Notes: generated by a model from the sequence alone, not told the origin. 64,000 nt of DNA from Candidatus Eisenbacteria bacterium (GCA_005893305.1 VBOZ01000014.1:1-64000); one strand, 5' to 3'; positions 1-64,000 are shown, numbered from the stretch's first letter. Made by a program: numbers and translations.

Positions 1-326
1 CCCATGTTGGCGCCGCAGACCACGACCATCTCGAGGCCCGCTTCCTCCGCGATCCCCTTCAGGCCCGCGGGCGACATCTCGCGCGAGGAGCCGATGGCGA
101 AGCGGTCGCCGGCGATCAGGAACGTCTCGCCGGAGTGAACGCGCTTGCGGAAGCCCGGCATCAGGTGGCGGAAAGCGCCCGCCTTCCAGCGCTCGTCGAG
201 GCTGGCGAGGCTCTCCGAGACGCAGTCGTCGGCCGGGGTGATCTGGTCGGTGTCGATCGCGTCGAGCTTTTTCCCGGGCCGCTTGGGGTCCCAGAAGATG
301 AGGGCGCGGCCGCGAATGGTCTTCAT
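1..326 (-). CDS. 3-isopropylmalate dehydratase small-subunit-like protein (LeuD/aconitase swivel domain), partial
   Basis: The first 108 residues are present and the gene runs off the left edge of the window. The ATG is at 326-324. The protein opens with a MKTIRGRALIF strand, then DAIDTDQITPAD, the signature of the aconitase C-terminal swivel domain (D-N/T-I-x-T-D-x-I). Further on comes GDRFAIGSSREMSP, matching the substrate-binding G-S-S-R-E loop of LeuD and aconitase small subunits. In leucine synthesis such subunits pair with a [4Fe-4S] large subunit to isomerise isopropylmalate. The long loop between the two motifs and a Met in place of the usual His after SSRE leave the exact substrate open (isopropylmalate, homoaconitate or a related acid). 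The partner subunit is not in the window. Confidence 0.8.
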   Translation of the reverse strand, partial: MKTIRGRALIFWDPKRPGKKLDAIDTDQITPADDCVSESLASLDERWKAGAFRHLMPGFRKRVHSGETFLIAGDRFAIGSSREMSPAGLKGIAEEAGLEMVVVCGANM

Positions 327-387
327 GAGGAGAGTGTATCGCGCCGCGCGGCGGCGCCGCTACCCGGTGCTCGGTGCGACGGGCAGC

Positions 388-2853
388 TTATCGAGCGCCG
401 CGAATGTCGTCGAGGGCCCGCTCGAAGGCGCTTCGCACCGAGTCGAGGGCCTCGGTCTGGAGGGCATCCTGGATGCTGGATTCCGCGCGAGGCGACTTCA
501 GCTTCTGAAGCGATCCGGCCGCGGCGCTCCGGACGCGGAACCAGGGATCGCGGAGCAGCTCGATCAGGCGGCTCTCGACGCTCTTCTCCAACGTTCCCAG
601 CTTTCCAAGCGCCTTCGTCGCGGCCTCCCGCCCCTCGTTCTTGAAGCGCGGCTGCGTGTAATCGAGAAGGATCGGGATCGCGCGCCCCTCCTTGAGCCCC
701 GCCATCCCGTCGAAGATGAGGAAGCGGAGCATGTCGCGGTGGCTCTCGCGGCCGACCTCGGCCTGCAGCGCCTCGAATGCTCCCGGTCGTCCGATCTTCG
801 CGATGCCGAGGAGCGCGACGCCGACGTTGAAGGACGATGTCTCGGAGCTCACGAGCCGCTTCAGCCGCTTCTGGGCCGAATCGTCGCCGATCCAACCCAA
901 CGCCCAGATGATCGCGCGCCGCACCCGCGTGTGCTGGCCCTGGGCCAGCGGCGCGAGCCGCTCGGTGAGCCCGGATACCTTTCGCCCGATCTCGCCGAGC
1001 GAGACCGCCGCGGCCATCCGAACGCCCCAGAAGCGATCCCGCCGAACGGCGCGGAGGAGGGCGGCGATGACGCGCTCGTCGCCCCGTACCGCGAGCTCGC
1101 GGGCGCAGCGGATCCGCTCGAGCACGAACGGGGAACGCGCCAGACCGAAGAGCAGCTCCTCGCTCGAACGCGGGAATTCCATCTGCTTGAGCACGTCGTG
1201 CTCGGGATCGAGCGCGACGTAGCGCGGCCGCGCGGGCAGCGGAATGTGGATCGTTTCCCGCCGGCCGTGGACGTCCAGATTCACGCGCAGACGCTTCCCC
1301 GCCGCCACGACCTCGAGAGTCATCGGAATCCGGAAGATGGGCGTGACATCATCCGTGTCCTGAACCTGCTCCACGGTGAGGAGAAGGCTCTTCGCCGCCT
1401 CGTCCCAGAGGCGGCTCACGCGAAGCTCCGGATGGCCGCCGCGGTTCGTCCATTGACTGAAAAACCAACCGAGGTTCCGACCCGTCTCGTCCTCGAAGGC
1501 GCGCCTTAGGTCCGCGGTCTCGACCGGGCCGAACGCGTGCCGCTTGAGGTAGCCGCGGAGCGAGCGGCGCCAGGCGGCGTCTCCCAGCACGGCCCGGAGC
1601 ATGTGGAGGACGCACGCCCCCTTCTCGTAGAGGTGCCGGTCGAAGATCGCGGTCGGATATTTCCAGCGCGTCTCGACGAGGGGGCGGCGGTAATCCTCGC
1701 CGTCCTCGGTCAGGTAGGAGCACATCTGCTCCAGACGGGCGAAATCGGCGTCGTCGCGCCCACCGTCGGCCTCGCGGTAGACGATCTCCGAATAGGTCGC
1801 GAACCCCTCGTTGAGCCAGCCCTCCGACCAGTCGCGGCAGGTCACGAGATCGCCCCACCATTGGTGGGCCAGCTCGTGGGAGATGAGGGAATCGTAGCTC
1901 TCGTCGAAGGAGTCGTTGGCCGACTGGAGCGCCCGCTCGAAGAGCGTCGTCGCGCTCGTGTTCTCCATCCCGCCATAGGTAAAGTCGGCCACCGTGGACT
2001 GCGCGTACTTCGGGTACGGATAGGGGTATCCGAAGATCTTGGAGAAGGTCGCGATCATGTGCGGGGTCTTTCGAAGGAGGGCGCGACCCTCTCGCTCCAT
2101 GCCGCGCGGCACGTAGCCAAGAAGCGGCACCTTCCCGGCGCGATCCTTCAGCTCCGAGTATTTCCCGACGACCAGCGAGGTCAGGTAGGCGGGATGAGGC
2201 GTTTCCTGCCGCCAATGAAACGTCACCGTGCGGGCGCGGGGATTCTTCCGCCGCGCGACGAGGCGGCCGTTCCCGATCGCGCGGTAGCCCGCGGGGACGG
2301 TCGCGATCATCTCAAGGGTGGAGCGGCTCTCCGTGCTCTCGAGGCAAGGGATCCACCAGTGCGTGTCGTTCGCTTGTCCCTGGGACCACCCGGAGAGCTG
2401 ACGATGCGGCTCCGCCTCGGTGGGGCCGATGAAGAAGAAGCCCTTCCGCGGGCTCGTCGCGTAGGCGACCTCGAAGGTCGCGCGCCCGCCCGCTCTAAGC
2501 GGCCGAGGAAGCGTCAGCCGAAGCGTGTCTCGATCCGACGAGTACGGGAGATTTCGCCGACCCGAGCGAACGGACTCGAACCGCATTTCCGTCGCGTCGA
2601 GGACGACGTCGCGAAGACCGTCGCGGAGCGCCTCGACGGTGATCGTGACGCGGCCCCGGAGCTCCCGCTTCTCCAGATCGACCCCGAGCTTCACCCGACA
2701 GTGTCGAACGTGGAAATCCAGATCCGAGCGCGGCGAGTGTGGAGCGTTCCACGGCTTCCTGCCGGTCGGCGGGAATGCATCGAACGGGGGCGTGTCGAGC
2801 GCCGCCCGGCGTCCGAGAAATATGGGATGGAAGAACGGATCATGGACCGGCAA
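388..2853 (-). CDS. M1 family zinc aminopeptidase with C-terminal HEAT repeats
   Basis: A gluzincin aminopeptidase of roughly 820 residues. The exopeptidase motif GGMENTSAT is followed by the zinc motif HELAHQWWGDL (codons near 1848-1878) with the third ligand in WLNEGFATYSE, the canonical HExxH-x18-E arrangement. An N-terminal beta domain precedes it. The last 240 or so residues are HEAT-like helical repeats (VRMAAAVSLGEIG, VRRAIIWALGWIG, VRSAAAGSLQKL), which replace the usual ERAP-type C-terminal domain. The longest frame begins at an ATG at 2955 that overlaps the divergent permease. A TTGACA/GACGAT promoter lies inside that extension, so I favour TTG at 2853; TTG 2865 and GTG 2880 are alternatives. 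No signal peptide is obvious from the chosen start. It probably trims N-terminal residues from peptides. Confidence 0.88.
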   Translation of the reverse strand: MPVHDPFFHPIFLGRRAALDTPPFDAFPPTGRKPWNAPHSPRSDLDFHVRHCRVKLGVDLEKRELRGRVTITVEALRDGLRDVVLDATEMRFESVRSGRRNLPYSSDRDTLRLTLPRPLRAGGRATFEVAYATSPRKGFFFIGPTEAEPHRQLSGWSQGQANDTHWWIPCLESTESRSTLEMIATVPAGYRAIGNGRLVARRKNPRARTVTFHWRQETPHPAYLTSLVVGKYSELKDRAGKVPLLGYVPRGMEREGRALLRKTPHMIATFSKIFGYPYPYPKYAQSTVADFTYGGMENTSATTLFERALQSANDSFDESYDSLISHELAHQWWGDLVTCRDWSEGWLNEGFATYSEIVYREADGGRDDADFARLEQMCSYLTEDGEDYRRPLVETRWKYPTAIFDRHLYEKGACVLHMLRAVLGDAAWRRSLRGYLKRHAFGPVETADLRRAFEDETGRNLGWFFSQWTNRGGHPELRVSRLWDEAAKSLLLTVEQVQDTDDVTPIFRIPMTLEVVAAGKRLRVNLDVHGRRETIHIPLPARPRYVALDPEHDVLKQMEFPRSSEELLFGLARSPFVLERIRCARELAVRGDERVIAALLRAVRRDRFWGVRMAAAVSLGEIGRKVSGLTERLAPLAQGQHTRVRRAIIWALGWIGDDSAQKRLKRLVSSETSSFNVGVALLGIAKIGRPGAFEALQAEVGRESHRDMLRFLIFDGMAGLKEGRAIPILLDYTQPRFKNEGREAATKALGKLGTLEKSVESRLIELLRDPWFRVRSAAAGSLQKLKSPRAESSIQDALQTEALDSVRSAFERALDDIRGAR

Positions 2854-2883
2854 AGAACCCCCCAATTTTGTTGGAACCACAGC

Positions 2884-2912
2884 ATCGTCACCGACTTGGG
2901 AGGGCGTGTCAA
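2884..2912 (-). promoter_or_regulatory. Candidate sigma70-type promoter for the M1 aminopeptidase
   Basis: On the minus strand a perfect -35 TTGACA (2912-2907) is followed after 17 bases by GACGAT (2889-2884), a weak -10. The predicted transcript start near 2877 lies downstream of the ATG at 2955, which argues for a later peptidase start. Confidence 0.4.
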
Positions 2913-2942
2913 GGAGCGCCCGCTTCAGGCTAGAATGGCCGG

Positions 2943-3836
2943 ATGGACCTCGCATCGACTTGGGGATCGGTCTTCCGCGTCTTCATGGAAGCCGCGATCG
3001 AGATCGTGCCCTTCTTCCTTCTCGCCGTTTTCCTCGGCTCGCTCTTGGAAGAGTTCGTATCGGAGCGGACGATTGGGCGCTTCCTGACCGGTCGCCAACC
3101 CGGAACGATGCTGCTCGCGTCCGTGACCGGTGCGCTGATTCCGCTCTGCACGTGCGGGATGGTCCCGCTGGCGGTCTCGCTCCGCCGGCGCGGCGGCGAT
3201 CTCAAGCACACGTTCGCGTTCCTCACCGCCGGCGCCACGGTCAGCGTCCCGGTGCTCCTCTTGACCTGGAAGGTTCTCGGGGCCGAGTGGATGCTGGTCA
3301 GGCTCCTCGCGTCGGTCCTCTTCGGCCTCCTCGTCGGCTACGCGGGGATCGGGGTGCTGCGCGGATCGGCGGCGGAGCCGCTGCCCGGCGCCTCACCCGA
3401 GGCTTCTCCGAATCCGCCGGCGCGATCGCGAGCGGCGTCCGTGTGGCGCCGGTTCTGGGGCCAGATGAAGGAGTACTTCCCCTGGGTCGTCGCCAGCCTC
3501 GCGCTGGCGGCGGTGGTGGATACGCTCGTTCCCCGGCATTGGATCCACGTGCTCTACGGCCAGAAGATGGTGGCCGGCTCCCTGCTCGCCTCCCTCTCCG
3601 GTATCCCGTTCTATTTCTGCTCGGGCGCCGAGCTGCCCCTCGTGCGGGAGCTCATCGAGAAAGGAATGGGGACAGGGCCCGCGACCGCGATGCTCCTCGC
3701 GGTGCCGATCGTGAACATCCTCACCTTCGGCGTCGTCTCGAGGTGGTTGGGCGCGCGGGGGGCGCTCGCCTACTTAACACTCTGCGTCGCGTCCTCCACC
3801 GTCCTCGGCTCGATCACGGGCTTGCTCTGGCGGTGA
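2943..3836 (+). CDS. Permease of the ArsP/DUF318 (YraQ-like) family, probable metal or metalloid efflux
   Basis: A polytopic protein of 297 residues with about eight hydrophobic segments. The first helix pair ends in LIPLCTCGMVPLAVSLRRRG, where the C-x-C-G-x-x-P loop followed by a basic stretch is the hallmark of this permease family (PF03773). A second related repeat, PFYFCSGAELPLVRELIEKG, occurs around residue 220, consistent with the internal duplication of the family. Characterised members export methylarsenite or copper/zinc; the substrate here cannot be told from sequence, although the paired cysteines favour a soft metal. It stands alone, divergent from the M1 peptidase and with only a weak ribosome-binding site. 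Confidence 0.82.
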   Translation: MDLASTWGSVFRVFMEAAIEIVPFFLLAVFLGSLLEEFVSERTIGRFLTGRQPGTMLLASVTGALIPLCTCGMVPLAVSLRRRGGDLKHTFAFLTAGATVSVPVLLLTWKVLGAEWMLVRLLASVLFGLLVGYAGIGVLRGSAAEPLPGASPEASPNPPARSRAASVWRRFWGQMKEYFPWVVASLALAAVVDTLVPRHWIHVLYGQKMVAGSLLASLSGIPFYFCSGAELPLVRELIEKGMGTGPATAMLLAVPIVNILTFGVVSRWLGARGALAYLTLCVASSTVLGSITGLLWR

Positions 3837-3866
3837 GCGCGGCTCCGCTCGCCTTCGCGCCGGCGC

Positions 3867-4595
3867 TCACTTCCGCGGCGGCTGGCTCGGACGCAGCTCG
3901 ACCCGGCTCGGCAGCGAGCGGGACGGATGGCGGAGAAGGTCGAGCATCGCCTGCGCCACGTCCGAGGCCGCGAGCTTCCACTCCTGCGTGGGATCGGGCG
4001 ATCTTCCGTTGAAATTCGTGTTCACGCTGCCCGGCATGATGTAGCTGACGCGGATCCCGTCGTACCGCACTTCCTGCATCAGGGCCTCGGACATCCCGTT
4101 CACGGCGAACTTGGAAGCGTTGTACGCGGTGGCGGTCGGGAAGGCGTTCTTCCCGGCGAGGCTCGAGATGTTGATGATGTAGCCTCCGCCGCGGCGCCGC
4201 ATCCGGGGAATCGCCGCGCGCGAGCAGAGGAAGACGCCGGTCACGTTGGTTTCGATAACCCGGTTCCACTCCTCGAGCGTCATCTCCTCCAAATTCTTGA
4301 AAAGGCCCACGCCCGCGTTGTTGACCAGGATGTCGACCCCGCCGAAGGCGCTCTCCGCGGCGCGAAAAAGCGCGTCGACCTGGGCCTCGAGCCGCACGTC
4401 GCAGACCTGCGCGGCCACGCGCTTGGGGTGCGACGCCATGAGTCGCTTCCCCACCGCCGCGACCTCGCCCTCGTTCCGGGCGGAGACCACGACCTTCGCA
4501 CCCGACCCGAGCAACGCCTCTGCGGTGGCGAGACCGATTCCCTTCGTGCTGCCGGTAACCACGGCTACCTTGTCCCGAATCGCTTCATCGCTCAT
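3867..4595 (-). CDS. Short-chain dehydrogenase/reductase (classical SDR)
   Basis: A 242-residue Rossmann oxidoreductase. The dinucleotide-binding motif TGSTKGIG is at residues 14-21, VNNAG sits near residue 92, the catalytic serine lies in NISSLAG, and the Tyr-Lys pair is in AYNASKF. These are the full catalytic set of classical SDRs, close in style to 3-oxoacyl-ACP reductases and sepiapterin-reductase-like enzymes. The ATG at 4595 overlaps the stop of the upstream hydrolase gene by four bases (ATGA), so the two are co-translated. The specific carbonyl or alcohol substrate is unknown. Confidence 0.88.
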   Translation of the reverse strand: MSDEAIRDKVAVVTGSTKGIGLATAEALLGSGAKVVVSARNEGEVAAVGKRLMASHPKRVAAQVCDVRLEAQVDALFRAAESAFGGVDILVNNAGVGLFKNLEEMTLEEWNRVIETNVTGVFLCSRAAIPRMRRRGGGYIINISSLAGKNAFPTATAYNASKFAVNGMSEALMQEVRYDGIRVSYIMPGSVNTNFNGRSPDPTQEWKLAASDVAQAMLDLLRHPSRSLPSRVELRPSQPPRK

Positions 4596-5221
4596 TTCCC
4601 CTCCATGCCGAGCCCGTCGCGGAGCGCCGCGGCAAGCTGGCTCAATCGTCCCGTGAAAAAATGGTCGGCGTCCGCCACGAAGCGCGCCTCGACACGGCCA
4701 TGCGGCTTGAGCCGCGCCACCAAGGCCAACGCGTCTTCGCGGCTACCGTATTGATCGTGGTCCCCCTGGACGATCAGCATCGGCGCGGGGGGCCGGGTCA
4801 GAAAATCGAACGTGCGCCCGTCGATGTTCACGGTCACCGGCATCCCGAGCGCCACGAACTGCTCGAGGTGATCGTCCTGGATCGCCCACCTGGCTCCCAC
4901 CCACGACCCGAACGAGAAGCCCGCGAGCCAGAGTGTCGGCAGCCCGGTTTGCGCGCGGGCGTACGCCGCGGCGGCTGCCACGTCGCCCACCTCGCCGTCG
5001 CCGCCCGAGTACCCCCCCTCGCTCCTCCCGACCCCTCGAAAATTGAAGCGGAGCGTCGCGTGCCCGGCCTCGGTGAGCACCTTGTATACGGTGTGGACTA
5101 CCTTGCTGTGCATCGATCCCCCGTGCGCCGGATGGGGGTGCGCGATGACCGCGGCGGGGAGACCGCGCCCCGGATCGCACCAGAGCCCTTCCAGGGCCCC
5201 CTCGGGTCCGGGAAATTTCAC
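4592..5221 (-). CDS. Alpha/beta-fold hydrolase (COG2945-like)
   Basis: A small serine hydrolase. The oxyanion segment AHPHPAHGGSM is followed by FNFRGVGRSEG, the nucleophile elbow GFSFGS, an acid in VQGDHDQYG and the histidine in DADHFFTG, in the order expected for this cofactor-free family. I place the start at GTG 5221, which gives 209 residues, the usual family length. The frame is open to an ATG at 5350, but the extra N-terminus is unlike the family and overlaps the promoter and start of the divergent E1 gene. It is the first gene of a two-gene operon with the SDR. The natural ester or acyl substrate is unknown. Confidence 0.8.
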   Translation of the reverse strand: MKFPGPEGALEGLWCDPGRGLPAAVIAHPHPAHGGSMHSKVVHTVYKVLTEAGHATLRFNFRGVGRSEGGYSGGDGEVGDVAAAAAYARAQTGLPTLWLAGFSFGSWVGARWAIQDDHLEQFVALGMPVTVNIDGRTFDFLTRPPAPMLIVQGDHDQYGSREDALALVARLKPHGRVEARFVADADHFFTGRLSQLAAALRDGLGMEGK

Positions 5222-5325
5222 GGTCGTGACAGTGAGTGCGCTCGTTCGCTCCTCCTGGTTGACCCGCGCGGCCCCGTAGGGCGGCGGCGTCCAATTCCAG
5301 CGTGCCGGCCGGTCAGTCTCTCCGT

Positions 5326-5331
5326 TATAAT
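5326..5331 (+). promoter_or_regulatory. -10 element (TATAAT) for the E1 dehydrogenase gene
   Basis: A consensus TATAAT lies 45 bases upstream of the GTG start at 5377. No good -35 is seen at 16-18 bases. Its position downstream of the ATG at 5302 argues against that ATG being used. Confidence 0.4.
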
Positions 5332-5376
5332 GTGGGCGCTCAAGTCGCAAAATCCCTACTCGCGGAGGTACCCTGG

Positions 5377-7485
5377 GTGGCGCTGCGTGTCGAAAACCTG
5401 ACGTTCTTGGGACTTAACCGCACCGACCTTCTCGAGCTCTACCGGCTCATGCTCCTTTCTCGTCGCCTCGACGACGAGGAGATCAAGCTCAAGAAGCAGA
5501 ACTTGATCTACTTCCAGATCAGCGGCGCCGGACACGAGGCCGTGCTGGTGGCGGCCGGCAAGGCGCTCCGATCCGGGTCCGACTGGTTCTATCCCTACTA
5601 CCGCGACCGCGCCCTGATGCTCACCCTCGGCATGACCCCCCTCGAGATGCTCTACGAGGCGGTCGGCGCCGCCGCGGACCCGAACTCGGGCGGCCGGCAG
5701 ATGCCGTGCCACTGGGGCCTGAAGCGCGCCAACGTCGTCTCCCAGTCGAGCCCGACCGGGACACAATTCCTCCAGGCGGTGGGCTGCTCGGAGGGCGGAC
5801 GCCTTCTCGCTTTGATGCATGAACTTAAAGAAAGACCACCGTATCGTGAGGACGAGGTTGTCTACGTCTCGGCCGGCGACGGCACGACCAGCGAGGGCGA
5901 GTTCTGGGAGGCGATCAACACGGCCGCCACCGACGCGCTCCCGGTCCTCTTCCTGATCACCGACAACCAGTACGCGATCTCGGTGCCGGTGGAGGCCCAG
6001 ACGCCGGGCGGCGACATCGGGCGCTGCATGAGCTCTGTCCCCGGTCTTCGCGTGATGCGGGTCGACGGGACCGATCCGCTCGCGTCCTACCAGGCGATGG
6101 TCGAGGCGGCTCAGCATCTGCGCGCGGGGAAAGGCCCGGTCCTCCTGCACGCGATGGTGATCCGCCCGTACGGCCACTCGATGTCGGACGACGAGCAGTC
6201 GTACAAGCCGCCGCGCGAGCGCGAGGAAGAGGCGAAGCGCGATCCGATCACGACCTACCCGAAATATTTGATCCGCGAGGGGCTCGCGACCCAGGAGGCG
6301 ATCGAGCAGATCCAGAAGGACGTGGAGGCGGAGATCGCCGAGGCCGAGGCCCAGGCGCTGAAGGCGGCGAAGCCCAAGCCGGAGACGATCTACGACCATC
6401 TCTACTCGCCGACCGTCGATCCGACGAGCCGCGCGTTCGAGACCGAGCCGCGCTTCGAGGGACAGCCCGAGACGATGGTGACCCTCATCAACCGCTGCCT
6501 CAAGGACGAGATGACGCGCGATCCGCGCATCGTGCTCTTCGGCGAGGACGTGGCCGACGCGACGCGGGAGCAGAATCTGGAATCGGTGCCCGGCAAGGGC
6601 GGGGTCTTCAAGGTCACCTACGGACTTCAGAAGCAGTTCGGCAAGGACCGCGTCTTCAATTCGCCCTTGGCCGAAGCCAACATCGTCGGCCGCGCGATCG
6701 GGATGGCCACGCGCGGCGTCAAGCCGGTTGTCGAGATCCAGTTCTTCGATTACATCTGGCCCGCGATGATGCAGATCCGGAACGAGCTCTCGATGCTGCG
6801 CTGGAGATCGAACGGGGACTTCTCCTGCCCCGCCGTCATCCGCGTGGCGATCGGCGGGTATCTCCAGGGTGGATCGATCTACCACAGCCAGTCGGGCGAG
6901 AGCATCTTCGCCCACTGCCCGGGGCTCAGGATCGTCTTCCCCTCGACCGCGGTGGACGCGAACGGACTCCTCCGCACGTCGATCCGCTGTGACGACCCGG
7001 TTCTTTTCCTGGAGCACAAGCATATCTACCGTCAGCCGTACGCGAAGGGTCCCTATCCCGGACCGGACTTCATGGTCCCGTTCGGGAAGGCGCGTGTCGC
7101 GCGGGAGGGGACGAACATCTCGGTGATCACGTGGGGAGCGACCGTGAACCGCGCGCTCCTCGCCGCGCAGCGGCTCGAGGCGGAAGGAATCAGCGTGGAG
7201 GTGATCGATCTTCGCACGCTCCTCCCCTTCGACCGGGAGGCGATCCAAAAGACCGTCGAGAAGACGTCGCGCGCGCTGGTGCTCCATGAGGACGTGCTCA
7301 CGGGAGGCTTCGGCGGCGAGATCGCCTCGATCATCGCCGAGCACCACTTCGACTCGCTCGACGCGCCGGTCCGGAGGATCGGCGCCGCCGACACGCCGGT
7401 CGGCTACGCCCCCGACCTCGAGGCCGCGATCCTGCCCCAGGTGGACGGGATCACCGAAGCGATCCGGTCGCTGGCCCGCTACTAA
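5377..7485 (+). CDS. 2-oxoacid dehydrogenase E1, fused alpha and beta subunits
   Basis: A thiamine-diphosphate enzyme of 702 residues that joins the E1 alpha and beta chains in one polypeptide. The alpha half carries [13 protein letters not shown] with ITDNQYAIS about 30 residues later, the GDG-x(~28)-N ThDP/Mg motif. The beta half starts near residue 370 with the [12 protein letters not shown] and [12 protein letters not shown] motifs and ends in the transketolase C-domain (LITW-like [14 protein letters not shown]). Overall similarity is to branched-chain 2-oxoisovalerate dehydrogenases, with pyruvate an alternative. The start is GTG 5377, because GGAGG at 5364-5368 is spaced eight bases upstream; an in-frame ATG at 5302 lies before the -10. 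No E2 or E3 gene is nearby. Its stop codon overlaps the stop of the convergent NUDIX-MBL gene. Confidence 0.9.
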
Positions 7486-9029
7486 GTCTTCGGCCGATCC
7501 GCCGCCGGCGCCCGAGCGGCCGGTCCGGCCACCCGCTCCAAGCGCTCCCCCACCCGGCGAACACGACCCTCCTCGATCAGCTTCTCGAGGTGCGCACGCA
7601 GGGTTTTGAGGGCAAGCTGCGGCGCGGCGTCCGGCGAATCGGCATAGACCTTGGCGACAAGCTCCTCCTCCCCGAGCGGTCCCTTTTCGAGCGCGCGCAG
7701 GACACGCCCCTCCCGGAGCCTTCGATGCTCGATCAGAGTTTGTAGAGCCCGCTCGACCCCCCGGTTCGGAGGGCCATGACCCGGGATGAGCGTCCTCACG
7801 TCCATCGAGCGGATCCGCTCCAGGGACGCGATGTAGTCCCGCATGTTGCCCTCGGGCGGATCGATCACCACGGTTCCCAGCCCGGAGACCAGGTCGCCCG
7901 CGACGAGGGTCTTCGAGGTCTCCTCGAAGAAAGCCAAGTGGGAGCGCGAGTGCCCCGGCGTCTCGAGCACGCGCACCCGCCGCGGGTGGCGTCCCTGCAA
8001 CTCGATGACGTCGTCCTCGTGCAGCTCGCGATCGATCCGCGCGCGGTCCTGAACGAGCGGGTGCGCCCAGACAGGGATCCCGTAACGCTCGCGCACGGCC
8101 TCGACGCCCGCCAGGTGGTCCCGGTGGCGGTGCGTGAGCGCGATCGCGAGCGGCTTCCTGCCCGGGAGGAGCGCTTCATCGATCACGCGGTAGAGGGCGG
8201 CGAGCTCCTCCGGGTCCGCGCTCCCGGGATCCACGATCAGGACATCACCGTCCCCGATCACGACGGCGTTGGTGTGGGTCGCCGGCGGCAGGGTCTCGCT
8301 CTTCTGGGGAACCATCGTGATCGCGGGCCGAACGTCGACGTGGCGCGAGGGGACCTCGTTCGCCTCGGGAATCTGATGAAGCCGCGCCGGCAGATCGTGC
8401 TGGCCCTCCGCCAGGACGCGGATCGCGTGAAGGGTCGGCATCGCGAGCACGACCCGATCCTCCTCCCAAAGCTGAAGCGCCCGGGACGGCTCGACCCACT
8501 CCCCCGACTCGAGCTCACCCGGCCACACGTCGGGGGCCGCGGCAGTCTCCAGTTCCACGAAGAAGAAGTTCGTGTCGAATCGCGCCCGGCTGAAATGAGG
8601 CGTCACCCAGCGGCCGCATGGGACGTAGACCGAACGGTCGAGCTTCAACCCCCACGTCCCGACGGTCGGCCAGAACTCGATCTTTCCGTCCAGAAGGTCG
8701 CGCCTCACACGCCGCTGTTCTTCGAGCGGCGGGGGCGATCCGCGGAATCCGACGAGCATCCCGGTCTCCTCGAACGTCTCCCGCGCCGCGCAGCGGGCCA
8801 TCGTTTGCATGTAGGCGTCGGGACCGCCGTCGATCGGTCCGTCCTCGCGCGCGAGGCGGCCGCCGGGAAACGAGTGAAATCCGCCGAGGAACGGGTTCGC
8901 CTCCGAGCGCCTCACCCAGAGAAGCTGAAGCGGTTTCCCTCGGTGTATCGCGATGATGCTCGCGGCGGGGCGAAGCGCTGGCGATGCGGGACGAAGCGCT
9001 GGACCGCCGCCGCGGTTGTCGCGGCTCAT
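7482..9029 (-). CDS. NUDIX hydrolase fused to metallo-beta-lactamase-fold hydrolase
   Basis: One chain of 515 residues with two enzymes. Residues 20-200 form a NUDIX domain ([10 protein letters not shown], then [10 protein letters not shown] at 81-90, the RExxEExG core). Residues 225-440 form a metallo-beta-lactamase domain with THRHRDH at 299-305 (HxHxDH), the next ligand in PGHSRSH (H360) and D379 in AGDLVSG. The C-terminal 70 residues are a winged-helix extension ([18 protein letters not shown]), as in LACTB2-like proteins. LACTB2 relatives are endoribonucleases and NUDIX domains cleave nucleoside-diphosphate-linked compounds, so action on CoA, nucleotide or RNA derivatives is plausible but unproven. 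The ATG at 9029 overlaps the upstream methyltransferase stop by four bases. Confidence 0.87.
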
Positions 9030-9946
9030 TCGAGCAGGACCGGCGGGAGCGCGCCGCGGAGGGCCCGGATGTGGTCGGGGCCGGTTCCACAGCAACCGCC
9101 CACGATCTGCGCGCTGCTCCGGACCCACGCCTGGGCCATCTCGGCGAACCGCCCCGGCGTCATCGCCGGATCGAAGCTCCAGGCGCCGCGCTCGAGATCG
9201 GGCGCCCCGGCGTTCGGATAGCAGCCGACCGGGAGATTCGTCGCGCGCGTGATCTCGTCGAGGCACGCGCCCGCGATCTCGGGCGGCGTGCAGTTGACGA
9301 GGATCGCGTCGGGCTCGAGCGCTTCGACGGCGTGAACCGCGTCCCCGAGCGCCTCCCCGCTCCAGATCTCCCGCGGGCTCCTGCAGATGAAGCTGACCAG
9401 CACCGGGAGCCTGGCCCCCCGGGCCCCGCGGAGCGCGGCGACCGCTTCGGCGACCGAGTTCATCGTCTCGATCAGGAGAAGATCGGCTCCCGCGCGCTGG
9501 AGCCGCTCGGCCTGCTCGCGGTGCTCCCGCTCGGCCACCCCGGGCGGCGGGGCGAGCTCGGGCCGGTAGCAATCCTCGAGCGGGGCGATCGAGCCGGCGA
9601 TCCAGACCTCCCGGTCGAGGCCCGCGCGCTGGCGGGCTTCCCGGCAGAGCGAGATCGCGAGGGCCGTGAGACGGTCCGCCTCCCCCTCCATGCCCGCTTT
9701 CAGGAGGGCGCGCGGGGTCGTCCGGAAGGTGTTCGCGGTGAGGATCTCGGCCCCGGCGCGAACGTACTCTTCGTGGATCTGGCGGACCGTGTCGGGAGCG
9801 TCCACGAGCGCCTGCGCGCTCCAGAGCGGGAGCCGCGTCGGGACCCCGCGCCGCTCGAGCTCGGTCCCGAGCGCGCCGTCCAGGAGAATGATCTCTCCGC
9901 GCGTGAGGCGCGCTGTGAGCGGGTTCTGAGGGATGGTCGTGGTCAT
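9026..9946 (-). CDS. Homocysteine S-methyltransferase family protein
   Basis: A 306-residue (beta/alpha)8 barrel. It opens with ILLDGALGTELERRG, carries ILTANTFRTT, and has the zinc-thiolate ligands in LVNCTPPE and the C-terminal GGCCGTGPDHI motif. These three cysteines are what define the Pfam S-methyl-transferase family (MetH N-domain, BHMT, MmuM). It probably moves a methyl group from S-methylmethionine, betaine or methylcobalamin-type donors to homocysteine. I chose the ATG at 9946 over one at 10021, whose extra 25 residues are low-complexity and overlap the patatin gene. There is no B12-binding domain, so it is not a full MetH. Confidence 0.86.
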   Translation of the reverse strand: MTTTIPQNPLTARLTRGEIILLDGALGTELERRGVPTRLPLWSAQALVDAPDTVRQIHEEYVRAGAEILTANTFRTTPRALLKAGMEGEADRLTALAISLCREARQRAGLDREVWIAGSIAPLEDCYRPELAPPPGVAEREHREQAERLQRAGADLLLIETMNSVAEAVAALRGARGARLPVLVSFICRSPREIWSGEALGDAVHAVEALEPDAILVNCTPPEIAGACLDEITRATNLPVGCYPNAGAPDLERGAWSFDPAMTPGRFAEMAQAWVRSSAQIVGGCCGTGPDHIRALRGALPPVLLE

Positions 9947-9980
9947 CGGCGAGGCGGACTTCCCAGCGCCTCGGGAGGCG

Positions 9981-11177
9981 TCAGCCTCCCGCGGAGGCTT
10001 CGTCCGGCGGGTTGAGCCCATGGAACTGCATCAGCTCCTCGATCACGGCGCGGCGGCGGCGGAGAATCGACGTCATCGACGTGTAGCCGTACCGGAGGAG
10101 CTGCTCCCTCTCGGTATAGCTCATGGTGTGGTGGAGGAACATCATCGCCTCGCTCGAGGAGGGCTCGATCCGATAGAGCTTCACGTCGGGATACTCGGCC
10201 TGGCAGCGGCGGAACTCCCCGTCGAGGCGCACGCGCGTCTCGATGCGGGATGCCTGATCCTGGATGAACGACATGCCCTTCTCGCGGATGGTCGCGCACT
10301 TTCCGTCTCCGCGCGGAAGGCAGACGGTCTGCCGGTCGTTCGAGATATTGACGAGCGGGTTGATGATCAGGATCGTCGAGGCGCCCGCCCGGACCGCGAC
10401 GTCGATGTGGGCCACCTTCCCGGTCGAGCCGTCGATGTAATCGCGCCCCTCGATCGTGACGGGGCGAAAGAGGAGCGGAATCGCCGAGGAAGCGGCCACG
10501 ACGTGCGAGATCGGAACCTTGGAGCCTTCGACGTTCGAGAAGATGCGCCGGGTCCCAAGGTCAAGATCGGTCGTCGGGATGTAGAGCTCCTTCGCCAAGT
10601 CGTCGAAGGAGTCGGTCTTTCCGTTCGCCTCCAGAACCCGCGAGAAGAACTTCTTGAAGTTGTCGAGCGAGAAGACGCCGGCCGGCAGCCGCTCCTCGAC
10701 GTAGTGCATGAACTCGAAGGGCGACGGGCGCTGGCCGATCTTCACGCACCGCACGAAGTAGCCCGGGATCGACAGCACGACCCCGAAGAAGGAGCCGAGG
10801 ATCGCCCAGCGATTCACGTCGTACATGTCGCCGCGCCGGAACTGAAGGGCGGGGTCGGCGTCCGTGAGGAGTCCCCAGTAGATCTTTCGGGCAGGGATTC
10901 CCTTGGCGAGCAGGGCGGAGATGGTAGCTCCCGCGCTCACGCCGATGTAGATGTCGAACCCGGTGCTCGAGAAATCAAAGCCGAGGAAGTCGTCCAGGGC
11001 GGCAAGGCAGCCGATCTCGTAGAACGCGCCCGAGAGCCCGCCCCCGGAGAGGCTGAGGCAGATCTTCTTTCGGGCCGGGGCCGCGCCCCCACGAGGGCGA
11101 AACGCCGCCCAGCCGGACCGTGAGGGGTTCTCGGCCCGGCCGGTCGAGCGGCCGGGATCGCTTTCGGGTGGCGTCAT
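9981..11177 (-). CDS. Patatin-like phospholipase
   Basis: A 398-residue protein with the patatin glycine-rich loop LSLSGGGLSGAF (about 42-52), the nucleophile elbow GVSAGA (Ser81) and the dyad aspartate in YIDGSTGK, where DGS replaces the commoner DGG. Such enzymes hydrolyse phospholipid or other acyl esters with a Ser-Asp dyad. No signal peptide or beta-barrel translocator is present, so it is probably cytosolic or peripheral. The first 35 residues are proline/arginine-rich and may not be essential. The ATG overlaps the SDR stop by four bases (11174-11177). Confidence 0.85.
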   Translation of the reverse strand: MTPPESDPGRSTGRAENPSRSGWAAFRPRGGAAPARKKICLSLSGGGLSGAFYEIGCLAALDDFLGFDFSSTGFDIYIGVSAGATISALLAKGIPARKIYWGLLTDADPALQFRRGDMYDVNRWAILGSFFGVVLSIPGYFVRCVKIGQRPSPFEFMHYVEERLPAGVFSLDNFKKFFSRVLEANGKTDSFDDLAKELYIPTTDLDLGTRRIFSNVEGSKVPISHVVAASSAIPLLFRPVTIEGRDYIDGSTGKVAHIDVAVRAGASTILIINPLVNISNDRQTVCLPRGDGKCATIREKGMSFIQDQASRIETRVRLDGEFRRCQAEYPDVKLYRIEPSSSEAMMFLHHTMSYTEREQLLRYGYTSMTSILRRRRAVIEELMQFHGLNPPDEASAGG

Positions 11178-11968
11178 GATCTCCGAGGATACCGGAAAAG
11201 CGCGCTCACGATGCGGTCGCTAAGCGCGGGTGCCGCGACGTTCAAGACGGCGAGCCATTGGTTCCGAGCGGGGATGTAGATCTCGGCGGAGTGATGGCGG
11301 AGCGCGCGCTCGATTCCGAGAGCAACCTGATCGGTGTCGAGAATCGTCCCCGCCGGTCCGATTCCAAGCGCGCGGTCCCGTCCCGCGCGATCCAGAAACG
11401 GGGTCTCGACCGCGGCCGGGATCAGCAAACTCACCCGGATGCCGAGGGGGCGCAGCTCTCGCCGCCATCCCTCCGTCAGGCCGACGAGGCCGAACTTGCT
11501 CGCGTTGTAGTAGGAGTAGTAGGGTGCGGCGACCCTTCCGGCGAAGCTCGCCACGTTCACGATCGCGCTTCCGCGGCGGGCCTTGAGCGCGGTGAGCGCG
11601 GCGCGCGTCATCCGGATGGCGCCGCGCAGGTTGACGGCGAGCTGCTCCTCGATCTCGTCATCCGTGGCTTCGTCGACCGACCGGAGGTATCCCACGCCGG
11701 CGTTGTTCACGAGCGCGTCGATGTGGCCGAAGCGCGAGGTCGTCTCGACGACTGCGCGCAGGGCGTCCACGGTACTGCAGACATCGCCGGGAATCACGAG
11801 CGCCTCACCCCCCGCGCCCTCGATCTCCTTTGCCAGAGCGCGCAGCGGGTCCGGGTGCCTTGCGAAGAGGGCCACCCGCGCGCCGCGCCGCGCCAGCCGG
11901 AGCGCGGCTGCGCGCCCGATCCCGCCCGACGCGCCGGTCAGGAGGACCGCGCGGCCCTTAAGATTCAC
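11174..11968 (-). CDS. Short-chain dehydrogenase/reductase (SDR)
   Basis: A 264-residue classical SDR. TGASGGIG binds the cofactor, DALVNNAGVGY gives the NNAG motif, NVASFAG carries the serine and YYNASKFGLVG the Tyr/Lys pair. The last 50 residues hold a hydrophobic segment (WLAVLNVAAPALSDRIVSAL) resembling the C-terminal membrane-associating tail of DltE/YdfG-like lipid-linked SDRs. Translation starts at GTG 11968, directly after the TGA of the S9 peptidase gene. The position next to a patatin hints at lipid metabolism, which is only an inference. Confidence 0.86.
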   Translation of the reverse strand: MNLKGRAVLLTGASGGIGRAAALRLARRGARVALFARHPDPLRALAKEIEGAGGEALVIPGDVCSTVDALRAVVETTSRFGHIDALVNNAGVGYLRSVDEATDDEIEEQLAVNLRGAIRMTRAALTALKARRGSAIVNVASFAGRVAAPYYSYYNASKFGLVGLTEGWRRELRPLGIRVSLLIPAAVETPFLDRAGRDRALGIGPAGTILDTDQVALGIERALRHHSAEIYIPARNQWLAVLNVAAPALSDRIVSALFRYPRRS

Positions 11969-14074
11969 TCACCGGACCCCGGCCATCGCCGGCTCGGCCG
12001 CTGCTCCGACCGAATCGGACGGCGCTCCGCCAGGCATCAGATGTCGCGTAAACCAGTCGCGCATGACGTGGAGCCGGGCCACGCGGCGCGACGGCGTTCC
12101 GCCCCTCGAGAGACCGTGGCTCTCGTCGGGGAAGAGCACCATCTCGACCTCGCGGCGCATCGCCTTCAGCGTCTTGTAAAGAATCTCCGCCTCCGATATC
12201 GGGCACCGCTGGTCTTGAAGGCTGTGCGTGATCATGAGCGGCGTCTTGATCTTGTCGGCGTATGCGAGCGGCGACTGCCGCCACAGGGCCTCGGAGGTCA
12301 TGTTCCAGGGCTCATCCCCGAACTCAGAGGGCGCACCCCCCAGATCGTCGCTCGCCAAGAGGAGGGTGGAGATCGTCGTGACGCAGCGCTGGGTCAGGGC
12401 GGCCCGGAACCGCTCCGTGTGCCCGACGACCCAGTTCGTCATGTAGCCGCCATAGGAGCCTCCGGTCACGCCCAAGCGCTCGGGATCGACCTCCGGGTGG
12501 CGCTTCAGCGCCTCGTCCACCACGAGCATGAGGTCGTCGAAGGCGGGCCCGCCCCAATCCTTCACGATCGCCTGATTGAAGGCTTCGCCGTAGCCCAGCC
12601 CGCCCCTCGGGTTGGAGAAGACGACATAGAAGCCCGCGTTCGCGAACATCTGGAACTCATGGAAGTAGCAGGCGCCCCACTGGACGCGGGGGCCGCCGTG
12701 GATCTCGAGGATCATCGGGTGCTTCTTCTTGGGATCCGCGTTCGGCGGTTTGAGGATCCATGCTTGGATCTTGTGCCCTTCCGGCGCGCTCACCCAGAAT
12801 TCCTCGGGCTGGACGATCGTGAGCGACGCGAAGAGCTCCTTGTTCGGCTCGGTGATCGGCGTCATCGCGCGACGCTTCGGATCGAATCGCGCGATCGTGC
12901 CCGCATCCTTGTGTCCGCAGCGGAGGACCACCAGGTCGTCGGCGCCCTTCGACCCGACTAGGCCCATGATCCGGAGCGCCCCCTCGGTGAGACGCTCGGC
13001 CTTTCCGCCCGTGGAAGGCGCGGCGTAAAGATGCACGGAGCCGGTGTCCGTCGATTGGAAGTAGACTGTGGACCCGTCGCGGCTCCAGACCGGCCTGGCC
13101 GACTCGTGGAAGTCGTTCAGATCGCTGCCCATCACGTCGGCCGAGACGCGGTCGAGGTCGGGCGTCAGATCTCGTGCGGCGCCGCCTTCCGCGGACACGA
13201 CCCAGACGTGGTGGTTGTACCAGCCCCACCAGTCGTTCTCCTTGGCGTGACCGATGAAGGCGATCCGCTTTCCATCGGGAGACCAGGAGGGGCTCGAGGC
13301 CACGCCCGGCTGCGGCGTGAGGTTCTTGGGCTCTCCGCCCGCCGAGGGCATCACCCAGACGTCGGAGACGACGTAGAAGTTGTAGTCGTTGTCCCGGTCC
13401 CTGTTCGCCGCGAACGCGAGCCACTTGCCGTCCGGGGACCAGACCGGGGGCTCGTGATCGACCGGGCCCGAGGTCAACGCGCGCACTTCCCGCGTCGCGA
13501 CGTCGAGCACGTGGATGTGCGAGCGGGCCTGAGGCAGGAATCCCTGTCCGTCGAATTTGTAGCGGAGCCTCGTGATGTGCCGGTAGCTCGGCGGAGGCGG
13601 ATCCTTCTTCTCGGCCTTCGCGTCCTGCGCCTTCTTCAGAGGCGTGCTTCCGGGCAGGTGCCCCGTCTCGGGCGGATCGCTCGGCGTGTAGACGAACGAG
13701 ATCCGCCCTCCGTCGGGCGACCAGGCGAGGCCGCCGACACTGCCGTCGAGATCGGTGAGCCGCTCCCCCTCGCCGCCGTCCAACGGCAGGCGGTAGATCT
13801 GCGCTCTCTTGTCCTTCCGGTTCGAGACGAACGCGAGCCACCGTCCGTCGGGGCTGAACGCTGCCCCCATGTTCTTGTTCTCGCCGAAGGTGAGGCGGCG
13901 CGGCTCGCCGCCCGCCGCCGGAACGAGCCAGAGATGCGATTGATAGTTGTCCTTCTCGGCATCGATCGTCCGGATCGTGTAGACGATCCGCGATCCGTCC
14001 GGCGAGACGGTGAGCGCGTCGACGAACTGGATCTGAAAGAGATCCTCCGGTTGAAGCGTGCGTGGGGTGGGCAT
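11969..14074 (-). CDS. S9 family peptidase (acylaminoacyl-peptidase/prolyl oligopeptidase type)
   Basis: A 701-residue serine peptidase. The N-terminal 420 residues form a WD40-like beta-propeller with repeated W/F-SPDG blades (VSPDGSRIVY, FSPDGRWLAF, WSPDGGRISF, WSPDGKWLAF, WSPDGKRIAF). The C-terminal catalytic domain has the nucleophile elbow GVTGGSYGGYMTNW, the acid in SLQDQRCP and the histidine in FPDESHGLSR. The propeller gates access, so the substrates are oligopeptides or N-acyl peptides. No signal peptide is visible. It leads the run of minus-strand genes down to the NUDIX-MBL gene; the DUF1028 genes upstream are spaced 17 bases away. Confidence 0.92.
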   Translation of the reverse strand: MPTPRTLQPEDLFQIQFVDALTVSPDGSRIVYTIRTIDAEKDNYQSHLWLVPAAGGEPRRLTFGENKNMGAAFSPDGRWLAFVSNRKDKRAQIYRLPLDGGEGERLTDLDGSVGGLAWSPDGGRISFVYTPSDPPETGHLPGSTPLKKAQDAKAEKKDPPPPSYRHITRLRYKFDGQGFLPQARSHIHVLDVATREVRALTSGPVDHEPPVWSPDGKWLAFAANRDRDNDYNFYVVSDVWVMPSAGGEPKNLTPQPGVASSPSWSPDGKRIAFIGHAKENDWWGWYNHHVWVVSAEGGAARDLTPDLDRVSADVMGSDLNDFHESARPVWSRDGSTVYFQSTDTGSVHLYAAPSTGGKAERLTEGALRIMGLVGSKGADDLVVLRCGHKDAGTIARFDPKRRAMTPITEPNKELFASLTIVQPEEFWVSAPEGHKIQAWILKPPNADPKKKHPMILEIHGGPRVQWGACYFHEFQMFANAGFYVVFSNPRGGLGYGEAFNQAIVKDWGGPAFDDLMLVVDEALKRHPEVDPERLGVTGGSYGGYMTNWVVGHTERFRAALTQRCVTTISTLLLASDDLGGAPSEFGDEPWNMTSEALWRQSPLAYADKIKTPLMITHSLQDQRCPISEAEILYKTLKAMRREVEMVLFPDESHGLSRGGTPSRRVARLHVMRDWFTRHLMPGGAPSDSVGAAAEPAMAGVR

Positions 14075-14091
14075 GGCTCTCTCCTTGGTTT

Positions 14092-15222
14092 CTATCGCTT
14101 GCCCGACTTGAATCGGGCGATCTGTTCCTTCAAATAGTTGTCGGTCGGCGTGAGAGCGAGCGCCTTCGTCTCGACCTCGATCGCCTTCGCGGCGTCACCC
14201 ATCCGGAAATGAACCTCCGCCAGCGTATCCAGAATCCCGGTCTCCTTCGGCTCGAGCGCGACCGCCCGCTCGGCGGCGGTCAGAGCCTCCGGGAGGTACA
14301 TGTCGCTCGTGGCGCAGGTCCATGCGAGACCGTTCAAGCTTGAAGCGTCGTTGACCCCGCCGGCGAGCGCCCGGCGCAGCGCCTCCCCCACACGGTCCCG
14401 CTCGACCTTCGCGAGATCCCTCCGCCCGATCTTATCGTACGACTCGGCGTACCGGAGGTGTGCCTCCGAGAGCTTCGAAGCCTCGAGGATCTGGAAGACG
14501 CGGTGAAGCTCTCGGATCGGCTCCTTGTGATCCTCGACCCGGAGGTCGATGTAGCGTGTCCTGTATTCGGGATAATCCGCGCTCGGGCGCACCACGAGAA
14601 GTGCCGCCGACTGCATCCCCCGCTTGTCGCCGCCCGCGGCCTGCCCCGCGTCGAGCGCGGCCAGGAGCCTCGAGGCAAGCTCGCCCTGCGTGGAGAGGAA
14701 CGCCCGCTCCATGTCCGCGACGACCGCCTCGCCCGCGAGGATGTTTCCCTGGATCGAGTAGCCCCAACCGGTGCGATGGCCCGCCCACGAGGAGCAGTCC
14801 TTCCCCGTGTGCGCGGCGCTCCGGCCCTGGACGTCCACGACGCCGACCTGGCGGTGCACGCTTCCCGAGTCGGAGTCGAGGAGGGCGCGGAGCACCTCGG
14901 GCGCCGACTTTCCCTGCCGGAGCAGCGCGAGCCCCATCGGGCCGAACGACTCGTTGGTCGATGCCTGGGTCGCGATGCCGCCGACCCCCGCCTCCGCCCA
15001 CGGCACCGCCATCCCCACGCTGAACGCCCGGGACTGGACCGCGACGCCCACCTCCTGCGTCACCGAGTCGTACGCGACGATGGAGAAGGTCGCGGACGCG
15101 CACGGCGCCAGGAGCGAGGTCGCCGCCGCGGCGAAGAGAATGATGGAGGCGGCGCGGGCGGCGCGGGCGGCGCGGGCGGCGCGGGCGGCGCGGGCGATTG
15201 GGCGGTCTGTGATCGCTCTCAC
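14092..15222 (-). CDS. Secreted DUF1028 protein with TPR-like C-terminal region (copy 1)
   Basis: A 376-residue protein. A signal peptide is followed by ATFSIVAYDSVTQEVGVAVQ, the conserved opening of DUF1028, an Ntn-hydrolase-like fold of unknown reaction. Conserved GYSIQGNILAG and GDKRGMQSAALLVV segments follow. The last 120 residues have TPR-like helices (ALTAAERAVALEPKETGILD and a second similar unit). The start is GTG 15222, overlapping the stop of the upstream paralogue (GTGA). The n-region of the signal is built from a 9-base tandem repeat that gives Ala-Ala-Arg units. It is clearly a tandem duplicate of the next gene upstream. Confidence 0.83.
   Translation of the reverse strand: MRAITDRPIARAARAARAARAARAASIILFAAAATSLLAPCASATFSIVAYDSVTQEVGVAVQSRAFSVGMAVPWAEAGVGGIATQASTNESFGPMGLALLRQGKSAPEVLRALLDSDSGSVHRQVGVVDVQGRSAAHTGKDCSSWAGHRTGWGYSIQGNILAGEAVVADMERAFLSTQGELASRLLAALDAGQAAGGDKRGMQSAALLVVRPSADYPEYRTRYIDLRVEDHKEPIRELHRVFQILEASKLSEAHLRYAESYDKIGRRDLAKVERDRVGEALRRALAGGVNDASSLNGLAWTCATSDMYLPEALTAAERAVALEPKETGILDTLAEVHFRMGDAAKAIEVETKALALTPTDNYLKEQIARFKSGKR
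15151..15195. repeat. 9-base tandem repeat, five exact copies, inside a signal peptide
   Basis: The unit GGCGCGGGC is repeated exactly five times. On the coding (minus) strand it encodes Ala-Ala-Arg-type tripeptides in the positively charged start of the DUF1028 signal sequence. Copy-number change would keep the frame. Confidence 0.9.
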
Positions 15223-16310
15223 TTGCGGCCCGCCCGGAACCGCTCGATCTGCTCCTTCAGGTAGGCGCTCTTGGGGTCGAGCGTCGCCGCCCGCGACTCC
15301 ACCTCGACCGCCTTCGCGGTGTTCCCCGCGCGGAAGTGGACCTCGGCCAGCGTGTCGAGGATGTCGATATTCCTCGGCTCGATCTCCACGGCGCGCTCCG
15401 CGGCGCGGATGGCGTCCGACAGGAAGATATCGTGGGTGGCGCACGCCCACGCGAGCCCGTTCAGGAGCGACGCGTCCCGCTCTCCGCGGGCGATCGCGCG
15501 CTTCATGCTCTCTCCCACCCGCTCCCGCTCCATCACCGCCAGGTCCGTCCGACCTTGAGCCTCGTACTGGGCCGCGTAATTCAAGTGCGCGTTGGCCAGG
15601 TGGAATCCCTCGAAGATCTGCCACACTCGGCGCAGCTCCTGGATCGGCGTCTTGTGATCCTCGACGCGGAGGTCCACGTACCGGACGTTGTACTCCGGGT
15701 GGTCGACGCTCGGCCGGACGACGAGGAGCGCGGCCGACTGCATCCCGCGCTTGTCGCCGCCGGCGGCCTGCGCCGCCTCGAGCGCGGCGATCATCCGCTC
15801 GGCCAGCTCGCCGCGCGATTCGCGGTACGCCTGGGCCATGTTCGCGACCACGCTCGGACCCGCCAGGATATTCCCTTGGCAGGCGAAGCCGGGACCCGTC
15901 TCCCCTCCCGCCCAATCGAGGCACCGCCTGCCCGTCCAGTTCACGGCGCGTCCCCTCGCGTCGACGATCCCCACCTGGCGCCCGTCCCAGAGCGTGTCGG
16001 CCGCCGCCAGCGCCCTCATCACGTCGGCCGCCGGCATCCCGGTGCGGAGGAGGGCGAGCGCTTCCGGTCCGAGCGTTACGTTGACGTTCGCCTGCGTGGC
16101 AACGGCGCCCGCGCCAGCTTCCGCCCAAGGTACCGCGGTCCCGACCGAGAAGTACTTCGACTGCACGGCAACGCCCACCTCCTGCGTCACGGAGTCGTAG
16201 GCCACGATCGAGAAGGTGCCGGTCTTGACGTCCGCAAGGGCGGACGCGGCCGGGAGCAGGGCGAGCGGAAGGGCCAGGAACAACGCGGCGAACACGCGAC
16301 GGCGGATCAT
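15219..16310 (-). CDS. Secreted DUF1028 protein with TPR-like C-terminal region (copy 2)
   Basis: A 363-residue paralogue of the neighbouring gene. A clean signal peptide (MIRRRVFAALFLALPLALL, Ala-rich cleavage region) precedes GTFSIVAYDSVTQEVGVAV. The DUF1028 core spans about residues 28-230 and the TPR-like tail about 240-360 (AIRAAERAVEIEPRNIDILD, then AVEVESRAATLDP). The ATG at 16310 gives the signal peptide; the frame is open further upstream without a family-like sequence. Function is unknown: DUF1028 is structurally Ntn-like but no substrate is established. The two copies share most of their conserved blocks, so a recent tandem duplication is likely. Confidence 0.85.
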   Translation of the reverse strand: MIRRRVFAALFLALPLALLPAASALADVKTGTFSIVAYDSVTQEVGVAVQSKYFSVGTAVPWAEAGAGAVATQANVNVTLGPEALALLRTGMPAADVMRALAAADTLWDGRQVGIVDARGRAVNWTGRRCLDWAGGETGPGFACQGNILAGPSVVANMAQAYRESRGELAERMIAALEAAQAAGGDKRGMQSAALLVVRPSVDHPEYNVRYVDLRVEDHKTPIQELRRVWQIFEGFHLANAHLNYAAQYEAQGRTDLAVMERERVGESMKRAIARGERDASLLNGLAWACATHDIFLSDAIRAAERAVEIEPRNIDILDTLAEVHFRAGNTAKAVEVESRAATLDPKSAYLKEQIERFRAGRK

Positions 16311-16330
16311 CGATCTACCCCTTGATAGGT

Positions 16331-16492
16331 GGGTCGGCTCGGGTCCAGCAGTAGCGTTCGAAGGTACCAAAAAGTCCACCGGGCCGGGCTCAAATTTCCT
16401 GTGGACTCCCCCCGACCAGCGGCGTAGCGTCATAGTTGTCGTCGTAAGAGCCCCCGGCCCCCCGCCCGACGCGAGGGGCCGGATTGCTTTTT
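16331..16492 (+). promoter_or_regulatory. Structured 5' leader with terminator-like hairpin ahead of the RnfD-like gene
   Basis: The 223-base gap between the DUF1028 and RnfD-like genes contains nested complementary pairs: GGGTCGG (16331-16337) with CCGACC (16412-16417), enclosing GTCCAC (16374-16379) with GTGGAC (16401-16406). These are followed by an 8-bp stem CCGGCCCC/GGGGCCGG (16454-16482) and a TTTTT run at 16488-16492. No plus-strand gene lies upstream to be terminated, so attenuation of the downstream operon is possible. It does not match a riboswitch class I recognise. Confidence 0.35.
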
Positions 16493-16533
16493 CGGGGAAT
16501 ACTCCCTGGCTGCCGGACGTAGGTACCGGTGCG

Positions 16534-17451
16534 ATGACGACACGCGACGAAGCCCTGGCCCGATCCGGCCGCCGATTCGACCCCCGCTGGTGGCAAATCT
16601 GCTGTCTTTCCGCGCTTTTGACGTACGGCATCTTCTGGCTTTCCTTCGACGTGCCCCCGACCCAGATCGCCGCCACGATCGGTACGGCCCTGGCGGTTCA
16701 GTGGGTCCTGACCCGAGCGCTCAAGATCCCCACGTTTGAATGGAAGAGCGCGCTGATCTCGGGGCTCGGCCTCTGCTTCCTGTTCCGCGCGAACGAGTGG
16801 TGGCTGGCGGCGGTGACCGCGTCGATCGCCATCGGGAGCAAGTTCTTCATCCGCTGGCACGGGAAGCACATCTGGAATCCTACGAACATCGCGCTCGCGC
16901 TGATGATGCTCGTCCTCCCAGCCCAGGCGTGGGTTTCGCCCGGCCAATGGGGGAGCGGGCCGACGCTCGCCTACGCCATGGCTTGCGGAGGCGCCTTCGT
17001 CGTGAACCGCTCCGCGCGCAGCGACACGAGCATCGCCTTCATCGCCGCCTTCGCGGCGATCCTCTTCGGCCGGTCCCTCTGGCTGGGCGAGCCGATGACG
17101 ATCCCGCTCCACAGGCTTGAGAACGGGGCGCTCATGATCTTCACGTTCCACATGATCTCGGATCCCAAGACGACCCCCAATACGCGTGCGGGACGGATTC
17201 TGTTCGCGTGCCTCGTCGCGGCGGGGGCCGCGTTCGTCGCGTTCGTCCTCTTTCGGCCCAACGGGCCGATCTGGGCCCTCGCGGCGCTCGCGCCCGTCGT
17301 GCCGCTGATCGATCGCTTCCTCCCCGGACCACGTTACGACTGGAAGCGCCCCGTGACCGGACCCCTCTGGAAAGGAGATTCCCGTGAACCGATGGCTGCT
17401 CGCGCTCGCGATCTGCCTGGCGGGCGCCTTGTCGGCGCCGGCCGCGTATAG
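16534..17451 (+). CDS. Orphan RnfD/NqrB-like membrane protein
   Basis: A 305-residue polytopic protein of the RnfD/NqrB family (PF03116), with about nine hydrophobic segments. The conserved flavin-attachment region is recognisable as FHMISDPKTTPNTRAGR, where a Thr covalently carries FMN in Rnf and Nqr complexes. HIWNPTNIALALMML is another family block. No other rnf or nqr subunit and no ApbE flavin transferase is nearby; instead two DUF2330 genes follow. It may act as a stand-alone membrane flavoprotein, as do other isolated RnfD relatives. The ATG at 16534 is preferred; longer upstream frame is non-homologous. The 3' end overlaps the DUF2330 gene by 68 bases. Confidence 0.78.
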   Translation: MTTRDEALARSGRRFDPRWWQICCLSALLTYGIFWLSFDVPPTQIAATIGTALAVQWVLTRALKIPTFEWKSALISGLGLCFLFRANEWWLAAVTASIAIGSKFFIRWHGKHIWNPTNIALALMMLVLPAQAWVSPGQWGSGPTLAYAMACGGAFVVNRSARSDTSIAFIAAFAAILFGRSLWLGEPMTIPLHRLENGALMIFTFHMISDPKTTPNTRAGRILFACLVAAGAAFVAFVLFRPNGPIWALAALAPVVPLIDRFLPGPRYDWKRPVTGPLWKGDSREPMAARARDLPGGRLVGAGRV

Positions 17452-18754
17452 CTTCTGTGGATTTTACGTCGCCCGAGGCGACGCGAAGATCTTCAACCGC
17501 GCCTCGAAGGTCGTGATGGTGCGGGACGGCACCCGGACCGTCCTCACGATGGCGAACGACTTCAAGGGCGAACCGAAGGAGTTCGCGGTGGTCGTGCCCG
17601 TGCCGACATTCTTGGAGAAGGGGCAGATTCATATCGGCGACCGGGCCGTGATCGACCACCTCGACGCCTATTCCGCGCCGAGGCTGGTGGAGTACTTCGA
17701 TCCGGATCCATGCCAGCAGATGGCGTACGAGATGAAAGGCAAGGCGTCGGCGATGGCACCCATGGCGCTGTCGGATCGGGCCGATGCGCGCGCCAAGGCG
17801 TTGGGCGTCAGGGTGGAGGCGACCTACACGGTGGGCGAATACGACATCGTGATCCTCTCCGCGAAGCAGAGCGGCGGCCTCGAGACCTGGCTCCTCGAGA
17901 ACGGCTACACGCTGCCCCGCGGCGCCTCCGCGGTGCTCGGCGGCTACATCAAGCAGAACATGCGCTTCTTCGTGGCGAAGGTGAACCTCACGGAGCAGGC
18001 CAAGCTCGGCTTCTCCTATCTGCGTCCGCTCCAGGTCGCCTTCGAGTCCCCCAAGTTCATGCTCCCGATCCGGCTCGGCATGGTGAACTCCAACGGGCCG
18101 CAGGAATTATTTGTATTCGCGCTGACCCGGGACGGGCGCGTCGAGACGACCAACTATCGAACGGTGCGGCTCCCCGAGGGGATGGACGTGCCCGAGTACG
18201 TGAAGGATGAGTTCCCCGCCTTCTACCGCGCCATGTTCGCCGAGCAGGTCCGAAAGGAGAGCGGCGAGGCCGTGTTCCTCGAGTACGCGTGGGATATGGG
18301 ATGGTGCGATCCCTGCGCGGCCGATCCGCTCTCGCAGGAGGAGCTGCACGGGCTGGGAGTCTGGTGGATCGGCGATCCGAGAGGCGATGCCGCCGGGAGG
18401 ATTGGGTTAGTCCCGCCGGTCGGAGGCGCGCAGCAGGTCTTCATCACGCGGCTGCACGTGCGTTACGACAACGCCCACTTCCCCGAGGACCTGGTCTTCC
18501 AGCAGACCGGAGACAAGTCGAATTTCCAGGGCCGCTTCGTGATTCATCACCCGTGGAAGGGCGGCTCGGAATGCCCTGGGATTGATTCCTACCTCACCGA
18601 GCTCCGAGGCCGCAGAGCGAAGGAGGCCGAGAATCTCGCCACTCTCACCGGATGGTCGATGGAGCGCATCCGGCGGAGGATGAATCTGGACGGGGACTGG
18701 TCCGCGCCGGGCGACGAGCAGAAGTGGTGGCAAAGGATGTGGCCCTCGAACTAG
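17384..18754 (+). CDS. Secreted DUF2330 protein (copy 1)
   Basis: A 456-residue exported protein. After a signal peptide ending near AAYSFCGFYVA comes the conserved DUF2330 start: GDAKIFNRASKVVMVRDG, then a hydrophobic strand FAVVVPVPTFLEKGQIH. Conserved cysteines occur at CGF, DPDPC, GWCDPC and the late SECPG. The last 60 residues are rich in Trp and charged residues. The start is GTG 17384 with AAGGAG at 17372-17377, six bases upstream. It overlaps the RnfD-like gene by 68 bases, implying coupled translation. No catalytic function is assigned to DUF2330. Confidence 0.85.
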   Translation: MNRWLLALAICLAGALSAPAAYSFCGFYVARGDAKIFNRASKVVMVRDGTRTVLTMANDFKGEPKEFAVVVPVPTFLEKGQIHIGDRAVIDHLDAYSAPRLVEYFDPDPCQQMAYEMKGKASAMAPMALSDRADARAKALGVRVEATYTVGEYDIVILSAKQSGGLETWLLENGYTLPRGASAVLGGYIKQNMRFFVAKVNLTEQAKLGFSYLRPLQVAFESPKFMLPIRLGMVNSNGPQELFVFALTRDGRVETTNYRTVRLPEGMDVPEYVKDEFPAFYRAMFAEQVRKESGEAVFLEYAWDMGWCDPCAADPLSQEELHGLGVWWIGDPRGDAAGRIGLVPPVGGAQQVFITRLHVRYDNAHFPEDLVFQQTGDKSNFQGRFVIHHPWKGGSECPGIDSYLTELRGRRAKEAENLATLTGWSMERIRRRMNLDGDWSAPGDEQKWWQRMWPSN

Positions 18755-18794
18755 CCGGGGAAAGAACTAGCCGGGCGAAGGAGAGGAGCGAGCG

Positions 18795-20129
18795 ATGAAA
18801 TGGCTCACTCTCGTGGTAAGTGCCCTCTTGGCGGGCGGCGCGGCGGCGCCGTCCGCCCAGGCGTTCTGCGGCTTCTACGTGGCGCAGGGAGACGCCAAGA
18901 TCTTCAACCACGCGTCCAAGGTCGTGTTGGCGCGCGACGGGAATCGGACCGTCCTCACGATGGTCAGCGACTTCCAGGGAGACCCGAAGGAATTCGCCGT
19001 CGTCGTGCCCGTACCGGTGGTCCCTGAGAAGGGCCAGGTGCACATCGGCGACGCGGCGTGGGTCGATCACCTGGATGCGTACTCGGCGCCGAGATTGGTC
19101 GAGTACACCGATCCGAATCCGTGTCCCGAGGCCGAACCGCATTACAGAGGGGGGCTGGCCCTCGAGATCGCAGGGGACGCGATCGCGCTCAAAGCCGGGG
19201 TCATAGGTACGAAGGGCTCAATCAGGGTCGAAGCCCAGTACAAAGTCGACGAGTACGAGATCGTGATCCTCTCGGCCACTGAGGGTCGCGGCCTCGATCA
19301 ATGGCTGAAGGCGAACGGATACCGAATCCCCGACGGCGCCCCGGCGGTCCTCCAGAGCTACATCAAGCAGGGGATGTTCTTCTTCGTCGCGAAGGTGGAC
19401 GTCCAGGAGCAGAAGCGGCTCGGCTACAACTACCTGCGTCCCATCCAGGTCGCCTTCGAGTCCCCCAAATTCGTGCTGCCGATCCGCCTGGGCATGGTGA
19501 ACGCCGATGGACCCCAGGAGATGTTTGTTTTCACCCTCACGCGGCAGGGTCGTGTGGAGGCATTGAACTACCGCACGGTCAAGCTCCCGACCGGCATCGA
19601 TGTGCCGGAGTTCGTGAAGGGCGAATTCCCCGACTTCTACCGGCTCGTGTTTGCGGACCAGCACCGGAAAGCGGGCGAATCGGGCGTATTTCTCGAGTAC
19701 GCCTGGGTGGTTGTGCCCGGCACTCCCTCATGCGACCCGTGCACGGCTCCCTACCTCACGGAGTTGCGCTCCCTGGGCGCGTTCTGGATCGCGGCGGGAC
19801 CCGGACCGCCCGGCGACGCGGTCCTCACGCGTCTCCACCTCCGCTACGACGGGCGGCACTTCCCCGAGGACCTGCAGCTCATGATGACGGCCGATCGGGA
19901 GAACTGGCAGGCAAGGTACGTCCTTCATCATCCGTACCGCGGCCCGGAGGAATGTCCGCAGTTGGTCGAGTACAGAAAGGGCGTCTGGGAACGCCGCCGA
20001 AAGGAGGCGGAGAACTACTGCAGCCTGACCGGCGCCCGGTTCGACGGCATCCGCGCCAAGATGGGCGTCGACGAGCGGTGGTCCGAGCCGAATGAGTCCC
20101 TAGTTTGGTGGGAACGGCTCTGGAAGTAG
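18795..20129 (+). CDS. Secreted DUF2330 protein (copy 2)
   Basis: A 444-residue tandem paralogue of the preceding gene, collinear over its full length (signal peptide, FCGFYVAQGDAKIFNHASKV, DAYSAPRLVEYTDPNPC, IQVAFESPKFVLPIRLGM and the Trp-rich end). The ATG at 18795 follows a GAGAGGAG ribosome-binding site. The two copies differ mainly around residues 110-140 and in the Cys-rich segment before the C-terminal block (SCDPCTAPY here). Forty bases separate them, so RnfD-DUF2330-DUF2330 reads as one operon. Its role is unknown. Confidence 0.85.
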   Translation: MKWLTLVVSALLAGGAAAPSAQAFCGFYVAQGDAKIFNHASKVVLARDGNRTVLTMVSDFQGDPKEFAVVVPVPVVPEKGQVHIGDAAWVDHLDAYSAPRLVEYTDPNPCPEAEPHYRGGLALEIAGDAIALKAGVIGTKGSIRVEAQYKVDEYEIVILSATEGRGLDQWLKANGYRIPDGAPAVLQSYIKQGMFFFVAKVDVQEQKRLGYNYLRPIQVAFESPKFVLPIRLGMVNADGPQEMFVFTLTRQGRVEALNYRTVKLPTGIDVPEFVKGEFPDFYRLVFADQHRKAGESGVFLEYAWVVVPGTPSCDPCTAPYLTELRSLGAFWIAAGPGPPGDAVLTRLHLRYDGRHFPEDLQLMMTADRENWQARYVLHHPYRGPEECPQLVEYRKGVWERRRKEAENYCSLTGARFDGIRAKMGVDERWSEPNESLVWWERLWK

Positions 20130-20151
20130 CCGTCACCGCTCTGGCGGATTC

Positions 20152-20448
20152 TTAGAGGCGGGGCGCGATCTTCTCGACGGCTTCCTTCGAGGTGATCACC
20201 GGATACACCTCGAACTCCATGAGGTCGCTCCAGCGAGCCATCCAGGCGTCGAGGAGCGACCGGTCATGGGTTTCCATCAGCTGATAGCAGCGCTCGAGCT
20301 TGTCGTCGATCCAGCTCGACACGTAGGCCAAGCCATCGGGCATCATGCGTCCGCTGTCCTTGAAACGCCGATAGACGGGGGCGGCATCCTTGTTCTTGAA
20401 GCGCTCGACCACCATGTAGAGGGTCCTCTGCATGGGCGGGCCGAGCAC
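20152..20448 (-). CDS. DUF3303-like small protein
   Basis: A 98-residue protein with the features of DUF3303: an opening RTLYMVVERFKN, then PDGLAYVSSWID and the acidic/aromatic DRSLLDAWMARWSDL. These are ferredoxin-like dimeric alpha/beta-barrel proteins of unknown role. The longest frame starts at GTG 20448 with GAGG just upstream; ATG 20433 is an alternative. It lies six bases after the DinB gene and is probably co-transcribed with it. Confidence 0.75.
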   Translation of the reverse strand: MLGPPMQRTLYMVVERFKNKDAAPVYRRFKDSGRMMPDGLAYVSSWIDDKLERCYQLMETHDRSLLDAWMARWSDLMEFEVYPVITSKEAVEKIAPRL

Positions 20449-20453
20449 GAGCC

Positions 20454-20936
20454 TCAGCGCCCGACCGTCGAACGGATCTTCGCGAGATGGTGAAAGCTGT
20501 GCCGGACCGCGTGATCCTCGAGGAAGAACTGCGCCGTCAGGGGCGCATCGGCGTTGAGCGAGACGGGCGCGGCGTTATCCAATTGCTCGTCGGAGAACGA
20601 GCGTATGGCATCGGCGGCGACCTTGCTGTTCCGCCGCAGGAACTCAACCGCCTCCTGCTTCGAGACCGCGGCGTGCTCCTTGGCGTGCTTCGCGTTGATG
20701 TCCGCCACCGCGTCCCAGGTCACGCCGGCAATCGGCTTCCCTGCCCCGAGGGTCTGGGCGAGCTGGATCTCGATCGGGTACATGTTTCCGACGTGGTGCA
20801 CGATGACCCCGACGGGCCGCCCGTCGTGGGGGATCTTCATCCGCCATTCCGCATCTGAAAGTGCCTCAGCAAATTTCGCTAGATTCGCTGCCCCTTGCTC
20901 CAGCCGTTCCGCGAGTGCCTGCGCCCGCCGTCCCAT
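20454..20936 (-). CDS. DinB/DUF664-like four-helix-bundle protein
   Basis: A 160-residue all-helical protein. The metal-binding histidine of helix 2 is in VGVIVHHVGNMYP, and the C-terminal pair is in HAVRHSFHHLAKIR, the usual His triad of the DinB_2 superfamily. Some members are thiol-dependent (mycothiol or bacillithiol) transferases and others have no known reaction. The ATG at 20936 gives a family-length protein. Confidence 0.82.
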   Translation of the reverse strand: MGRRAQALAERLEQGAANLAKFAEALSDAEWRMKIPHDGRPVGVIVHHVGNMYPIEIQLAQTLGAGKPIAGVTWDAVADINAKHAKEHAAVSKQEAVEFLRRNSKVAADAIRSFSDEQLDNAAPVSLNADAPLTAQFFLEDHAVRHSFHHLAKIRSTVGR

Positions 20937-21015
20937 TGTTCCCTCCGGATCTTACAACGTAGGTTGAGGAGTTGAAATGCCCGCCGGTGAGTATAGTGCC
21001 GCTCCCCGCCGCCCG

Positions 21016-24000
21016 CTAGAGGCGCTCGATGTGGTCCACCGTCAGCGTGCAGACGCCGAAATCCTCCTCGACGAGCCCGCTTAGAAGGAACGGCCGCGTG
21101 CTCGTAAGAAGGTGGCAGAAGCGGCGGTACGCGTCCGGGAAGAGCGTGGCGTCGTAGATCGCGGTCGTGTCCTCGAAGGCGATGAACTCCATCGGCTCCT
21201 TGTCTTTCGTCTGGACGAGCTTCGAGTTCACGTGCCAGCCGAGGATCCGGACGCGGCGGCCCGCGTGGCGGTCCAGGTCGCGGGCCGCGATGACGCCCCG
21301 GCCCCGCATCGCGTGCTCATAGGGCTCGAGCGGATGAGCGCTCAGGAGAAATCCGAGCGTCTCGACCTCGTGGCGGAGGACGGTTTGGCGATCGTACGCG
21401 GGGGCGCGGGGCGCCTCGACGGGCGGGGCTTGGAAGAGCTCGGGCGCGGGCTCGGCTGCCCGCCCATCGAGGCAGAGCTCCCAGAGCAGCTCGGGCCTCG
21501 TTCGTCCGCCCGCGATCGAATCGATGGCGCCCGCTTTCACGAGCAGCTCCGCGTCGCTGGGGCGAAGCGGCACGCGGGCGCGCAGATCCGCGAACGACCG
21601 GAACGCTCCCCCGCGCACCCTCTCGGCGAGCAGCGCGTCGAGTGTATCGTGGTGGAGCCCCTTGAGCTGCATCAGCCCCACGCGCACCTCACGCCCCTTC
21701 CCCGTGTAGGCGCGCTCGCTCGCGTTCACGTCCGGAGGCAGGATCGTAAGCCCCATCCGCCGCGCTTCGGAGATGTAGGCGAAAGTCGTGTAGTAGCCGC
21801 CCTGATTCGAGATCACGGCGGCGATGAACTCGGCCGGGTGGTGCGCGCGGAGCCACCCTGACCGAAACGACACGAGCGCGTAGGAGGCGCTGTGCGGCTT
21901 GCAGAAGGAGTAGCCCGCGAAGGAGAGGATCATCTCCCACACCTTGTCGATCACCTCGCGCGTCGCGCCGCGCGCCGCCGCGCCCGCGTAGAACTCGGCC
22001 TGGTACGCCCGGAGCGGCTTCAGCGGGCGCTTCTGGCTCAGCGCCTTCCGGAGCCCTTCTGCCTGCGCGAGCGAGAGCCCCGCGAGCTCCATCGAGACCT
22101 TGGTCACGTCCTCCTGGTAGCACATGATCCCGTACGTCTCGTCGAGCGTGTGCGTGAGCGCGGGGTGGAGCGGCTCGTACGCGCCGCCGTGGAGGCGCCG
22201 GACGTATTCGCGGATGAAGCGGTTCGCGGCGGGGCGGATCATCGACGAGTGGATGACCAAGTGGTCGAAGTCGCCCACGCGCGCCTTCCGCTGGAGCTGT
22301 CGCATGGAGCACGACTCGACGTAGAAGACGCCGATCGTCTCCCCGTCCCGCATGAGCCGCTGCGTCTCGGGATCCTCGATCGGGTTCCACGTCCGCTCGT
22401 CGATCGCGAGGCCGGTGTTCCGCGCCACCGCCGCGACCGCGTCTCGGATCACGGCGAGCGACCGGTTCCCAAGCAGGTCCATCTTCACGAGGCCGTAGTC
22501 CTCGACCTGGTCCTTCTCCCACTGGACGATCGGCACTCCCTTGGGCGCGATCTCGACCGGCACGTGGTCGGCGAGCGAGTCCGGCACGAGCACGACGCCG
22601 CCGCTGTGCACCGAGAGGTGGCGCGGGTGCCCCTCGAGCGCGACCGCCTGGGCGAGGATCTCGGGCCACGGCGGCTCGAAGTCGACGTCCTTGAAACGAG
22701 GGCGCCCGTCCAAGCGCTCGACCGGATCCTCGAGCCCCCAGTACCCGGCAAGCCGCTTCGTCACGTTCATGATCTCGGCTTCGGGAAGGCCGTAGACCTT
22801 CGCGATCTCGTGGATCGCTCCCTTGGCGCGGAAGCCGACGTGGTTCGCGACCATCGCCGCCCGGACGGGCGCGCCGTTCTCCTCGAGCACGGCGAGCTGG
22901 ATCGCATCCCGCTCGTCCCACGCGAAGTCGACGTCGATGTCGGGCGGGTCCTTCCGCTCGGGCGAGAGGAAGCGCTCGAAGAAGAGGTTGTGCCGCACCG
23001 GGTCGACGTGGGTGATCCCGAGCAGGTAGGCCACGATGCTGGCCGCGCCCGAGCCGCGGCCGCAGGTGCGGGGCGTGCGGGACGTGATCGCCTCCACGAT
23101 CAGGAAGTAGTCGGCGTAGCCCTTCTCGCGGATGATCGCGAGCTCGCGGTCGAGGCGCGCGCGCACGGCGGGGGCGGGATCGCGGCCGTAGCGGTGGAGA
23201 ATTCCCGCCTCGCAGCGCGCGTGGAGGATCTCAAAGGCGTCTCCCCGCTCGAGCGGATACGAGGGAAATACGGTTCGCCCCATCGGCCAGTCGGCCGCGC
23301 ACTCCTCGCCTAAACGCATGGCGTTCTCCAGCGCCTCCGGCGCGTGCGGGAAGCGCGCCTCCATCTCGGCGGCGGACGCGAAGGTGCGCGCCGACTCCGC
23401 GAGATCGTGGGACGGCACGCGGTCGAGCGTTGAATTCCGGTCGATCGCGCGGAGCACGTGGTGGAGGTGGTGGGCCTCGCGGTGGACGAAGTGCACGTCG
23501 TTCGTCGCGACGCAGGGGATCCCCTCGGAGCGAGCCCATTGGCGGAGCGCGCGATCGCCGCGCCCAGGGACGAGCTCGGCGTACGTTGGGAGCGCGTCGC
23601 GGAGCGGGGCCAGGAGCGCGCGGTCCTCCGAGAGGAGGACAAGCCCCTCGGCGTGGGCTCGCGTCGAGGCAGCAAGGGAAAAGGCGGGATCGAGGTGCCG
23701 CGCGGTGAGGACGCGGCAGAGCGAGCGGTAACCCTCGCGGCCGCGCGCGAGGAGAACGGCGCGCGCGGGGTGCGTACCGTTTCCATCGGCGTTGCGACCG
23801 CCGTTGCCATTCGCGCCCGCCGCCTCCACGACCTCGGCACCGGCGATCGGCGTGAGTCCGGCCTCGGCGCAGATCTGGCGGTAGAAGACGAAGCCGTAGA
23901 GGGCGTTCGTATCGGTCAACGCGAAGCGGTCCATCCCCCGCTCGCGCGCCGCTTGCGCCAGGGCCTCGAGCGTGTCGACGCCCCGCATCAGCGAGTAGTG

Positions 24001-24030
24001 GCTATGAACGTGCAGGTGGACGAACGACAA
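21016..24030 (-). CDS. dnaE2: Error-prone DNA polymerase III alpha subunit
   Basis: A C-family polymerase of about 1,004 residues. It opens with a PHP domain (FVHLHVHSHYSLMRGVDT) and carries the palm aspartates in PPDIDVDFAWDERD. The fingers and HhH region and an OB-fold (RVRILGWHVNSKLVQ, FEDTTAIYDATLFP) follow. It ends after the OB-fold without the long C-terminal tau-binding tail of replicative DnaE1, which is typical of DnaE2. The start is placed at TTG 24030, giving MSFVHLHVHS, because the frame upstream is imuB antisense-like sequence with no homology. It overlaps imuB by 29 bases. In other bacteria DnaE2 extends from lesions during SOS mutagenesis with ImuB as its clamp-binding partner. 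Confidence 0.92.
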   Translation of the reverse strand: MSFVHLHVHSHYSLMRGVDTLEALAQAARERGMDRFALTDTNALYGFVFYRQICAEAGLTPIAGAEVVEAAGANGNGGRNADGNGTHPARAVLLARGREGYRSLCRVLTARHLDPAFSLAASTRAHAEGLVLLSEDRALLAPLRDALPTYAELVPGRGDRALRQWARSEGIPCVATNDVHFVHREAHHLHHVLRAIDRNSTLDRVPSHDLAESARTFASAAEMEARFPHAPEALENAMRLGEECAADWPMGRTVFPSYPLERGDAFEILHARCEAGILHRYGRDPAPAVRARLDRELAIIREKGYADYFLIVEAITSRTPRTCGRGSGAASIVAYLLGITHVDPVRHNLFFERFLSPERKDPPDIDVDFAWDERDAIQLAVLEENGAPVRAAMVANHVGFRAKGAIHEIAKVYGLPEAEIMNVTKRLAGYWGLEDPVERLDGRPRFKDVDFEPPWPEILAQAVALEGHPRHLSVHSGGVVLVPDSLADHVPVEIAPKGVPIVQWEKDQVEDYGLVKMDLLGNRSLAVIRDAVAAVARNTGLAIDERTWNPIEDPETQRLMRDGETIGVFYVESCSMRQLQRKARVGDFDHLVIHSSMIRPAANRFIREYVRRLHGGAYEPLHPALTHTLDETYGIMCYQEDVTKVSMELAGLSLAQAEGLRKALSQKRPLKPLRAYQAEFYAGAAARGATREVIDKVWEMILSFAGYSFCKPHSASYALVSFRSGWLRAHHPAEFIAAVISNQGGYYTTFAYISEARRMGLTILPPDVNASERAYTGKGREVRVGLMQLKGLHHDTLDALLAERVRGGAFRSFADLRARVPLRPSDAELLVKAGAIDSIAGGRTRPELLWELCLDGRAAEPAPELFQAPPVEAPRAPAYDRQTVLRHEVETLGFLLSAHPLEPYEHAMRGRGVIAARDLDRHAGRRVRILGWHVNSKLVQTKDKEPMEFIAFEDTTAIYDATLFPDAYRRFCHLLTSTRPFLLSGLVEEDFGVCTLTVDHIERL

Positions 24031-25297
24031 GACCGTGCGCCATCCACGCGGCGGGGACGAGCGCCTCCGTACCGAAGCGGGCGCGAACGCGGTCGAGGGC
24101 CGCCTCCAAGGCCCCCACACGCTCCACATCGAATGGCGCGGGGGACGCATCCCTACGGGCGCTTGTCCTCGCTCGCGCTTCGCGCGAGCTGCGGAGGCGC
24201 CCTGCGGGATCGTCCCCCGCGTCCTCCCACAGAGAGAGTTGTGTCGCCATTGCCGGCGCCTCCGCTGCCTCGATGCGCAGGCGGCGGATGCGGACGCGGC
24301 GGGTGACGGCCCGGTCGAGGAGCGCGAATGCGGCCGCGCGGAGCGCATGCTCGCTCGCGGTCGGGGTCGCGAGCGTTTGGCGCGCGCTGCCCCCGCGGCC
24401 GTCCGTGTATGAGATCGAAATCGCCAGCACGCGCGCTTCGGCCCCGCGTGAGCGGAGTCCCACGCCCAGCTCGACGACCAGGCGCGCGAGACGGGCCGCG
24501 AGAATACGACGGTCGTTCGTCTCCTGACCCAGTGTCTCCTCGGCAACCGCCACGCGCGGGGGCGCCGCCGTGCGCCGGGGCGCCGCATCCAGCCCCCGCA
24601 CCTCGCGCCAGAGCGCCCCGCCCGCCGCCGCGCCGAGCGCGGCCAGGAGCTGGGGGGCGGTCAACGTCTGCGCGTCGCGCACGGCGCGGATGTTGAGGAG
24701 ATCGAGGCGCTCGGCGACCGCCCGCTCGCGCGCCGTCGGCAGCACCCGCACGGCCAGCGGCGCCAGGAATGCGACCTCGCTCCCGGGAAGCACGTCGAGG
24801 AGCTCGCCGTCGGGAGCGAGCACCGACGCGGCCACGCGGCTCACGAGGCGCGTCGCGCCGATCCCGAGCGTGGGATGGAGGCGAAACGAGCTTTCGACGC
24901 CCCGCCCCGCGGCGGCCGCTCGGTCGCGGGCGTCACCGTGCGTGCGTGCGACGCCTGTCAGATCAAGGACGAATCGGCCCGATGGTCGCGCGCTCCCCTC
25001 TTCGGCGAACGGGGCGAACGGCGAGAGCGCCGCGCGGACCGAGGCTGAGATACGTGCGTAGAGATCGGGGTCGGGCGGAAGCGCGATCAGGTCGCGGCAG
25101 AGACGCCGCGCGACGACGAGGGGCGTACCCGGGTGAATGCCGGCGGCCCGCGCCTCACGCGACGCGGCAGCGACCCTCGGGCGCGGGGAGTCGGCCGGCG
25201 CGAGCGCGAGCGGGCGGCCCACGAGCTTCGGGCAACGGAGACGCTCGGCCTGGATCGCGAAGGAGTCAATGGCGACGTGGAGGATGGTGGATTCCAT
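24002..25297 (-). CDS. imuB: ImuB-like, catalytically degenerate Y-family polymerase homologue
   Basis: A 431-residue protein with the Y-family layout (palm, HhH near residues 160-210, little-finger-like region to about 340). The catalytic residues are lost. The start ILHVAIDSFA has Ala9 where Pol IV has its first metal-binding Asp, and the S-x-D-E motif is replaced by SGRFVLDLTG near residues 106-115. This is the signature of ImuB. A β-clamp-binding-like motif QLSLW is at residues 353-357. In mycobacteria and Caulobacter ImuB bridges DnaE2 to the sliding clamp. It lies 24 bases after lexA and overlaps dnaE2. Confidence 0.88.
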   Translation of the reverse strand: MESTILHVAIDSFAIQAERLRCPKLVGRPLALAPADSPRPRVAAASREARAAGIHPGTPLVVARRLCRDLIALPPDPDLYARISASVRAALSPFAPFAEEGSARPSGRFVLDLTGVARTHGDARDRAAAAGRGVESSFRLHPTLGIGATRLVSRVAASVLAPDGELLDVLPGSEVAFLAPLAVRVLPTARERAVAERLDLLNIRAVRDAQTLTAPQLLAALGAAAGGALWREVRGLDAAPRRTAAPPRVAVAEETLGQETNDRRILAARLARLVVELGVGLRSRGAEARVLAISISYTDGRGGSARQTLATPTASEHALRAAAFALLDRAVTRRVRIRRLRIEAAEAPAMATQLSLWEDAGDDPAGRLRSSREARARTSARRDASPAPFDVERVGALEAALDRVRARFGTEALVPAAWMAHGLVVRPPARS

Positions 25298-25321
25298 GGC
25301 GTACCTGTCCGGTGGTGGCGC

Positions 25322-25969
25322 CTACGCATAGCTTCGGAGGAGTCCCACCAGGACGCCTCGAATCTCGACGCGATCGGCCGACACGCGCATGACCTCGAGC
25401 GCAGCGTTGGCGGGGTGAAGCTCGACGCGATCGCCCGTGAGGCGGAATCGCTTCAGCGTTGCCTCCCCGTCCACGACCGCGACGACCGTCTGCCCGTTCT
25501 CGGCCCGGCGCGCGCGGCGCACCACGACGATGTCGCCATCGTGGATCCCGTCCTCGATCATCGAGTCGCCGCTCACGCGGAGCGCGTAGCGCTCGCCCGC
25601 GCCGGTCATCGCGGCCGGGACCGCGATCTCCTCAGGGACCTCGACCGGCTCGATCGGCCGTCCCGCCGCCACTACGCCGAGGAGCGGGATGGTGCCCCCC
25701 CCGGCGCGGCGGGCAGGCGGGGCCAGCCACCGCTTCGCGTTGTGAGGCGCCGGCGCCAGGTATCCGCGGCGACGGAGCTGCGTGACCAGCTTCGCGACCG
25801 CGTTGAGGGAGGAGACGCCGAGATGGCGGCGAATCTCCTCATAGGATGGGGCAAACCCCTTCCCGCCACGGAAAGCGGTGATGAAGTCGTAAGTGACTCG
25901 CTGTCGGGGCGTTAGCAGGACTATTCCCTCTCCGATCTCGTTCGTCTCTGAAGACCTTCGAATCCTCAT
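25322..25969 (-). CDS. lexA: LexA repressor
   Basis: A 215-residue SOS repressor. A winged helix-turn-helix spans about residues 18-70 (LTPRQRVTYDFI, PSYEEIRRHLGVSS). The autocleavage site is Ala102-Gly103 in GVVAAGRPIE, and the catalytic dyad is Ser136 (SGDSMIEDGI) with Lys173 (GEATLKRF). All residues needed for RecA-stimulated self-cleavage are present. It heads the lexA-imuB-dnaE2 operon, so it probably represses itself and the mutasome genes through the site described just upstream. Whether this is the only LexA of the genome is not known. Confidence 0.93.
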   Translation of the reverse strand: MRIRRSSETNEIGEGIVLLTPRQRVTYDFITAFRGGKGFAPSYEEIRRHLGVSSLNAVAKLVTQLRRRGYLAPAPHNAKRWLAPPARRAGGGTIPLLGVVAAGRPIEPVEVPEEIAVPAAMTGAGERYALRVSGDSMIEDGIHDGDIVVVRRARRAENGQTVVAVVDGEATLKRFRLTGDRVELHPANAALEVMRVSADRVEIRGVLVGLLRSYA

Positions 25970-26067
25970 GCCGGGTTGCCCGAGGCGGCCGCGCGGCGCC
26001 CTGTGGCGGCCGTCCGGGAACCCTCCGTGAGGCGGTACGCTAGGCGCGCCCCGCGGATGATGTAGAG

Positions 26068-26096
26068 AGCGTAGGTGAACAAAAGGTGAAAGTCAA
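26068..26096 (-). promoter_or_regulatory. Promoter of lexA-imuB-dnaE2 with LexA-box-like direct repeat in the spacer
   Basis: On the minus strand TTGACT (26096-26091) and TACGCT (26073-26068) are separated by 17 bases. The spacer contains an 11-base-period direct repeat: AGGTGAA at 26073-26079 and again at 26084-26090. Read on the plus strand this is GAAC-N7-GAAA (26077-26091), one base off GAAC-N7-GAAC, the direct-repeat LexA box of alphaproteobacteria. The location is ideal for repression. Confidence 0.5.
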
Positions 26097-26220
26097 GAGG
26101 AAGCAGAATTCAAGAAGCCCGCCCGACTTCGCCTCCAATTTCTGAGTGCCCCCGTGGGGGACGGGAGTACGCTCGAAGGCATGAAGCCCCGCGATAGCCG
26201 GCACCCAGATGGAGGTCTGC

Positions 26221-26868
26221 ATGAGGCAATTGTTACTACGGGTAGCGATCTACTTGCTTCTGGCCTCTCCTGCGATTCCCAACCGGGCCGCAGCGCAATA
26301 CCTTTTCATGGACACCAACGGGGATGGCAGGTGCGACTTTGAGGATTTGATTCAAAGCCCGGTCGACACGATCGACGTATGGCTCGACACGAGCCAGGAC
26401 GGTCACGGCTCCCCTGCGGTGTGCCCAACCGGTGGAGAGATGAGCATCAGTGGCTATGAGCTCGTCCTCCGCGCGGATACTTACCCGACAGGATCGGTCG
26501 CGTTCGGGGTGTGGACGAATCTCATCCCTCAGTTCACTTCCGACCTGGGAACAATCCAGGAGGGCAACCTCTTGCGGGTTGGGCATGCCTCGTTGGGCTC
26601 GACCACTAGCCTGCCCGCGGGCAAATATCTTCTGGGCAGGGTTTCCGTTCAGTTCTTCTCGACGAAGTGCAAGAGGGTCGCACCGGCCAACACGGCGGTG
26701 ATCGGCCAGGAACAGTACGAAACCAAGTTCTACTCGCTGTGCCCAGGCGCGGCGGGGGACTACCAACTCCGACTCGGATCGGACTTCGGCGATTATTGTG
26801 AGGTCGGCGACCTCTGCGATGACGTCAAGGGAACGACCTGGGGCAAGATCAAACAGCGGTATCACTAG
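26221..26868 (+). CDS. Secreted hypothetical protein with EF-hand-like loop
   Basis: About 215 residues. A signal peptide (RQLLLRVAIYLLLA, cleavage near AAAQ) is followed at once by FMDTNGDGRCDFED, a D-x-N-x-D-G-x-x-x-F/E-D calcium loop like half of a dockerin repeat. The remainder is beta-rich with six cysteines (for example AVCPTGG, STKCKRV, SLCPGAAG, DYCEVGDLCDD). No family is recognised. ATG 26221 is preferred to ATG 26209 because GGAGGT (26211-26216) lies just before it. G+C content looks slightly lower than in its neighbours. Confidence 0.65.
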   Translation: MRQLLLRVAIYLLLASPAIPNRAAAQYLFMDTNGDGRCDFEDLIQSPVDTIDVWLDTSQDGHGSPAVCPTGGEMSISGYELVLRADTYPTGSVAFGVWTNLIPQFTSDLGTIQEGNLLRVGHASLGSTTSLPAGKYLLGRVSVQFFSTKCKRVAPANTAVIGQEQYETKFYSLCPGAAGDYQLRLGSDFGDYCEVGDLCDDVKGTTWGKIKQRYH

Positions 26869-27004
26869 AGTCGCAGCGGCGGGACGTGGAGGCACCGGAT
26901 CGCCTCCACGCGCCCTCCGTGGACTTCCTCGACTTCCTCCGGCGGGCACGCGCCTGCTAGGATGCAGGCGTGACCCCGACCACGATCTCGGTCTTTCGCG
27001 AGTA

Positions 27005-27475
27005 ATGGCCAGCCTCGCGGTGCAGCTTGAGCCCTGGACGCACATCATGATTCATCACTCGGCAACGGAGGATAGCCAGACCCTCTCCTGGCAGGCGATC
27101 CGTCGATTTCATATGACCGACCCGGAGCACCTCTGGGCTGATATCGGCTACCACGCCGGCGTCGAGCTCGTGTTGAAGGAATACGAAGCGCTGATCGGCC
27201 GCCCACTCGATCGAGTCGGGGCGCACTGCCCACAGGGCGAAATGAACAACAAGGCCATCGGCATCTGCCTCGTCGGGAACTACGATGCGGCGCCGCCGCC
27301 TCAGAAGGCGCTCGAGGTCCTAGGCGATCGGCTCCTGCGGCCCCTGATGCGTCAATGGCACATCCCACCTCAACGCGTCGTATTTCATCGGGACTTTAAT
27401 CCGACGAAGACCTGCCCCGGCACGGCGTTCACGCGGGAGCTCTTGCTTCGGTACATCCCGGGGGGGATCGTGTGA
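27005..27475 (+). CDS. Peptidoglycan-recognition-type N-acetylmuramoyl-L-alanine amidase
   Basis: A 156-residue amidase_2/PGRP domain. The zinc ligands are visible in IMIHHSATED, VVFHRDFNPTKTCPG (His and Cys), and the active-site region in ADIGYHAGVEL. GAHCPQGEMNNKAIGICLVGN is the conserved beta-strand of the fold. Such enzymes cleave the lactyl-amide bond between muramic acid and the stem peptide. No signal peptide is present from ATG 27005. The frame is open upstream but with no family similarity. It sits 13 bases before the SRPBCC gene. Confidence 0.85.
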   Translation: MASLAVQLEPWTHIMIHHSATEDSQTLSWQAIRRFHMTDPEHLWADIGYHAGVELVLKEYEALIGRPLDRVGAHCPQGEMNNKAIGICLVGNYDAAPPPQKALEVLGDRLLRPLMRQWHIPPQRVVFHRDFNPTKTCPGTAFTRELLLRYIPGGIV

Positions 27476-27488
27476 GGAGGTCCCCCCC

Positions 27489-28337
27489 GTGAACCCGACC
27501 ACGATCTCCCTCTTTCGGTCCTTCCGCTCGCCGCTCCCCGAAGTCTGGATCCATCTCACGCGCCAGGAGCACCTCGCGCGATGGTTGGGTATAGCCGAGA
27601 TGGAGCTCCTGCACGACGGCGAGTTTCACCTCGAGACATGGAACGGGGACGGCGCGACGGGCCGCGTGATCGCGATCGCCCCTCCCGTCCGCCTCGAGCT
27701 GGCGTGGCGCCCGACCGCGCTCTCGCCGGAGAGCCACGTCGTCCTCCGCCTCGAGGGCGACGGCCCTGGCTCGCGCCTCACGGTCACGCACGACGGCCTG
27801 AAGAGCGAGCCGGAGCGCCGAGCGACGCGCCAGATGTGGAAGGAGGCGCTGGCGGCGCTCCGCGCACTGCTCCACCACGGAACCGACGGGCACGAGTGGG
27901 GCGCCGGAATTCCGGTCACCGCGCGCGCCACGGTGTCTCGACCTGCCCCGGAGGTTTGGCCACTCCTCTCGACAGGACCCGGCATCGAGAAATGGGTCGC
28001 CCACGTCGAGCGGTTTGACGGCCAGGCTGGCGGGACGTTCCGCCTCACCTCGAAATTTCACGGTCGCGAAATCGTGGAGGAAGGAAGGATCGAGGAGCTG
28101 ACGCCCGAGGCGCGCATGGTGCTATCGTGGGAGTGGATGGGCGAAGGGTGGGGCGCGCCGACCCGCGTCGAATTCTCGATCGAGGTCGAGCCGCAGGGCG
28201 CATCGGTCCTCATCGTGCACTCGGGCTTCGACCGGATCGCCTCGGAGCAGCGCCTGGCGGCAAGGAAGAACTACGTGGCCGCGTGGCCGGAAGTACTCTG
28301 GGACTTGAAGCAACTGGTCCCGCCGGCCGCCGCGTAG
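27489..28337 (+). CDS. Tandem SRPBCC (AHSA1-like) domain protein
   Basis: A 282-residue protein with two START-like domains. The first (about 1-130) has FRSPLPEVWIHLTRQEHLARWLG and the second (about 140-275) VSRPAPEVWPLLSTGPGIEKWVA, both the helix-grip opening of AHSA1 relatives. Each ends in a long helix after a WKEAL- or YVAAWPEVL-type segment. These domains bind hydrophobic ligands or chaperones; no reaction is implied. The start is GTG 27489, preceded by GGAGG at 27477-27481. Confidence 0.8.
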   Translation: MNPTTISLFRSFRSPLPEVWIHLTRQEHLARWLGIAEMELLHDGEFHLETWNGDGATGRVIAIAPPVRLELAWRPTALSPESHVVLRLEGDGPGSRLTVTHDGLKSEPERRATRQMWKEALAALRALLHHGTDGHEWGAGIPVTARATVSRPAPEVWPLLSTGPGIEKWVAHVERFDGQAGGTFRLTSKFHGREIVEEGRIEELTPEARMVLSWEWMGEGWGAPTRVEFSIEVEPQGASVLIVHSGFDRIASEQRLAARKNYVAAWPEVLWDLKQLVPPAAA

Positions 28338-28372
28338 CGCCTCAGCCCGGCCCTCGCCGCACCGCCCGCCCG

Positions 28373-29404
28373 CTAGACCTGTAGGACGATCTTCCCGACG
28401 TTGCTGCGCGATTCGAGGATTCGGTGCGCCAATCCGGCCTCGGAGAGCGCCATCACCCGGCCGGGCGCGGGATCGATCTCTCCCGCCGCCGCCCACTGAA
28501 CCAGCGTCTCGAGCACGCGCCGGGCGAGCGCGGTGTTCTCCATGAGCTTCTTCAAGTTGACGCCGTAGAGGCCGCGGCTCGGCGCGAGCAGATCGAGGTA
28601 GGTCAGTCGGGGAGCACGGAGGAAGAACGCGATCGCCCCGAGCCATCCGCGATTCGAGATCTGGCCCACGCCGGTGCTGACCACGCGCCCTCCCGGCTTC
28701 AGCGCGCGAAGTCCATCCTCGATCGAGCGTCCGCCGATCGAATCGAGCACGATGTCGAACGCGGGACCGCCGAACAAGCGCTTGGAAAGCTTGTGGACGC
28801 GCGTGCGGCTCGCGGGGACCACGTGTTTCACGTGCTCCGCGATCAGGCGGCTGCGCTTGAAGTGGGTGCTCGCCGCCGCGACGATCTCGAGGCCCGCCCG
28901 GCGGGACAGATCGACCGCGGCCATGCCGACTCCGCCCGCGGCCGCGTGGATAAAGACGCGCATCCCGGGCTCGACCGGGCCGGTGCGATAGAGGGCGATG
29001 TACGCGGTGCCGTAGTTGAGCGGAAGCAGGACGGCCGACTGATACGGGATCGAGTCTGGGATCGGGAAGACCTGCCCGGCCGGGACCGCGACCTTCTCCG
29101 CGTACCCGCCGTTCGAGTGAAACGCGAGCACGCGCTGCCCCTCGCGGAGCCCGGCGACGTTCTCGCCGACCCGGATGATCTCTCCCGCGGTCTCATGTCC
29201 CATGATGTACGGAGGCTTCGGCGCCTCCGGGTTGAGTCCTTGGCGCGAGAGGACATCCGTGAAGTTGACGCCGGCGGTCCGGACCTGGATCAGGACGTCG
29301 TGCGGCCCGACCTCGGGGTCCGGGCAGTCCTCGAGGATCAAGCTCTCGGGTGGGCCGGACTTCCGAAGGTAGACCGCGCGCATCGATCCGTTCGCCGTCG
29401 TCAC
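28373..29404 (-). CDS. VAT1-like zinc-independent medium-chain reductase (quinone oxidoreductase family)
   Basis: A 343-residue MDR enzyme. The GroES-like domain has GVNFTDVLSRQG and PYIMGHETAGEI. The cofactor domain has AAAGGVGMAAVDLSRRAG (an A-x-x-G-x-x-G NADPH motif) and DIVLDSIGG. The structural zinc-binding cysteine cluster is absent, as in quinone oxidoreductases. The segment after the Rossmann fold (YLDLLAPSRGLYGVNLKKL) is characteristic of the synaptic-vesicle VAT-1 subgroup. It likely reduces an enone or quinone. GTG 29404 overlaps the arsC stop by four bases, so the two form an operon. Confidence 0.85.
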   Translation of the reverse strand: MTTANGSMRAVYLRKSGPPESLILEDCPDPEVGPHDVLIQVRTAGVNFTDVLSRQGLNPEAPKPPYIMGHETAGEIIRVGENVAGLREGQRVLAFHSNGGYAEKVAVPAGQVFPIPDSIPYQSAVLLPLNYGTAYIALYRTGPVEPGMRVFIHAAAGGVGMAAVDLSRRAGLEIVAAASTHFKRSRLIAEHVKHVVPASRTRVHKLSKRLFGGPAFDIVLDSIGGRSIEDGLRALKPGGRVVSTGVGQISNRGWLGAIAFFLRAPRLTYLDLLAPSRGLYGVNLKKLMENTALARRVLETLVQWAAAGEIDPAPGRVMALSEAGLAHRILESRSNVGKIVLQV

Positions 29405-29817
29405 CGCGACCGCGCCTTGTCGGTGGAGGTCGATCGCAACCGCCCCGCGAGCTCCTCCACGCGCGCGCGCAGGAGATCTCGAATGCGGCGCACCTCGTCG
29501 ATCGGCTTCCCCGAGGGATCCGGAATCCCCCAGTCCTCGACCTTCCGGCCGGGATAGTCGCAGAGGGCCGGGTCGTCGCAGCCCATCGAGACCACGACAT
29601 CGGCGCGGGCGAGCATCTCGGCGTCCACCTTCCTCGGCTTCCGCCCCACGAGATCGATCCCGACCTCGCGCATCGCGTCGATGACGATGGGATGGACCGC
29701 CGCGGCGGGGCTCGAGCCGCCCGAGACAGCCGCGTACTCCGGAGCCACCTGCTCGAGGAGGGCCTGCGCCATCTGGCTTCGCCCCGCGTTCTGCCGGCAG
29801 AGGAAGAGCACTGTCAT
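29401..29817 (-). CDS. arsC: Arsenate reductase-like low-molecular-weight phosphatase fold protein
   Basis: A 138-residue LMW-PTP-fold protein. The P-loop is C7-RQNAGR-S, and the acid sits in DWGIPDPSG. A thiol pair Cys80/Cys86 (GCDDPALC) matches the redox relay of thioredoxin-coupled arsenate reductases. The length and motif order are those of ArsC from Gram-positive-type operons. No arsR or arsenite pump is adjacent, although an ArsP-like permease lies 26 kb away. A protein-tyrosine phosphatase role is less likely given the cysteine relay. Confidence 0.82.
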   Translation of the reverse strand: MTVLFLCRQNAGRSQMAQALLEQVAPEYAAVSGGSSPAAAVHPIVIDAMREVGIDLVGRKPRKVDAEMLARADVVVSMGCDDPALCDYPGRKVEDWGIPDPSGKPIDEVRRIRDLLRARVEELAGRLRSTSTDKARSR

Positions 29818-29824
29818 GGAACGA

Positions 29825-30529
29825 CTATACCCGATCGCGAAGTCCTATCGCCGTCTCGAAGATTCCGCGCCACATCGCCGCGGTGAGCTTGCCTGTGCTC
29901 GTGTTCTGCTGGCTTGGGTGGTAGGAGGCGAGGAGCCAACCGCCCTCCGGAAGCGCGACGCGCGCGCCGTGGGCAAAGACCGGCCGCGGATCGAGATCGG
30001 GCTGCCCGAGCGCCCGCCGCGCCTTCACGATCGCTTCAAAGCCGATCTTCCCCAGCGCGAGCCTCACGTGGAGCTTCGGAAGCGCGCGCATCTCCCGCAC
30101 GAGATACTCCCTGCAGCGGTCGAGCTCGGCGGGCTCGGGCTTGTTCCCGGGCGGCGCGCATCGACCCGCGGCCGTGATGTATACCCCGTCGAGCGTGAGG
30201 CCATCGCCGGCGCGCAGCGCATCGGGCCGACTCGCGAGCCTCTGTCGAAACAGCTCCCCGTAGAGCCACTCGCCGGAGCGGTCTCCGGTGAACATCCGCC
30301 CCGTTCTGTTCGATCCGTGCGCCCCCGGCGCGAGCCCCACGATGAGGAGCCACGCTTCCGAATCGCCGAACCCGGGCACCGGCCTCCCCCAGTAGGTCTC
30401 ATCGCGGTAGGCGGCGCGGCGCACTCGGGCCACCTCGGTGCAATACTCGCGCAGTCGCGGGCATCGTTCGCAGGCGGCCACGTCGCTCGCGATTCCTTGG
30501 AGCGCTCGGGCGTGGCGATTCGGCGGCAT
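29825..30529 (-). CDS. Type-5 (UDGb) uracil-DNA glycosylase
   Basis: A family-5 uracil-DNA glycosylase with a [4Fe-4S] cluster. The cluster cysteines are in AACERCPRLREYC, in GRCAPPG and in LDRCREYL. Motif 1 is GLAPGAHGSNRTGR, which lacks the usual catalytic polar residue as in other UDGb enzymes, and motif 2 is SYHPSQQNT. Such enzymes remove uracil, hypoxanthine and related deaminated bases. I start at ATG 30529 because the longer ATG at 30574 shares its bases with the start of the divergent DinB gene. It ends eight bases before arsC. Confidence 0.87.
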   Translation of the reverse strand: MPPNRHARALQGIASDVAACERCPRLREYCTEVARVRRAAYRDETYWGRPVPGFGDSEAWLLIVGLAPGAHGSNRTGRMFTGDRSGEWLYGELFRQRLASRPDALRAGDGLTLDGVYITAAGRCAPPGNKPEPAELDRCREYLVREMRALPKLHVRLALGKIGFEAIVKARRALGQPDLDPRPVFAHGARVALPEGGWLLASYHPSQQNTSTGKLTAAMWRGIFETAIGLRDRV

Positions 30530-30572
30530 ATCTGGGAATATAGCCGCTTCGTCGATCGATCCCGGAGGGTTC

Positions 30573-31049
30573 ATGGATTTGAAAGACTATTTCGAGGCGA
30601 CCTGGGAGGCGCGTGGCCGCCTTCTCGCCGCGGCCGCCGACCTGAGTCCCGAAGAGTGGACTCGCGATTTCCCCTTCTCATGGAAATCGCTCCGCAACCT
30701 CTTCGCCCACGTGATCGAGGTCGAGGGCTCTTGGATCGGGAAGAACATCGAGAAGGGCAACTGGAAGTATCCGGACGAGGATGAGATCGCGCGCCGGTTC
30801 GCGACGCCGGAGATGGCCCGAGCGCGTGGGGACGAGATCGCGAAGATGACCCGCGAGGTACTCGCCGCCTACATGCCGGCCAGGCTGCGCGAGATACGGC
30901 GCGGGACGCAGATGGACGGCAGCGAGACCACGTTCACGGTGGAGCAGATCCTGACCCACGTCTTCACGCACGAGCTCCGCCACCAGGGCCAGCTCCAGGT
31001 GATGCTCCGGTTGCTCGGCAAGCCCGCTCCGAACGCTGACTGGATCTAG
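30573..31049 (+). CDS. DinB family protein
   Basis: A 158-residue four-helix bundle. The helix-2 histidine is in LRNLFAHVIEVEGSWIG and the C-terminal pair in THVFTHELRHQGQL, giving the metal-binding triad of the family. ATG 30573 is preceded by GGAGG. It is not closely similar to the DinB gene at 20.5 kb, so it is a second, divergent member. Likely a metal- or thiol-dependent transferase; the reaction is unknown. Confidence 0.84.
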   Translation: MDLKDYFEATWEARGRLLAAAADLSPEEWTRDFPFSWKSLRNLFAHVIEVEGSWIGKNIEKGNWKYPDEDEIARRFATPEMARARGDEIAKMTREVLAAYMPARLREIRRGTQMDGSETTFTVEQILTHVFTHELRHQGQLQVMLRLLGKPAPNADWI

Positions 31050-31084
31050 GCGGCGGGGGCCGCAGCGGCGCCCACGGCCGCGCC

Positions 31085-33061
31085 CTAGAGCGAGTCTCCG
31101 GGCGACGATGAGATGACGAAGTCGATCTCCGGCAGCGCCTCGATCGCCGCGACAACCTGAAGCGCCTCTCTATCACCCGGGCGCATCTCCAAGAGACGGT
31201 GGGCGAATCGTAGCGCTACAGGGTACGCGCCTGGCTTGTTGCAAGAGGTCATCAGGGCCCGGATCGACTCCGGGTCGTCGCGTGCGATCCCGAACGCCTC
31301 CAGCGCGGCGTCATCGTTGGGTTGCCTCCGATCGGGAGTAGAGAGAAACAAGGCCACAAGCTGCAATGCGAGGGATCGATCCAGCGGCGGTAGTGGAGCC
31401 AGGAGTTGCCTCGCCCGAGTGCTATCGCCGGCGGCGAGAAGGAGCATCGCGGCGATCCTGTGATCGACGTCTCGGTGCGCGGCGTCCATCTGGGGCATCC
31501 CGAGCAGGATTCTCATGGCAAGCCCCGTGTGACCGGTCGCGGCGAGGCCGCGCGCGTAGAACCGCACTGCTTTCTGGTATTCGAAGTAGTCGGGCCTCGG
31601 CCCGTCTGTGCGCGGGAGGAGCGTGCGGAGGTCGACCTCGTAGACGTCGAGATTGGGAGCGATCCAGAAGAGGTATTCGGCGTGCCGGTTGGGCAAGCGG
31701 CGCTCGGGGCGTACGGTGTGCAGCGTTGGGTCGCGATACCAGAGCCGCATCGCCTGAAAGTTGTACATATGAACGTGGATGCTCCGGCGTCCCTGGGCGA
31801 GAACGGTCAAGAGCACCTGTGCCCCGGGCGCCAACTTTGGCTCCAGACCCTTGAATTCCTGCTCCAAGCGCCGGAGCGCCCCCGAGGGCGCATCGAAGTT
31901 CCGCTCGGTCGGAATCGTGGGAGCGACATCGAGTCCACGGAACCAGACGCCCAGGAGCAGAAACGCGCCGAGCAGCGCGAATGCCCATGCCCCGCGGAGC
32001 CGGGAGAGAGCAAACCCCAACCCTATCGCGACGCCCAGAGCCGGAATGCACGAGTAGTACGGGGACCAATGGCGGACGAGCACCGACGTGAGAAGGAGCG
32101 GGGGCACCGCGAGCGTGAGGGAGAGCATCGCGATCCTAGCGCCGGAGATCGTTCCCACGTCGCTGTCGGCCGCGGCCCCCCGTGACCGCAAGTATGCGGC
32201 CCCAGCAAGAAGGGCAGCCGCGCCCAGCAGGCACAAAGTCCCCCCGCGGGGCCATGAGATCCCGACCAACGTGGGAGGCACGTTGAGCATCGTGAGCAGG
32301 CCGTTCCAGAGCGCGGTCCATCGCTCCGGGTTGTCCAGGCCGACGTACCCGGCTCCCCCGCTCGAAAACTTGCGCTGGATCAGGATCCGGATCCCCGGAT
32401 GAAGGACTGCCCAGCAGACCGCCGCCACGCCGTAGACCGCGAAACGCTTCAGAACCCCGTACGGTCTCCTTCCCAAGAACCAATCGAGTCCGACCAGAGC
32501 CGGCAGCGCCGCGATCGCGGTCTCCTTGGACAGCAAGGCGAGCACAAAGCAAGCGCACGCGAGCCACGTTCGATTCGAGAGCTGCAAGTTGAGCGCGCCC
32601 AGAAGGAACGCCATCGCCAAGAGGTCCTGCACGCCGCTCACCCAACCCACGAGAATCGGCAACGCCCCGAGAGACGCGAACACGAGGCCGGCGAAGAAGC
32701 CGGCGCGCGCGCCTGCCACCCTGCTGGCGAACCGGACGAACAGGATCACCACGACAGCGAGAAGCGCGAGGTTCAGCAGATGCCCCAGCGCGGCGCTGTC
32801 GGGGCTCAGGATCGAGAGCAGGCCGAAATAAATCTCGCGCGAAATCGGGCGGTAGAAGATCGACTGAGGGTCGGGAAGGAGAACACCCGCGCGAAACGGC
32901 TGAACTCGGTGGAAGAAGAGGTAGTCATCGAAGAGGTACGTGAAACGAAATCCAGGAAGCGCGAGCACGACGGCGACGAGGGCGGGTATCAGTAGAAACA
33001 GGCGGGCACGAGCTCGCGACGAGAGTCCCTGCCCTGCCTCGGCCATCGATCCCTGCTCCAC
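31085..33061 (-). CDS. Polytopic membrane protein, GT-C glycosyltransferase-like, with helical C-terminal domain
   Basis: A 658-residue protein. Ten or more hydrophobic segments occupy residues 20-400. After the first helix comes TYLFDDYLFFHR, where the paired aspartates in the first extracytoplasmic loop resemble the catalytic site of lipid-linked-sugar GT-C glycosyltransferases (PMT/ArnT type). The loop after helix 2 contains YRPISREIYFG. The last 250 residues are soluble and helical with TPR-like spacing. It is probably a mannosyl- or arabinosyl-type transferase or a related envelope protein, but the donor and acceptor cannot be named. It is monocistronic. Confidence 0.68.
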   Translation of the reverse strand: MEQGSMAEAGQGLSSRARARLFLLIPALVAVVLALPGFRFTYLFDDYLFFHRVQPFRAGVLLPDPQSIFYRPISREIYFGLLSILSPDSAALGHLLNLALLAVVVILFVRFASRVAGARAGFFAGLVFASLGALPILVGWVSGVQDLLAMAFLLGALNLQLSNRTWLACACFVLALLSKETAIAALPALVGLDWFLGRRPYGVLKRFAVYGVAAVCWAVLHPGIRILIQRKFSSGGAGYVGLDNPERWTALWNGLLTMLNVPPTLVGISWPRGGTLCLLGAAALLAGAAYLRSRGAAADSDVGTISGARIAMLSLTLAVPPLLLTSVLVRHWSPYYSCIPALGVAIGLGFALSRLRGAWAFALLGAFLLLGVWFRGLDVAPTIPTERNFDAPSGALRRLEQEFKGLEPKLAPGAQVLLTVLAQGRRSIHVHMYNFQAMRLWYRDPTLHTVRPERRLPNRHAEYLFWIAPNLDVYEVDLRTLLPRTDGPRPDYFEYQKAVRFYARGLAATGHTGLAMRILLGMPQMDAAHRDVDHRIAAMLLLAAGDSTRARQLLAPLPPLDRSLALQLVALFLSTPDRRQPNDDAALEAFGIARDDPESIRALMTSCNKPGAYPVALRFAHRLLEMRPGDREALQVVAAIEALPEIDFVISSSPGDSL

Positions 33062-33182
33062 GGCGGCATCCTAGCACCGCGTGCGCCGCCGGCCCCACGA
33101 TCCTAGCCCAGCGCCCGGAGTTGAAATGCGTGCCCCGCATGGGGCAATATAGATGACCGGTCGAGGAGGCCGGCATCCACAC

Positions 33183-34004
33183 ATGCAGCCCCTCATCCCA
33201 CTGCTAACAACAGTACTTCCAGTGCTGTACGCGCTGAGCGTCGCGGCCTATGCCCGTGCCTACGCCGACGAGGCGTCGACGGGCGGCCGCTGGGGCCCCG
33301 CCATGCTCCGCGCGGCGCTCCTCGTCCATCTGGTCTACCTCTCGGCGCGCGGCGTCACCGAGGGGCACCTCCCCCTCGCGTCGGTCTATGATTTCCTTTC
33401 GGCCACGGCGCTCTCGATCGCGGCGGTCTATGTTTATCTCGAGTTGCGCCAGGGAATCCGGACGACCGGGATCTTCGTTCTCCCGATCGTCTTCCTGATG
33501 CAGGTGACCTCCTCGGCGTACGGCGGCGAGCCCGCAACGCGGCAACCGCCCCTATTTCCGATCTGGTTCGAGATCCACACGCTCGCCGCGGTCCTGGGCT
33601 ACGGCGCGTTCTTTGTCTCGGCGATCTACGGGGTTCTCTTCCTCCTCATGTATCGCGAGATCAAGGGCAACCGCCTCTCGTTCTTCTTCCGGCGCATGCC
33701 GCCTTTAGAAACGCTCGGCCGCATGAACGTGAGCGCGGCGAGCGCGGGGCTGGCGCTCCTGGCGCTCGCGATCTTGATGGGGATCGGTTGGGGGCGCCTC
33801 GCCGGGGTCGATCTGGCGAAGGATCCCAAGACCTGGCTCACGATCGGCGCTTGGCTCGTCCTCGGCTTCGCCGTCCTCGCGTATCACCGCCTCGGCTGGC
33901 GTGGACCGCGGGCGGTCTACGCCTCGCTCGCGGGATTCACCACCCTCCTCGCCTCGCGCGTCGTGACCGACCTCTTCGTCCGCTCGTTCCACACCTTCCG
34001 GTGA
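33183..34004 (+). CDS. CcsA/HemX-like cytochrome c assembly protein
   Basis: A 273-residue membrane protein with eight predicted helices. The tryptophan-rich WWD signature is weak; conserved histidines in LVHLVYL, FEIHTLAAVLGYG and SFHTFR match the heme-ligating positions of the CcsA/HemX family (PF01578). Its location directly before hemA reproduces the hemX-hemA order of other bacteria, where HemX affects glutamyl-tRNA reductase level; a role in cytochrome c maturation is the alternative. ATG 33183 is used. The TGA overlaps the hemA GTG. Confidence 0.82.
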   Translation: MQPLIPLLTTVLPVLYALSVAAYARAYADEASTGGRWGPAMLRAALLVHLVYLSARGVTEGHLPLASVYDFLSATALSIAAVYVYLELRQGIRTTGIFVLPIVFLMQVTSSAYGGEPATRQPPLFPIWFEIHTLAAVLGYGAFFVSAIYGVLFLLMYREIKGNRLSFFFRRMPPLETLGRMNVSAASAGLALLALAILMGIGWGRLAGVDLAKDPKTWLTIGAWLVLGFAVLAYHRLGWRGPRAVYASLAGFTTLLASRVVTDLFVRSFHTFR

Positions 34005-35326
34005 CCCCCGTGGCCGAAACCGAAGCCCCGACCTTCGATCTCTTCTGCGTCGGGCTGAACCACGAGACCTCGCCTCTCGAGATCCGGGACGCGCTGGTCC
34101 TGAACGACGAGGAAGTGGGCCGGGCGATCCAGGCGCTGCGCGAGCGGGCCGGCGCGAGCGAGGCGCTCGTGATCTCGACCTGCAATCGAACGGAGGTCTA
34201 CGCGCGCGGCTCCTCGATCGAGGACCCGCCCGCGTTCGTGGCCGATCTCCTCCGCGAGATCAAGGGCATGGACTTGACCGGTCCCCGCGGAAGCTACCTC
34301 TACGCGTACCGGGAGCCCGACTCGGTGCGGCACCTGTTCCGCGTGGCGTGCGGGCTCGACTCGCAGGTGCTGGGCGAGCCGCAGATCACCGGACAGGTCA
34401 AAGACTCGCTCTCGCTCGCCGCGAAGCTGGGCGGGACCGGGCCGGTGATCGAGCGGCTCCTCGACGCCGCGCTCCGCTCGGCGAAGCGGGCGCGCACCGA
34501 GACCGGGATCGGGCGCGGCCCCATCTCGAGCGCGTACGCCGCGGTCGGTCTGGCGGGCAAGGTGTTGGGCTCCCTCTCGGACAAGCGCGTCCTCCTGGTC
34601 GGCGCGGGCGAAATGGCGACGCTCGCGGCGCGTCACTTCCAGGAGGCGGGCGTCACGCAGTTCGTGGTCGCCAATCGCGGCCGGGAGCGCGGCGAGGCGC
34701 TCGCGGCGGCGATCCCGGCGAGGGTCGTCTCGCTCGAAGCGATTCCGGTCGTGCTCCCCGGCGCTGACATCGTGATCGGGGCCACGGCTTCCCAGCAGCC
34801 GCTCGTGCACGAGCCCGCCGTTCGCTCCGCGATGAAGATCCGGAGAAATCGCCCGCTTCTCTTCCTCGATCTCGCGGTGCCGCGGGATGTCGACCCGCTC
34901 GTCGCGAAGCTGCCCAACGTCTTCCTCCACGATCTGGACGCCCTCGGCGTCCTGGTCGGGCAGAGCCTCGCGCAACGACGCGCCGAGGTTCCGAAGGTCG
35001 AGGCGATCATCGAGGACGAGCTGGCTCGATTCCTCAAGTGGCACGGATCGCTCGCGGTGAAGCCGACCGTGACCAAATTCCGCGGCCACTTCGAGCGCGT
35101 CGCCCGCGAGGAGCTGGAGCGCCATCGCGCCCGCTTCCGCCCCGAGGACCAGGAGGCGCTCGACGCGCTCGTGCACGGCATCGTCCAGAAACTCCTCCAC
35201 CGGCCCACCACGCGGCTCACGCGCCCGGACGCGGAGGGCGCGAAGGGAATCGCGAGGATCGACGCGGTCCGGGACCTGTTCGGAATCGACCCCGAAGAGA
35301 GCGATGCGGATCGGGACACGCGGTAG
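34001..35326 (+). CDS. hemA: Glutamyl-tRNA reductase
   Basis: A 441-residue NADPH enzyme that reduces glutamyl-tRNA to glutamate-1-semialdehyde, the first step of C5-pathway heme synthesis. The catalytic cysteine is Cys61 in VISTCNRTEVYA. LDSQVLGEPQITGQVK and GIGRGPISSAYAAV follow, then the NADPH fold with LLVGAGEMATLAARHF and the dimerisation helix. The start is GTG 34001 (TGA of ccsA overlapped by three bases); GTG 34010 is possible. The final 60 residues contain an Arg-rich extension not needed for catalysis. First dedicated enzyme of the operon. Confidence 0.94.
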   Translation: MTPVAETEAPTFDLFCVGLNHETSPLEIRDALVLNDEEVGRAIQALRERAGASEALVISTCNRTEVYARGSSIEDPPAFVADLLREIKGMDLTGPRGSYLYAYREPDSVRHLFRVACGLDSQVLGEPQITGQVKDSLSLAAKLGGTGPVIERLLDAALRSAKRARTETGIGRGPISSAYAAVGLAGKVLGSLSDKRVLLVGAGEMATLAARHFQEAGVTQFVVANRGRERGEALAAAIPARVVSLEAIPVVLPGADIVIGATASQQPLVHEPAVRSAMKIRRNRPLLFLDLAVPRDVDPLVAKLPNVFLHDLDALGVLVGQSLAQRRAEVPKVEAIIEDELARFLKWHGSLAVKPTVTKFRGHFERVAREELERHRARFRPEDQEALDALVHGIVQKLLHRPTTRLTRPDAEGAKGIARIDAVRDLFGIDPEESDADRDTR

Positions 35327-36224
35327 CACCCTCGCCCTCGCGCAGAGCGGCCAGGTGCGCCGCCTGCTGCCCGGCGGCGAGGGGGCGCACGAGCTCGAGG
35401 TCATCGAGACCTCGGGCGATCGGAGCCCGCAGGCATCCCTGCGCCGAATCGGCGGGAAGGGCGTCTTCTCCAAAGAGATCGAGGTGGAGCTGCTCGAGGG
35501 GCGGATCGATATCGCGGTCCACTCGCTGAAGGACCTCCCCACCGAAGAAACGCCCGGGCTGTCCCTCGCGGCGCTCCTGAGAAGGGAGGACCCGCGCGAC
35601 GCTCTGGTCGCGCGCGATCGTCACCCCCTTGCGAACCTTCCGCCCGGCGCGAAGGTCGGGACGTCATCGCTCCGGCGCCAGTCGCAGCTCCTCGCTCGGC
35701 GGCCGGATCTCGCGGTCCAGGATCTACGCGGAAACGTCCCGACGCGAATCGCGAGGGTGAAGGAAGGGCGCCTTGACGCGGTCGTCGTCGCGGCGGCCGG
35801 GCTCCATCGCCTTGGCCTCACCCACGAAGCGTCGGAGCTCCTGGACGAAGCGTGGATGCTCCCCGCGCCGGGACAAGGGATCCTCGCGCTCCAGATCCGC
35901 GCGGATGACAGGAAGACCGCCGAGGCCATACGAGGTCTGGAGGATGCCTCCTCGCGGGCGGAGGCGACCGCGGAGCGGACGCTCCTATCCGGCCTCGGGG
36001 GAGGATGCCTCGTGCCGGTCGGCGCGCGAGGGCTCGCGCGGAACGGCCGGATCGTCCTGACCGCCTTCGTCGGCCATCCCAGCGGACGTCCCTCGCTGCG
36101 GTCGAGCCTCGAGGGACCGATGGCGGGGGCCGGGGATCTGGGACTCACGCTGGCCTCTTCCCTCCTCCGCGAGGGCGCGAAGGAGATCCTCGACGAAGTG
36201 CGGAGCGACGAGATCTTCCCGTGA
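35304..36224 (+). CDS. hemC: Hydroxymethylbilane synthase (porphobilinogen deaminase)
   Basis: A 306-residue enzyme that polymerises four porphobilinogens. The dipyrromethane cofactor is carried on Cys235 in LGGGCLVPVGA. Other family blocks are MRIGTRGSTLALAQ, GKGVFSKEIE, AVHSLKDLPT and TSSLRRQSQL, with the Arg residues that bind substrate carboxylates. ATG 35304 lies 23 bases inside hemA. Confidence 0.95.
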   Translation: MRIGTRGSTLALAQSGQVRRLLPGGEGAHELEVIETSGDRSPQASLRRIGGKGVFSKEIEVELLEGRIDIAVHSLKDLPTEETPGLSLAALLRREDPRDALVARDRHPLANLPPGAKVGTSSLRRQSQLLARRPDLAVQDLRGNVPTRIARVKEGRLDAVVVAAAGLHRLGLTHEASELLDEAWMLPAPGQGILALQIRADDRKTAEAIRGLEDASSRAEATAERTLLSGLGGGCLVPVGARGLARNGRIVLTAFVGHPSGRPSLRSSLEGPMAGAGDLGLTLASSLLREGAKEILDEVRSDEIFP

Positions 36225-37000
36225 GCGCGCTCTTCGTGATCGCCCGGGAGGATCCGATGGACGCGCGGCTCGCGGCCGACGCGGAGCGCCTCGGCTGGAG
36301 CGTGCTCCGCCTTCCCCTGCTCGCCACGGAACCCGGACCGGACCGCGCCCGATTTCTCGATTGGCTCCAAACGCCGCCGCCGGGCTCCGTGATCGCGTGG
36401 ACCAGCCGGCGCGCGGCGGAAGCGCTGGCCGAGATCGCCCTGCCGCGCTTCCGCGAGACCTTGGCGCGGATGGCGCTCTTCGCGGTCGGCGAGGAGAGCG
36501 CCGCCGCGATTCGAGAGGCAGGATTCACCGTCGATTTCCTTTCCAGCGGAGGAGGGGCGGCGGCTCTTGCCGACTGGATCCTGGTTCACCGCGACTCGCT
36601 CGGCATCGCGCGGGTCGCATTTCTGCACGGCGACAAGGCGCTTCCGACCCTGCCCGACGCGCTTCGCGCCGCGAAGCTCGAGATGACGCCGTTCGAGCTC
36701 TACCGAACCCGCTTCCTCTCGCCCGACGTGCGCGAGCTCACGGCGGCGGTCGAGACCGGCAGGCCGGTCACGCTGGCGTTTTGGAGCCCGTCGGGCATCG
36801 TGGCGCTCGAACGGCTGCTCTTGCCCGATACGCTCGCGATGCTCCACCGGGACGCGGAGGTTCTCTCGCGCGGGGAGACGACCTACCACGCTCTGGTCGA
36901 CCGGGGATATCAACGGGCCGTGGCCGTGGTCCCGACACCCGGGGCGTTCGACGCGATCGCGCTCGAGGCCTTACAATCAAGGCAGAGGACCGCCCGATGA
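36221..37000 (+). CDS. hemD: Uroporphyrinogen-III synthase
   Basis: A 259-residue HemD-fold protein of low conservation. It has the two-lobed layout: VIAWTSRRAAEALAE (the 'TS-N/R' motif), MALFAVGEESAAAIREAG, VAFLHGDKAL, FELYRTRFL, then LAFWSPSGIVALERLL and the C-terminal helix. Cyclisation of hydroxymethylbilane with ring D inversion is the expected reaction. GTG 36221 overlaps hemC by four bases, as with most genes of this operon. An upstream in-frame ATG at 36005 is a read-through artefact of hemC. Confidence 0.88.
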   Translation: MSALFVIAREDPMDARLAADAERLGWSVLRLPLLATEPGPDRARFLDWLQTPPPGSVIAWTSRRAAEALAEIALPRFRETLARMALFAVGEESAAAIREAGFTVDFLSSGGGAAALADWILVHRDSLGIARVAFLHGDKALPTLPDALRAAKLEMTPFELYRTRFLSPDVRELTAAVETGRPVTLAFWSPSGIVALERLLLPDTLAMLHRDAEVLSRGETTYHALVDRGYQRAVAVVPTPGAFDAIALEALQSRQRTAR

Positions 37001-37980
37001 CCTATCCCCAGACAAGGCTCCGCCGGCTCCGCGCCACGCCGGCCCTCCGCGCGCTCGCGCGCGAGACGTCGCTTACCGCGGCCGACCTCGTCCAGCCCCT
37101 CTTCGTCTGCCACGGCGAGAAGGTGCGGCGGCCGGTCGCATCGATGCCGGGACAAGCGCAGCTCTCGGTGGACGAAGCGGCCCGCGAGGCCGAGGCGCTC
37201 GCGAAGGCGGGAGTCGGAGGCGTCATTCTCTTCGGTCTCCCGGCCACGAAGGATCCGGAAGGACGCGAGGCGTACGACGAAAAGGGCATCATCCCGAAGG
37301 CGCTTCGAGCGCTCCGGGAGGCGGCGCCCGATCTGCTTCTCTGGGCCGATGTCTGCCTCTGCGAATACACCGACCACGGCCACTGCGGAATCCTGAACGG
37401 GGATCAGGTCGACAACGACCGGACCCTTCCGCTCCTCGCCCGCGCGTCGGTCGCGTACGCCGCGGCCGGCGCCGATTTGATCGCGCCGAGCGATATGATG
37501 GACGGGCGAGTCGGCGCGATCCGCCGCGCGCTGGACGAGGCGGGCCATGCCGGGACCCCGATCGTCGCCTACTCGGCCAAGTACGCGAGCGCCTTCTATG
37601 GTCCCTTCCGCGAGGCGGCGGAGTCGGCGCCGAAATTCGGCAACCGCTGCGGCTACCAGATGGACCCGGCCAACTCGGACGAGGCGCTGCGCGAGGTGGC
37701 GCTCGATCTCGAGGAGGGGGCCGACATGGTCATGGTGAAGCCGGCGCTTCCCTACCTCGACGTGATCCGGCGCGTGAAGGACCGTTTCGGCGTCCCGGTC
37801 GCCGCGTACAGCGTCTCGGGCGAGTTCGCGATGATCCGGGCGGCCGCGGAGAACGGCTGGCTCGACGGCGAGCGGGCGGCCCTGGAGACCCTGACCTCGA
37901 TCCGCCGCGCCGGAGCCGACGTGATCCTTACCTACTTCGCGAAGGAGATCGCCCCGGTCCTGGGAAGGGTGGAAGCATGA
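36997..37980 (+). CDS. hemB: Delta-aminolevulinic acid dehydratase (porphobilinogen synthase)
   Basis: A 327-residue TIM-barrel enzyme. The Schiff-base lysines are in AYSAKYASAF and in MVMVKPALPYL. The cysteine set VCLCEYTDHGHCG (Cys120, Cys122, Cys130) marks the zinc-dependent type. It condenses two aminolevulinates to porphobilinogen. ATG 36997 overlaps the hemD stop by four bases (ATGA), and its own stop overlaps hemL in the same way. Confidence 0.95.
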   Translation: MTYPQTRLRRLRATPALRALARETSLTAADLVQPLFVCHGEKVRRPVASMPGQAQLSVDEAAREAEALAKAGVGGVILFGLPATKDPEGREAYDEKGIIPKALRALREAAPDLLLWADVCLCEYTDHGHCGILNGDQVDNDRTLPLLARASVAYAAAGADLIAPSDMMDGRVGAIRRALDEAGHAGTPIVAYSAKYASAFYGPFREAAESAPKFGNRCGYQMDPANSDEALREVALDLEEGADMVMVKPALPYLDVIRRVKDRFGVPVAAYSVSGEFAMIRAAAENGWLDGERAALETLTSIRRAGADVILTYFAKEIAPVLGRVEA

Positions 37981-39300
37981 AGGAGGCGCGCGTCCTTCCC
38001 AAGACCTCGGAAAGCGAGTCGCTCCACCGCCGCGCGCTGGGCCTCTTCCCCGGCGGGGTCAACTCGCCGGTCCGCGCCTTCCAGGGCGTGGGCGGGACGC
38101 CGCGGGTGATGGTCTCCGCGCGCGGCGCCGTCATGCGGGACGCGGACGGCAACCAGCTGCTCGACTACGTGCTCGGATGGGGACCGTTACTCCTGGGGCA
38201 CGCGCACGCCGACGTCGTCAAGGCGGTGGAGCGGCAAGCCCGCGAGGGAACGCTCTACGGGGCGACGACGCCCCTCGAGATCGAGCTTGCCGACCGCGTG
38301 CAGCGCTTCTATCCGGCGGCGGAACGGCTCCGGTTCGTTTCTTCCGGAACCGAGGCCGCCATGAGCGCGCTCCGCCTGGCGCGCGCCGCAACGAAGCGAA
38401 ACGTCTTCGTCAAGCTCGACGGCTGCTATCACGGCCACGCCGATCCGTTCCTGATCCGCGCGGGATCGGGCCTCGCAACCCTGGGAACGCCCGATTCGCC
38501 CGGCGTTCCGGAATCGACCGCCTCCGACGTCCGCGTCGGCACGTTCAACGATCTCGCTTCGATCCAAACCCACTTCGACCGCGAAGGCGATTCGATCGCG
38601 GCGGTCATCGTGGAGCCGGTGGTCGGAAACCACGGCGTGATCCCGCCCGCGGCCGATTTCCTTCCCGGCCTTCGCGCGCTCTGCGACCGCCACGGCTCGA
38701 TCCTGATCTTCGACGAGGTGATGTGCGGCTTTCGCGCGGCGCGGGGCGGCGCCGCGGAGCTCTACGGCGTGAAGCCGGACCTGGTGGCGCTCGGCAAGGT
38801 GATCGGCGGCGGGCTTCCGGCGGCGGCGTTCGGCGGCCGGAAGGAGCTCATGAAGCTCGTCGCGCCGGAGGGACCCGTCTACCAGGCCGGTACCTACTCG
38901 GGGAACCCGATCGCGATGGCCGCGGGGAACGCGGCGCTCCAGGTGCTGGAAGCCGATCCTGGAATCTTCCGCCGCGCCGAGGCGCGGACCGGCCTCCTCG
39001 CCGCGGGCCTCCGGGAAATCCTCCAGCGGCGCAAGCTCGCCGGTACCGTGAACTCCGTCGGCTCCATGTGGACCATTTTCTTCGGCGTCGGGCGCGTCGC
39101 CTCGATGGCCGCCGTGCGGACGGCCGACAAGGGACGTTACGCCCGGTTCTTCCACGGCATGCTCGAGCGGGGCATCTATCTGCCGCCGTCGGCTTTCGAG
39201 AGCGCGTTCCTCTCCGACGCCCACACCGACGACGATATCGACCGCACGCTGGAAGCGGCGGACGAGGCCATGGAGGGACTCGTTCCTCCGAGCGTGCCGC
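37977..39300 (+). CDS. hemL: Glutamate-1-semialdehyde 2,1-aminomutase, lacking its own stop codon
   Basis: A PLP aminomutase of about 435 residues. The PLP lysine is K274 in VALGKVIGGGLPAA, with FVSSGTEAAMSALR, LILIFDEVMCGF (Asp for pyridine N) and YQAGTYSGNPIAM. It completes the conversion begun by HemA. Recognisable HemL ends at DRTLEAADEAMEGL near 39285, but no stop follows in this frame, which stays open through hemE and into hemN, to 41696. I give the end of homology, not a stop. ATG 37977 overlaps hemB by four bases. The sequence suggests a one-base insertion or small deletion at the junction, or an unusual fusion. Confidence 0.9.
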
Positions 39301-40308
39301 AGCGAGACGCTCACCGAGGCTCCGATCTGGATCATGCGCCAGGCCGGGCGATACCTCCCCGAGTACCGGGCGGTCCGCGAAAAGCATTCGTTCCTCGACG
39401 TCTGCCGCACTCCGGAGATATGCGCCGAGGTGACCGCGCAGCCGATCGAGCGCTTCGGCTTCGACGCGGCGATCATCTTCCAGGACATCCTCGTTCCCCT
39501 GATCGGCATGGGCGTCCCGATCGAGTTCGATCCGGGCCCGCGCCTGGGCCTTCAGATCCAAAATCGCGAGGACGTAGCGCGGCTCAAGTGGGAGGGCGCC
39601 GCCGCGGGCACGCCCCACATCAAGAAGGTGATCCGGGCCGCGCGCGAGCGTCTACAGGGACGGGTGCCGGTGATCGGCTTCGCCGGCGCTCCGTTCACGA
39701 TGGCGGCCTATCTCATCGACGGTGGAGGCTCGCGCGATCTCGCCCGCACGCGCAGTTTCCTCGCCCACGATCCGGAGGGATTCGCGCGACTCTTAGAGAT
39801 CCTCTCGAACGCGACCGTCGATTACCTGCGCGCGCAGATCGAGGCCGGGGTCGGCGCCGTCATGCTCTTCGATACCCAGGCCGGCTGGCTCCCTCCCCCC
39901 GAGTTCGCGCGCACAGCTGTGGCCGCCGCCGACCGCGTGATCCGCGCGCTTCCGAGGGAGACCCCTTCGATCTACTTCGCGCCCGCCCCTTCGGTGGGCC
40001 AGCTCGAGGCGCTCCGCCCCATCACGGCGGACGTGGTCGGGCTCGACTACCGCGTATCGCTGGCGCACGCGCGGGCGATTCTCGGAAACTCGCAGGCCGT
40101 CCAGGGAAACCTGGATCCGGCCGTGCTCCTGGGACCGGGCGAGGAGATCGTGGTCCAGGCCGAGGCGATCCTGCGCGAGAACGGCGGCCGCCCCGGCTTC
40201 ATCTTCAACCTGGGCCACGGCATCTTCCCGGACACGCCGGTCGAGAACGTGAAGCTCCTGGTCGACACGGTGAAGCGCTACCGGTCGCCGGTCGGAGGCG
40301 TCGGGTGA
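39277..40308 (+). CDS. hemE: Uroporphyrinogen decarboxylase, with no in-frame start for its N-terminus
   Basis: A decarboxylase of the UroD barrel. From 39277 the frame reads DSFLRACR then TEAPIWIMRQAGRYLPEY, the normal HemE opening; the catalytic Asp is in FDAAIIFQDILVP. APFTMAAYLIDG and GHGIFPDTPVENV follow. It removes the four acetate carboxyls of uroporphyrinogen III. No ATG, GTG or TTG precedes DSFLRACR in frame; the first is ATG 39334, which would drop about 20 residues. An ATG at 39270 would be the natural start if one base were missing from GGAGGGAC. The end overlaps hemN by four bases. Confidence 0.88.
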   Translation, partial: DSFLRACRSETLTEAPIWIMRQAGRYLPEYRAVREKHSFLDVCRTPEICAEVTAQPIERFGFDAAIIFQDILVPLIGMGVPIEFDPGPRLGLQIQNREDVARLKWEGAAAGTPHIKKVIRAARERLQGRVPVIGFAGAPFTMAAYLIDGGGSRDLARTRSFLAHDPEGFARLLEILSNATVDYLRAQIEAGVGAVMLFDTQAGWLPPPEFARTAVAAADRVIRALPRETPSIYFAPAPSVGQLEALRPITADVVGLDYRVSLAHARAILGNSQAVQGNLDPAVLLGPGEEIVVQAEAILRENGGRPGFIFNLGHGIFPDTPVENVKLLVDTVKRYRSPVGGVG

Positions 40309-41696
40309 GCCGGTCCTCCGCGCAGATCACCGCCGCGCTCCTCGCGAAGTACGATCGCCCTGGGCCGCGCTACACGTCCTATCCGACCGCGATCGAATTT
40401 CACGAGGGGTTCACGCCGGAGCGCTACCTCGAGAAGCTGGACGAGGCGGCGCGCGCCGCCCAGGAGCCGCTCTCGCTCTACGTGCACCTTCCCTTCTGCC
40501 GCGAGCGCTGCACCTTCTGCGGCTGCAACGTCATCATCACGCAAAAGGCGGGCGTGGCCGACGCCTACCTGGACGACCTGGAGCGCGAGATCGACCTGGT
40601 GGGCGCGCGCCTCGGGAAGCGGACCCGCGTGGTCCAGTACCACTGGGGCGGCGGCACGCCGACCTACCTGACTCTGGATCAGATACGCCGGGTCTGGCGC
40701 GCGACGGCCGCGCGATTCACGTTCGAGCCGAATGCTGAGATCGCGATCGAGGTCGATCCGCGCGTCACGACGCGGGACCAGGCCGACCTGCTCCGCGAGC
40801 TCGGGTTCAATCGGATCTCGATGGGCGTCCAGGACTTCGATCCCGACGTCCAGGAGGCGGTGAATCGCCGTCAGACATTCGAGCAAACGCGGGACCTTCA
40901 CCTCTACCTCCGTGAGCTCAAGATCGAGTCGATCAATTTTGATTTCATCTACGGGCTGCCGCACCAGACGCCCACCACCTTCCGGAAGACGATCGAGCTG
41001 GCCCTGGACCTTCGTCCCGACCGGGTCGCGTGCTACTCGTACGCGTTCGTGCCGTGGATCAAGGCGCACCAGAAGGCGATCCACCTCGAGGATCTCCCGC
41101 CGCGCGAGGTCAAGCTGGAGCTCTTTGGGATCGCGCACGAGCTATTTGTCGGGGCCGGCTACCAGCAGATCGGCATGGACCATTTCGCGCTCGCGACGGA
41201 TTCCTTGGCCGTCGCCGCGAGGGATCGCACGCTCTTCCGGAATTTCATGGGCTACACAACCCACCCCGCGTCGGACACCGTCGGCTTCGGCCTCTCCGCG
41301 ATCGGCGACCTCGGGGGCGCGTTCTCGCAGAACACGAAGAAGCTGAACCGCTACAGGGACGCGCTCGACCAAGGCCGCCCGCCGATCGAGCGGGGCTTCG
41401 AGCGGAGCCGGGACGACGAGATACGCCGAGGCGTGATCCAGAGCCTCATGTGCAATTTCCATCTCGACATCCCGGCGGTCGAGCGGGCGCACGGGATCGA
41501 TTTCGCCGCCTATTTCGCCGACTCGCTCCGGGCGCTCGACGAGGGACCTGCCGCGAACGGGTTCGTCGTCCGCACGCCCTCGGCCATCGAGGTCACGGAG
41601 CCGGGGCGGCTCTTCGTGCGGAACGTCTGCATGGAATTCGACGCGTATCTGAAAGGGCGGGAGGGCGAGAAGCCCATCTTCTCGCGCACCGTCTGA
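40305..41696 (+). CDS. hemN: Oxygen-independent coproporphyrinogen III oxidase
   Basis: A 463-residue radical-SAM enzyme. The cluster motif is CRERCTFCGC (CxxxC-x-x-C plus the extra Cys of true HemN). HWGGGTPTYL binds SAM, then EVDPRVTTRDQ, GFNRISMGVQDFD and INFDFIYGLPHQTP. It decarboxylates the two propionates of coproporphyrinogen III without oxygen. Retention of the CxC and the C-terminal HemN domain separates it from HemW. GTG 40305 overlaps the hemE stop by four bases. Combined with an oxygen-dependent HemG downstream, the pathway has one anaerobic-capable and one aerobic step. Confidence 0.94.
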   Translation: MSRSSAQITAALLAKYDRPGPRYTSYPTAIEFHEGFTPERYLEKLDEAARAAQEPLSLYVHLPFCRERCTFCGCNVIITQKAGVADAYLDDLEREIDLVGARLGKRTRVVQYHWGGGTPTYLTLDQIRRVWRATAARFTFEPNAEIAIEVDPRVTTRDQADLLRELGFNRISMGVQDFDPDVQEAVNRRQTFEQTRDLHLYLRELKIESINFDFIYGLPHQTPTTFRKTIELALDLRPDRVACYSYAFVPWIKAHQKAIHLEDLPPREVKLELFGIAHELFVGAGYQQIGMDHFALATDSLAVAARDRTLFRNFMGYTTHPASDTVGFGLSAIGDLGGAFSQNTKKLNRYRDALDQGRPPIERGFERSRDDEIRRGVIQSLMCNFHLDIPAVERAHGIDFAAYFADSLRALDEGPAANGFVVRTPSAIEVTEPGRLFVRNVCMEFDAYLKGREGEKPIFSRTV

Positions 41697-42652
41697 AAAC
41701 CGGGATCCTCCTCTTGAACCTGGGCGGACCCGACCGCCTGGAGTCCGTCCGCCCGTTTCTCCTGCGCCTCTTCAAGGACCGGGAGATCATCCGCCTTCCC
41801 GGCGGCCGGATCGGCCAGGCCATCATCGGGCGAATGATCGCCTATGGCCGCACCAAAGAGGTCCAGGAGAACTACCGGAAGATCGGGGGCGGCTCCCCGA
41901 TCGTGGCCTGGAGCACGCTCCAGGGCCGGGGGCTGGCGGACCGGCTTCGGGCGCGCGGGCACGACGTGGAGTACGCGCTCGCGATGCGCTACTGGAACCC
42001 TACGACCGACGACGCGCTCCAGGAGCTGGAGGGGAAGAGGGTCGATCGCCTCCTTGCGCTCACGCTCTACCCGCACTACTCGGTGGCGTCGACCGGCTCG
42101 AGCGTGGGCGAGCTCCACCGCGCGATGAAGCGGCGCGGGACGAAGCTCCCGCTGGACATCATCGACCGCTGGTACGACCACCCCGGATACGTCGAGGCGC
42201 TCGTGCAGCGCACGCGCGCCGCGCTCGCCGGCTTTCCACGCGGCGCGCGGCCGACGATCCTCGTGAGCGCCCACGGGCTCCCCAAACATTTCATCGACTC
42301 CGGCGATCTCTACTGCGATCACATTGAGGCGACGATGAAGGCGGTGCTGGCGCGCTTTCCGGAGCACCCGCACGTGCTCGCGTACCAGAGCCGCGTCGGC
42401 CCCGTTCCCTGGATCGGGCCTAGCACCGACCAGGTCATCGACCGGCTCGCCGAGGCCGGGGTGAAGGACGTGCTCGTGATCCCGATCAGCTTCGTGTCGG
42501 ACCACGTCGAGACGCTCTACGAGGTGGACCTTCTATACGGCGACCGGGCGCGGGCGCGGGGCATCTCGAATTTCCGCCGCATCGATTCGCTGAACGACTT
42601 TCCGCCGTTCCTGGACGCGCTCGCCGATCTGGTCGAGCCCCGCCTCGCCTGA
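41693..42652 (+). CDS. hemH: Ferrochelatase, with probable CTG start
   Basis: A 319-residue enzyme that inserts iron into protoporphyrin IX. It opens with KTGILLLNLGGPD, has the catalytic histidine in LVSAHGLPKHFID, YQSRVGPVPWIGPS and PISFVSDHVETLYE. The likely start is CTG 41693, which overlaps the hemN stop as CTGA, the same pattern as the ATGA/GTGA junctions elsewhere in the operon. No ATG, GTG or TTG gives this N-terminus; the next candidate, TTG 41714, would delete the first strand. The stop shares one base with hemG. Confidence 0.92.
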   Translation: MKTGILLLNLGGPDRLESVRPFLLRLFKDREIIRLPGGRIGQAIIGRMIAYGRTKEVQENYRKIGGGSPIVAWSTLQGRGLADRLRARGHDVEYALAMRYWNPTTDDALQELEGKRVDRLLALTLYPHYSVASTGSSVGELHRAMKRRGTKLPLDIIDRWYDHPGYVEALVQRTRAALAGFPRGARPTILVSAHGLPKHFIDSGDLYCDHIEATMKAVLARFPEHPHVLAYQSRVGPVPWIGPSTDQVIDRLAEAGVKDVLVIPISFVSDHVETLYEVDLLYGDRARARGISNFRRIDSLNDFPPFLDALADLVEPRLA

Positions 42653-44040
42653 TGCGGGTCGCCGTCGTCGGGGCCGGGCTCGCGGGCCTCGCCGCCGCCC
42701 ACTTCCTTCGCCGGGAGGCGGCCCGACGCGACATCCGCCTCGACCTCGCCGTCTACGAAGCCTCGGCGCGGGCCGGAGGGCGGATTCGCACGGTCGAGGA
42801 CCATGGCTATCGGATCGAGTGCGCCGCGAACGGTGTCCAGGGCGATGACGGCGCGGCGGCCCGGCTGGTGAAGGATCTGGGCCTCGCGGGAGAGCGGGTG
42901 AAGGCATCGCCCGGAGCCGCGCGCCGCTACCTAGCGTGCCGGGGCTCCCTCCATCTTCTTCCGACGTCCCCTCCCGCGCTCCTCTCGTTCGGGGCCATCT
43001 CGCCCCGCGCGAGGCTCCGCGTTCTCGCCGAGCCGATCGTGGCGCGCCGCGTCGCGAGGGAGGAAACCGTGCTGAAATTCGCTTCCCGCCACGTCGGGGA
43101 GGAGGCCGCGCGCGCGCTGGCCGGCGCGGCGGTGCGCGGAATCTTCGCGGGAGACGCGGCCAAGCTCTCGCTCGACTCGGCATTCCCGCTCATGCGAGAG
43201 ATGGAACGGAAGCACCGCTCCCTTTTCCTCGCAATGTCGCACGCGAAGAAGCAGTTGGGCGGGCGGGGGCTCTGGAGCCTTCGGGCCGGAATGGGGGGTC
43301 TTGTCCGGGCACTCGCGGATTCCACTGAAGCGAGGCTCCGCCTGAACGCGCCGGTCCTCTCGATCGAGCGGACGGACGAGAGCCAGCGCGCAGGGGATAG
43401 CCAGTGGACAGGCGAAGGGAAGCCCCCTGGATGGCGCATCCGCCTCGCGAGCGGGGAGCGGACCGAGGCCGACGCGGTGATCGTCACCACTCCGCCCAAG
43501 GCGGCGGCCGCGCTCTTCCGGCAGCTCGAGCCCGAGATCGCGCGCCGCCTTTCGACGATCGAGTCGGCGGGCGTGGCGGTGGTCGCGCTCGCCTTCCTGC
43601 CCCAAGCGTTCCGCTCGAAACCGGACGGCTACGGGTTTCTGGTCGCGCCAGGAGAGGATCTCGAGATCCTTGGCGCGGTCTTCGAGTCGAATCTCTTTCC
43701 CGAGCGCGCCCCCAAGGGACGGATCCTCGTGCGGGCGATGATGGGCGGCGTCGACCGGCCCGAGCTTCTCGCCCGAACCGATGCCGAGCTGGTCGCGCTC
43801 GCGATGAAAGCCCTCGACCGGACGCTGGGCCTGGCGATCGGTCCGGAGCGGACGTGGGTGATCCGCCAAGAGGAGAGCATCCCCCAATACGTCCTGGGGC
43901 ATCGCTCGCTTGTCGGCTCGATCGCGAGCGGGCTGGACGCGCTCCCCGGCCTGTACGTGACCGGAAACGCGTACCGCGGCGTCTCGGTCGGCTCGGTCAT
44001 CGAGGACGCCGCGCGGGTCGCGACCCGCGCGCTCAGCTGA
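42652..44040 (+). CDS. hemG: Oxygen-dependent protoporphyrinogen oxidase
   Basis: A 462-residue flavoprotein (HemY/PPOX type; the gene is called hemG or hemY). The FAD motif is VAVVGAGLAGLAAAHFL, the second strand has YEASARAGGRIRT, and the C-terminal FAD block is GLYVTGNAYRGVSVGSVIEDA. It oxidises protoporphyrinogen IX to protoporphyrin IX with oxygen. Gene order places it after ferrochelatase. The ATG at 42652 overlaps the hemH TGA by one base (TGATG). Last gene of the operon; the convergent methyltransferase ends three bases away. Confidence 0.93.
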   Translation: MRVAVVGAGLAGLAAAHFLRREAARRDIRLDLAVYEASARAGGRIRTVEDHGYRIECAANGVQGDDGAAARLVKDLGLAGERVKASPGAARRYLACRGSLHLLPTSPPALLSFGAISPRARLRVLAEPIVARRVAREETVLKFASRHVGEEAARALAGAAVRGIFAGDAAKLSLDSAFPLMREMERKHRSLFLAMSHAKKQLGGRGLWSLRAGMGGLVRALADSTEARLRLNAPVLSIERTDESQRAGDSQWTGEGKPPGWRIRLASGERTEADAVIVTTPPKAAAALFRQLEPEIARRLSTIESAGVAVVALAFLPQAFRSKPDGYGFLVAPGEDLEILGAVFESNLFPERAPKGRILVRAMMGGVDRPELLARTDAELVALAMKALDRTLGLAIGPERTWVIRQEESIPQYVLGHRSLVGSIASGLDALPGLYVTGNAYRGVSVGSVIEDAARVATRALS

Positions 44041-44043
44041 CCT

Positions 44044-44865
44044 CTACTTTCTCCCGCCACCCGGAGAGGCGATCACCACCCACGCGCGCATCCTGGCCTT
44101 GAGGGGCGAATCGCCGTAAGGGCCGCGGAGTGCTCCCTCGACCGCGGCGATCACGGTGCCCACCTCGACGCCACCCCGCTCCTGGATGGCGTTCACCACC
44201 GGGTTTCCCCGGACGAGCCCGACGGCGACATGCGCCGCCGATGGCGACCTCGACTCCATCCCGACGCTCTCGATCTGGACGTCGGCGAATCCCGCCTGGC
44301 CGAGCATCGACCGGATCAGCGCGGAATCGTGGAAGCCAAACGGAATCATGTAAAACTGGGGAGGGTCGACCGGGAAGAATCGGGCGATCACCTCGTGGGC
44401 GGTCCGCCCCAGGTCGTTCTCCTCGATCTTGTCCCACACGTTGAAGGCGAAGACCCCACCCGGCCGGAGCACCCGCCTCGCCTCCTTCATCGCCGCGAGC
44501 TTGTCGGGGACGAACATGACGCCGAACTGGCACACGACCGCGTCGAAGGAAGCGTCGGGGAATGGGAGCGCGGACGCGTCGGCCTGGCGCCACTCCAGTC
44601 CGGGCGCTGCTCCGACCTTCGAGCGGGCATAGTCGACCATCGGCTGGTTCAGGTCCGTCGCGACGAGCCGCTTGGGCCTGAGCCCGTCCAGGAGGGCCCG
44701 GGTTACGATCCCGGTGCCGCATGCGACCTCGAGCACATCCTTCGGGCCGCGCGGCTTCAGCCGGTTCACGAGATCGGCCGCGTACGGCTCGAACAGGACC
44801 GCCCCCAGATGCTTGTCGTAGATCTCGGGGATCAAACCGTCAAAGGTGACGTTCGCTTCCTGCAT
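44044..44865 (-). CDS. Class I SAM-dependent methyltransferase
   Basis: About 273 residues. SAM binding is by VLEVACGTGIVTRALL (motif I), ATDLNQPMVDYA, WRQADASALPFPD and FDAVVCQFGVMFVPD, as in Ubie/COQ5-like methyltransferases. A C-terminal helical cap (about residue 160 onward) may bind a lipid or small hydrophobic acceptor. Three consecutive ATG codons lie at 44871-44863; AGGAGG immediately before the first makes the third (44865) best spaced. The substrate is unknown. Confidence 0.86.
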   Translation of the reverse strand: MQEANVTFDGLIPEIYDKHLGAVLFEPYAADLVNRLKPRGPKDVLEVACGTGIVTRALLDGLRPKRLVATDLNQPMVDYARSKVGAAPGLEWRQADASALPFPDASFDAVVCQFGVMFVPDKLAAMKEARRVLRPGGVFAFNVWDKIEENDLGRTAHEVIARFFPVDPPQFYMIPFGFHDSALIRSMLGQAGFADVQIESVGMESRSPSAAHVAVGLVRGNPVVNAIQERGGVEVGTVIAAVEGALRGPYGDSPLKARMRAWVVIASPGGGRK

Positions 44866-44876
44866 CATCATTCCTC

Positions 44877-45239
44877 CTATTTCCCCTCGTACTCGCAACG
44901 CGCCTCGCAGGTCTCGTGGACCGTCACCCGGGCGAGTAGCGGGAGCTTTGGCTTCAACCGTTCCCAGATCCAGGCACAGAGGTTCTCGGAGGTCGGGTTC
45001 TCCAGGCCCTTGATCTCGTTCAAGTAGTAGTGGTCGAGCTGAAGCCGCAACGGCTCGATCGAGTCCTTGATGTCGCCGAAGTCGAGCAGCCAGCCGGTCT
45101 CGGGATCGACCTCCCCTTCCACCTGGACCTCGACGCGGAACGAGTGCCCATGGAGCCGGCGACACTTGTGCCCCGCCGGCGCCTTGGGCAGGAGGTGCGC
45201 CGCCTCGAACGTAAAATCGCGCGCCAGCCGGACCCGCAT
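44877..45239 (-). CDS. queD: 6-carboxy-5,6,7,8-tetrahydropterin synthase
   Basis: A 120-residue PTPS-fold enzyme. The zinc histidines are His15, His30 and His32 and the catalytic cysteine is Cys26 (FEAAHLLP, KCRRLHGHSFRVEV). PTSENLCAWIWERL and VTVHETCEARCEY complete the active site. It makes the pterin that QueE rearranges in queuosine and 7-deazapurine synthesis. ATG 45239 overlaps the queE stop by one base. Confidence 0.9.
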   Translation of the reverse strand: MRVRLARDFTFEAAHLLPKAPAGHKCRRLHGHSFRVEVQVEGEVDPETGWLLDFGDIKDSIEPLRLQLDHYYLNEIKGLENPTSENLCAWIWERLKPKLPLLARVTVHETCEARCEYEGK

Positions 45240-45925
45240 CAGTGGAGACCCGAGAGCTTGTGGGTCTGAGGAATCAGCCTGGCCCCGGGATAGCGATCCC
45301 ACGGCCACGATTCGAAGAGCGCCTTGCCGCTGCCGCGCGCGTGCTCCGGCTGGAGCACCACGGCGCCGACGTACCCCAGGGCGTCCAGAACCGCAATCGC
45401 GTCCTCGACATCGCGCTCATCCTGGATCACGAACTTGAACTGCCTCTTCTCCGGAGGCACGCTCAGGAACCGCCGCAGCCGGGTGACCTGCTGCTCCACG
45501 GGATCGCCGTCGAACGTCTCGGCGCTTCGGCCCTTGGGCGATACGGTCCAGAAGTCGATCCATTCGAAGAGCTCCTCGACGACGCGGGCCCCGCTCGTCT
45601 CGATCGAGATCCAGTATCCGGCCGCCTTGAGCTCCCGTAGGAGCCATAGGAGCGACGCCTTGGGCGCGATGACCGGTTCCCCGCCGGTCAGACAGACGCG
45701 CCGCGTCGAGGGGTGCCCGACGACCGCTCCGCGCACGCTCTCGGGCTCCATCTCCTCGAAGCGGCCCACGCCGGTGTGGGTGAGCGCCTCGGGCTGGTCG
45801 CACCAGACGCAATGGAGGGGGCAGCCGTAGAACCGGACGAAGACGGTTCGCTCGCCCACGTGAAGGCCCTCTCCCTGGACGGAAAGGAAGATCTCGTTCA
45901 CTCGGAATGACGGGAGGCGCTCCAT
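45239..45925 (-). CDS. queE: 7-carboxy-7-deazaguanine synthase
   Basis: A 228-residue radical-SAM enzyme. EIFLSVQGEGLHVG is the QueE hallmark, the cluster motif is C35-PLH-C39-VW-C42, and VCLTGGEPVIA binds SAM. It rearranges carboxytetrahydropterin to carboxy-deazaguanine. No queC, queF or tgt is in the window. The C-terminal QPEHARGSGKALFE segment is an unusual extension for the family but aligned in length with longer QueE members. Confidence 0.91.
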   Translation of the reverse strand: MERLPSFRVNEIFLSVQGEGLHVGERTVFVRFYGCPLHCVWCDQPEALTHTGVGRFEEMEPESVRGAVVGHPSTRRVCLTGGEPVIAPKASLLWLLRELKAAGYWISIETSGARVVEELFEWIDFWTVSPKGRSAETFDGDPVEQQVTRLRRFLSVPPEKRQFKFVIQDERDVEDAIAVLDALGYVGAVVLQPEHARGSGKALFESWPWDRYPGARLIPQTHKLSGLH

Positions 45926-46051
45926 GCCCCGATGATAGCCTGTTCGCTGGCCCGTTGACCTCCCCTTTGGGCCTGCGTATCATTCGTGGTCGGAACCGTC
46001 CCGACGGTGCGGGCGGGGCCAGGGATTCAAGCGGATGGAGGCTGGAAGGTC

Positions 46052-46711
46052 ATGTCGAAAGCCAATTACGCGGATTTGCCCATCAACCACAGCGAGGAGC
46101 CGATCCGGCTCTTCAAGTCGGATTTTCTCGAGTTCTTCACCCACATCCACCCGGCCGTCGTGCTGCTCCTCTACGTCCCGGTCGTGGTCTTCTTCCTGGC
46201 CCGCTCGTACGCGGAGTGCGTCTCGGCGGGATCGCTGACGCCGCTCTGGGGCGGATACGTGGCGGGGATCCTCGTGTGGTCGTGCTCGGAATACCTTCTT
46301 CACCGCTTCCTCTTCCACTACGAGCCGAGCCAGGCGTGGCTGAAGCGGGTCTGGTACCTGATCCACGGCGTCCACCACGAGCAGCCGCAGTGCAAGACCA
46401 GGCTCGTGATGCCGCCGATCCTGAGCGTCCCGCTGGCGTTCCTCTTCTACGGGCTCTTCCACCTGGTGGTCGGCATGGTCCTCGGCGCTCCCACCTGGAC
46501 CGGCCCGCTCTTCGCGGGCTTCATCACCGGGTACATCATGTACGACATGACCCACTACGCGACGCACCACCTCTCGATGAACTGGGGTTTTCTCAGGTTT
46601 CTGAAGCGCTACCACCTCCTCCACCACTACAAGACGCCGGACGTCCGGTTCGGCATCAGCTCTCCCATCTGGGATTTCGTCTTCGGCACGAAGCCGCCGA
46701 AGGGCTCCTGA
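46052..46711 (+). CDS. FA2H-like fatty acid hydroxylase (sterol desaturase superfamily)
   Basis: A 219-residue membrane diiron enzyme with four hydrophobic helices. All histidine clusters are present: YLLHRFLFH (HX4H), IHGVHHEQ (HX2HH), THYATHHLS (HX3HH) and YHLLHHYK (HX2HH). This arrangement fits fatty-acid 2-hydroxylases that act on sphingolipid acyl chains; sterol or carotenoid substrates are alternatives. ATG 46052 is used; a GAAGG site precedes it. It lies 31 bases before mlaE. The ceramide operon six kilobases away supports a role in hydroxylating ceramide, which is an inference. Confidence 0.85.
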   Translation: MSKANYADLPINHSEEPIRLFKSDFLEFFTHIHPAVVLLLYVPVVVFFLARSYAECVSAGSLTPLWGGYVAGILVWSCSEYLLHRFLFHYEPSQAWLKRVWYLIHGVHHEQPQCKTRLVMPPILSVPLAFLFYGLFHLVVGMVLGAPTWTGPLFAGFITGYIMYDMTHYATHHLSMNWGFLRFLKRYHLLHHYKTPDVRFGISSPIWDFVFGTKPPKGS

Positions 46712-46742
46712 AGTCGCGGCGCGGGCGACACCGCTAGTCCCG

Positions 46743-47522
46743 ATGGGACTCCTCTCCGCGTTCGTGGAGTGGCTGCGGCGGACCATCCAATCCGTTCAGG
46801 AGTTCACCCTCTTCAGCATCGATGTCATCCGGGCCACCTTCTCCCCGCCGTTCTACGGCCGGGAGATGGCCCAGCAGCTCTATTTCGCGGGGATCGGCTC
46901 CCTTCTGATCGTCGTCGTTTCCTCGGTCGTCGCGGGTCAGGCGCTCGCGCTCCAGCTCGTTCGAGAGCTGGCGGCGTCGGGCGCGAAGAGCCAGCTCGGG
47001 CATTTTCAGGTGATCTCGGTGGTCCGGGCGCTGGGGCCGATCTTGACCGGGATGGTGGTCGCCGCGCGAATGTCGGCGGGGATCACGGCGGAGATCGGCG
47101 CGATGCGCTCGAGCGATCAGATCGACGCGCTGGTCGCCTTCGGCGCCGACCCGATGAAGCGGCTGGTCGTGCCGCGGCTCGTCGCGCTGCTCGCGGCCCT
47201 GCCGGCTCTCGTGATCATCGCGGACACCCTCGGCGTCCTCGGGGGCGGGCTGGTCGGCACGCAGTACCACCTGACGTGGGACACCTACATGAACGGCGTC
47301 CTCAAGTACTTGACCCCCAAGAACCTGCTGGTCGGCATGATCAAGCCGTTTATCTTCGCGATCATGATCGTGATCGTGGCATGCTGGAAGGGCTTCACCT
47401 CGGCGGGGGGCGCCAAGGGCGTAGGCGTCTCCACGACCCAGTCGGTTGTCATCTCGTCGGTGGGCATCCTGGTCACGGACGGGATCTGCACGCGGCTGAT
47501 CTTCAAGCTACTCCATTGGTGA
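46743..47522 (+). CDS. mlaE: MlaE-type phospholipid ABC transporter permease
   Basis: A 259-residue permease with about five helices. The MlaE signature region is in ALGPILTGMVVAARMSAGIT and AEIGAMRSSDQIDALVAFGAD, followed by PRLVALLAALPALVIIADTL. It forms the membrane core of the Mla/MCE lipid transporter in the inner membrane. ATG 46743. The gene is followed four bases later by the ATPase. Confidence 0.93.
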   Translation: MGLLSAFVEWLRRTIQSVQEFTLFSIDVIRATFSPPFYGREMAQQLYFAGIGSLLIVVVSSVVAGQALALQLVRELAASGAKSQLGHFQVISVVRALGPILTGMVVAARMSAGITAEIGAMRSSDQIDALVAFGADPMKRLVVPRLVALLAALPALVIIADTLGVLGGGLVGTQYHLTWDTYMNGVLKYLTPKNLLVGMIKPFIFAIMIVIVACWKGFTSAGGAKGVGVSTTQSVVISSVGILVTDGICTRLIFKLLHW

Positions 47523-47526
47523 CGGC

Positions 47527-48339
47527 ATGATCGAATTTCAAGACGTGAACTATACGATCGGGGATCGGTTGATCCTCTCGGGCGTCAGCTTCGCGGTTAA
47601 GCGCGGCGAGACCCGCGTGATCCTGGGCCCGTCCGGCTCGGGCAAGAGCACGGTCCTGCGCCTTCTCATGGGCCTGGTCCAGCCGGACAGCGGCAACATC
47701 ATCGTCGACGGCGAGGACATCGCCGCGGTGGACGAAGAGCAGCGCCGGCGAATCCGGCGGAAGATGGGGGTCGTCTTCCAGCAGGGTGCGCTTTTCGATT
47801 CAATGACCGTGGGAGAAAACGTGGGCTTCTCGCTCCTGGAACAAGCGGATGCGGACGAGGAAGGGGTCGAGGGAACGGTGAAGCACTTCCTCTCGCTCGT
47901 CGGTCTCGAAGAATACCTGATCGACCGGATGCCGGACGAGCTGTCCGGCGGGATGCAGCGGCGCGTGGCGATCGCCCGCGCGCTGGCCGCACGGGACCCG
48001 CAGATCCTTCTCTACGACGAGCCCACGACCGGGCTCGATCCTCAGGCCTCCGAGCGGATTACCGACCTGATCGTCCAGCTTCGCGACACCATGGGCAAGA
48101 CGTCGATTATGGTGACGCACGATATTGCCGATGCATTCAAGGTGGGAAACCGAATCACCATGCTCCATGAGGGGCGGGTCGTCTTCGACGGGCCGGCGGC
48201 GGACCTCAATCGCGCCCAAACCCCCTTCATCACCCAATTCCTGGCCCCATTTCGGAAGGCGGTCGCGGCCGCCAGCGCGCCCGTGGCGGGCGCTAACCGC
48301 CCCGCCCAGGCTCCCCCACAGTTCGGAGGAACCTCGTGA
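47527..48339 (+). CDS. mlaF: MlaF-type ABC transporter ATP-binding protein
   Basis: A 270-residue ATPase. Walker A is GPSGSGKST (34-42), the signature is LSGGMQRRVAIARAL, Walker B is ILLYDEPTTGLDP and the switch is MVTHDIADAF. The Mla-type C-terminal helix follows. It powers lipid movement by the MlaE permease. The stop overlaps mlaD by four bases (GTGA). Confidence 0.93.
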   Translation: MIEFQDVNYTIGDRLILSGVSFAVKRGETRVILGPSGSGKSTVLRLLMGLVQPDSGNIIVDGEDIAAVDEEQRRRIRRKMGVVFQQGALFDSMTVGENVGFSLLEQADADEEGVEGTVKHFLSLVGLEEYLIDRMPDELSGGMQRRVAIARALAARDPQILLYDEPTTGLDPQASERITDLIVQLRDTMGKTSIMVTHDIADAFKVGNRITMLHEGRVVFDGPAADLNRAQTPFITQFLAPFRKAVAAASAPVAGANRPAQAPPQFGGTS

Positions 48340-49262
48340 AGCGAACCGGTCAGATTCCCTTCATGGGGCTCAAGATCGGAATCTTCGTCTTCATCGCCAG
48401 CGTGCTCCTGCTGTGGGCGACGTTCCAATCGGGAAGCTTCAGGCTGGGCAAGGAGGAGGACATCGTGGTCCGCTTCCCCAGCGTGGGCGGGCTCGAGGAA
48501 GGCGCCGTCGTGCGGCTGAACGGCGTCCCGATCGGGGTCGTGCGGGACATCTCGCTCACGCCGCAGGGGAACGATGTCGCGGTCAAGCTCGGGGTCAAGA
48601 AGGGGACAAGGGCACGGCTCCACGAGGGCGCCTCCGCCCGAATCACGACGGTCGGATTCCTCGCGGAGCTCTACGTCGAGCTGAACGGCGGGAACGAGGC
48701 GGCTCCGCCGATCCGGAACGACGCCGAGATCACGCCCGGCCTGCTCGCGGACCCGGCCGTGATGATGAACAAGGTGAAGTCGATGGCGGATACGCTCGAC
48801 ATCATGCTCTCCAACCTCACGAGCGCGAGCCGCTCGCTGGTCCATGGCAAGGGGACGCTGGGGCGCCTCTCGCAGGACGACCGGCTCTACGAGCAGATGG
48901 TCTCGCTCACGCACGAAGCGACACAGCTCACTTCGCGCATGAATGAGAATCAGGAGCGGATCTCCGGCCGCCTCTACACGCTCACTGGAACGCTCGACAG
49001 CCTGACCTACCAGATGCAGCACGGGAACGGAACGGTGGCGCGGCTTCTGAACTCCGACGAGCTCCACCAGAAGCTGGCCTCGAGCAGCGCCCGGCTCGAC
49101 TCAATCTTATCGATCGTCGAATCGGGCAAGGGTACGTTTGGACGGATGATGGCCGACACCGCGCTCTTCGACGACACGAAGGCGCTGGTCGCCTCGATGA
49201 AGCGGTTGATGGCGGAGATCGAGAAGAACCCGAAGAAGTACCTGAAATTCAGCGTGTTCTAG
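48336..49262 (+). CDS. mlaD: MCE-domain lipid-binding protein (MlaD family)
   Basis: A 308-residue protein with one N-terminal helix (IGIFVFIASVLLLWATF) and an MCE domain (about 40-120: VRFPSVGGLEEGAVVRLNGV, GFLAELYVELNGG). A long helical tail with heptad-like repeats follows (GTLGRLSQDD, GNGTVARLLNSDEL, GKGTFGRMMAD). Longer than E. coli MlaD, like the MCE proteins of TGD2 and Bacteroidota. It bridges the periplasm and carries phospholipid. GTG 48336. Confidence 0.9.
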   Translation: MKRTGQIPFMGLKIGIFVFIASVLLLWATFQSGSFRLGKEEDIVVRFPSVGGLEEGAVVRLNGVPIGVVRDISLTPQGNDVAVKLGVKKGTRARLHEGASARITTVGFLAELYVELNGGNEAAPPIRNDAEITPGLLADPAVMMNKVKSMADTLDIMLSNLTSASRSLVHGKGTLGRLSQDDRLYEQMVSLTHEATQLTSRMNENQERISGRLYTLTGTLDSLTYQMQHGNGTVARLLNSDELHQKLASSSARLDSILSIVESGKGTFGRMMADTALFDDTKALVASMKRLMAEIEKNPKKYLKFSVF

Positions 49263-49283
49263 ATACCGCGCGGACGAAACCGG

Positions 49284-50144
49284 CTACTGCACCTTGACGA
49301 AGCGGCGGCTCGAGCGATGGCCTGCCGCCCCTGCCTTCACGAAATACACGCCCGTGCCGCACATCGATCCGTTGTAGCGCCGCCCGTCCCATGTGATCTC
49401 GTTGGGCCCGGCCGCCAACGTCATCCCCGCCGCCAGGCGGCGCACGAATCGTCCTTGCACATCGTAGATCGCCACGTCGACCCGCTCCGCGCGATCGAGC
49501 GTCAACTGAACCGAAGCTTCAGCGCTGAACGGGTTCGGGACCACGCGATCGAGGCGAAAACCCGGGCTGCCGCGCCCCGTGTCGACGGAAGTGACAGCGG
49601 GAGGATCGGCGGCCTGGATGTGGATGACCGTGTCCCGGCAGGCCTGGTTCTGGTGCAGGGAGATATCGATGTCGATCTTTGGAAACTCCCCTCCACCTTG
49701 GACCAGCCCGCTATCGAAATGCTTGGACGGCTGATTCCCGATGAAGAGATCGAGGATCATCTGCTGCTGGACGGCGAATTCGCCACCCACGCGATAGGTG
49801 CCGGCGCCCCGGATGATTTGGTTCGAGGAACCATCGGGGAAATCCCACCGAACGTTCGAGACGGTGTAGTTGTTGAAGAGCGGGTCGGAGCTGACGTACC
49901 TGAGCTCGAACGTGCCCGTGAGCGGCTGAGAATAGAGGACGGGACAGGCGCAGGGACCAAAGCATCCCCACATGAAGCGGCTGTCCGAGCCAAGCTCGTA
50001 GGTTGAGGCCTTCGAGGGGTCGGGCTGGGCTTCGGCGGTCGCAACACGAAACAGCGCCGACGCGCCGATCAGCATTAGGCCGAACAGCATCACGACGAGA
50101 GGCTTCGCCGTGTCGTGCATCCTAAAATCACGCATCGCAATCAT
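49284..50144 (-). CDS. Secreted protein with FlgD-like Ig C-terminal domain
   Basis: A 286-residue exported protein. After a signal peptide (PLVVMLFGLMLIGASAL) comes a Cys-containing region without recognised family. The last 85 residues form a FlgD-like Ig module: VVPNPFSAEASVQLTL, VDVAIYDVQGRFVRRL, NEITWDGRRYNG and GTGVYFVKAGA, ending with RRFVKVQ. In FCB-group bacteria such modules serve as the C-terminal sorting or anchoring domain of secreted proteins. No catalytic site is seen. Convergent with mlaD. Confidence 0.7.
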   Translation of the reverse strand: MIAMRDFRMHDTAKPLVVMLFGLMLIGASALFRVATAEAQPDPSKASTYELGSDSRFMWGCFGPCACPVLYSQPLTGTFELRYVSSDPLFNNYTVSNVRWDFPDGSSNQIIRGAGTYRVGGEFAVQQQMILDLFIGNQPSKHFDSGLVQGGGEFPKIDIDISLHQNQACRDTVIHIQAADPPAVTSVDTGRGSPGFRLDRVVPNPFSAEASVQLTLDRAERVDVAIYDVQGRFVRRLAAGMTLAAGPNEITWDGRRYNGSMCGTGVYFVKAGAAGHRSSRRFVKVQ

Positions 50145-50202
50145 TTCCAGTCCCGCTCGAATTGAACGCTCGCGCGAAGCAGGACCCCACGTACCAAACC
50201 TA

Positions 50203-50231
50203 AGTATACCAAAAAAGGGGGCCTCAGTCGA
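50203..50231 (-). promoter_or_regulatory. Promoter for the FlgD-like secreted protein
   Basis: On the minus strand TCGACT (50231-50226) is followed after 17 bases by TATACT (50208-50203), a good -10. The ATG lies about 60 bases downstream at 50144. Confidence 0.45.
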
Positions 50232-50258
50232 GACATTCCGGACCTCGCCGCCGCGAGG

Positions 50259-52790
50259 CTACCGCGCGAGCACGAAGCGCCGCGCGAGCTTCTCACCCCC
50301 CGCGTCGGCGCGAATCCAGTAGACCCCGCTGGCCGCTTGCCGGCCTCGTGAATCCCTTCCGTCCCACGTGAGCGGCAAGAACCCCGCCGTCGCGTTCCCC
50401 GAATGCAGGAGCGCGACGAATCTTCCCGCGATGTCATAGACCGCGACGTGGGCCGGGCCCGCGTCCTTGAGACGCAACGTGATCGTCGTGGTCTGTGAGG
50501 CCGGATTCGGCCGCGGTGCGCCCAGAACCGCACGCGGCGGCATCTCGGGTCCCTCCCCAACGTGCGTCGGGAGGAGTGCCGCGTCGTGAAGCTCGAGGTC
50601 GTCGATCGCGGCTTCGACGATTCCGCTCACGCCCTCGTCCTGCGCGATGAACCGGACCCGGACCGCGGCGTCGGGCACGACGTAGTCCTTCACGCGGATC
50701 AGCTCGGGGTGCCAATCGGGATGGCTCTCGCGGATCGTGCGGGCCCGGACCCAGTTCACGCCGTCCGATGAGAGGTCGATCAGGAGCGAGTCCGGCTCCC
50801 CCGGCGTGTTCATGTAGTACCAGCGGCGAAAGCCGATCGTCGGGTCGGTCATCCCGCCCACCGGGAGCGGCGGGGTCATGAGCGTGGTCTTTCCGCCGTC
50901 CACGTCCCCGTCGGCCGGGGCGCCTCCGACGGCGCCGTTTCCCGTGACGAAGCAGAAGCCGGTCCCCGGCGAGGCGTCGTCGTCGGGTTGGACCTGGCCC
51001 TCCTGGCTGAAACCCCCTTCCTCCGGCTCCGGATGCTGCGGGGCGAGCGTGCCCGGCGAGAACGGCGAGGCAGTGTTCGGATTCCCCCTCGCGGTCGGAT
51101 CCTTGATCGCGCTCGCGAACGACGTGCCGACCGGCTCCGCGCGCACCCATAGCCCGTCGGTCGCGTTATCCCCCGCCGCGCTCAACGACCATCCCTTGTC
51201 CGTGTCGCACGAGTCGTACCAGGCGGCGCGAAGGAGGGACCAGCTCTCGGTCATCGAGGCGCCTGCCTGCATCGTGACGAGCCTCGTCTGCGGCCCGTAT
51301 CCGGCGCGGTCGCAAACCAGCCTGTACGTGCCGGGCGGGGTGCCGGGGAGCGTGTAGCCGCCGGACGATCCGCTGCTCGCGAGAAGCGGGTTATCGCGGT
51401 CCTCGACGGTGGCGTCCGGAAGCCCGGTCGAGTCGGAGGCGCGCAAAACCGTCCCCATGATCGTTCCCAGCGCCGCCGGCTGGAGCACCACGTCGATGAA
51501 ATCGTGCCCGCCCTTCGTGATCCCGCCGACGGCAAAGGCGTCCTGGTAGCCCCACTTTCTGACCCGCACCGTGTGGCTGCCCGGGGCCAATGCCAGGATC
51601 GCCGTCCCGAACGACTGGGTCCGCGTGGAATCGCTCTCGCCGACGCACACGACGTCGGCCCCGGGGATCGGGACCGAGGCGGCGTCCCGGGCCGTGACCC
51701 GGAGCGTCCCGTAGTTCGGGTTCGCTCGGAAGATGTACAGGCCGGACTCGATGTCGCTCGCGATGAACGTGCCCGAGGGATAGAAGGGCGCGACCTCCCA
51801 CACCCCGTGGAATCCGCCGGAGAATCTTCCGTACGTGTCGTAGTAGCCCCACTCGGCCGGCAGGGACGGGTCGGTCAGATCGAAGAGCCGGACTCCCTCC
51901 GTGTACCAGGCGACGAACGCCGTGTCCTGCTTCACGTGCACGTTGTGGACGATCGATAGCGGGTTGACCGTTACTTCTCGTACCTTCGGGTGCGCGAAGA
52001 TGTCCTGCATGTCGAAGACCTTCATCGTGCCGTAGTTCACCTCGTCGCACGCGTAGGGATAGCGTCCGTCGCGGGACTTCTCCGCGCTGTGGGTGCGCGC
52101 GCCGGGATACGTCCAGGAGACGAGCTCCGTCGGGGCGGCCGGGTTCGCGAAGTTGAACACGCGCATGATGGCGCTCGAGATGCAGCTCGCGTAGAGCGTG
52201 TCGTTCCGGACCCAGCTGTCGTGGACGTAGTCGGTCAGGTACGACCCCACCTCGACCGGGTTCTCGGGGTCGGCGAGGGAGAGGATCCGCATCCCGGTGG
52301 GGATCCCGTCGAACCGCGTCCCGTTCAGGATCAGGAGCGCGCGCGTCGTATCGACGGCGACGGTGTGGGCACGGTTGAAGTTGGTCACGTAGGTCTTCAC
52401 GAGCACGGGGCTCTCGGGATCGGTCATCCGGACGATCTGGATTCCGCCGCCCGCCGCCTCGGTCGAGATGTAGACCCAGTTTCGGTATTGCTTCATCTCG
52501 CGCCAGACCGATGGGAGCCCGGGGATGAACGCGACCTCATAGGGCGATGAGGGGTTCGTGATGTTCACGATCGAGGTGCCCGCGTCGGTGCCGAGAATCG
52601 CGTACTCGCGCCCGTCCGAGTGGACGTAGCTCCAGCAGGCGGAGTAGGCCGCGTAATTGTCGAGGTGGGCGAGGAGCGTGACGTTGCGCGAGGTCGCTGC
52701 GGCGATCGCGGCGTGCGGTGCGGCGTAGGCCATGCCGGCCAGCGTGACGATCGCGGCGAGGATTCGCGTGCCGTTGGAGCTGTGCTGCAA
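50259..52790 (-). CDS. Secreted choice-of-anchor-B-type LVIVD repeat protein with FlgD-like C-terminus
   Basis: An 843-residue exported protein. The start is TTG 52790, seven bases after GGAGG (52802-52798), giving a signal peptide that ends near AAIAAATS. Residues 20-390 hold LVIVD-type propeller blades (GTDAGTSIVNITNPSSP, MRILSLADPENPVEVGSYL, VRLFDLTDPSLPAEW). Two carboxypeptidase-regulatory-like folds follow (about 400-560), then a jelly-roll-like region and the FlgD-like Ig module (PRPNPASQTTTITLRL, VAVYDIAGRFVALL, LTWDGRDSRG). Probably surface-exposed; the ligand is unknown. Confidence 0.8.
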   Translation of the reverse strand: MQHSSNGTRILAAIVTLAGMAYAAPHAAIAAATSRNVTLLAHLDNYAAYSACWSYVHSDGREYAILGTDAGTSIVNITNPSSPYEVAFIPGLPSVWREMKQYRNWVYISTEAAGGGIQIVRMTDPESPVLVKTYVTNFNRAHTVAVDTTRALLILNGTRFDGIPTGMRILSLADPENPVEVGSYLTDYVHDSWVRNDTLYASCISSAIMRVFNFANPAAPTELVSWTYPGARTHSAEKSRDGRYPYACDEVNYGTMKVFDMQDIFAHPKVREVTVNPLSIVHNVHVKQDTAFVAWYTEGVRLFDLTDPSLPAEWGYYDTYGRFSGGFHGVWEVAPFYPSGTFIASDIESGLYIFRANPNYGTLRVTARDAASVPIPGADVVCVGESDSTRTQSFGTAILALAPGSHTVRVRKWGYQDAFAVGGITKGGHDFIDVVLQPAALGTIMGTVLRASDSTGLPDATVEDRDNPLLASSGSSGGYTLPGTPPGTYRLVCDRAGYGPQTRLVTMQAGASMTESWSLLRAAWYDSCDTDKGWSLSAAGDNATDGLWVRAEPVGTSFASAIKDPTARGNPNTASPFSPGTLAPQHPEPEEGGFSQEGQVQPDDDASPGTGFCFVTGNGAVGGAPADGDVDGGKTTLMTPPLPVGGMTDPTIGFRRWYYMNTPGEPDSLLIDLSSDGVNWVRARTIRESHPDWHPELIRVKDYVVPDAAVRVRFIAQDEGVSGIVEAAIDDLELHDAALLPTHVGEGPEMPPRAVLGAPRPNPASQTTTITLRLKDAGPAHVAVYDIAGRFVALLHSGNATAGFLPLTWDGRDSRGRQAASGVYWIRADAGGEKLARRFVLAR

Positions 52791-52843
52791 GAAAACGCCT
52801 CCGCGCGGGCGCCGGCGTGGGGAGCATTGCCCGCGAGCGAAGT

Positions 52844-53830
52844 CTACACCCAGCCCGCCTCCCGGTACCAGGCCGCGGTGCGATCGATCCCTTCCGCGAG
52901 CGAAACCTTGGGGGTCCAGCCCAGCTCGGTTCGGATCTTCGCCGAGGAGCAGAGCCAGTCTCCCGACGAGATCTCGCGCAGCTTCTCGCGGCTCAAAAAC
53001 GGGGCCCGGTTCCGGAGCGATCCCCACATCTCCCCGACGAGCGCGCTCGCCTGTAGCGCGAATCCGGGTGGGCTCACCGGCACGGCCCACGTCTTCAAGG
53101 AGCGGCGCACCAGGTCGCCCAGCTCGCGATAGCCGGTCACGTCGGGCTCGGACGCGAAGAAGACCTGGCCGGCCGCGCGCGGGTGCGTCAGCGCAAGATG
53201 GACCGCGCGAGCGAGGTCCTCGGCGTAGATCAGGGAGAAGCGCCCTCCCTCACGGAGAATCGGGAGGACGTGCCATTTGACCGCGACGAATGCCCGAAGC
53301 AGCGAATCATCGCGGGGGCCGTAGACCGCCGGCGGCCGAATCGCGACGACCGGAAGGCTCTCCTTGAGGAGCATCGTCAGCTCCTCCGCGCGGCGCTTCG
53401 TCGCCCCGTAGATCGAGACCGGATCGGGTCGCTCCGTCTCGGTGACCGCCCGGCCCTCGACCGCGGGGCCGGCCACGGCCTGGCTGGAGATGAGCACGAA
53501 GCGCTGGAGCCGGCTCCCAGCCGTCGAAGCCGCCCGGAGCATCTGTTCGGTTCCGCCGACGTTCACTTCCTGGAACTCCCGCGGCGATCGCGCGTGCGTG
53601 AGCCCGGCGGCGTGGACGATCCAATCCGCGCCCTCGACCGAGGATTCGAGGCGCTCCGCGTCGCGGAGCTCGAGGCGGGTGATCTCGACGGCCTTTCCAT
53701 CCAGCCATCGCGTCGAGGAGGTGGGGCGCAGCAGGCAGCGCACGGTGGCGCCCTGGCGGAGAAGCTCGTCGACGATGTGGCTTCCGACGAAGCCGGACGC
53801 CCCCGTGACGACGGCGAGCGGCCCGCTCAC
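52844..53830 (-). CDS. NAD-dependent epimerase/dehydratase, CerR-like candidate ceramide reductase
   Basis: A 328-residue extended SDR. VVTGASGFVGSHIVDELL binds NAD(P), DWIVHAAGLTHARSP and VNVGGTEQML are family blocks, and the catalytic Tyr/Lys is in SIYGATKRRAEEL. On its own it would be annotated only as an epimerase. Its place as third gene after serine palmitoyltransferase and a GNAT-like protein matches the bacterial ceramide pathway of Caulobacter, where CerR, a protein of this type, reduces the 3-keto group of the ceramide precursor. The ATG overlaps the upstream gene by four bases. Confidence 0.8.
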   Translation of the reverse strand: MSGPLAVVTGASGFVGSHIVDELLRQGATVRCLLRPTSSTRWLDGKAVEITRLELRDAERLESSVEGADWIVHAAGLTHARSPREFQEVNVGGTEQMLRAASTAGSRLQRFVLISSQAVAGPAVEGRAVTETERPDPVSIYGATKRRAEELTMLLKESLPVVAIRPPAVYGPRDDSLLRAFVAVKWHVLPILREGGRFSLIYAEDLARAVHLALTHPRAAGQVFFASEPDVTGYRELGDLVRRSLKTWAVPVSPPGFALQASALVGEMWGSLRNRAPFLSREKLREISSGDWLCSSAKIRTELGWTPKVSLAEGIDRTAAWYREAGWV

Positions 53831-54939
53831 GGGCCGAGGCGGCGCTCGTAGATCCGGTAGACCGAGGAGCGCACGCCGCCCATGACCCGCGACATGTCGT
53901 GCACGGCCTCGTTCTCCTCGAGAATCCAGCCGATGTCGCAGGAGGTGTAGCCGAGGCGCTTCGTGATCCCCGCCATCTCGGCGATGAGAAGCGGTCCGAT
54001 CCCCTTTCGCCGCAATCCCGGCCCGAGACCGAGGGCCATGACCCGGAATTCGCGAATCCTCGGAAGGGCCCAGAGGAGCTTGAAGATCCCGAACGGGAAG
54101 AGCCGGCCTCCCACCTTCTGCAGCGCGATGTTCGCGTCGGGCACGCAGAGCGCGAAGGCGACCACCTTCCCGTCGATCTCCGCGAAGCGGATCAGCTCCG
54201 CCTTGACCACCGGCTTGAGCTGCGACGCCATGTGGTCGATCTCATGGTCGGTCATCGGGACGAAGCCCCAGTTCTTCTCCCAGGCCGAGTTGTAGATCAC
54301 CTTCACGTGCTCGAGCTCCTCGTCGAATCGGCGCATGTCGATCGGGCGGGTCGTCAGCCCCGGCTGCAAGCGCGCGCGAGAGGCGATCCGCGCGTAGGCG
54401 GGCGGCAGGGCCTGCGGCACCGGGCAGCGGAACGAGTAGAGGTCCTTCGCCTTCGCGAGGCCGGCGCCGCTGAGCCACACCGCGTATTCGGGCGGGTTGT
54501 ACGGCATGAGGAGCACCGGACGGAGGTCGAAGCCTTCGATGAGGAGGCCGCACTCGTCGTTGGTGGTGAAGCTCATCGGCCCGCGGAGGACCTCGGCCCC
54601 CTTCGAGCGCGCCCACGAATCGGCCGCGGCGATCAGGGCCGCGGTCGCCTCGGGCGATGTCGCCTCGAAGAACCCGAACGTCGCCTGCTTCTCGCCCTGG
54701 AACGAGTCGTAGTTCCGGTCGACGGACGCGGAGACCCTGCCCACGATCTTCCCACCCTCTCGAGCGAGGAAATACCCCGCCTCGGCGTGCTCGAAGTAAG
54801 GGTTCTTGCCCGGGGTCAGCCGGACAAGCTCGTCCGAGGGGAGCGGCGCGACCCAGTACGGGTTGCCGCGATAGCGGTCGTAGGGGACTTGAATGAAGCG
54901 CCGCAGGTCGGCGGGGCTTTGAACGGGGACGACTTCCAT
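53827..54939 (-). CDS. GNAT-fold acyltransferase, candidate bacterial ceramide synthase
   Basis: A 370-residue protein with a GNAT-like C-terminal domain (about 220-365: VVAFALCVPDANIAL, FRVMALGLGPGLRRKGIGPL, the acyl-CoA pyrophosphate loop) and a partly related N-terminal domain (GYFLAREGGKIVGRVSASVD). FTTNDECGLLIEGF and LMPYNPPEY are strongly conserved-looking central blocks. The double-GNAT architecture and the spt context match the enzyme described as bacterial ceramide synthase (bCerS), which N-acylates 3-ketosphinganine. The ATG 54939 lies 19 bases after the spt stop. Confidence 0.75.
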   Translation of the reverse strand: MEVVPVQSPADLRRFIQVPYDRYRGNPYWVAPLPSDELVRLTPGKNPYFEHAEAGYFLAREGGKIVGRVSASVDRNYDSFQGEKQATFGFFEATSPEATAALIAAADSWARSKGAEVLRGPMSFTTNDECGLLIEGFDLRPVLLMPYNPPEYAVWLSGAGLAKAKDLYSFRCPVPQALPPAYARIASRARLQPGLTTRPIDMRRFDEELEHVKVIYNSAWEKNWGFVPMTDHEIDHMASQLKPVVKAELIRFAEIDGKVVAFALCVPDANIALQKVGGRLFPFGIFKLLWALPRIREFRVMALGLGPGLRRKGIGPLLIAEMAGITKRLGYTSCDIGWILEENEAVHDMSRVMGGVRSSVYRIYERRLGP

Positions 54940-54958
54940 GCCATTCCCCGGCCCGGGG

Positions 54959-56161
54959 CTAGCCGGCCTTGGAGGCCAGCTCCAGGCCGACCTCCTGGTG
55001 CACCTCTTCGACGACCTTCAGGATGTAGTCGAGCTGCTCGTCCTTGTGGGATGCCATGTAGGACGTGCGCAGGAGATCGCGGCCCGGCGCGACCGCGGGC
55101 ACGACGATCGCGTTCACGAAGACGCCGCGGTCGAGGATCTTCCTCCAGACCTGCATGGTCTTCATGCGATCCCCGATGAAGATGGGAACGATCGGCGTCT
55201 CCTTGCCCGAGCCGACCTCGAGGCCCTGCGCCCGGAAGCCGCTCCGCATCTTCACCGAGATCTGACGGAGGCGGTCGCGGAGCGCCGGCTCGGTCTCGAT
55301 GATCTCGAGGGAAGCCAGCGCGGCCGCCACGCTCGCGGGGGTCACGCTCGCGCTGAAGATCATCGCCCGCGCGTGGTGGCGCAGATAATCCATCACCACC
55401 CGGGGGCCAGCGATGAACCCGCCCACCGAGGCGAACGACTTGCTGAACGTGCCCATGACGAGATCGACCTGGTCCTCGACGCCCATCGCCTCGCACGCCC
55501 CGGCGCCGCGGGCGCCGAGCACGCCGATGCCGTGCGCGTCGTCAACCAGGAGCCGCGCGCCGTACTCCCGAGCGAGCCGCACGATGTCGGGGAGCGGCGC
55601 GAGATCGCCTTCCATGCTGTAGAGCCCGTCCACCACGACCAGCTTGCCGGTCCGGGGCGGCAGGCTGTTCAGCACGCGCTCCAGATCCCGAACGTCGTTG
55701 TGGCGGAAACGCTTCACGTCACCGTACGAGAGCCTCGCCCCGTCCACGATGCAGGCGTGCGCATCCTTGTCGAGGATGACTACGTCGCCCTTGTCGACGA
55801 GCGCCGATATGCTGCCCAGGTTCGTCAGGTAGCCGGTCGAGTAGACGAGGGCCGCTTCCTTGCGCGTGAACTTGGCGAGCCTCTCCTCCAGCTCGACGTG
55901 GAGCTCGAGGGTGCCGTTCAGGAATCGCGAGCCGTTGTTCGATGTGCCGAAGCGGCGGAGCGCGTCCTCGGCGGCGGCCATGACCTTGGGGTGCTTCGTC
56001 AGGCCGAGGTAGTTGTTCGATCCAGCCATGATCAGCCGCTTCCCGGCGATCGTGACCTCGGTGCCGTGGTTTTCGGATATCGGGAGAAAATAGGGGTAAA
56101 CGCCGGCTTTCTGGGCCAGGTGATGCTCTTTGAATTGACCACACTTGTCGAATAGGTCCAC
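54959..56161 (-). CDS. Serine palmitoyltransferase-like PLP enzyme
   Basis: A 400-residue alpha-oxoamine synthase. The PLP lysine is K241 in GTFSKSFASVGGF. NNYLGLTKHPKV, GTLELHVELEERLA, the stacking His in DKDAHACIVDGA and VDDAHGIGVLG follow. The family includes BioF, Kbl and Spt. The segment SNNYLGLTKHPKV and the company of candidate bCerS and CerR genes favour serine palmitoyltransferase, the first step of sphingoid-base synthesis. BioF or 2-amino-3-ketobutyrate ligase remain alternatives. ATG 56161. No ACP gene adjoins. Confidence 0.83.
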   Translation of the reverse strand: MDLFDKCGQFKEHHLAQKAGVYPYFLPISENHGTEVTIAGKRLIMAGSNNYLGLTKHPKVMAAAEDALRRFGTSNNGSRFLNGTLELHVELEERLAKFTRKEAALVYSTGYLTNLGSISALVDKGDVVILDKDAHACIVDGARLSYGDVKRFRHNDVRDLERVLNSLPPRTGKLVVVDGLYSMEGDLAPLPDIVRLAREYGARLLVDDAHGIGVLGARGAGACEAMGVEDQVDLVMGTFSKSFASVGGFIAGPRVVMDYLRHHARAMIFSASVTPASVAAALASLEIIETEPALRDRLRQISVKMRSGFRAQGLEVGSGKETPIVPIFIGDRMKTMQVWRKILDRGVFVNAIVVPAVAPGRDLLRTSYMASHKDEQLDYILKVVEEVHQEVGLELASKAG

Positions 56162-56231
56162 GCGAGCCCTGTGTCTGAGGTTACGGGATTTAGCTGCCGG
56201 CTTTGCGGCGTCGGGATTGAATTAGCGCCGT

Positions 56232-56260
56232 ACGATACTGATTTCCCCGCCCCGAGTCAA
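56232..56260 (-). promoter_or_regulatory. Promoter of the candidate ceramide operon
   Basis: On the minus strand TTGACT (56260-56255), 17-base spacer, TATCGT (56237-56232). The ATG of the serine palmitoyltransferase is about 70 bases downstream. It is the only clear promoter ahead of the three genes. Confidence 0.5.
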
Positions 56261-56405
56261 TCGGCTGAGGTATATATGACGATGGCACAAGGGGAAGGGC
56301 GGCTGCTCGGCGCCTGGCCCGAATTGCCGTTGTCTCTTGAAGTTGGCCGCCACGGGACGCCCGCCTGAAGCCGGTGCGCCCCAAGACCCACAGGGAGGGC
56401 TCCCC

Positions 56406-57392
56406 ATGCGCCGCACTGTCCGCGCGCTGTTCCTTTCAGTCCTGCTCGCTCTACCCGCGAGCGCCGAGGCGACATTCTCGATCGTGGCGCGCGATTCAGC
56501 GACCGGCGACATCGGCGTGGCGGTCCAGTCGCACTATTTCGCCGTCGGCCCGATCGTCCCGTGGGCAGAGCCCGGCATCGGCGCGGTGGCCACCCAGTCG
56601 CTGGTCGAGGTGAGCTACGGGCCCAAGGGGCTGGAGCTGATGCGGAACGGGAAGGATGCCAAGCAGGCACTCCACGACCTCCTCGAGGAGGATCCGCACC
56701 CCGAGGTGCGGCAGGTGGCGATGGTTGACGCGCGCGGCGAGGTCGCGTCGCACACCGGCGCGAAGTGCATTCCCGACGCGGGCGACACGACCGGGAACGG
56801 CTACTCGGTGCAGGCGAACCTCATGTCGACCAACCGGGTCTGGCCCGCGATGGCGCGTGCGTACGAGCGGTCGAACGGCGACCTCGCGGAGCGGCTCCTC
56901 GCGGCGCTCGAGGCCGGGCAGCTCGCGGGCGGGGACATCCGCGGCCAGCAGTCCGCCGCGATCGTCATCGTGAAGGGAAAGCGCTCGAACAAGCCCTGGG
57001 CCGATCGGATCATGGACCTTCGCGTCGAGGACAGCCCCAAGCCGATCGCCGAGCTCAGGCGCTTGGTCACGCTCTGGCGCGCCTACCGAAACGTCGATGA
57101 TGGAGACGCGCTCGTCACGGACGGGAAGGTCGAGGACGCGATGAAGGCGTACTCCGAAGCGGCCCGCCTGGCGCCGGGGAACGACGAGATCCTGTTCTGG
57201 CAGGCGGTGACCCTCTGGAAGCTTGGCCGCGAGAAGGACGCGACCCCCATCTTTCGCAAGGTATTCGCGCGCGGGGGCCGCCGGTGGGTGGAGCTGGTTC
57301 CGCGGCTCGTTCCAGCCGGCCTTCTCGAGGACGACCCCGCGTCGCTCCGCCGCATCCAGGCGCTGGCGGCCCGGGCGAAACGGGCCCGGTAA
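56406..57392 (+). CDS. Secreted DUF1028 protein with TPR-like tail (copy 3)
   Basis: A 328-residue protein. Signal peptide (RTVRALFLSVLLALPASA), then ATFSIVARDSATGDIGVAV, the DUF1028 start. GYSVQANLMSTNRVWPAMA and GGDIRGQQSAAIVIV follow. The TPR-like tail begins near 245 (AMKAYSEAARLAPGNDEILF). ATG 56406 is preceded by GGGAGG (56393-56398). It is a distant paralogue of the tandem pair near 15 kb, with one fewer tail repeat. Reaction unknown. Confidence 0.85.
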   Translation: MRRTVRALFLSVLLALPASAEATFSIVARDSATGDIGVAVQSHYFAVGPIVPWAEPGIGAVATQSLVEVSYGPKGLELMRNGKDAKQALHDLLEEDPHPEVRQVAMVDARGEVASHTGAKCIPDAGDTTGNGYSVQANLMSTNRVWPAMARAYERSNGDLAERLLAALEAGQLAGGDIRGQQSAAIVIVKGKRSNKPWADRIMDLRVEDSPKPIAELRRLVTLWRAYRNVDDGDALVTDGKVEDAMKAYSEAARLAPGNDEILFWQAVTLWKLGREKDATPIFRKVFARGGRRWVELVPRLVPAGLLEDDPASLRRIQALAARAKRAR

Positions 57393-57515
57393 AGGGAGCG
57401 GTGCCGCAGGCGTTTCGTTGCATCAAATTGATAGAAGTCCCAGAATGGGGTCGGCCCGGGAGGATTTGAGTTCCCCGCCGACCTCGTCGCGATCGTCACT
57501 CATCGGAGGAGTTCC

Positions 57516-58694
57516 ATGTCGGAGCGCACCGCGCCGCCCCTTAGCACGCCCAGCCAGCCCAAGATCCCCTACGTGCCGGGGCTCGAGGGCGTCCCCGCCG
57601 CGAAGTCGAGCATCTGCTGGATCGACGGCGACCAGGGAATCCTCGAGTACCGCGGCTATGCTATCGAGACGCTCGCCGAGAAGAGCACGTTCGAGGAAAC
57701 CTCGCACATGCTCCTCTGGGGGAAGCTCCCGCCGCGCGGCGATCTGGAGAAATTCGGACGCGATCTCGCCTCGAATCGGGACGTTCGGTTCCGGTTGATC
57801 GATCTGCTCAAGTGCCTCCCCGATACCGGCCACCCGATGGAGGCGCTCCAGGCTTCGATCGCGGCTCTCGGGATGTTCTATCCCGACCGGGACGTGAACA
57901 AGCCGGAGGATCGGTACAACTCCGCGGTGCGGATCATCGCGAAGGCGCCGACGTTGGTCGCCGCGTTTCATCGCTTGAGCCACGGCAAGGACTACATTCC
58001 ACCCAAGGAAGAGCACTCGCACGCGGCCAACTTCCTCTACATGCTCACGGGCGAGGATCCCGATCCGGAGATCGCGCGCGTGATGGACATCTGCTTCATC
58101 CTGCACGCGGAGCACTCCATGAACGCGTCGACCTTTGCCGGAAGGGTGACGGCCTCGACCCTGGCCGATCCCTACACGGTGGTCTCCTCGGCCATCGGCG
58201 CCTTGACCGGCCCGCTCCATGGCGGCGCGAACGAGCAGGTGATCCACATGCTCCAGGGAATCGGCGACCCCGAGAAGGCGCGGCCCTACATCGAGGACCT
58301 GATCGCCAAGAAGCAGAAGATCATGGGCATCGGGCACCGGATCTACCGCGTGAAGGACCCGCGCGCGCTGGTGCTCCAGAAGCTCGCCGCGCAGACCATC
58401 GCGATCCGGGGCGCCGATCCGCTGCTCGAGGTGGCCCAGGAAGTGGAGAAGGTCGTGGCCGAGCATCTGGGACCGAAGCGGATCTACCCGAACGTCGACT
58501 TCTACTCCGGCGTGGTCTACACCGCCATGGGACTCCCCGCCGCGCTCTTCACGCCGATCTTCGCGATCGCGCGGATCACCGGCTGGCTGGCCCACTGGAT
58601 CGAGCAGATCCAGGACAACCGGATCTACCGGCCGGATCAGATCTACACGGGCTCCCACAACGAGCCCTACATGCCGCTGGAGGAGCGGGTCTAA
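57516..58694 (+). CDS. Citrate synthase
   Basis: A 392-residue hexameric-type citrate synthase. The catalytic residues are in TGPLHGGANEQV (His), MGIGHRIYRVKDPR (His) and YPNVDFYSGVVY (Asp). It opens with SICWIDGDQGILEYRGYAIE, as in Gram-positive and archaeal-type enzymes. It condenses oxaloacetate with acetyl-CoA; some relatives prefer propionyl-CoA (2-methylcitrate synthase), which is not excluded. ATG 57516 follows GGAGG. It is likely the main TCA entry enzyme. The NRDE gene follows after 20 bases. Confidence 0.93.
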   Translation: MSERTAPPLSTPSQPKIPYVPGLEGVPAAKSSICWIDGDQGILEYRGYAIETLAEKSTFEETSHMLLWGKLPPRGDLEKFGRDLASNRDVRFRLIDLLKCLPDTGHPMEALQASIAALGMFYPDRDVNKPEDRYNSAVRIIAKAPTLVAAFHRLSHGKDYIPPKEEHSHAANFLYMLTGEDPDPEIARVMDICFILHAEHSMNASTFAGRVTASTLADPYTVVSSAIGALTGPLHGGANEQVIHMLQGIGDPEKARPYIEDLIAKKQKIMGIGHRIYRVKDPRALVLQKLAAQTIAIRGADPLLEVAQEVEKVVAEHLGPKRIYPNVDFYSGVVYTAMGLPAALFTPIFAIARITGWLAHWIEQIQDNRIYRPDQIYTGSHNEPYMPLEERV

Positions 58695-58714
58695 GGCGAT
58701 CCGGGTCCGCCCTC

Positions 58715-59497
58715 GTGTGCACCGTGATCGTCGGGCTCCAGATTCTAGGGCCCGGAACGCTTCTCCTGGGCGCCAACCGCGACGAATCCCCCGACCGCCC
58801 GACAGCGGGCCCGGGAGTCCTCGTCGAGCGACCGCGCGTCGTCGGCGGGCGCGACCTCGTCTCGGCCGGGACGTGGCTCGCGGTGCGCGAGGGCCGATTC
58901 ATCTCGGCCTTGATGAATCGTCGCCCGATCCCCGGGGACAAGCGCGATCCCGCGACGCTCCGCTCTCGCGGGCTCCTTTGCCTGGACGCTGCCGCCCAGG
59001 GCCCTCCGCTCGACGCGCCATCGGCGATCGACCCCGGCACGGGGGAACCACACCCACCCCGCCTCGATTTCGCGCTCCGGCTCCTTGGCGCCGGCGCCTA
59101 CGCCCATTGCACGCTCGTGGGCGTGGGGCTCGACTCCGGATGGGCAATCCGCGGGGGCCACGGCGGTAGCCCCGAGGTCACCCCGATCACTACGGGGTGG
59201 CACGTGATCACGCATCAGGAGCTGGATGATCCGGACGAGCCCCGGACCAAGTGGCTCCTCGAGCGACTCGAGGGGGCAAAGCCGGCGGGCGTCGACGAGG
59301 CCTTCGCGCTCTTGGGGAGCCTCCTGCGCCGGCACGGCGAGGAGGGTGAACCGCCTGTCTGCATTCACCGGGAGCGCTTCCCCACCGTATCGAGCAGCCT
59401 GCTCGCGCTCGGTGCTTTGGGTAGGCCCCGCTATCTCCACTCCCCCGGCCCACCCTGCGTCACGCCGTACGAGGACCACTCGTCGCTCTTGGCGTAG
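58715..59497 (+). CDS. NRDE family protein (TANGO2-like)
   Basis: A 260-residue protein. The NRDE motif is GTLLLGANRDESPDRP, and Cys2 (VCTVIV) is the presumed N-terminal nucleophile of an Ntn-type fold. GRDLVSAGTWLAV and FISALMNRR match the family. TANGO2 in eukaryotes affects lipid and heme handling; the bacterial role is unknown. GTG 58715 gives the Cys2. The inverted-repeat element begins nine bases after the stop. Confidence 0.84.
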   Translation: MCTVIVGLQILGPGTLLLGANRDESPDRPTAGPGVLVERPRVVGGRDLVSAGTWLAVREGRFISALMNRRPIPGDKRDPATLRSRGLLCLDAAAQGPPLDAPSAIDPGTGEPHPPRLDFALRLLGAGAYAHCTLVGVGLDSGWAIRGGHGGSPEVTPITTGWHVITHQELDDPDEPRTKWLLERLEGAKPAGVDEAFALLGSLLRRHGEEGEPPVCIHRERFPTVSSSLLALGALGRPRYLHSPGPPCVTPYEDHSSLLA

Positions 59498-59505
59498 GCA
59501 GTATG

Positions 59506-59707
59506 CCAGGGACATCCGCGCAGGGATCAACCGAAGGGCGCCTGCGCAGCGAGCGGAAAATGGGAGCGGGGCGATAATGCCCGGTGGCCGAACTATGCGG
59601 GGCGGCCCGAACGCGCAGCGGCTCAACTCGCGCCCGGGCATTTCGTCCCCGATCCCCCGCGAGCAAGCAAAGCGCCCGTAGGTTGATCCCTGCGCGGATA
59701 TCCCTGG
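59506..59707. repeat. 202-base inverted-repeat element (MITE-like or large hairpin)
   Basis: The arms 59506-59541 and 59672-59707 are reverse complements at 33 of 36 positions (CCAGGGA... on the left, ...TCCCTGG on the right). Inside, GGAGCGGGG and AATGCCCGG on the left pair imperfectly with the right arm, extending the complementarity to about 80 bases per side. It fills the space between two convergent genes. No open frame or target-site duplication is evident. It might be a nonautonomous mobile element or a structured RNA. Confidence 0.7.
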
Positions 59708-59711
59708 GAGG

Positions 59712-60404
59712 CTACTTACGTCTGGCGCGGCGCGCGGGCCCCGATGCGGTGACGAGGACGAGGTCGGCGAGGTCGGGGTCGATCGCGCAGCGCCGGTTCC
59801 CCACCTTGAGCGTGATGGGCCCGCGAAAGGGGGCGCGCTCGAGCACCAAGACGCGCGCTCCCGGCAGGAGCCCCAGGGAGACCATGTAGCGGAGCTTGTC
59901 GGCGTGCCGGTCGCTGACACGGGCCACGGTGCCGTCGTCGCCGGGCTTGAGCTTGGAGAGGGGGACTCCCTTCAGGCGCTCCATCGCCCCCGCCTTCGTG
60001 GGAATGGGATCGCCGTGCGGGTCGCGCTTGGGATCGCCCAGCGCCCGGGCGAGGAGATCCTCCATGTCGTCGCTCAGGACATGCTCGAGCCGCTCCGCCT
60101 CCTTGTCCACCCGCTCCAGGGGCACGCCGAGCCTGGTGTAGAGGTAGAGCTCCCAAAGTCGATGGTGCCGGACGATCTCGAGCGCGATCTTCCGGCCCCT
60201 CGCCGTCAGGGTGACTCCGCCGTAGCGGGTGTAGTGGAGAAGCCGCATCCCCTTGAGCTTCTGCACCATACCGGTGACCGAGGGAGCCGAGATCCCGAGG
60301 TGGATCGCGATGTCCCCCACCGGGACCTTCCCGCCCCCACCCTGGTGGCTCAGCTTCCAGATCGCCTTCAGGTAGTCTTCGACGGCGTGCGTAATGCTCG
60401 GCAT
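59712..60404 (-). CDS. DtxR/MntR-family metal-dependent regulator
   Basis: A 230-residue repressor. The winged helix (VGDIAIHLGISAPSVTGMVQKL) is followed by the metal-binding dimer domain (HHRLWELYL, EAERLEHVLSDD, residues with Glu/His ligands) and a C-terminal SH3-like/FeoA domain (about 150-225). DtxR relatives respond to iron, MntR to manganese; ligands alone do not decide here. SD GGAGGG precedes the ATG 60404. It is divergent from the cupredoxin operon whose promoter carries a DtxR-like palindrome. Confidence 0.9.
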   Translation of the reverse strand: MPSITHAVEDYLKAIWKLSHQGGGGKVPVGDIAIHLGISAPSVTGMVQKLKGMRLLHYTRYGGVTLTARGRKIALEIVRHHRLWELYLYTRLGVPLERVDKEAERLEHVLSDDMEDLLARALGDPKRDPHGDPIPTKAGAMERLKGVPLSKLKPGDDGTVARVSDRHADKLRYMVSLGLLPGARVLVLERAPFRGPITLKVGNRRCAIDPDLADLVLVTASGPARRARRK

Positions 60405-60436
60405 GGGCCCTCCGTCGAATGAGGGTACAATCGAAC

Positions 60437-60465
60437 TTGACAGTTAGGCTAGCCTAAAGGAGAAT
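60437..60465 (+). promoter_or_regulatory. Promoter of the cupredoxin-MCO-ZIP operon
   Basis: A consensus -35 TTGACA (60437-60442) and GAGAAT (60460-60465) with 17-base spacer. The DtxR-like palindrome fills the spacer. Confidence 0.55.
60444..60457. promoter_or_regulatory. DtxR/IdeR-like operator palindrome
   Basis: TTAGGCTAGCCTAA is a perfect 14-base palindrome and resembles the core of DtxR/IdeR sites (TTAGGTTAGSCTAACCTAA). It lies between the -35 and -10 of the operon promoter and 40 bases from the regulator start, so it can control both directions. Confidence 0.65.
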
Positions 60466-60505
60466 GATGGGGATGCCGATAATTCGGCGGAAGGAGACCC
60501 CAGTG

Positions 60506-60886
60506 ATGAAACGCATCGCCTTAACGCTCGTTCTCGTGCTGGCGCTGGTCGGCGCGGCCCTCGCGTTTGTGGGTCGCGACAAGGAGAAGAACCTCCCCCC
60601 GACCCGGACCGTCGTCATGAGCATGAAGGATTACACGTTCAACGACCAGAACCCGACCCTCGCCTTCAAACCCGGGGAGCGCGTCCGCTTCATCATCACG
60701 AACGACGAGCCGACCCCCGTGAAGCACAACTTCCGGATCGTGGGCATGGACGTCCCGTGCGAGCGGGAGCTATCGCCCGGCGAGAGCCGCGAGGTCATCG
60801 TGACGATTCCGCCCTCGGGGGAATTCGCCTACACCTGCTGCACCCATCCCGGCATGGGCGGGAAGCTCGTGGTCGCAGGCCGCTAG
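60506..60886 (+). CDS. Secreted cupredoxin-like protein
   Basis: A 126-residue exported protein. One N-terminal helix (RIALTLVLVLALVGAALAF) is followed by a plastocyanin-like fold with probable copper ligands His74 (VKHNF), Cys111 or Cys112, His114 and Met117 (TCCTHPGMGG). It likely carries electrons to or from the multicopper oxidase downstream. ATG 60506 has GGAGACC upstream. First gene of the regulated operon. Confidence 0.82.
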   Translation: MKRIALTLVLVLALVGAALAFVGRDKEKNLPPTRTVVMSMKDYTFNDQNPTLAFKPGERVRFIITNDEPTPVKHNFRIVGMDVPCERELSPGESREVIVTIPPSGEFAYTCCTHPGMGGKLVVAGR

Positions 60887-60896
60887 GCCGCGCGCC

Positions 60897-61871
60897 ATGC
60901 CGTCTCGCCGCCTTCTGGGCGCGGGCCTCCTGGCGGCCGTCGCGTTGGCCGCGCTCTTGATCGGCCCGGCGCACCTGACCGCGCAGCGCCCCCCGAGCAC
61001 GCCGCCCGCTCCCGAGATCGGTCCCCTCGCGCGCGCCGCGCGCGACCACGCCGTGCGGACCCTCACCGAATTCGACTACGGCAAGGCAACCCCCCTTCGA
61101 GACGGGACCTCGCTGCGCGAGTACTGGATCGAGGCGAAGCACGTCGAGGTGGAGGTGGCGCCCGGCGTGCGCTTCCCCGCCTGGACCTTCAACGGCGCGG
61201 TCCCCGGCCCCACGATCCGCTGCACCGAGGGCGACTCGATCCGCATCCACTTCACGAACCACGGGACGATGCCGCACTCCATGCACTTCCACGGCATCCA
61301 TCGCGCCGGCATGGACGGCGTCTTCGAGCAGGTTGTCCCGGGCCAAACCTTCATCTACGAGTTTCGCGCCGAGCCGTTCGGCCTTCACCTCTACCACTGC
61401 CACACGATGCCGGTGAAGATGCACATCTCCCGCGGGCTCTTCGGGGTTTTCCTGGTGGATCCGAAGCAGCCGCGCCCCAAGGCGCGCGAGATGGTCATGG
61501 TGATGAACGGCTTCGACACCGACCTGAACGGGGAAGACAACGAGTTCTACACGGTGAACGGCTACGCGAACGTCTTCTTCCGCGATTACCCGATTCCGGT
61601 GAAGGCGGGCGAGCTGCAGCGGGTCTACCTCGTCAACATGACCGAGCTCGATCTGGTGAACTCCATGCACACGCACGCGACCTTCTTCCACGTCTATCCG
61701 ACCGGAACGTCGCTCACGCCCAGCCTCTACACCGACACGATCACGCTGGGCCAGGGAGAGCGCGCGATCCTCGAATTCAGCTACGCCTACCCGGGCCGAT
61801 ACCTCTTCCACGCCCACCAGAACGAGTTCGCCGAGCTCGGCTGGCTGGGCCAGTTCGACGTGAAACCGTGA
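60897..61871 (+). CDS. Two-domain multicopper oxidase
   Basis: A 324-residue exported oxidase. The first domain holds PHSMHFHGIH and LHLYHCHTMPVKMHI (His-Cys-His and Met copper ligands), the second MHTHATFFHVY and YLFHAHQNEFAELGW. This is the nitrite-reductase/small-laccase layout. N-terminal signal region is about residues 1-30. Substrate could be Fe(II), Mn(II), phenols or nitrite; the DtxR-like site upstream favours metal oxidation. ATG 60897, followed by ZIP with overlapped stop. Confidence 0.85.
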   Translation: MPSRRLLGAGLLAAVALAALLIGPAHLTAQRPPSTPPAPEIGPLARAARDHAVRTLTEFDYGKATPLRDGTSLREYWIEAKHVEVEVAPGVRFPAWTFNGAVPGPTIRCTEGDSIRIHFTNHGTMPHSMHFHGIHRAGMDGVFEQVVPGQTFIYEFRAEPFGLHLYHCHTMPVKMHISRGLFGVFLVDPKQPRPKAREMVMVMNGFDTDLNGEDNEFYTVNGYANVFFRDYPIPVKAGELQRVYLVNMTELDLVNSMHTHATFFHVYPTGTSLTPSLYTDTITLGQGERAILEFSYAYPGRYLFHAHQNEFAELGWLGQFDVKP

Positions 61872-63088
61872 CGCCGCGTCCCGATCCGGGGAAGCCTCCC
61901 TCGGCCGCGCGGGTCTGGCTCGCGGGCATGGGACCGCTCCTTCTCGTGGGCGCGATGACCTGGTGGTTTCTGAGCTCGGGCGTCGCGTGGCTTCGGCTCG
62001 GCGGCGTGCCGATCGAGAAGCTGGCGATCGAGCGGGTGGTTTTCCGGCCGCAGGAGATCGTTCTCAAGGTCCGAAACGAGGGGCCGGGCCCGCTCTCCGT
62101 GGGCCAGCTCCTCGTGAACGACGCGATCTGGGATTTCTCGATCACCCCCGGCCGCGAGATCGGACGCATGAAGGGGGCTACCCTCTCGATTCCCTACGAT
62201 TGGCTTCCGGGCGAGCCGTACGTGTTCACGATCGTCTCCGGCACCGGGCTCAAGCACAGCCGCACGGTGGAGCTGGCGACCATGACGCCCTCCGCCTCAC
62301 CCCGCTCGTTCCTGGTATTCGGGGTGCTCGGCGCGTACGTCGGCGTCATCCCGGTCTTCCTGGGGCTTCTGTGGCTGCCCTTCCTGCGCGCGATGCCGCG
62401 GACGTGGATGGACTTCTGGCTCTCGCTCACGATCGGGCTCCTCCTCTTCCTCGGCGTCGACACCCTCAAGGAGTCGATCGATATTCTGGGTCGCGTCGCG
62501 GCGTACTGGAACGGCGTGATGCTGGTGGCGCTCGGGGTGGTCGGGGCGTTCTTCTCGCTGAACGGGGTGGGGCGCGTGCTGACGGCGCGCTCGGGCACGG
62601 CCGGCACAGGGGCCTCGGCCCGTCCATCGGGAATGGCACTCGCCACGTTGATCGCGATCGGGATCGGGCTTCACAATCTGGGCGAGGGCCTCGCGATCGG
62701 CGCGGCCTACACGCTGGGCGAGGTCGCGCTCGGATCGTTCCTGATCGTCGGATTCACGCTCCACAACACGACCGAGGGGCTCGCCATCCTCTCGCCGCTC
62801 GTCGGCGGGAAGGCCTCTCTCCGCGACCTCGGGATTCTCGGCCTCCTGGGCGGCGGCCCGACGATCATCGGCGCGTGGGCGGGCGCCTTCACCTACTCGG
62901 ATCCTCTCTCGCTGGTGTTCCTCGGGATCGGCGCGGGAGCGATCTTCCAGGTGGTGCGGGTGCTGGCTCGCGGAAGGGCCGAAGGGGGCGAATCCGTGAT
63001 CGAATCGCTCTCGCGGCCCCAGAACGCGGCGGGGCTCCTCGCCGGGTTCATCATCATGTACGCGACGAGCCTCCTCGTCGCGGGCTAA
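61868..63088 (+). CDS. ZIP-family metal transporter with extracytoplasmic N-terminal domain
   Basis: A 406-residue membrane protein. A hydrophobic segment (residues 16-35) is followed by a soluble beta-rich domain of about 100 residues (VRNEGPGPLSVGQLLV). Eight ZIP helices follow; the metal site is IGIGLHNLGEGLAIG and GFTLHNTTEGLAIL, the ZIP TM4/TM5 HN-x-x-EG motifs. The usual N-terminus of ZIP proteins lacks such a domain. GTG 61868 overlaps the MCO stop by four bases. Likely imports a divalent metal, perhaps iron, after oxidation or reduction. Confidence 0.85.
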   Translation: MTPRPDPGKPPSAARVWLAGMGPLLLVGAMTWWFLSSGVAWLRLGGVPIEKLAIERVVFRPQEIVLKVRNEGPGPLSVGQLLVNDAIWDFSITPGREIGRMKGATLSIPYDWLPGEPYVFTIVSGTGLKHSRTVELATMTPSASPRSFLVFGVLGAYVGVIPVFLGLLWLPFLRAMPRTWMDFWLSLTIGLLLFLGVDTLKESIDILGRVAAYWNGVMLVALGVVGAFFSLNGVGRVLTARSGTAGTGASARPSGMALATLIAIGIGLHNLGEGLAIGAAYTLGEVALGSFLIVGFTLHNTTEGLAILSPLVGGKASLRDLGILGLLGGGPTIIGAWAGAFTYSDPLSLVFLGIGAGAIFQVVRVLARGRAEGGESVIESLSRPQNAAGLLAGFIIMYATSLLVAG

Positions 63089-63156
63089 CTCGCTCGTCGG
63101 GGGCTGGTCGCGGGCAAGCTTGCTCGTCGTAGACCAGCCGCCAATCGCGCGGAACA

Positions 63157-63197
63157 GAAAAAAACGGGCGGCCCGGATTCACTCCGGGGCCACCCGT
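63157..63197 (-). terminator. Rho-independent terminator for the DUF1579 gene
   Basis: On the minus strand a strong stem (ACGGGTGGCCCCGGA with TCCGGGCCGCCCGT) and a five-base loop are followed by seven T. It lies 25 bases after the stop of the DUF1579 gene. Confidence 0.85.
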
Positions 63198-63221
63198 CCT
63201 GATTCGATCGGCGAGGTTCGG

Positions 63222-63998
63222 TTAGCCGGACTTCTTCGTGCTCGTCGCGGCGGGCTTCTTCATGGCCCCCTTCGACGCGGTCTTGGCTCCGCCCTTCGCC
63301 CGCATGCCTTTCTCTTCCATCAACGTCTTCATCTGGCCCGTCATGTCGTTTTCGATCGTCATCGTGTAGGCATCGGGATCGGAGAACGCGAAGGTCATCT
63401 TCTCCGTCACGGCCTTGCCCTGCATCATGTAGGTCGTGTAGAGGACCAGCGTGTTGTCGTTCGCGAACGTACCGTAGTAGACGTACGATGAGGGAGACAT
63501 CGCGTCGGACCAGACCAGCTGGTACTGCTGCTTCTCCGGATCCCAACCCCAGGTCGACCGCCCGTAGCACGGCTTTCCCATCATCTGGAACTGGTGATTT
63601 CCTTCGAGGTGCATTCCGTTGAACGCCCAGTCGAAGCTGGCCTTCGACGGCGAGGTGGCCTCGGGGCCCATCGGGCTCTCGTACATGTGCATGCTCGCGG
63701 TCCACGACCCCTTCATCACCGAGAGCTTCTTGAGCTCCGCGGGCGGGACTCCCGGCATCATCATGTTCTGGATCTGCTTCGCGGGCTCCTGCGCGGGAGG
63801 AGGAGTCGTAGCCGGAGGCGGCGTGGTCTGAGCCGCGGGTGGCTGCGCCTGCGCCGGAGGCGGCTGCGTCTGGGCCGCGGGCGGCTGCGTCTGAGCCTGA
63901 GGGGTCTGCGCCTGCGCCGCATGCGAATCGTCCCCGATCGCGAGCACGGGCAGCGCCAGGAAAAGCGCGGCCGCGAGGACGATACTCGTTTGCTTCAT
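63222..63998 (-). CDS. Secreted DUF1579 protein with Pro/Gln-rich linker
   Basis: A 258-residue protein. Signal peptide (SIVLAAALFLALPVLA), then a low-complexity segment (about residues 28-72) of repeated AQTQPPAAQ-like units, then the DUF1579 beta-barrel (LSVMKGSWTASMHMYESPMG, FNGMHLEGNHQFQMMGKP, WSDAMSPSSYVYYGTF). The C-terminal 25 residues are Lys-rich (TASKGAMKKPAATSTKK). DUF1579 has a lipocalin-like fold of unknown ligand. Monocistronic. Confidence 0.85.
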   Translation of the reverse strand: MKQTSIVLAAALFLALPVLAIGDDSHAAQAQTPQAQTQPPAAQTQPPPAQAQPPAAQTTPPPATTPPPAQEPAKQIQNMMMPGVPPAELKKLSVMKGSWTASMHMYESPMGPEATSPSKASFDWAFNGMHLEGNHQFQMMGKPCYGRSTWGWDPEKQQYQLVWSDAMSPSSYVYYGTFANDNTLVLYTTYMMQGKAVTEKMTFAFSDPDAYTMTIENDMTGQMKTLMEEKGMRAKGGAKTASKGAMKKPAATSTKKSG

Positions 63999-64000
63999 CA

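Follow-up and report, generated by a model that had tools for sequence, protein, structure and literature searches.

A predicted three-gene ceramide operon in Candidatus Eisenbacteria, with hydroxylase and MCE transporter genes nearby

Three genes lie together on the minus strand of the window, the whole 64,000-nucleotide stretch of DNA analyzed here, for which Candidatus Eisenbacteria (MAG contig VBOR01000018.1, locus L039) is the nearest relative with a name. The first, spt (54959..56161), encodes a 400-aa alpha-oxoamine synthase of the serine palmitoyltransferase (SPT) type, with a TFSKS motif and a PAV..LLRTSYMASH substrate loop. The second, bCerS or cerS (53827..54939), encodes a 370-aa tandem-GNAT protein, a putative N-acyltransferase homologous to YghO and to the GNATs of the Sphingomonas, Kordiimonas, and Myxococcus ceramide clusters. 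The third, cerR (52844..53830), encodes a 328-aa extended SDR (TGASGFVG, YGATK) that groups with the CerR proteins of ceramide clusters. As described in the first-pass annotation, the genes are closely spaced or overlapping: 19 nt separate the spt stop from the GNAT start, and the GNAT and SDR frames overlap by 4 nt (GTGA). Gene order and strand were identical in every family member with enough contig, and protein identity within the family was 81 to 88% for the SPT, 57 to 66% for the GNAT, and 58 to 66% for the SDR. Thus, the three frames are real genes. A candidate sigma-70-like promoter (TTGACT-17-TATCGT; 56232..56260, minus strand) was found upstream of spt. This weak site matches 9 of 12 positions, with 0.3 such matches expected by chance in the scanned region, and a single promoter for all three genes is plausible. 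Fusions among the three enzymes were considered and rejected, with separate frames found in loci L048, L045, and L085. A protein with carboxypeptidase regulatory-like and FlgD_ig domains (50259-53090, minus strand) overlaps the end of the SDR gene as listed, but probably begins close to 52.78 kb.

When compared with solved structures, the window SPT scored 386 bits against the Sphingobacterium SPT (3a2b/8guh) and 304 against the Sphingomonas SPT, versus 253 bits against cysteate acyltransferase and approximately 212 against BioF or Kbl. Its top NCBIfam model was the Bacteroidota SPT (495.5 bits; bioF model, 379), a score below the 640-bit cut-off of this equivalog (NF047600). The Myxococcus SPT was also under this cut-off (514 bits), although the genus is known for sphingolipids. 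For a Kbl-like paralogue of the same genome (C8:52086-53204), which also carries Kbl-like motifs, the scores were reversed (574 Kbl-like, 388 SPT). Alignment with 3a2b and 2jg2 revealed TFSKS, DDAH, the stacking His, and the Arg of PAV..LLR(T)S in the window protein; at the TFSKS position, E. coli Kbl has TLGKA and BioF has TFGKG. We take the Lys of TFSKS to be the PLP lysine, the His to stack, and the Arg of PA..LLR to bind the carboxylate.

In a maximum-likelihood tree of 60 proteins, the window SPT was placed inside the SPT clade, with Kbl, BioF, and CFAT outside. The SPT on the L039 contig is identical to that of family member G007. Thus, the PLP enzyme, first read as SPT-like, clusters with SPTs and apart from BioF and Kbl in the tree and by NCBIfam and PDB scores alike. 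Inside the clade, it was on the Bacteroidota-like side, grouping with Ignavibacteriota/Bacteroidota sequences (support 99/87), and the SPTs of other families in the same class grouped with Gemmatimonadota and Poribacteria. This split placement hints at a transfer or a replacement. The myxococcal SPTs (L048 8380-9930, L045 8404-9936) differ from the window SPT by a C-terminal extension of about 120 aa; when that of Myxococcus was tested as an ACP domain, zero Pfam matches were obtained.

For the second gene, Pfam recognized only a C-terminal GNAT domain. The double GNAT proposed at first pass was confirmed by an AlphaFold2 model (mean pLDDT 96, pTM 0.92), which matched tandem-GNAT structures such as mycothiol synthase. 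Identity to the bCerS genes of ceramide clusters was 35 to 42% over at least 98% of the length. Full-length identity was 35 to 36% with both E. coli YghO and a Sphingomonas protein, whose genes are clustered with those for Spt, ACP, and SDR. YghO and its Sphingomonas counterparts have been listed as ceramide N-acyltransferases (PMC9386255). By full-length similarity and gene neighborhood, the window GNAT groups with bCerS genes and not with peptide acetyltransferases, as the earlier assignment had it. In the GNAT family tree, the deep branches lacked support, and paralogues from loci without an SPT were not separable from bCerS with support. The bCerS name is therefore based on full-length homology and linkage, which support this predicted identity. 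Family members G003, G006, and G008 carry a second GNAT of the family away from any SPT, and such second GNATs (L194 4078-5259, L195 4542-5729, and L196) have a conserved neighbor protein (M..PWALIQHV...).

The SDR was placed in a clade with ceramide-cassette SDRs, including the CerR proteins of E. coli, Sphingomonas, and Kordiimonas, at less than full support (98/70), in agreement with the initial reading of an extended SDR of the CerR type. One of its PDB matches is a complex I subunit of 39 kDa; this NDUFA9 type has been noted for CerR. The nucleotide-binding motif occupies residues 9 to 16, too near the N terminus for a cleavable signal peptide to fit. The glycine motif likewise begins within residues 3 to 24, mostly 5 to 13, in 77 of the 78 cassette SDRs examined, so these too have little space for one.

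The three gene types also occur together elsewhere. Four cultured relatives were searched. In Kordiimonas and Taibaiella, the best matches of all three window proteins were the three ceramide-locus genes; in Myxococcus, the SPT and GNAT had their best matches in the ceramide locus, and the cassette copy of the SDR was second best. The ceramide genes of Sphingobium were dispersed, an arrangement already published for Sphingomonadales. Of the 48 public GNAT loci flanked by 3 kb or more on each side, which come from many phyla, 37 carry an SPT no farther than 3 kb from the GNAT, 32 have both SPT and SDR, and 16 show the order spt-GNAT-SDR on one strand. Co-occurrence across related genomes, the check suggested by the first-pass annotation, was evident: of the 29 related genomes with an SPT or a GNAT, 26 had both. 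Among all 59 related genomes (own included; GNAT E ≤ 1e-50, SPT ≥ 330 bits), one had the SPT only, two had the GNAT only, and 30 had neither (Fisher p = 2.4e-13, uncorrected for kinship). Contig ends truncate the locus in both GNAT-only genomes, and the GNAT counted for G008 and for G052 may be a paralogue. The large family f8 of the same class lacks the SPT-GNAT pair.

The identity of the three enzymes is thus supported by sequence, structure, and linkage. Taken together, the three genes very probably make up an operon for de novo (dihydro)ceramide synthesis, of a Bacteroidota-like, acyl-CoA-using kind. In the predicted pathway, Spt would condense L-serine with a fatty acyl-CoA to give 3-ketosphinganine, the tandem-GNAT bCerS would N-acylate this intermediate with a second fatty acyl chain, and the SDR CerR would reduce the 3-keto group to yield dihydroceramide. 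We propose the substrates (serine and acyl-CoA), the sequence of the two later steps, and the end product by analogy with characterized relatives.

As reported previously, Caulobacter requires the structural genes spt, acpR, aasR, cerR, and cerS, five in all (PMC11324152, PMC9386255), and its system employs an ACP of its own together with the matching synthetase (PMC9386255). Kordiimonas, whose aasR-cerR-acpR-spt layout is that of Caulobacter, stood in for it here; the E. coli yghO cluster and genes from Sphingomonas were the other proteobacterial references. The Caulobacter-type systems of alpha-, beta-, and gammaproteobacteria, including E. coli BL21 ECD_02850-02854 with yghO, share homologous Spt, GNAT, and SDR proteins with the window, and the same three reactions are proposed. 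However, no dedicated AcpR was found in the approximately 96% complete genome of the window (95.8%). The single stand-alone ACP belongs to the fab cluster, and two further ACP matches lie within large proteins. AMP-binding proteins occur in the genome, and none was assigned as AasR. As no ACP beyond that of the fab cluster was found standing alone, the donor is probably acyl-CoA, which Bacteroidota use as well (PMC11324152). Therefore, the claim of a complete ceramide operon held for the acyl-CoA-using, Bacteroidota-like version of the pathway and failed for a Caulobacter-like one. The window also differs from the proteobacterial group in having the N-acyltransferase gene between spt and cerR in one operon, whereas in that group cerS reportedly always belongs to a separate transcription unit (PMC11324152); the window GNAT shares only about 35% identity with YghO. 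In Taibaiella (L117) and Myxococcus (L048), as representatives of Bacteroidota and Myxococcota, the order and strand of spt-GNAT-SDR were the same as in the window. The ceramide genes are clustered in the window but, according to a Black Sea survey, often not clustered in Bacteroidota members (PMC11334938).

Published studies disagree on whether acylation precedes reduction (PMC11324152 versus PMC11087976). Within the ceramide reading, a eukaryote-like order, in which the SDR reduces 3-ketosphinganine to sphinganine before the GNAT acylates it, is possible but the less likely one. It has been proposed for Caulobacter by one group (PMC11324152), and since the window SDR has no room for a cleavable signal peptide, cytoplasmic reduction would be possible. 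On the other hand, deletion of cerR in Caulobacter leads to accumulation of oxidized ceramide, CerR of this organism was reported to be periplasmic (PMC11087976), and the gene order spt-bCerS-cerR follows acylation and then reduction.

The alpha-oxoamine synthases are closely related to one another, and the PLP enzyme might instead use alanine, leading to 1-deoxyceramides, or cysteate, leading to sulfonolipids, in which case the operon product would be a ceramide-like lipid and not ceramide. According to the Black Sea survey, bacteria of the euxinic zone produce many 1-deoxyceramides and have the same gene types (PMC11334938). However, sulfonolipid enzymes form a separate group: the cysteate enzyme of Taibaiella (paralogue L127) scored 594 bits against the solved cysteate acyltransferase and was placed outside the SPT clade, whereas the window protein scored higher against SPT than against that enzyme. 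We regard a non-serine substrate as improbable, with alanine use being compatible with the sequence. The combination of a BioF/Kbl-type enzyme, an unrelated N-acetyltransferase, and a sugar epimerase in a small-molecule or envelope-sugar pathway, which would match single-gene annotation and the generic Pfam families, is highly improbable and largely refuted by the tree placement of the SPT, by the match of the GNAT and SDR to ceramide-cluster genes, and by the presence of the Kbl-like paralogue as another gene. Replacement of LPS by sphingolipids, as in Sphingomonas, is not favored: LpxC is present in the genome, so sphingolipids need not replace LPS.

Downstream of the putative ceramide operon, convergent with it and 3 to 6 kb away, is a plus-strand block (45986-49262) that encodes a fatty acid hydroxylase (46007..46711), the MlaE permease of an MCE lipid transporter (46743..47522), an MlaF-like ABC ATPase (47527..48339), and an MlaD/MCE-domain protein (48336..49262). 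The four genes may be associated with the operon, judging by neighborhood. Similarity to the ceramide 2-hydroxylase Scs7 of yeast (E = 1.5e-26) includes the histidine clusters, which the hydroxylase retains; encoded about 6 kb from the operon, the enzyme is a candidate for 2-hydroxylation of the ceramide N-acyl chain. The block adjoins the operon in the family members with enough contig. However, citrate synthase and DUF1028 on the other side of the operon are equally kept across the family, so this synteny is weak evidence. In other lineages, cassettes of Myxococcales, Bailinhaonella, Bdellovibrionales, and Taibaiella have a hydroxylase homologue in their vicinity, as does, more distantly, that of Roseomonas. 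In the Poribacteria locus L049, spt is preceded by an MlaEFD set (5629-8192). One could imagine a sphingolipid island in which the operon makes dihydroceramide, the Scs7-like enzyme 2-hydroxylates it, and MlaE-MlaF-MlaD carry the sphingolipid between the inner and outer membranes, a scenario that we consider speculative and rather unlikely. If true, it would provide an MCE-type sphingolipid transporter; the Caulobacter authors state that a transporter has yet to be identified.

BT_1522, the inositol-phosphoceramide synthase of Bacteroides, is homologous to AUR1, and AUR1-type enzymes are grouped with PAP2. Gemmatimonadota and other families of the class commonly have a PAP2_3 gene directly after cerR, and this cassette-linked PAP2_3 is a candidate headgroup enzyme of bacterial sphingolipids. 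PAP2_3 genes were recorded at loci L046, L047, L055, L061, L074, L088, L093, L095, L105, L108, L202, L204-L209, and L215; in Bryobacterales, the gene lies between the SDR and GNAT genes. The genome of the window has one PAP2_3 gene above the family cut-off. This gene is unlinked (G000:C1:66034-66570), and its product, 36% identical to a cassette-linked one, may add a phospho-headgroup.

The same cassette is present in Gemmatimonadota, Myxococcota, and Actinomycetota. Among the last, it was seen on plasmids of Streptomyces sp. NBC_01001 (NZ_CP108712.1; L037 4763-8045) and Rubrobacter radiotolerans (NZ_CP007515.1; L038 4698-8065), and another actinomycetotal locus (L098) has the spt-GNAT-SDR cassette with a divergent spt. 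According to the Black Sea survey, Spt, bCerS, and CerR gene types, often clustered, occur in 38 to 40 phyla, and the loci of uncultured phyla carry the same gene types as the window; the available text does not name Eisenbacteria or discuss hydroxylase and MlaEFD neighbors such as those in the window (PMC11334938). A literature search for Eisenbacteria and sphingolipids returned nothing relevant. Thus, the cassette is of a kind already known from many phyla, and the Eisenbacteria operon is a further example. New here are the Scs7 homologue and MlaE-MlaF-MlaD beside the operon throughout the family and the hydroxylase homologues that flank cassettes in other phyla.

With this three-gene operon, Candidatus Eisenbacteria joins the bacteria predicted to make sphingolipids. 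The pathway is masked when the genes are annotated singly, as Kbl/BioF, N-acetyltransferase, and epimerase; the first-pass annotation had anticipated such names, and Pfam indeed gives generic families only. The compact operon is well suited to testing the disputed order of acylation and reduction. In addition, the hydroxylase, the cassette-linked PAP2_3 genes of relatives, and the MCE transporter are candidates for tailoring, headgroup addition, and transport, respectively, which are poorly known steps in bacteria.
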